From Thoreauomyces humboldtii (Eukaryota; Chytridiomycota; Chytridiomycetes; Spizellomycetales; Powellomycetaceae): a stretch of DNA of 20,725 nucleotides. Positions 1 to 20,725 of this stretch are shown here, one piece after another. The notes under the pieces are model-generated. The model was given only the letters and a program-made list of their open reading frames with translations. It was not told where the DNA came from and ran no database searches. Location: contig JADGJA010000379.1 in NCBI GenBank assembly GCA_027596035.1, forward strand, positions 1 through 20,725. Direction: 5' to 3'. The translations under genes were made by a program, and so were the position numbers. Numbering within the stretch: the first letter of the stretch is position 1; every line of letters starts with the position of its first letter.

Positions 1-80
1 CCCCAAGGGCCTTTCCCACGACAGCCGCGGGACCGCAAACGCAAGATCTACTATACCGGCATCACTAAAGGGCTTGAGCC

Positions 81-1187
81 ATGGGCCTCTGTTCGGTTTG
101 TCGCAAGGTTACAAACCTATGTGAGAGATGAATCCTTGCATGCATGCTTATTCTTCACTGAAAACTACAACTGACCTGCACTAGTCTGCTTTCAACACCG
201 CAAGAATGTTTGTGAGAACTGTATGCAAACAGGTATTCATGCAGACATGATGTTCCTCAGAGCAAACGTACGCCTATCCGGACTCGTGGGCCGAGGGACG
301 AACCCCACGACTTGGGACGTGCTCTTATCGTCGCAATGTTTGTTCTTCCCGCATCAGAGCACCCACACTGCGTCGTGCGAGCTTATTTGAAGTGGCTTGA
401 GAACCCGGCTTTCTCATACGACTGCGGGATCTGCAAGACGACTTTGCAAGGAGGGCAGCCCGTTCTTCGGTTATGCTGTCTTGATCTCTTTCATGTGGCG
501 TGCATACAAGGCCATGCGGTTATGCATCCTGCTTGTCCAACGTGCGGGGTGAGGAAACCGGTGCAACACGGGCAGTCCGTGCTGTCACCTAACTCGTTCG
601 AACCAGGCGGCAATATACCCACCGCCTGACAAAGTGACTCCAACCGCCGAGCGCGTTAGGCAGACCATCCAACCGTTCGCCGGCAGCAGATCCAACTCTC
701 TGGTGATAAGGGCATTCTCCTCGACCTCTTTGCGACAAGTCGACTAAATCTTCTCTGGTTGTTTAGGTTTCAGCACCACCAGCTCTGAAGGTTTCGACTT
801 CGGCCTTCAGTGCTTCTCCATCCCTTGCCACGCCTCATATTCTTCAATACCCTACAACTCATGTGGCATCCCCGCGTTCTGCATGTATCGCACAAGCCCC
901 GTTTCCTTCCATCGACATCCCCAATCGTCCGCTAGGACGCAAGCAGTCCCACCGGATTCTTGACATAGACGACAAATACGACAAGGGGGGTTCCCGAGGC
1001 TTTCAAAGTCTTTGGTACGTACCTGGGCGGGCGTGATGCAGGTAACTTCGGACGTCGCTGACGGTTTCTTCTCTGCAGTGGAGGACGCCTCGCGTCGAAG
1101 CGCTTTGTGGCGATTGTACTTTTGGTTCTTTTCATCTTTCTTTGGCAGTCTTTGACCAAGTTTCGGTCGGCAGGGAGAGTGGCTTGA
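81..1187 (+). CDS. ZFPL1-like zinc-finger membrane protein (Golgi)
   Basis: Six exons (81-120, 185-232, 358-548, 607-702, 767-1014, 1079-1187) join to a complete 243-residue protein. It begins MGLCSVCRKVTNL, continues as FCFQHRKNVCENC and EHPHCVVRAYLKWL, and then has a RING-like cluster (CGICKTTLQ, LCCLDLFHVAC, CPTCGAAIYPPPDK). This order of a B-box-like finger followed by a degenerate RING is that of ZFPL1 (zinc finger protein-like 1), an integral cis-Golgi membrane protein that in animals binds the golgin GM130. A Ser/Pro-rich linker leads to a short RKQSHRILDIDDKYDKGG stretch like the conserved pre-membrane segment. Residues about 217-233 (FVAIVLLVLFIFLWQSL) form the expected C-terminal membrane anchor, followed by a short basic tail. 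The five introns (64, 125, 58, 64 and 64 nt) restore one frame exactly. The family is confident; fungal function is inferred from animals. The 125-nt second intron is the least certain. Confidence 0.88.
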
Positions 1188-1453
1188 AGTACATCCTAAC
1201 TTTTTGAATCTACTCTTTGGAAATATGCACTCCGTCTATAACCTGCTTTTAGTCTGATGAACGTGTACAAGTAGTAAGCCAAGCGTGTAGTACCGGTATG
1301 CTCGCTTTGGCCGTACCATGCCAAACAGACAACTCCGCAGCAGCTGTCCAAAGCTATTCGCCCATCAGTCTCAGTCGCTCTTCTTGTGCTTCATTTGGAA
1401 CATAAGCCTTTCACTTTTCCCGTGGATATCTCTGATATCAGCTTGCATAGACG
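1188..1453. other. Intergenic region upstream of the MORN gene
   Basis: The 266 bases between the ZFPL1-like stop and the MORN-gene ATG hold no supportable gene. They must contain the 3' end of the first gene and the promoter of the second. No clear TATA element or AATAAA was recognised. Confidence 0.5.
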
Positions 1454-2182
1454 ATGGTTAAGAGTGCCAGCAAGAACCGTCCTGGATCCGCACGTAAGAA
1501 AACTGGGTGGCGAACCTGTCAAAAGAGCGAGTTCTTATCCTATCTGTTGCACGCAGCCACGGCCACGCCGGCCAAACAAACAGGAAGCTTCATCTATACC
1601 GACGGATCTCGCTATGGTACGGAAACGATTCGTTCTTGTTGACTGACTTTTGTTCGACGCTGATCGGATGATCGCTTCGTCCAGAGGGGGAATACACAGA
1701 GCCTGACGCAGGAGGCGGAGCTGCGGCAGCGGCAGCAGCGGCAGCCGCTTCGGCCGCTGGCGGACACTCCTCTCGCGTTCGAAGCGGAACAGGGACCTAC
1801 ACCTGTGCACGGACGGGATGCGTTTACTCTGGTAGCTGGATGGCGGATTGCATGGGAGGCGGGAAAGGGAAGATGACGTATCCCGACGGAGCCGTGTACG
1901 AGGTAGGAAGACATGGTCAGGCTTCCATGAGGTCGTATGGGAGGTCCTCCCACGCGAGCTAACCGTGTTCGCCTTGTCCCTCTATTGGCTTAGGGTTTTT
2001 GGAGTCAATCAAAATACTCTGGTCAGGGCACGTACACGTTTCCGGATGGGTCTCGTTACGAGGGTGAATGGAGCGACGGGAGGATGCACGGAGCCGGGGC
2101 CTTCCACGACCATGCCGGGAGGAAGTGGATCGGGGTGTGTGAGCGGGGAATCGGTGCCGATCTCGCGCCGGAAATCGTTTAG
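1454..2182 (+). CDS. MORN-repeat protein with poly-alanine linker
   Basis: Four exons (1454-1493, 1557-1616, 1685-1902, 1994-2182) give a 168-residue protein starting MVKSASKNRPGSA. MORN units are visible as GSFIYTDGSRYEGEY, then YSGSWMADCMGGGKGKMTYP, then YSGQGTYTFPDGSRYEGEW and SDGRMHGAGAFHDHAG. Between the first unit and the rest lies a low-complexity insert with a run of ten alanines broken by one serine. The third intron (1903-1993, ending TTAG) was chosen because it restores GFWSQSKYSGQG in phase with the next unit. MORN repeats are short beta-hairpins that often mediate membrane or protein contacts, and they are best known from junctophilins, PIP kinases and flagellar proteins. No catalytic domain is attached, so a scaffold role is only a guess. 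The first intron (63 nt) has no stop in frame, so its retention would still give an open protein. Confidence 0.78.
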
Positions 2183-2359
2183 ACCAAAGCGGAATATTCT
2201 TCGGGAATCCTACGGCTATTGCATCGGGACAGCACTAATGTGCTAAATTATAAGATGGGATGCCATGCCTTTCGGCAGGATATGTACAGATGCGTTTTGC
2301 CCCAATGTTCACGTGCTCTCGACACCCCTGTCCCGCCCTCGGACCTCTTCAATCACGGC

Positions 2360-4473
2360 TTACAGGGATAGGGGATCAGTTGGCTCGGTGCTCGAAGAAG
2401 CAAGCGGTGCGTGCTGAAGTTGAGACGGCGCCGATTGACGCTTCCTTTTGAGGTCTGCGGTTGCGTGCAGCTGCTCAGGAGTCAAAGACGCTGCCTTCCT
2501 CTGTTTCTTGATGGCCGCGTACATGTTCGTGAGGGCTGTATCGGTCATCATGCCGGCAGGCCAGAAATTTATGATTTTGTTGTACACTGCGGTACGGACG
2601 CGACTTGGCTTGTATTGTCCGGGTTTGTTATTAACGCGACTATACCGGAAACAGTTGAGAAAGGTGTACGTTCGCTCGTCTTTCCACCCCTTCGTCGACA
2701 CTCACTTATAGTTGTTGTCTAGATCCGCGGTTTGCCACTCTGCAGACACGATGTCCCAGAACTGTGTCCGTAAGCTTTCCGTCCAACGAAACTTCTTGGG
2801 CAGCTCGATCGGAGCCACTCGCAGCTCAGGGAGCTCGGGAATTCCTAATGCAGTGTTGATATCTGTTTGAAACTTCTGATACTGTCCGGCGATTTTTTTC
2901 TTCATGTTCTCGAGTTGCCGCATATATACAAACGACCTGCATTCTCGCTGGAATTTAAAGTAGGTCAGGGGCCTTCACCAAATAGCAGAGTTATGAGCTC
3001 GTGTGTCAAAATCATGCATACTTCCAGATGGGCCCTGTTCAACGGGATTGCCCTTCCCACTCGCGCAATAAAGTCGTCATCGAGCACATCCAGTTGCGAG
3101 GCTGACCAAGCGCACCGACGGAGAAGTTTTCTCAGTGTACGCGACATGTCGCCATCTGTTTCGAAGGCTAGAATTGAGTGAGGCGAATTAGCAAGTAAGC
3201 CAAAATTTCAGCCATTTCGCCAATCAAAAACTCACGACTTGTTCGTGCACACTCCTCCATCTCGAGCATCTGCGCTTCCAGTTGATTGGGCTATCGGGCA
3301 TCCACAAGATTAGTTCAGGCAGACTCGTCACTATGTTTGCCAAGCACGCACCTTTGCCGTGCCACGTGCTTGCCGGGGCTTCTTGACGACGTCAGGGTTC
3401 GGAACTGCTGCCGCTGTGCCGACAGGCGCCGACATGCGTGGTGGCTTTTTGGGCTTTGCTACAGCTTCGGGAGCTACCTCAATCGAAGCTGACAATCGCG
3501 GTTTTTTCGTCTTTTTCGCAACACGACGTGGGCTAACATCTGCTTTCGCGGGTTGTGAGGGGGCCGCAATTCCGGCAAGTCTTGTTGCATCGGAAAGTGG
3601 ACGATCGTCGTCTGATATCTCTATAAGATCCATTACAATTTTGGAACCCGCCCCGGTACCAGCCGAGACTTTGGTTGATGGTTCCTTAGCGTTTCCTGAA
3701 ATTGTGCGATCCCGTTTTTTCGCAGGTCCGTCTGGACTGGTGATTTCGCCATTCGACGTTGGGTGAGATGCAACAATTTTGACAGGCTTGCCACTCTTCG
3801 ACGATACGCTCTTCTTGGAAGTGGGCGAGGTCGTGGAGGGTTTCGCCGCGGATGTCGCGATCTCTGGCGGGGGTCCGGTGCTGTGGACTGATGCCGTAGT
3901 GCGTTTTGGCTTCTTACGTGGCAGCCCAGCCTGAGGTTCCTCGAAGGCCAACTCGGGCCTTGCACTCTTCCCTCCGCTTTCCTTGGTCCGTCGCTTCCCC
4001 GACTTCGTTTTTGCAAGCGGGATCGTTGATTCCTCAGTCTCCTCAGGTTGGGTTCCGGGATTGTCCCTGAACCACGTTTCGACACCTCCTCGCCAGACCA
4101 TCCATGGGGCTTCCTGGTGATGACCGATGGGCCCGACCTCGCTGTAGAAAAGATCGCTATCGTCGATGAAGTCGTCCTCCACATCGTACTCTCCGACATC
4201 GGAACCATCGTCGTCGGTCCGAAGCTTGAGTGCCTTCTTCTGCGCTGGGTGGTTCATGAGCTGGTCCTCAGCGGCCGACTCCTCGCTGGACGAGCCTTCG
4301 GATCCTGGTTTGTCATCATGAGGTGCTGACAGTATTCCCAGCTCGACCTTCCGTTTCTGCAAGTCCTTCTTGAAATTGAAAATGTTGTCCTCTGGGGTCT
4401 GTGAGAGTTTCCAGTGCAAGCGAATGGAGTGCTGACTTGTGGTCGGGGGTGTTGTATCGTCCAAGGAGTCCAT
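2360..4473 (-). CDS. HPC2/ubinuclein-like HIR histone chaperone subunit
   Basis: Five exons on the minus strand (4473-3352, 3290-3236, 3167-3022, 2947-2706, 2639-2360) give 614 residues. Near residues 93-138 lies the Hpc2-related domain, with YDVEDDFIDDSDLFYSEVGP and then WMVWRGGVETWF. This is the segment by which Hpc2 and ubinuclein contact the HIRA/Hir WD-repeat subunit and histone H3. A long Ser/Thr/Lys/Pro-rich disordered region follows. From about residue 492 (KKFRWTESLRTQFWDIVSAE) to about 580 the sequence matches the ubinuclein middle domain, including INFWPAGMMTDTALTNMYAA. The family works in replication-independent H3/H4 deposition in the nucleus. The four introns (61, 68, 74 and 66 nt) keep one frame; the third was placed at GTATGC after RAHLE because other donors break the frame. 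It is divergent from the 88-residue gene. Family assignment is strong and exact junctions are moderately sure. Confidence 0.85.
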
Positions 4474-4742
4474 GATGCGATCCTGTTTCTATGTATATTG
4501 CACGACGTCCCGCCTGGATGGCAACTACGGGTCTTCCTGGTGTTGTCTGCTGCAATGTTCGTGGGATGGCGACGGTGATCTTGGGGTGGTGAGGAGGCGT
4601 GAGTTGTGAGAGAGCATGGCTGTGCACGGCCGGCCGGCCTTGGGAAGTGAGCACAGCCCATCGGGGGTGAACCACCCCTTTCTTCCTCTTCCGACAACCT
4701 TCCGCGCATTCACAGAAACGTCAACGACACAGGCAACCCGAC
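4474..4742. promoter_or_regulatory. Shared divergent promoter region, HPC2-like / 88-aa gene
   Basis: These 269 bases separate two divergently transcribed ATGs and so must carry both promoters. The right half is C/T-rich (for example CCCCTTTCTTCCTCTTCC near 4674-4691), as is common just upstream of fungal start sites. No TATA box was seen. The regulatory role is inferred from gene orientation only. Confidence 0.5.
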
Positions 4743-5079
4743 ATGCTTCCTTGGCGGCAGGCCCTTCACACACAGCTTGTCGAGACTCTCGTCAACAACA
4801 AGGTCTTCCAGCGCTTCGCAGCCACCACTGACCAGAAACTCAACGAGCTCAGCGGTCAGGGGGTCAGGAAGGCAAACGAAGTCCGCGAGGACATGCTCTC
4901 GGACCCAGAAGCCATGGAACGGACGAAAGCTCAGATCTCAACGGTAAAAGATTCCTTCATCTTACTTCACAAAACGGAAGGACCGGGACCTAATGAAACA
5001 TCTCCACGAACAGTTCTTCGAGGAGTTCCGTAAGGAAATCGGGGAGGGCGTTAGCAAGAGCTTTGGGGGAAAGAAGTGA
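4743..5079 (+). CDS. Small conserved-looking protein of unknown function (88 aa)
   Basis: Two exons (4743-4943 and 5014-5079) separated by a 70-nt GTAAAA...ACAG intron encode 88 residues. The protein starts MLPWRQALHTQLVETLVNNK, continues VFQRFAATTDQKLNELSG, and ends FFEEFRKEIGEGVSKSFGGK plus a final lysine. It is charged and predicted mostly helical, with no membrane segment, cysteine motif or obvious signal peptide. I do not recognise a named family. Coding is supported by the intron restoring a sensible frame with compatible composition, and by a compact divergent arrangement with the HPC2-like gene. A mitochondrial location is possible given the short N-terminal amphipathic stretch, but this is speculative. 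No function is proposed. Confidence 0.65.
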
Positions 5080-5869
5080 CCATGAAGGGAAACTTCGGCG
5101 CGTCATCTGTCTCGGGAACTATCATTATGATCCACGGTGGTTTTTCCGTGGGGGTGGAAGTTCCGCTGATGGGGACGCGCCATGCCTTCTTGCGGAACCC
5201 TTGTCGATTCAGTCGCAGCAGCAATGTTGGCGCCTCGAGCAAGTTAGTCGCAGGCTCGCACGTGGACTTGCATCGCCAGTCCGTGCAGGCAGCCATGCAA
5301 CCTCCTTGGCCTAGGCTCCTCAGACCACCTCTCTTGCTTTCTTGATGCTCTTGTTCATTTGAAGACAAGTACGAGGCTAGTAGCATCCTAAGTAATCATA
5401 AAGGGTATCACTAAATCGACGGTGCCTTTCTGATGTACACGGTGTTTTGGCGCGGTTTCGGCATTTGCTGTTTGAATCTTCGCTCACGGTGTGCCACACA
5501 GGAAGAATCATCGATGCCCTTTTTCACCTCTCCCCATTCCTCCTTCTTCCCCTCTTTCCCCATTCCTACTTTGCGGTGAAGGCAATCTATCCCCACTCTA
5601 TCTGCTCGAGACATCTGCTTGCTGGTGAAGTGACCTGCAGGCTTTGCATCACTACTCTCATGTCATTTGTGTCGCCGGTTGTGCGCAGTGCATGTCTCTT
5701 CTCTGAGTCTTCCCTCCCCGCCCCCGTTGCCCGAGCTGGGGTGGAGAATGAACCCAACGCAATGGCGAAGATCTCTGTGCGGTCTTGCAAAATAGCGCTC
5801 GTCTAGTCACTTTGTTGCCACGTGAGGACAACTGTGGCAAGACGAGAACACGGAGCTGAACAAGACTGG

Positions 5870-5896
5870 AAGAGAGGCGAGCGCGGAGGAAGCGAG
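5870..5896. repeat. Imperfect direct repeat, copy A (27 nt, GA-rich)
   Basis: This stretch, with core CGAGCGCGGAGGAAGCGAG, matches 24 of 27 positions of 6007-6033, 137 bases downstream in the same orientation. Both copies lie upstream of the threonine aldolase gene. They may be regulatory sites or a chance low-complexity match. Confidence 0.4.
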
Positions 5897-6006
5897 TACC
5901 CTATAGGTCTTTATTGAAGAATGAGAGATGACCTATGTCGTCCGAAAACCGCACAGCCTCGCTGCCCGGACCGTGCATGAAAGATTTGTACCGTACTTGT
6001 ATGCAT

Positions 6007-6033
6007 AAGAAAGACGAGCGCTGAGGAAGCGAG
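6007..6033. repeat. Imperfect direct repeat, copy B (27 nt, GA-rich)
   Basis: Second copy of the GA-rich repeat, with core CGAGCGCTGAGGAAGCGAG. It differs from 5870-5896 at three positions and lies about 105 bases before the proposed threonine aldolase ATG. Confidence 0.4.
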
Positions 6034-6137
6034 CGTTACTTTCCACAAAGGTTTGGTGTCGCACGTTGCTCGTATGCATCCGTAAGGCAGTGTGGATGGA
6101 CGCGTGCGAGAATTGAAGCCCTGTTTTTCCGTGACAA

Positions 6138-7775
6138 ATGGCATTTCCTACACTACAGCGTATCCTAAGTTCAGTCGGCACCAGTGCAAGGTCGTCGTCA
6201 TCGCCAGCAATACGCAGATCTTCACTGCTATCAGCTTCCTTTCCTTGCTCGGATAAGCTCGCATCCCTCCGTCTTTTCGCCACGAACTGTCATTTCCGCA
6301 CAATGTACCAGTCGGCTCCAGCGACGCAGGGAATGGCCTCGGTCGACTTCCGTAGCGATACAGGTATCGTCTAAATAATTTTAGAGATTTTCAGCAGCGA
6401 AAAGGGACTGATATAGTGATCCTCGCAGTCACAAAGCCAACGGACGCAATGCGCCAAGCAATGCTCACGGCCGAAGTGGGCGATGATGTTTTCGCTGTAA
6501 GCGGGCGAGCCCGGAAGTGAGGAGACATCAAAGAATAGACTCTGATCAAAAGTCCCGACGTGTCCGCTGCAGGAGGATCCCACGATTCAAAAGCTGCAGA
6601 GCTATATCATCGAACTGACCGGACATGAAGCAGCACTCTACCTTCCAAGCGCGACGATGTCAAATCAGGTACCCTTCGAAGATGTCCACGAAGTGTGTAG
6701 TGCTCGGATCGCTCATTCACACGTGTGATCATAGATCGCCGTGCGGACGCATCTTACCCAGCCACCATACTCTGTAATTTGCGATCACCGCGCGCACGTT
6801 CACAACTACGAGTCTGCTGGGATCTCGTTCTTCACAGGCACGGCGGGTTCATATCCTCCGGTTCTACTGGTCGTTTCCAAATCCTGAACTTGTTCTCACG
6901 CATTCAGGAGCTGCACTGATCCCAGTCGCTCCGGCATCTGGAGAGGCACATCTGACTCGTGCTGCTGTAGAAAGGCACCTGGTTCTGGATGATGACGTCC
7001 ACCATGCACCTACAAAGCTCATTTGCATGGAGAACACGCTCAACGGGGAGGTAACATCAGCCGGTATTCTTGTTGGACGCATTCCGCTAAGAAGGCTGAC
7101 TTTGCGGTTCAGGTTGTACCCCTCGTCAACATCGCGGAGGTGACTGCCCTTGCCCACGAAAACAACTTGAAGGCGCATCTTGACGGAGCCCGGTTATGGA
7201 ACGCATCCGCCAAGACTGGTGTATCCATCAAGGAATACTGCAGCCACTTCGACTCGGTACGAGGCAAGTTCAATCTCGATGCTGGCTCAATCTTGATACC
7301 AATCGGCACTTTGATCTCTCTTCAGGCTACGCTATGTCTTTCGAAGGGGCTAGGATCACCCGTGGGATCCATGCTTGTCGGGTCGAAAGCTTTCATCAAG
7401 AAAGCGACGCACTACCGCAAGATGTTCGGCGGCGGCTGGCGGCAAGCAGGACTCCTCGCTGCCGCTGCTCTTCACGCATTGGAACACCATCGTCTCAATC
7501 TCCCGATCGATCACGCCAACGCTGCTTACCTCGCTGAAGCCCTGGTCGGACTTGACGCGGGCTTTACGCTCACAAAGTCTGTCGACACCAACATGGTCTG
7601 GGTCGCTTCTCCCGTCACAGCCGACGAGCTGGCTGCGGAACTTGGGAAGCATGGGATCAAGATTTTTGGAGGATCTGAGCGGGAGATCCGATTCGTAGTA
7701 CATCTGCAGACTCCTCGAAAGGAATGCGAGAGGCTTGTGAAGATAATCGGCGACTTTGTCAAGAGTCGTGCGTAA
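6138..7775 (+). CDS. GLY1: L-threonine aldolase (PLP-dependent)
   Basis: Seven exons (6138-6363, 6429-6496, 6573-6668, 6735-6846, 6908-7050, 7113-7256, 7326-7775) give 412 residues. The enzyme cleaves L-threonine or allo-threonine to glycine and acetaldehyde using pyridoxal phosphate. Family landmarks in order: [70 protein letters not shown], and [13 protein letters not shown] with the cofactor lysine at about residue 270, then FGGGWRQAG. All six introns (61 to 76 nt) preserve frame. The first Met gives a leader rich in Ser, Arg and Leu that looks like a mitochondrial presequence. Initiation at internal Mets at 6303 or 6333 would give a cytosolic form close to the usual fungal length, so dual targeting is possible. 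Function is confident; the start is uncertain. Confidence 0.93.
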
Positions 7776-7974
7776 AGTTACCGGCGTAACCGAGCGGGTG
7801 TATCCTTCGAATATGATTTGGTTTCGAGGACGCTGCTGAGGCGGCGAGGTCTAACCTCAGCTCAGTTCATTCGAGACTCTATATATTTCTACGCGGAATC
7901 CGGGAACACCCCTTCCAAAAATAATAATGAAGACGCGCTCGCGCGTAACCCCCATACCCACACGCGATAACCCT
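7776..7974. other. Convergent 3' intergenic region
   Basis: The 199 bases between the stops of the convergent threonine aldolase and CDC123 genes hold no gene. They include an A-rich stretch (AAAATAATAATGAAG near 7917-7931) next to a CG-rich near-palindrome (GCGCTCGCGCG). They probably hold both 3' UTR ends. Confidence 0.45.
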
Positions 7975-9371
7975 TTACATAGCATCGTAAAGGTTCCTGC
8001 GGAACCGTTCCGCAAAGGTGTCTATGTCGTTCCCATTAGCGAGTTCTACTGCGTCTCGCGGTAGCCGGTTCATAGCGTAGGCCGGATGTGCGGCTCCTAC
8101 AATCTCCGATGGAGATTCAACGAAGCGGAAGTCAGTTCCGTCTTCATCGGTCTCTGTTTGTTTATTGACACGATGAGTTGGCATATATCGATTTTACGAA
8201 ACTTTTCGGCAGGTCCTTACCAGTGAGAAGCTCGTCCCAGGCGAAGAGTAAGGTATCGGTGGTTGCGCCGAAGGGATTGAAGTCGAGAAGCCAGACCGCT
8301 CGGTTCCGTTGGTTCAAGTATACATCGAACACGACTGGACAGGGTAAAGAGTCTTGTGGTGAGAACCAAGCTGGCATACATGGAAAACAGAAACGCTCTT
8401 ACAGTCAGCATCTGGGAACCGTCCTCGGATTTTCTCGTTGAAAAATGTTTCTATGCACGTCTGAATCGCGTCGGCCTCCTCGAGAAGGAACGAATAGTAG
8501 TTTGCCACATCGCGCTGAGTGATCCCTGAGGCATTCCATGAGTCAAGTGCTACGATCGGGAACATCTACCACCTTCGTTCTGAACTAACCTATAATCTTT
8601 CCCTCTCTGACAAAACACCTGAACTCCATGGACGGCAAAAGCTCATACCACTTCCGCAGAACCAGATGAAACCGCTCCGGTCGTTGCGGGAGCAGCCCTG
8701 AAGATCCTTCAGCAGACCCGATCGGCGGAGCATCCGTGGCGCATCCATCAAAGGCGTGCGCAAGGTCATGGGACACGAAATCACTGCTCTTCAGCAACAG
8801 AAAAACGTCGGCCGGGTTCACGCACTTCAGCGTGGATCCAGTCGCGACCCAACATGCATCCTTGGGGGAACTCCAGTCGAGCTTCGCGAACACGGCACCT
8901 CCCATGTCTTCGATGGCAGCCTCGATCAGTGCATGGAGCTCTGGAAAGGTCGGGACAGGTATCGCGTCCTTCTCATCTTCGTCGCTGGAGTCTTCTTCTT
9001 CTTCTGGTTTATGGTCCGGGTCCGATACACGCAGACGGGCGAGCATGTCCTGCTTCCATGTCGCCTCGGTGCCATCGGAAAGCTCCGTGATGAATGATTC
9101 GTCTTCGCTGTCGCTCAAGGAAGACTCCTGTTGCTGACCTCTGCTGCAGGAAGAGGTCAGCAGTGAGGTAGAACCCGAAAAGCGTACCTCGCGTCGTAGC
9201 TCACCAGTCTGCAGGCAGCACGATACCGTCCGCATTAAGATACTCGACAAACTCCTCTGACAGGGGGATGACCACGCTCTTGAGCGTAGAAGACCGGAAG
9301 GTGGGGTACCAGTTGGCGAAGGCACAGTTCTGAACCTGTTGAACGGTTACTGTGGGTAACTGGAGAGGCAT
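7975..9371 (-). CDS. CDC123: CDC123/D123 family protein (eIF2 assembly factor)
   Basis: Five minus-strand exons (9371-9205, 9143-8590, 8525-8403, 8352-8221, 8153-7975) give 384 residues. CDC123 is an ATP-grasp-fold cytosolic factor that binds eIF2 gamma and promotes assembly of the eIF2 heterotrimer. Matching features are NCAFANWYPTFR near the N-terminus, VVIPLSEEFVEYLNADGIVL, FAKLDWSSPKDACW, FRCFVREGKIIGITQRD, and FDVYLNQRNRAVWLLDFNPF with ATP-grasp acidic residues near 291 and 305. An acidic insert (EEEEDSSDEDEKD) lies in the first third, as in relatives. The start at 9371 was preferred over an upstream in-frame ATG at 9422 because family members begin close to this motif. The third intron is only 50 nt and ends in AAG; the others are 61 to 67 nt. 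It shares a divergent promoter region with the DUF4112 gene. Confidence 0.9.
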
Positions 9372-9715
9372 TGCCGGCGAGGTTTCTGGTGGTCGGTTCG
9401 CTTCGCGGGTTAGGCCGGGCATGTCGCAGGTCGCAGGAAAAGACTTTGGCGGGTGAGTTTATACAAGAGGCGGAGGATTTAAGAAGTCTTGAGACCACCC
9501 GTCGCTATCGCTTCCTTTGTAGTCGATGTAAGGTACAGAACCTGCAATTGCGAGTGCGCGCAGGAACACCGCTCCGTGCGAAAAAAGAAGGTCGCAAGTC
9601 CGATGACTCATCGCAGTCGATGACTCCCTTTCCATCGATTCCTTCGTCGGCATCGAATCCGCCTATATTCACATTTCTCACTAGAGTTTCCTGTATACTT
9701 GCCACGCAGTCCATC
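9372..9715. promoter_or_regulatory. Shared divergent promoter region, CDC123 / DUF4112 gene
   Basis: These 344 bases lie between two divergent start codons. The plus-strand frame of the DUF4112 gene stays open upstream through most of this region, but the extra translation is Arg/Ser-rich with no conserved motif, so it was treated as untranslated. No TATA element or other site was recognised. Confidence 0.5.
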
Positions 9716-10509
9716 ATGCTCCTCGCAAGACCCATCTACTGCTCGCCATCAGCACCGGCCCTCTCCTCCTCCACCACGCTCATCCACCCCGCTCCTCGCC
9801 CATCAACCAACTCCGCATTTTCAATCATCCGCCAGACCTTCCACTACATCCGTCAGGGCTTCGCGTTCGCATCCAGAAGTCTCACCTACGTCTCCCACTC
9901 CCTCGCGCTCGGACTCAAGACCGTCGCTCGTCCCCTCACCATCCAACAGGTCAGGCAACGCATCTCCATGTTCCGCGTACCAGTGAGGTGGCTCGAGAGC
10001 GTCGTCAAGATCCCTTTCGTGAGGGTTCGCTTGGGTTTGACCACCGTCATCGGGCTCGTGCCGTTCCTGGGTGTCGCCGTCAGTGCTGGATTCGCCGTGA
10101 GTCTATCCGTTTTTGCAGGCCTTGGACGTGAAGAATGGAACGTGACGATTTCTTTGGCTTTGCCTTCCTTTCCTTAGCTTTATCCGATCATACTGGCTTC
10201 GCAAGTGCCTGACCTTCCGCAGGATGTACTACCGAAGATGATCGGAAACATGTTCCTCGGTGCTGGACTCGGTCTGATTCCGTTCGTGGGCGGTCTCATC
10301 GCAAACTTTTACAGGCCAACCTGGAGGAATCTGCGGTGAGAAAGGCTCGGAGTCATATTTTCGGAGGGCAGAGGACGCTTGCATGTGTTTGCTCATCTTC
10401 TGATCTCCTCTGCGCCAACTTTAGACTCCTGGAGAGTTGGGTCGGGCGGTTGGAAAAGACGGCGATCAAGGGGCATCGAATCCCGCTGCCTGTTGCCGCG
10501 ACGTATTGA
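9716..10509 (+). CDS. DUF4112 family membrane protein
   Basis: Three exons (9716-10096, 10178-10335, 10425-10509) give 207 residues. The DUF4112 signature is clear: LGLTTVIGLVPFLGVAVSAG, an aliphatic segment LYPIILASQVPDLPQDVLPK, then MIGNMFLGAGLGLIPFVGGL and FYRPTWRNLRLLESWV. The two hydrophobic G-L-(I/V)-P-(F)-(L/V)-G hairpins probably insert in a membrane. The N-terminal 70 residues are Ser/Pro/Arg-rich and could be a mitochondrial or chloroplast-type presequence equivalent; the location is unproven. The first intron (81 nt) begins GTGAGT after GFA, and the second (89 nt) splits the Arg codon of RNLR and ends TTTAG. Both are supported by exact restoration of the conserved motif. The biochemical function of DUF4112 is not known to me. 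Confidence 0.85.
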
Positions 10510-11098
10510 GCAGTGCCGTTCTTTGGAGGGAGATCTGCTGTACATAGATGAGGGGCTCGTTTGCGGACACCGGTTTCCCAACGAGCGATAGCCTAGGGAA
10601 GCATTGTCCCGGGCGGTACTTATGGAGCATAGGGGCTCACATGTTATCCGTTATCAGGTCATCATGCGAACTACATCGCAATAGAGCGTACAGATTCTGG
10701 CGTCATTGCGCTTAGCCCGGATGGGCAAAGAGTTTACCCACGCTTCGCCTCTCTCTTCGACCCTCTGAAAAACAGCAACGTTGTGATAGAGTCTTGCAGT
10801 CACTGGGCGCTCACATACCATCCATACTGGAGAAGATAACTGTGATTTGAACCCACGAATGAATCTGACATTCCCCATTGAAATGTAGATGCGCCACACA
10901 CTCCAAAATCCAGTATGGATGGTATGTGAGCGCCCAGTGACTGCAAGCGTAAGGTTTCCGCGATATCGTAGGAAGCCCACGTGATGTTGTGTGCAGTATG
11001 ACATCAGTCGTCTTCGGGAGTAGCGCTCCGTTCGCGGAACCGCAGATTCTGAGGAAGGGACATTGTGAGCAGGCTGGTCTAGCCCACCATGCATGACC
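10510..11098. other. Convergent intergenic stretch containing a foldback element
   Basis: Between the stops of the DUF4112 gene and the proposed CBP20 end there is no supportable gene. A long minus-strand open frame crosses this stretch to 10654, but its translation runs through both arms of a perfect inverted repeat and shows no family motif, so it was not called. The main content is the inverted repeat at 10793-10947. Confidence 0.5.
10793..10947. repeat. Foldback element: perfect 39-nt inverted repeat with 77-nt loop
   Basis: The arm at 10793-10831 (starting CTTGCAGTCACTGGGCGC) is the exact reverse complement of 10909-10947 (ending GCGCCCAGTGACTGCAAG). The 77-base loop is unrelated. As DNA or RNA this would form a 39-bp uninterrupted hairpin. 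It sits in the convergent gap downstream of both the DUF4112 and CBP20 genes. Possible readings are a small non-autonomous foldback/MITE-like insertion, or a hairpin transcript. No obvious target-site duplication flanks it (left GATAGAGT, right CGTAAGG). Internal open frames are not convincing. Confidence 0.8.
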
Positions 11099-11844
11099 TT
11101 ACAAACAACGCACCTGTCTTGACTGTCGCGACTTTGCTCCAGGGCCACCCTGTTCCTCCTCGTCGTCCTCCCGCCCCCTCTTTCGCTTGTCTGAACGAGT
11201 CGGTCAATCAGTCGCAGTCTTCGAAAGTGCAACTCACTGCCACAGAAAACTTCAACCTCGCCTGCGTAATCCTTGGTGAAGTAACTCGCCTGCGCACCAT
11301 CTGGAACGTTGGAGAATCCCTTGTACGTATCCCTCTGTTGTTCTGCGCGCATCGTCTCCTCCCTCTGCCTCGCACCCCATCCGCCCCGTCCCTCATCGTA
11401 ATCATCCCTGTGCTCATTCCTCTTCCGAGGTTCCTCCCATCCTTGTACCCTGGATCCAGATCCGTCCTGACGATCCGCTCGTCGAGCTTGGTCCCGTTGA
11501 TGTATTTCACGCAGTCCAGGGCGTCCTCTCGGTGGTAGTACTCGACGAAGCAGAACCCGCACAGCGTCTTCTTGAATCGGTCAAGACCCATGATGATGCG
11601 TTTGATCTCTCCGCATTTCGAGAAGACCTCGTGGATCTGTTCTTCGGTGGTGAAGAAGGAGAGGTTGCCGATGTAGAGGGTCGTCGACCGAGAGATCTTC
11701 TCGAGTTGCTCCTCGTATGAAACCTGTGGGGAGAGTGGTGAACAACGGATCGTATCGAGCACGGGTAAAGGCCCGATCCTCTACCTCGTGCTTCCTATCG
11801 ACGTAAACGGAAGGTGCCCCGAGCGACGGTACTAGGTCGGCCAT
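11099..11844 (-). CDS. CBC2: Nuclear cap-binding protein subunit 2 (CBP20), frame break in C-terminus
   Basis: The minus-strand first exon (11844-11785) encodes [20 protein letters not shown]. After a 61-nt intron (11724-11784), the second begins [20 protein letters not shown]. The RRM shows RNP2 (LYIGNL, residues 36-41) and RNP1 ([10 protein letters not shown], about 75-84), then [17 protein letters not shown], all diagnostic of CBP20, which binds the m7G cap with CBP80 in the nucleus. The next conserved piece, [18 protein letters not shown], lies in another frame. Either a base is missing near 11411-11425, or a 41-nt intron (11408-11448) is removed at the cost of the conserved [11 protein letters not shown]. 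Downstream, a likely 47-nt intron (GTGAGT...TTCAG, 11191-11237) leads to an acidic tail [17 protein letters not shown] and a stop at 11099. Family is certain; the C-terminal model is tentative. Confidence 0.82.
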
Positions 11845-12324
11845 TGTGTCCTTCGCTTTCCTGCACGATGCTCGTTCAGGTCGAGTTCAGAACTCAGAGG
11901 TTTTTGGATTCGTCGACGTCCTTTTCCCCAGAAAGATTCCGGTTTTTTCACCCCTCTCAACACATTCCTGAACAGGCAAGAAGAGCAAGTCCAACGTGGC
12001 CTCTAGAGCGACCTTCCTTCGATGCCGACGAAGGATGGAAAGAACCCTCGGGGAAAGGGAAGCGCGTCAAGATGGAGAAAGTGTGTTCCCAAGGGCGAGC
12101 GGATGGGCTCTCCGGAAGCGCTCCGTCGAGCCACGGGATGAGGCAACGCCAGGCTGACATCCCTCACACCAGTCATTATATCCTAGAGGCTGCATGAAAG
12201 CCTCCAGAATGGCATGAGATTATACAATTAGGTCAAACCGGATCGGGATGCGACTGGGAAAGACCGTTTCTCTTGAGCCAAATTATGTTCATGGTACTTG
12301 GCGCGCCCGTTCGTGAGCGCATGC
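11845..12324. promoter_or_regulatory. Region upstream of CBP20, no supportable gene
   Basis: These 480 bases lie between the CBP20 start and the end of the DHHC gene, both on the minus strand. A plus-strand open frame (to 12197) crosses it, but it starts inside the CBP20 first exon and shows no recognisable motif. I treat the stretch as the CBP20 promoter plus the DHHC 3' UTR, while a small unknown plus-strand gene remains possible. Confidence 0.4.
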
Positions 12325-14043
12325 TCAAACATACGTATCTACTATCTGCGTCCATCGTACACCATCACCTGACAAAGGGCAAAAGGGTTAGTCCTCCGCT
12401 ATACAAGTGGTCTTCACACTTTACGTACCCTTAGGTGGAACAGGACGAGGTATCAAAACGGTCCACCATGGCCTTAAGATCCGAAAGCCATCTTCAGCAC
12501 GTGAACGTCGTTCTCGCTTTCGCGGAACCGACAGACTCACCGATACTCGATGTTGAAGAAGACACGAAAATTCCCTGCTGTCCCCTGGTCGTATTCGTTG
12601 AAAAATGGCTGCCGAAACAGAAGGCGTGAGCTTATAGACGAGACAAAAAGAAACCGCCAGGAAGCTCGTCAGGACGTCCACTCACGTCGCCTGTCGTTCG
12701 CGCCACCATGTGAGCGATCTGGTTGGTATAATACTCTATGGTTGTTTGCGCTGTCGCAATCAGGTAGGTGTGCCAAGCAAGGAACCCCCCCATCGCGAAA
12801 GCCATGGCGACGGCTAAGACGAAACCAAACACGAATCCCATGCGAGCCTGCTCGTATGGCCATGCGTACTGCGCAGCACAACGCCAACGTAAGGATCGAG
12901 TGCGAGATAAAACGAGTATCCTCAAAACATGATGCCCTCGTACCTTGTCAGAGTTCAGAATCTCGCGGCGGAACATGCGTATCGAAATCATCGAGTAGTA
13001 CATGCAGGCGGTAAACATGTAACACAAGAAGAGATAAAAGTAGCGATGGTTGCCATGTCCAACGCTAAAGTAACGAGGCGAGACATAAAGAACGTTAGCA
13101 ATTTCGAGATCGTTCTACTTGCACAGTTGCTTTTCTTCGAGCACAATCTTCTTGTTCTTTACCAATTATGTATCCACTGTGCTCGATTGCAGGACGCAGC
13201 AATGAGGAGCGAGAAAACGATTGGTGTTTCCCTCGTGGAGTACGTACGGGACAATGGTGATCCATCTTCATGACACACCTGCGATCAACGAACTGTCAGC
13301 GTCCGGAATTGCCGCTGTCGGTAAGGCAAGGAGAAAGGCGCACCGACGACAGACACTGCAGTGATGCGTTCGGTCAGGTTTGGGCAGGCGACCTGTGGCG
13401 AGGCACCTGGTCAATCAAGCCTGCTCGAATAACTCCTCCGGGATCGCGCTCTTGCAAAACTCACACTTTTTGCAGAACCTCTTCTTTGGTGCAGATCCGT
13501 CCGGCACGACCGTTCGTCGATCCCCGTGAAGTTCCTCCCGCAGCTCGAACATCAGCTCACTGTTCTCCGCTGGCACTGGTAGATGTTCTGCATCCTGCCA
13601 AGGTGGAAGCCCGGTCAATTTTCGAGTCGAGGACGTTCGTTCATCTGCTGCGTCCGACTTGCCTCCTCGACTTTCGGGGGCAGTCCCGGGTCCGTCCTGA
13701 CCGCCAGCCAGTAATGCACGAAGATGCATACAAGCACGTAGCTGCTCCAGACAACAGAAGCAGCCCACGCGAGCCTGCTCGCGCCGTCGTTCCCGGGATA
13801 CAGGTACGGAAGGTTGACTGTGTAGTACACGTAGGCGACCCACGAGATGAGCGATACGGCGATGATCACGAATGCGGGCCCTGCAAAGTACACGAATCCG
13901 TTGAAGAATCCGGCGAGACAGGTCTCCAGGCGAACAAGTGACGACCGATAAAGTATGCGCATTCCCTCTCGTGAACTTTCGAGGACATGGACCGTCGGCG
14001 ATGCTTGGGTGCACATCATGGGGAGGGTCGAATCAGACTGCAA
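12325..14043 (-). CDS. DHHC-type protein S-palmitoyltransferase
   Basis: Ten exons are proposed on the minus strand: 14043-13672, 13594-13465, 13392-13344, 13278-13248, 13176-13163, 13064-12944, 12847-12686, 12608-12541, 12472-12429, 12368-12325 (344 aa). They assemble the full cysteine-rich domain: RFCKKCRLPKPDRTHHCSVC, then [20 protein letters not shown] and GNHRYFYLF. DHHC is at about residues 190-193 (13251-13262). Two N-terminal membrane segments, YMFTACMYYSMISI and VFGFVLAVAMAFAMGGF complete the four-pass layout; LIATAQTTIEYYTNQ is the conserved TTxE motif. The enzyme attaches palmitate to cysteines of membrane proteins. Exon 5 is only 14 nt. The last intron has an ideal ACTAAC branch site. 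The first splice (here 13595-13671) is uncertain, since several GT/AG pairs fit. Start at 14043 is the first Met; 14019 is also possible. Confidence 0.87.
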
Positions 14044-14323
14044 TCCATCCCAAAGCAGCTAAATTGAGATGATGAGTGGGCTGAGTGTGTGTGTGTCAGC
14101 AGTTTGTACCACCTGCGGAGCCTTTCGGAGGGCTTCCGTACAGAGTTGTTTGTGGAGAGAGAGACTTTCCCCTCCTCGGCCGCTTTGCCCTCCCCGCCTT
14201 CTTTCCCTTGTCCCCTGCTTCACCCTTCTCGTACATCCCTCGACACGAACTTCTGAGCACTGCCCATCCTTTCAAACCCATCACCTCCCTCCCCTCTGCG
14301 AAGTAGTCTAGTAGCCGCCCAGC
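14044..14323. promoter_or_regulatory. Shared divergent promoter region, DHHC / polX-like genes
   Basis: The 280 bases between two divergent ATGs include a (GT)6 run at 14085-14096 and C/T-rich tracts from about 14167 to 14300, typical of fungal core promoters near start sites. No TATA box was seen. The role is inferred from orientation. Confidence 0.5.
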
Positions 14324-16810
14324 ATGCATTTGCTACGTCTTTCACGCACCCTGCCGAAACGCGCAACCGCTCCCCGCCTCAACCTCGGCAATGGCACCCT
14401 GCCTTTGACGTCAAACGTCTACCACCGATCGGTCGCAGCTCCTGGTTCTCTCGTCTCGACTATCGCACCCTTCGCTTCACGTTTCCGTGGGTATTCGGAC
14501 TCCGCAGAAGCCTTGGCCACGCAAGCCGCCCACGAGCCATTCGATGAACCGGTACGAGTTGATCGTTCGCTGACAGCTGACAGCAATCAGCACTGACGCC
14601 CGGTTGCCTTCAAAGCGGATGATTGCTCTGACTGCATCGTCGCCAACAGTACTGGAAAGGTTTGTTGCCCAGCCGGACTCGGAGGACACCGTGCCGACCG
14701 GGGCAGAGGGTGGGCGGCCCCGCAACGACGTTCAACAAGGCTCCCAGGCTGATCGGGAGGTCGGAACGAGGCATCAGAAGCGCACTGTCAGTGTGGAACC
14801 TCACGATGCGCTTGAACAGAAAAGACCTGCTTCCTTTGCTCGAGGTACTGTTGGATCCGGTTCGTGTCCCATTTTCGATAGCGAAGACATGACTTTTGGT
14901 TTACTCACAGCAGCTGTATCCTTGTCTCCTCGAAGCAGACCTGGCGGCCCGAGATATTAGCGAGACAGCAGAGAACGCTCAGGAGCATGCCCCGCCTCTC
15001 ACCGCTCCGGAGCGCCCGGCAAGCTCCGCCAGCACTGTTTTGCTCCAATCTACACGAGTCCTGCTCGAGCAGAAGGTCGCGTTTAAAGGGTCGGAAGCCA
15101 TGAAGTCCCACGATCACGTCCCAGGTACGGAATGGTCAAAGCAATCCCAGTCGTTTGATGTGAGCTTACCATTTTGATGCTCTTGGAAGTTTTCGATAGC
15201 GATGCCACTCCGAAAGACAATCAAAACAATGTGAAAACGGATGCGAAGCATGTTGAAGAACAAGTGACTAACTTTGAGGAACCTCTGTCTCTACCGGATG
15301 CTCACCCGACAGAGCCCGAAGTTTCTGAGGCCGTGGAGGAGCGTGCGATTGTTCCGGAAGCGCCCGAAACTCAAGCTTCTGACGAGACCAAGACTTCCAG
15401 CAAGATGGTGGGCTCGGATGCTGCGTTGGAGAAGACTCGCGAAGCGCGCGAAACTCCTGTGCAGCTCACGAATCAGCAGCTTGCCGAAAAGCTTCGAGGT
15501 TTGCACATCTCTGTCGAGTCTCTATGAACTACTGGTGGAAGCGGAATCAACTGACCCAAGTCTCTTCGAGCCAGCGCAGGCAGCGGCGCCTGGAGTTCAT
15601 CGAGCAACCATCAAGGCATTGAAGACCGGTGCCGACAAAATCGAAGCCGCCAGCGAGCATGTTACGACGGGAGCAGCCGCTTTGAGAGCCGGAGTAACTT
15701 GGATGGTCAACCAACGGATTTTGGATATTCTCGGACGCAGACAGAAGGTATCGCAGCAAGCACACATAGAGAGAAGCTCACTAACTGAGTTCGCTGGTCC
15801 ACACAGGCAAAGTTGAGCCCCAAGCCAGAGCAGGCCAAAGCCAAGCCTGCGGCTGAGAAGCGCAAAGTGAGCCCCAAAGCAGAAACGGACCCGAACTCCG
15901 GAAAGCGCGTTTTTGCTATAACAAGTCTTACGAAAATCGTTGGCTTGGGGTAAGTTGGCATTCCTCCGACGGCAACTTTTCCGAAGGTCGAAATGCTCAA
16001 TGACTTCTTCAGGGCCCGTCGAGCTGAGGAGCTGCATGTTGAACATGGAATCAACGGGCTCGATGACATTGCGGCCGGTAAGCCTGGCAGCGCGCTCCTG
16101 ACTTCCGCTCAGAAGAAGGGTCTTCGCTTCGTGGACGATTTTGAAGCCCTGATCCCGATGGAAGAGACGCTCGAGTGGGAGGTACTGTTATTCAAGACGA
16201 CCGCACAATCTCGGTTCTGGCGATTGACATCCGATTTGATCTTCCAGCCCCGTCTACGCGCCTCTCTCGACATGCTCTCCCTGGAAGCCACTCTCGGCGG
16301 CGGTCATCCGAGAGAGGAGCCTTCCGGTCATCTGGCGGTGTTCGTTACTCGTCCAGGTCTTAAGAAGTGCACCAACCTGCCATTGATGAAAACCATCCGG
16401 GACCGGCTCATCACCGACAAGCTCATCTTCGAGGAGATCTCTATGAGCGCCAGTCGACTCGTGGCCATCGGAAGACTCGATGGCAAGGAGTCGAACCGAG
16501 CCAGACGATTAGTCCTTCAGCTCGAGACTCAGACCTCGCACTGGTTATCATTGTTCTTGTCCACCGGCAGCCAGAAGTTTGTGAATAGGATCCGCAGGGC
16601 TGCAAAGGCGAAAGGCTACAAGATCACGACGAAGGGTATATTTTCATTAGGTAAGGAAGTCCATTAGCAAGAGGTGGGCATTGTAGGCGATGCTGACTCT
16701 TTGCGATGCAAATCGCAGAGACAAACGATGCGGTTGACGTCGCCGACGAGCATGCGTTGTTCCAGCGGTTGGAAATGGACTATCTCCACCCTGCGGAGCG
16801 CACAGCGTAA
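14324..16810 (+). CDS. Family X DNA polymerase-like protein, predicted catalytically inactive, mitochondrial-type leader
   Basis: Proposed exons: 14324-14551, 14616-14844, 14939-15124, 15190-15498, 15542-15747, 15807-15949, 16013-16181, 16248-16650, 16719-16810 (654 aa). The N-terminus (MHLLRLSRTLPKRATAPRLN) resembles a mitochondrial presequence. A long acidic, low-complexity region follows. The C-terminal third has polymerase X architecture: an 8-kDa-like segment (IKALKTGADKIEAASEHVTT), helix-hairpin-helix (ITSLTKIVGLGARRAEELHV, HGINGLDDI), LTSAQKKGLRFVDDFEALIP, a palm with LEATLGGGHPREEPSGHLAV, LSLFLSTGSQKFVNRIRRAA, KGYKITTKGIFSLE, and the terminal YLHPAER motif. The metal-binding Asp pair (usual SGDxDV) reads SGHLAV (H518, A520; 16329-16337), and the third Asp is Val579 (16512-16514). 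The fold is confident; loss of polymerase activity is inferred. The junction near 15407-15545 is ambiguous, and the 66-nt intron 16182-16247 is in frame. Confidence 0.8.
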
Positions 16811-16912
16811 ATTCGGCGTAGATTTTGACATTGTGGAAAAAAGTTGTAGTAGACTCGAAAACAGTGACATGTAGCGTTTGAGCCTTCTGTTCACAGTTCG
16901 TACATACCTATC
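16811..16912. other. Short convergent 3' intergenic gap
   Basis: Only 102 bases separate the stop codons of the polX-like gene and the PBP-like gene, so their 3' UTRs probably overlap or nearly touch. Nothing else was recognised. Confidence 0.5.
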
Positions 16913-18276
16913 TTACGCGTTCAGTGACGTCCGCGAACTCTCCGCGCTCTCCATGAACCTTCTATGTTGCTCCGCCATCCTCTGCTCCAAGGTCTCCTCC
17001 ACCACCTGAGCCACCCTCTCGTCCACAAGACTGCTCAACTCCATCTCCTGATCTCCCTTTTCCGTGATGACTCCCGCCTTCTTGAGAACCGTCACACACT
17101 CGTCCAGGACCTGAACGCTGACCTCCTGGGAATCGGCAGGGTAGGCGACCGTCGAGAACCATGCTTTCACGTCTTCCTCCGGAAGCTTGAACCGCTCGGC
17201 AACGTAGGGGATCGACGCGCCCGTGTCCCGGCCGTCCATGAAGGAGATGGACATGGTTGTGATGACTGAACATCGATGCAAGTTCCAATCAGAGATATTA
17301 TAATCATTTGACAGATACTTAGCGACGGACCTTTGAGCATGGTCTGCAATGCCTTTCCATGAGCCAGTGCTTTCTTCGTCGCCGCGATCATGAACGCTGG
17401 CCATGGCGGCGTGATGTTGGAAAGATGATGAAGTTCCTTGGAGTCATAGTGTGGCTGAAAAAAAAAAATAACACAATGCATCAAGACCGGAAGATCTGCC
17501 AACAGCACGAAACCCATGCGTGTCCCAGTGCCCCCACCTTGGTCATGATCCTCTCCCACAAGAACGCGTCGCAAGTTCCATTCCGCACACCCTCCACCAA
17601 ACCCGTGATGTTCTTCAGAGGAACAAACTCGAAGGGTTCCGCGGGCTCACCGTCCTCCGTCTCCAACCACCCCAACTCGTCCGCGAGGACGAAAGGGATG
17701 ATGTGACTGCCGCTTCCGAACCTCGATATCCCGATCCTCTGTCCCTTCAGAGCCTTCCAGGCTTCGGGTCCAGGTGATTCTGAGGGCGTGCTGGCGTGAG
17801 GTCCGGTGGGAGACGTGGCGATGGACCAGGTCAGTGGACTCGATACGTAGGTTCCGATGATTCGAAAGTTCTGGTCAGAGTTGGAGAGGGCGGCGACGAG
17901 TCCTTCCGTCAGTGCGATGGCGACGTCCAGGGAATCTTCGTTCAGCATCTTGACCATCTGTGGCAAGTCGCGTAGGGACGAAAGGTGAGGTCAAAGGCTA
18001 AGACCCAAAAGTAAAAAGCGGATGACAAGTGCACCGACCTCTCCGGTTCCTACGAACCATCAGAAAAAGGAGTCAGAGGTGAGTACGAGCAACAGGTATC
18101 AAGCTCCTCGGCCGACTCCCCAGATACTAACCTCCTGGGCAGCTGATAATGTCGACCTCAATTCCATTCTCGCTAAAGATGTTCTTGGCCACAGCTTGAT
18201 AGACAGGAGATGAAAAGTGCTCCGGCACGCAGCCTAGACGAATACGCTCGAGTTGGGTAGTTACTTGCTGTGACAT
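16913..18276 (-). CDS. Type II periplasmic-binding-fold protein (NMT1/THI5/SsuA-like)
   Basis: Five minus-strand exons (18276-18132, 18049-18039, 17957-17538, 17454-17331, 17265-16913) give 350 residues. The fold family is shown by IRLGCVPEHFSSPVYQAVAK, the SCPGGTGEMVKML loop, LDVAIALTEGLVAALS, FRIIGTYVSSPLTWSIAT, IGISRFGSGSHIIPFVLADE, FEFVPLKNITGLVEGVRNG, CDAFLWERIMTK and PEEDVKAWFSTVAY. Bacterial relatives bind sulfonates, nitrate or thiamine precursors for ABC transporters. Fungal relatives include the THI5/NMT1 pyrimidine-synthesis proteins, but this sequence lacks recognisable THI5 catalytic motifs, so its ligand is unknown. There is no signal peptide at the chosen Met (MSQQVTTQLERI), suggesting a cytosolic protein. 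Exon 2 is only 11 nt (GAACCGGAGAG), yet it encodes the conserved Gly-Thr-Gly turn. A bacterial origin in the distant past is plausible; the introns show full adaptation to the fungal genome. Confidence 0.82.
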
Positions 18277-18472
18277 GGCGATGGTAATTCCGAAAAAGTA
18301 TTTGCGAGGGGAAAAGTTGATCAGACGTCCCACTTCTCCCCGACGACATTCCCAGTTCAGCAGAGATCAGCTGCAAAGGACCCTTCACCATCCCGTTTCC
18401 CATCGCATACGTGTCCCTTCTACCCTGCATATCCCCGTCGTTCTTTACTGGAACAGATTCGAACCCTTGATC
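18277..18472. promoter_or_regulatory. Shared divergent promoter region, PBP-like / mitochondrial-type protein
   Basis: The 196 bases between the two divergent ATGs must carry both promoters. The plus-strand frame of the downstream gene remains open across it with another ATG at 18275, but that ATG overlaps the PBP-like start and the extra residues are unremarkable. No core element was recognised. Confidence 0.45.
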
Positions 18473-19141
18473 ATGCGTGTCCCAACGTGCCCTCGGCTCG
18501 CCCAGAGCGCCGTCCGACAACCCGCTCTTTTATCCCAGTACACACGTCCACGTCCGGCGTGGCAGTCACCACCGTGCGTCCTAGCCTGCGCGTCTGCTTC
18601 GTACTCCTCCCAATCACCATCCATCTCAGCACAATCATCACCACCAGAACCTCCAGCGACACCATCCAGCGGCTTCCAAATAGCATATTCCGAACGAAAG
18701 GCCGCAGTGGACATGCTGGACGCCAACCCCCAGCACAAGGCCGCGTTTCTCTCAGCCGTGGCAGCAAAGCCAGAGGTCGCGCGTGCCTTCCGAGACCTCG
18801 ATGACTATCTCTTCGCCAAGGGCTACGCTGACCCTCGCAACCCAACCCACAGGCCTGATGAGGAGATCCGAGCTCGAATGGAAGCGGACAACCTGCTGAT
18901 GGAAAAGACGCTGCTCGTGCAGAAACTGCTTCAGGCCCACGGCATCGTTCGCATGGTGGCTCCGACCGAGCAAGCGATCCCAGAGAAATCACATCCCAAC
19001 CATCGCGAGGGAGTCCTGATTGTTGATGCGGCACTGCCGATGCATAAGCTGGGTTTGGAGCCGCTAGCCCCCACAACGCTTTCCAAGCCCTTGCAGTGGT
19101 TCAAATCTTTTTTCATGACGAGCGAGAATACACTGAAGTGA
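18473..19141 (+). CDS. Intronless protein of unknown function with mitochondrial-type leader (222 aa)
   Basis: A single open frame encodes 222 residues starting MRVPTCPRLAQSAVRQPALL. The first 50 or so residues are rich in Arg, Ser, Pro and Ala and nearly free of acidic residues, like a mitochondrial import presequence. After a Ser/Pro linker the rest is charged and mostly helical, for example YSERKAAVDMLDANPQHKAA, RAFRDLDDYLFAKGYADPRN, and ARMEADNLLMEKTLLVQKLL. The C-terminal half has VDAALPMHKLGLEPLAPTTL and ends WFKSFFMTSENTLK. There are no cysteines in the mature part and no clear membrane segment. I do not recognise the family. The start at 18473 was preferred over 18275 because the latter would overlap the neighbour's start. 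It is unusual here in lacking introns. Confidence 0.68.
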   Translation: MRVPTCPRLAQSAVRQPALLSQYTRPRPAWQSPPCVLACASASYSSQSPSISAQSSPPEPPATPSSGFQIAYSERKAAVDMLDANPQHKAAFLSAVAAKPEVARAFRDLDDYLFAKGYADPRNPTHRPDEEIRARMEADNLLMEKTLLVQKLLQAHGIVRMVAPTEQAIPEKSHPNHREGVLIVDAALPMHKLGLEPLAPTTLSKPLQWFKSFFMTSENTLK

Positions 19142-19212
19142 ACGAATGGTTGAAGGACGAGCAGGAAGTTCCTTGTAGGAGAACGGCAGAAGGATGCCTC
19201 GGACAGCGATCC

Positions 19213-19254
19213 CGCTTACGTAAGCGAGCGGGGGTTCCCAGCCTCCCGCTCGCT
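19213..19254. repeat. 14-nt palindrome overlapping a 10-bp hairpin
   Basis: CGCTTACGTAAGCG (19213-19226) is a perfect palindrome. It overlaps the left arm AGCGAGCGGG (19223-19232), which pairs perfectly with CCCGCTCGCT (19245-19254) across a 12-base loop. It lies about 75 bases after the stop of the 222-residue gene and could be a 3' processing structure or a protein-binding site. The structure is directly visible; its role is unknown. Confidence 0.55.
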
Positions 19255-19605
19255 CCAAGGCTCCCCCGCCAGAACAAACAGAAGTATCTACGACACGCGC
19301 GAGCGAACCCCCGTGCTCAAAAACAGAACAGAATGTTCCGCATTTCCTCAACAAACACCTTTCGCACCCACCCCGCGGGCGATGCGCCCGCTGCCAAGCG
19401 CGATACTCAGCTTTCAACAACGAGAACGCGTATGCACCTTTCATCATGGCGGCGTTGACGACGTTGCGATGGCTTATGCCCGCGGTCAGCGCCTTAGCCA
19501 AGAATGTTCGCCATAGCCATGGTTATCATGCTCGCGCAATTTTCATCCTTTTCGGTGTTCTTGGCCGCGTAGCCTCCACCAACTTATCTGCTGTACGCCG
19601 TTCAC

Positions 19606-19612
19606 TATAAAA
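19606..19612 (+). promoter_or_regulatory. TATA box of the secreted-protein gene
   Basis: TATAAAA lies 82 bases upstream of the ATG at 19694. The following leader has CT-rich and CA-rich stretches. TATA boxes this clear are uncommon elsewhere in the window and in fungi usually mark highly or conditionally expressed genes, which fits a small secreted protein. Confidence 0.65.
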
Positions 19613-19693
19613 CGGCATCGTTCTCATCGCCAGCCTGTCTTCATTCAATCCTAAACTCGACTTTCTTCGAAAAACATCTAACCCACTCACACA

Positions 19694-20269
19694 ATGCGTT
19701 CAACTGTAGCATTGAACTTGTTTGCGGCAGCGCTACTGATACACACCTCGCTGACTTCTCCCGTGCACAACAAGCCCCACTCGGACACACTGTCGCCGAC
19801 TCCGACTGGATCTGTCGATGACCCTCGTTCCACAGGAGCTCCGAACGGGGGTCCTCCTCAGGGCAATGGACCCCACGGTGACTGGAACCCGCCAATGTTC
19901 AACGGTACTCACGGCGGCCCTCCCGATCGCAACGGGACCCACGGCGGTCCTCCCGGCGGAAACGGGACCCACGGCGGAGCACACGGAGGACCCCATCACG
20001 GTGGCTCTCACTGTGGCGGTCCCCACGGCTGTCACCACGGCGGTGACCGAAACTCCACTCACGAAGGTGGTCCTCACTCGAACTGGAACTCGACGGTTCC
20101 GTTCACCCCCGGCGGTCCCATCAAGAACGAGACGCACCACGATGGCACTGAACATGGTCATCCTCACAATGGGACCAAGCCCGAGAAAGGAGGCGGCAAG
20201 AAGGGTGGCAAGAAGGGGAGCAAGAAGGATGGGAAGAAGGATGGCAAGAAGGACGGTTCGCACTCGTGA
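19694..20269 (+). CDS. Secreted Gly/His-rich protein with NGTHGGPP repeats and Lys-rich tail
   Basis: A single open frame of 191 residues. MRSTVALNLFAAALLIHTSL is a typical signal peptide with a likely cut around residue 19-22. The mature protein is low-complexity: Pro/Gly/His-rich repeats based on N-G-T-H-G-G-P-P at about residues 70-95, then His/Gly blocks with two cysteines (SHCGGPHGCHHGG), and a Lys/Gly/Asp C-terminus with KKDG repeats (KKDGKKDGKKDGSHS). Seven N-x-S/T sequons are present, three of them inside the repeats, so heavy N-glycosylation is likely. Histidine clusters suggest divalent metal binding and the basic tail suggests binding to acidic polysaccharide or nucleic acid; both are inference. 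No transmembrane segment or GPI signal is seen. The TATA box, short leader and AATAAA downstream support a real, perhaps strongly expressed gene. No named family recognised. Confidence 0.82.
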   Translation: MRSTVALNLFAAALLIHTSLTSPVHNKPHSDTLSPTPTGSVDDPRSTGAPNGGPPQGNGPHGDWNPPMFNGTHGGPPDRNGTHGGPPGGNGTHGGAHGGPHHGGSHCGGPHGCHHGGDRNSTHEGGPHSNWNSTVPFTPGGPIKNETHHDGTEHGHPHNGTKPEKGGGKKGGKKGSKKDGKKDGKKDGSHS

Positions 20270-20528
20270 ACCTTTTCCTGTATACCATTTTTCCTGCATT
20301 ATCCTTTTCTTCTTTTCCAATGGCATCGTCTTTATCTGAACTTTTGACTTTTGAAAATGTTCTTCTCCGCGCAGCGACCTGGAATAAACTATGACTCATT
20401 TCGGCCGCACCTCGAGCGTCCGAGAGTGTCCGGCCGAGTCCGGCTCACCCTTTGTCATCTGGTCATCGCCTCCCAACGTTCTCAACTTGGGAACGCCCAA
20501 TCGATTGCCAAAGCCAGCCTGTCCCATC
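20270..20528. other. 3' UTR and intergenic region after the secreted-protein gene
   Basis: The first part is T-rich (TTTTCCTGTATACC, CCTTTTCTTCTTTTCC), consistent with a 3' UTR. AATAAA occurs at 20383-20388. The remainder probably leads into whatever starts near 20529. Confidence 0.45.
20383..20388 (+). terminator. Candidate polyadenylation signal AATAAA
   Basis: AATAAA lies 114 bases after the stop codon of the secreted-protein gene, preceded by a T-rich 3' UTR. This is a plausible position for the cleavage signal, though fungal signals are degenerate. Confidence 0.45.
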
Positions 20529-20725
20529 ATGGCTAGCAAGAAACGTTCATCCGAAACGACTTCCGAGACACAGAGCTAACCCTCCAAAAAGCTTGCGACG
20601 ACCGCCTCCAATGGCACATCCAAAGCCATCGCAGAGTCTCTGACGAACCTAGGTCTTCTCTATTGTGTGCCATAGTGCAGGATCCCATGGAGTTCGCAAC
20701 TGGGACGGGGAAATTCGTGGAGGGG
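20529..20725 (+). CDS. Possible start of a gene running off the window (doubtful)
   Basis: An ATG at 20529 opens MASKKRSSETTSETQS and meets TAA at 20577. The same frame continues after the stop as PSKKLATTASNGTSKAIAES with coding-like composition to about 20672. No intron with a GT donor between the ATG and the stop removes it cleanly. Possible explanations are a start codon further left or in another frame, an upstream open frame, a base error, or no gene. The window ends before this can be judged. Confidence 0.22.

What the first reader, a model, noticed from the sequence alone, without database searches (positions are those of the whole stretch)
16248..16650. Family X polymerase-like protein with all three catalytic aspartates replaced
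The palm region aligns convincingly to polymerase X: LEATLGGG, the SG-x-x-x-V strand, an RR-x-x-x-x strand and the STGS motif. But the paired metal-binding aspartates of the usual SGDxDV motif read His518 and Ala520 (16329-16337), and the third aspartate (RRxDIRL in relatives) reads Val579 (RRLVLQL, 16512-16514). The surrounding frame is open, introns are intact, and the C-terminal YxxPxER motif is kept, so this does not look like decay. With a mitochondrial-type leader, it may be a structural or DNA-binding pseudo-polymerase. Loss of activity is inference from known polymerase X chemistry.
Basis: partly seen in the sequence, partly recalled or inferred. Interest (0 to 1): 0.78.

Follow-up and report, generated by a model that had tools for sequence, protein, structure and literature searches.

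The report
Chytrid mitochondrial-type dead polymerase X homologue
A chytrid fungus carries a third DNA-repair-polymerase-like gene whose protein appears to keep the polymerase fold but has lost the residues needed for copying DNA and begins with what looks like a mitochondrial address, so it probably works without catalysis.

The parts
14324..14551 (+). Exon 1: mitochondrial-type leader (first 58 aa: 8 K/R, 0 D/E, ending SRFRGYS)
   Evidence: Model; same residues in NCBI P0001; charge counts
14650..14844 (+). Exon 2 in my model; the NCBI protein reads other residues here (another frame), so about 75-80 residues after the leader are uncertain
14911..15124 (+). Exon 3, linker; the first residues differ from the NCBI protein
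   Evidence: pLDDT under 50 for residues 1-308 of P0001
15190..15498 (+). Exon 4, acidic linker; my acceptor is AAG, and the NCBI protein has the same residues across the junction
15575..15747 (+). Exon 5, helical segment in the place where other PolX carry the 8-kDa lyase domain
   Evidence: Helices in 309-382 and 314-381; no PF14716 match at E<=1
15807..15949 (+). Exon 6, Pro/Ala/Lys-rich stretch and start of the fingers helix-hairpin-helix (KIVGLG)
16013..16181 (+). Exon 7, fingers domain
   Evidence: PF10391, P0001 residues 421-472, 31.7 bits
16182..16247 (+). Intron 7, 66 nt, no in-frame stop: retention would still give an open frame
16248..16650 (+). Exon 8, palm and first part of thumb, with the substituted triad
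16329..16331 (+). CAT His at the position of Pol beta Asp190
16335..16337 (+). GCG Ala at the position of Pol beta Asp192
16512..16514 (+). GTC Val at the position of Pol beta Asp256
16719..16810 (+). Exon 9, end of thumb, YLHPAER motif and stop codon
   Evidence: PF14791 residues 586-646, 51.9 bits

Best explanation
The gene encodes a PolX homologue that should not make DNA by the two-metal mechanism: all three metal ligands and several nucleotide-pocket residues are replaced, and Pfam finds no lyase domain. The fingers (helix-hairpin-helix), palm and thumb scaffold is kept, as are the equivalents of Arg254 and Arg283 (and perhaps Arg183), and the genome has two triad-intact PolX genes besides. 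I think the protein is imported into mitochondria, loses its leader, and acts without catalysis by holding nicked, gapped or primer-template mtDNA through fingers and thumb while the long flexible N-terminal part positions partners. Shown: gene structure, substitutions, sequence and model similarity to PolX, open frame, leader composition. Inferred: loss of activity (from PolX chemistry, recalled), mitochondrial location, DNA binding, partner recruitment.
Against: No orthologue found, so no direct test of constraint. In the wider test, near-invariant active-site positions are kept about as often as others (6 of 15 against 34 of 91, Fisher P=1), so erosion is general; the narrower test (P=0.047) was made after it. 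Net charge of the last 235 residues is +3, no higher than in the six ordinary PolX measured (+3 to +12). The loop just before the triad (501-510) is the least certain part of the core (pLDDT 59). The confident model used ordinary PolX rows, which favour the PolX fold; alone the protein reaches mean pLDDT 43. Some structural alignments run on over residues 339-411 against the 8-kDa part of Pol beta or lambda, so a degenerate lyase domain is not excluded.
Confidence: 0.42

Rival explanations
1. A mitochondrial protein that reuses the PolX fold for a role without DNA, for example as an assembly or ribosome-associated scaffold.
For: Leader; general divergence with the core fold kept; no excess positive charge; a helical segment stands where the lyase domain would be (residues 311-350 at pLDDT 79-88 in the single-sequence model).
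Against: Fingers domain and Arg254/Arg283 equivalents are kept. The 60 PDB sequence hits listed of 72 are polymerases, which says nothing about a new role.
Confidence: 0.25
2. A relic under relaxed selection on its way to a pseudogene, its frame open because decay began recently.
For: No orthologue; very long branch, 2.45; 66 of 106 near-invariant columns changed.
Against: Open for about 325 codons from exon 5 to the stop, where random sequence of that composition would carry 12.7 stops (P about 2e-6); substitutions without selection left 0 of 400 stop-free at 25% identity and 12 of 400 at 60%, over 181 codons; third-position GC 0.64 against 0.45-0.55 in introns. None of this excludes a recent loss of constraint.
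Confidence: 0.2
3. An enzyme with altered chemistry in which other side chains near the site bind the metal.
For: Acidic and His side chains lie nearby in sequence (E507, E508, H512 in P0001 numbering).
Against: The third ligand is Val, and further pocket residues (S180, Y271, F272, D276, N279) are also changed.
Confidence: 0.05
4. Sequencing, assembly or annotation artefact.
For: One assembly only; residues after the leader differ between models.
Against: At least four base changes at three codons in an otherwise open exon; the pattern G-D/E-x-D/E occurs three times in six frames of 14000-17000, never inside exon 8; one locus found with this exon's ORF.
Confidence: 0.03

Closest known systems
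Noncanonical prokaryotic PolX (PMC9226535; abstract, one Results section and the Discussion read)
   Same: One to all three triad residues and dNTP-binding residues replaced with the motif context kept; can occur beside canonical PolX in one genome
   Different: They keep dRP-lyase and PHP exonuclease domains, and the two tested Deinococcus proteins are exonucleases; here Pfam finds no PHP or 8-kDa domain, and the protein is eukaryotic with a mitochondrial-type leader
[quoted passage not shown] abstract and passages seen)
   Same: Mitochondrial PolX; T. brucei Pol beta-PAK has a long Pro/Ala/Lys-rich N-terminal part before the PolX core
   Different: Both are described there as having lyase and polymerase activity
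Fungal Pol lambda-like and Pol mu/Pol4-like enzymes (PMC12828229: abstract, one section and passages seen; genome copies C338 and C131)
   Same: Fingers-palm-thumb fold; same genome
   Different: Aspartates intact in the 120 relatives counted and, by eye, in C338; none of the 120 has an acid-free first 58 residues
ImuB, an inactive Y-family polymerase (named in the Discussion of PMC9226535)
   Same: Works like: a dead polymerase kept as organising subunit
   Different: Another polymerase family, bacterial

Membership tests
Family X DNA polymerase (active) | Three metal-binding Asp in the palm (Asp190, Asp192, Asp256 of Pol beta) | tested here: not met
   His, Ala, Val; Asp in 120 of 120 relatives
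Family X DNA polymerase (active) | Fingers and thumb domains | tested here: met
   PF10391 31.7 bits and PF14791 51.9 bits, both over cut-off
Family X DNA polymerase (active) | Palm domain | tested here: inconclusive
   No PF14792 match at E<=1; but aligned by a profile of 121 ordinary PolX over 418-647 (39.4 bits), and its model, made with PolX rows, superposes on Pol beta
Family X DNA polymerase (active) | 8-kDa lyase domain | tested here: inconclusive
   No PF14716 match at E<=1, while the 120 listed hits carry it; long helices there; yet part of the structural alignments extend over 339-411
Family X DNA polymerase (active) | Polymerase activity | not testable with these tools
   Loss is inferred from chemistry
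Noncanonical prokaryotic PolX | Altered triad with conserved context | tested here: met
   definition
Noncanonical prokaryotic PolX | C-terminal PHP nuclease domain | tested here: not met
   No PHP match in Pfam; the protein ends with the thumb
Mitochondrial PolX (Pol beta / Pol beta-PAK like) | Mitochondrial location | not testable with these tools
   Only leader composition

The most novel reading that the evidence does not exclude
The first eukaryotic PolX lineage that has lost polymerase (and perhaps lyase) chemistry and been kept as a mitochondrial DNA-gap or primer-end binding subunit: a polymerase turned architectural factor, possibly descended from a fungal Pol beta-like gene and not from the genome's Pol lambda-like or Pol mu-like genes.
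Probability: 0.25. Interest if true: 0.72.

Novelty: new variant of a known kind. Interest (0 to 1): 0.5.

Why it matters
Dead polymerases kept as working subunits are rare (general knowledge). If true, this extends noncanonical PolX from prokaryotes to a fungal mitochondrion, without the nuclease domain that explains the prokaryotic ones, and gives a way to ask what the PolX scaffold does besides catalysis in mtDNA maintenance.

Tried and rejected
Orthologue search: residues 320-641 of my model (the 7994 candidates sharing most words were scored, cap reached) returned the protein itself and one ordinary PolX at E 0.53; residues 478-648 of P0001 (1625 candidates, E<=10) returned only itself. 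These searches need exact shared 5-residue words, so a fast-evolving orthologue could be missed. Database coverage of Powellomycetaceae stays unchecked.

Origin: a tree of 15 sequences over 181 columns splits P0001 plus Pol beta from the rest with support 77, but the P0001 branch is 2.45 and the C131 branch 2.27 long and Pol beta was only a fragment, so long-branch attraction is not excluded.

Other frame or splice restoring the motif: rejected. The triad codons lie inside one exon, and the pattern G-D/E-x-D/E has three matches in six frames of 14000-17000, none in exon 8 (one, GDAD, lies in intron 8). Retained intron 7 does not touch the triad. Specific erosion of the active site: wide test negative (P=1), narrow later test P=0.047. 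NCBIfam gave one match far below its cut-off (24.2 against 426 bits).

Papers: searches for fungal, chytrid, inactive or pseudo PolX were made, and for the genus; they cover open-licence PMC papers only. Judged by titles and starts of abstracts, PMC9226535 (prokaryotic) is the one on the point; PMC12926913 on bacterial polymerases was seen only in a listing. Passages of PMC12362244 and PMC11646218 showed no inactive eukaryotic PolX.

Full report
Where it is. The window is the whole of contig C311 of a 20.67 Mb assembly. The protein database names the gene's product HKX48_005349 of Thoreauomyces humboldtii, a chytrid of the Powellomycetaceae.

The gene. I built a nine-exon model. Read against NCBI's protein P0001, the leader and everything from DLAARDI onward agree; the 75-80 residues between them differ because another frame is used, and are uncertain. 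Over residues 320-641 identity is 100%. My intron 3 ends in AAG; the NCBI protein has the same residues across it. Intron 7 has 66 bases and no in-frame stop, so its retention would keep the frame.

The triad. His, Ala and Val stand where 120 of 120 compared relatives have Asp (these are P0002-P0121, the proteins listed from 930 hits, chosen by likeness to ordinary PolX). In Pol beta numbering (residue roles recalled), R149, S180, Y271, F272, D276 and N279 are also changed; G179, R183, G189, R254, G274 and R283 are kept. Whether R183 is kept depends on the place of a one-residue gap.

Is the change selective? Of 106 columns conserved in at least 95% of relatives and aligned here, 40 are kept: active-site positions 6 of 15, others 34 of 91 (P=1). 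Of 23 columns shared also with Pol beta and the C131 protein, the three Asp are all lost and 14 of the other 20 kept (P=0.047). The protein has diverged everywhere; the deepest structural positions have held better than the three aspartates, with little statistical weight.

Is it a living gene? From exon 5 to the stop the frame is open for about 325 codons; random sequence of that composition would carry 12.7 stops. Substituting a 181-codon stretch of the C131 gene without selection left stop-free 12 of 400 sequences at 60% protein identity, 3 at 50%, 2 at 40%, 2 at 30% and 0 at 25%. Identity of P0001 to the 14 other tree sequences is 20-26%. I infer that the frame was under selection for most of its history; this does not show selection now. 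With the exon's ORF as query and E<=10, only this locus was found in the genome.

Other PolX in the genome. The two loci are C338, with CGDVDI and RRLDI, resembling Pol lambda, and C131, with NGDCDV and VDLII (P0003, HKX48_003427), resembling fungal Pol4 or Pol mu (resemblance by eye). Neither start looks like a mitochondrial leader by eye.

Mitochondria. The first 58 residues carry 8 basic and no acidic residues and end in SRFRGYS; 0 of 120 relatives lack acidic residues in their first 58, though many of those may be fragments or have mispredicted starts. RGY before S resembles a processing-peptidase site (recalled). No targeting predictor was available.

The N-terminal side of the core. Where relatives have the 8-kDa lyase domain, both models show long helices (309-382; 314-381, of which 311-350 has pLDDT 79-88). 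Part of the structural alignments nevertheless run over 339-411 against the 8-kDa part of Pol beta or lambda, so a degenerate lyase domain remains possible; I could not place the lyase lysine reliably.

How it may work. Without metal ligands and with a changed nucleotide pocket, two-metal DNA synthesis is not expected. What remains is the fingers hairpin, palm and thumb, with arginines that in Pol beta touch template and primer end (recalled). I favour non-catalytic binding of gapped or nicked mtDNA; the charge of this part is no higher than in ordinary PolX, so this is inference.

Known relatives. Among 2,973 prokaryotic PolX, 809 (27.5%) lack part or all of the triad; two tested ones are inactive as polymerases and act as exonucleases through a PHP domain (PMC9226535). 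Here Pfam finds no PHP domain. Mitochondrial PolX are known from trypanosomatids and are described as active (PMC8375306, passages). The fungal PolX paper PMC12828229 has no occurrence of 'chytrid', 'inactive' or 'mitochondri' in its main text. A search for noncanonical, inactive or pseudo PolX terms listed only PMC9226535.

Verdict. A real and unusual protein: a PolX homologue without the catalytic triad in a chytrid, likely mitochondrial. Its conservation beyond this species is unproven, which limits the interest.

Noticed in passing
16182-16247: Intron 7 is 66 nt, in frame and stop-free, so retention gives a second open isoform with 22 extra residues between fingers and palm.
   Followed up: partly
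window 17481-17966 (-): Gene on the opposite strand with a Ca3427-like periplasmic-binding-protein domain (PF22384, 51.4 bits), tail to tail with the PolX-like gene.
   Followed up: no
window 18275-19141 (+): ORF with a basic start and no Pfam match; an internal Met (MRVPTC...) would give another mitochondrial-type leader by eye.
   Followed up: no
window 19694-20269 (+): ORF rich in His, Gly, Asn and Pro repeats with a signal-peptide-like start by eye; no Pfam match.
   Followed up: no
window 3331-4473 (-), 7023-7775 (+), 8585-9325 (-), 9371-10177 (+), 11208-11762 (-): Other ORFs by Pfam: HUN domain below cut-off, beta-eliminating lyase, D123, DUF4112, and an RRM protein that resembles nuclear cap-binding protein 20 (recalled).
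   Followed up: no
L001 (G000:C338), near the Pol lambda-like gene: A reading frame beside the Pol lambda-like gene resembles a SpoU-type rRNA methyltransferase (recalled, motif LVLGSEGRGL).
   Followed up: no
P0001 residues 311-350 (exons 4-5): Best-predicted part of the single-sequence model: helices just where other PolX carry the lyase domain; its relatives were not searched separately.
   Followed up: no
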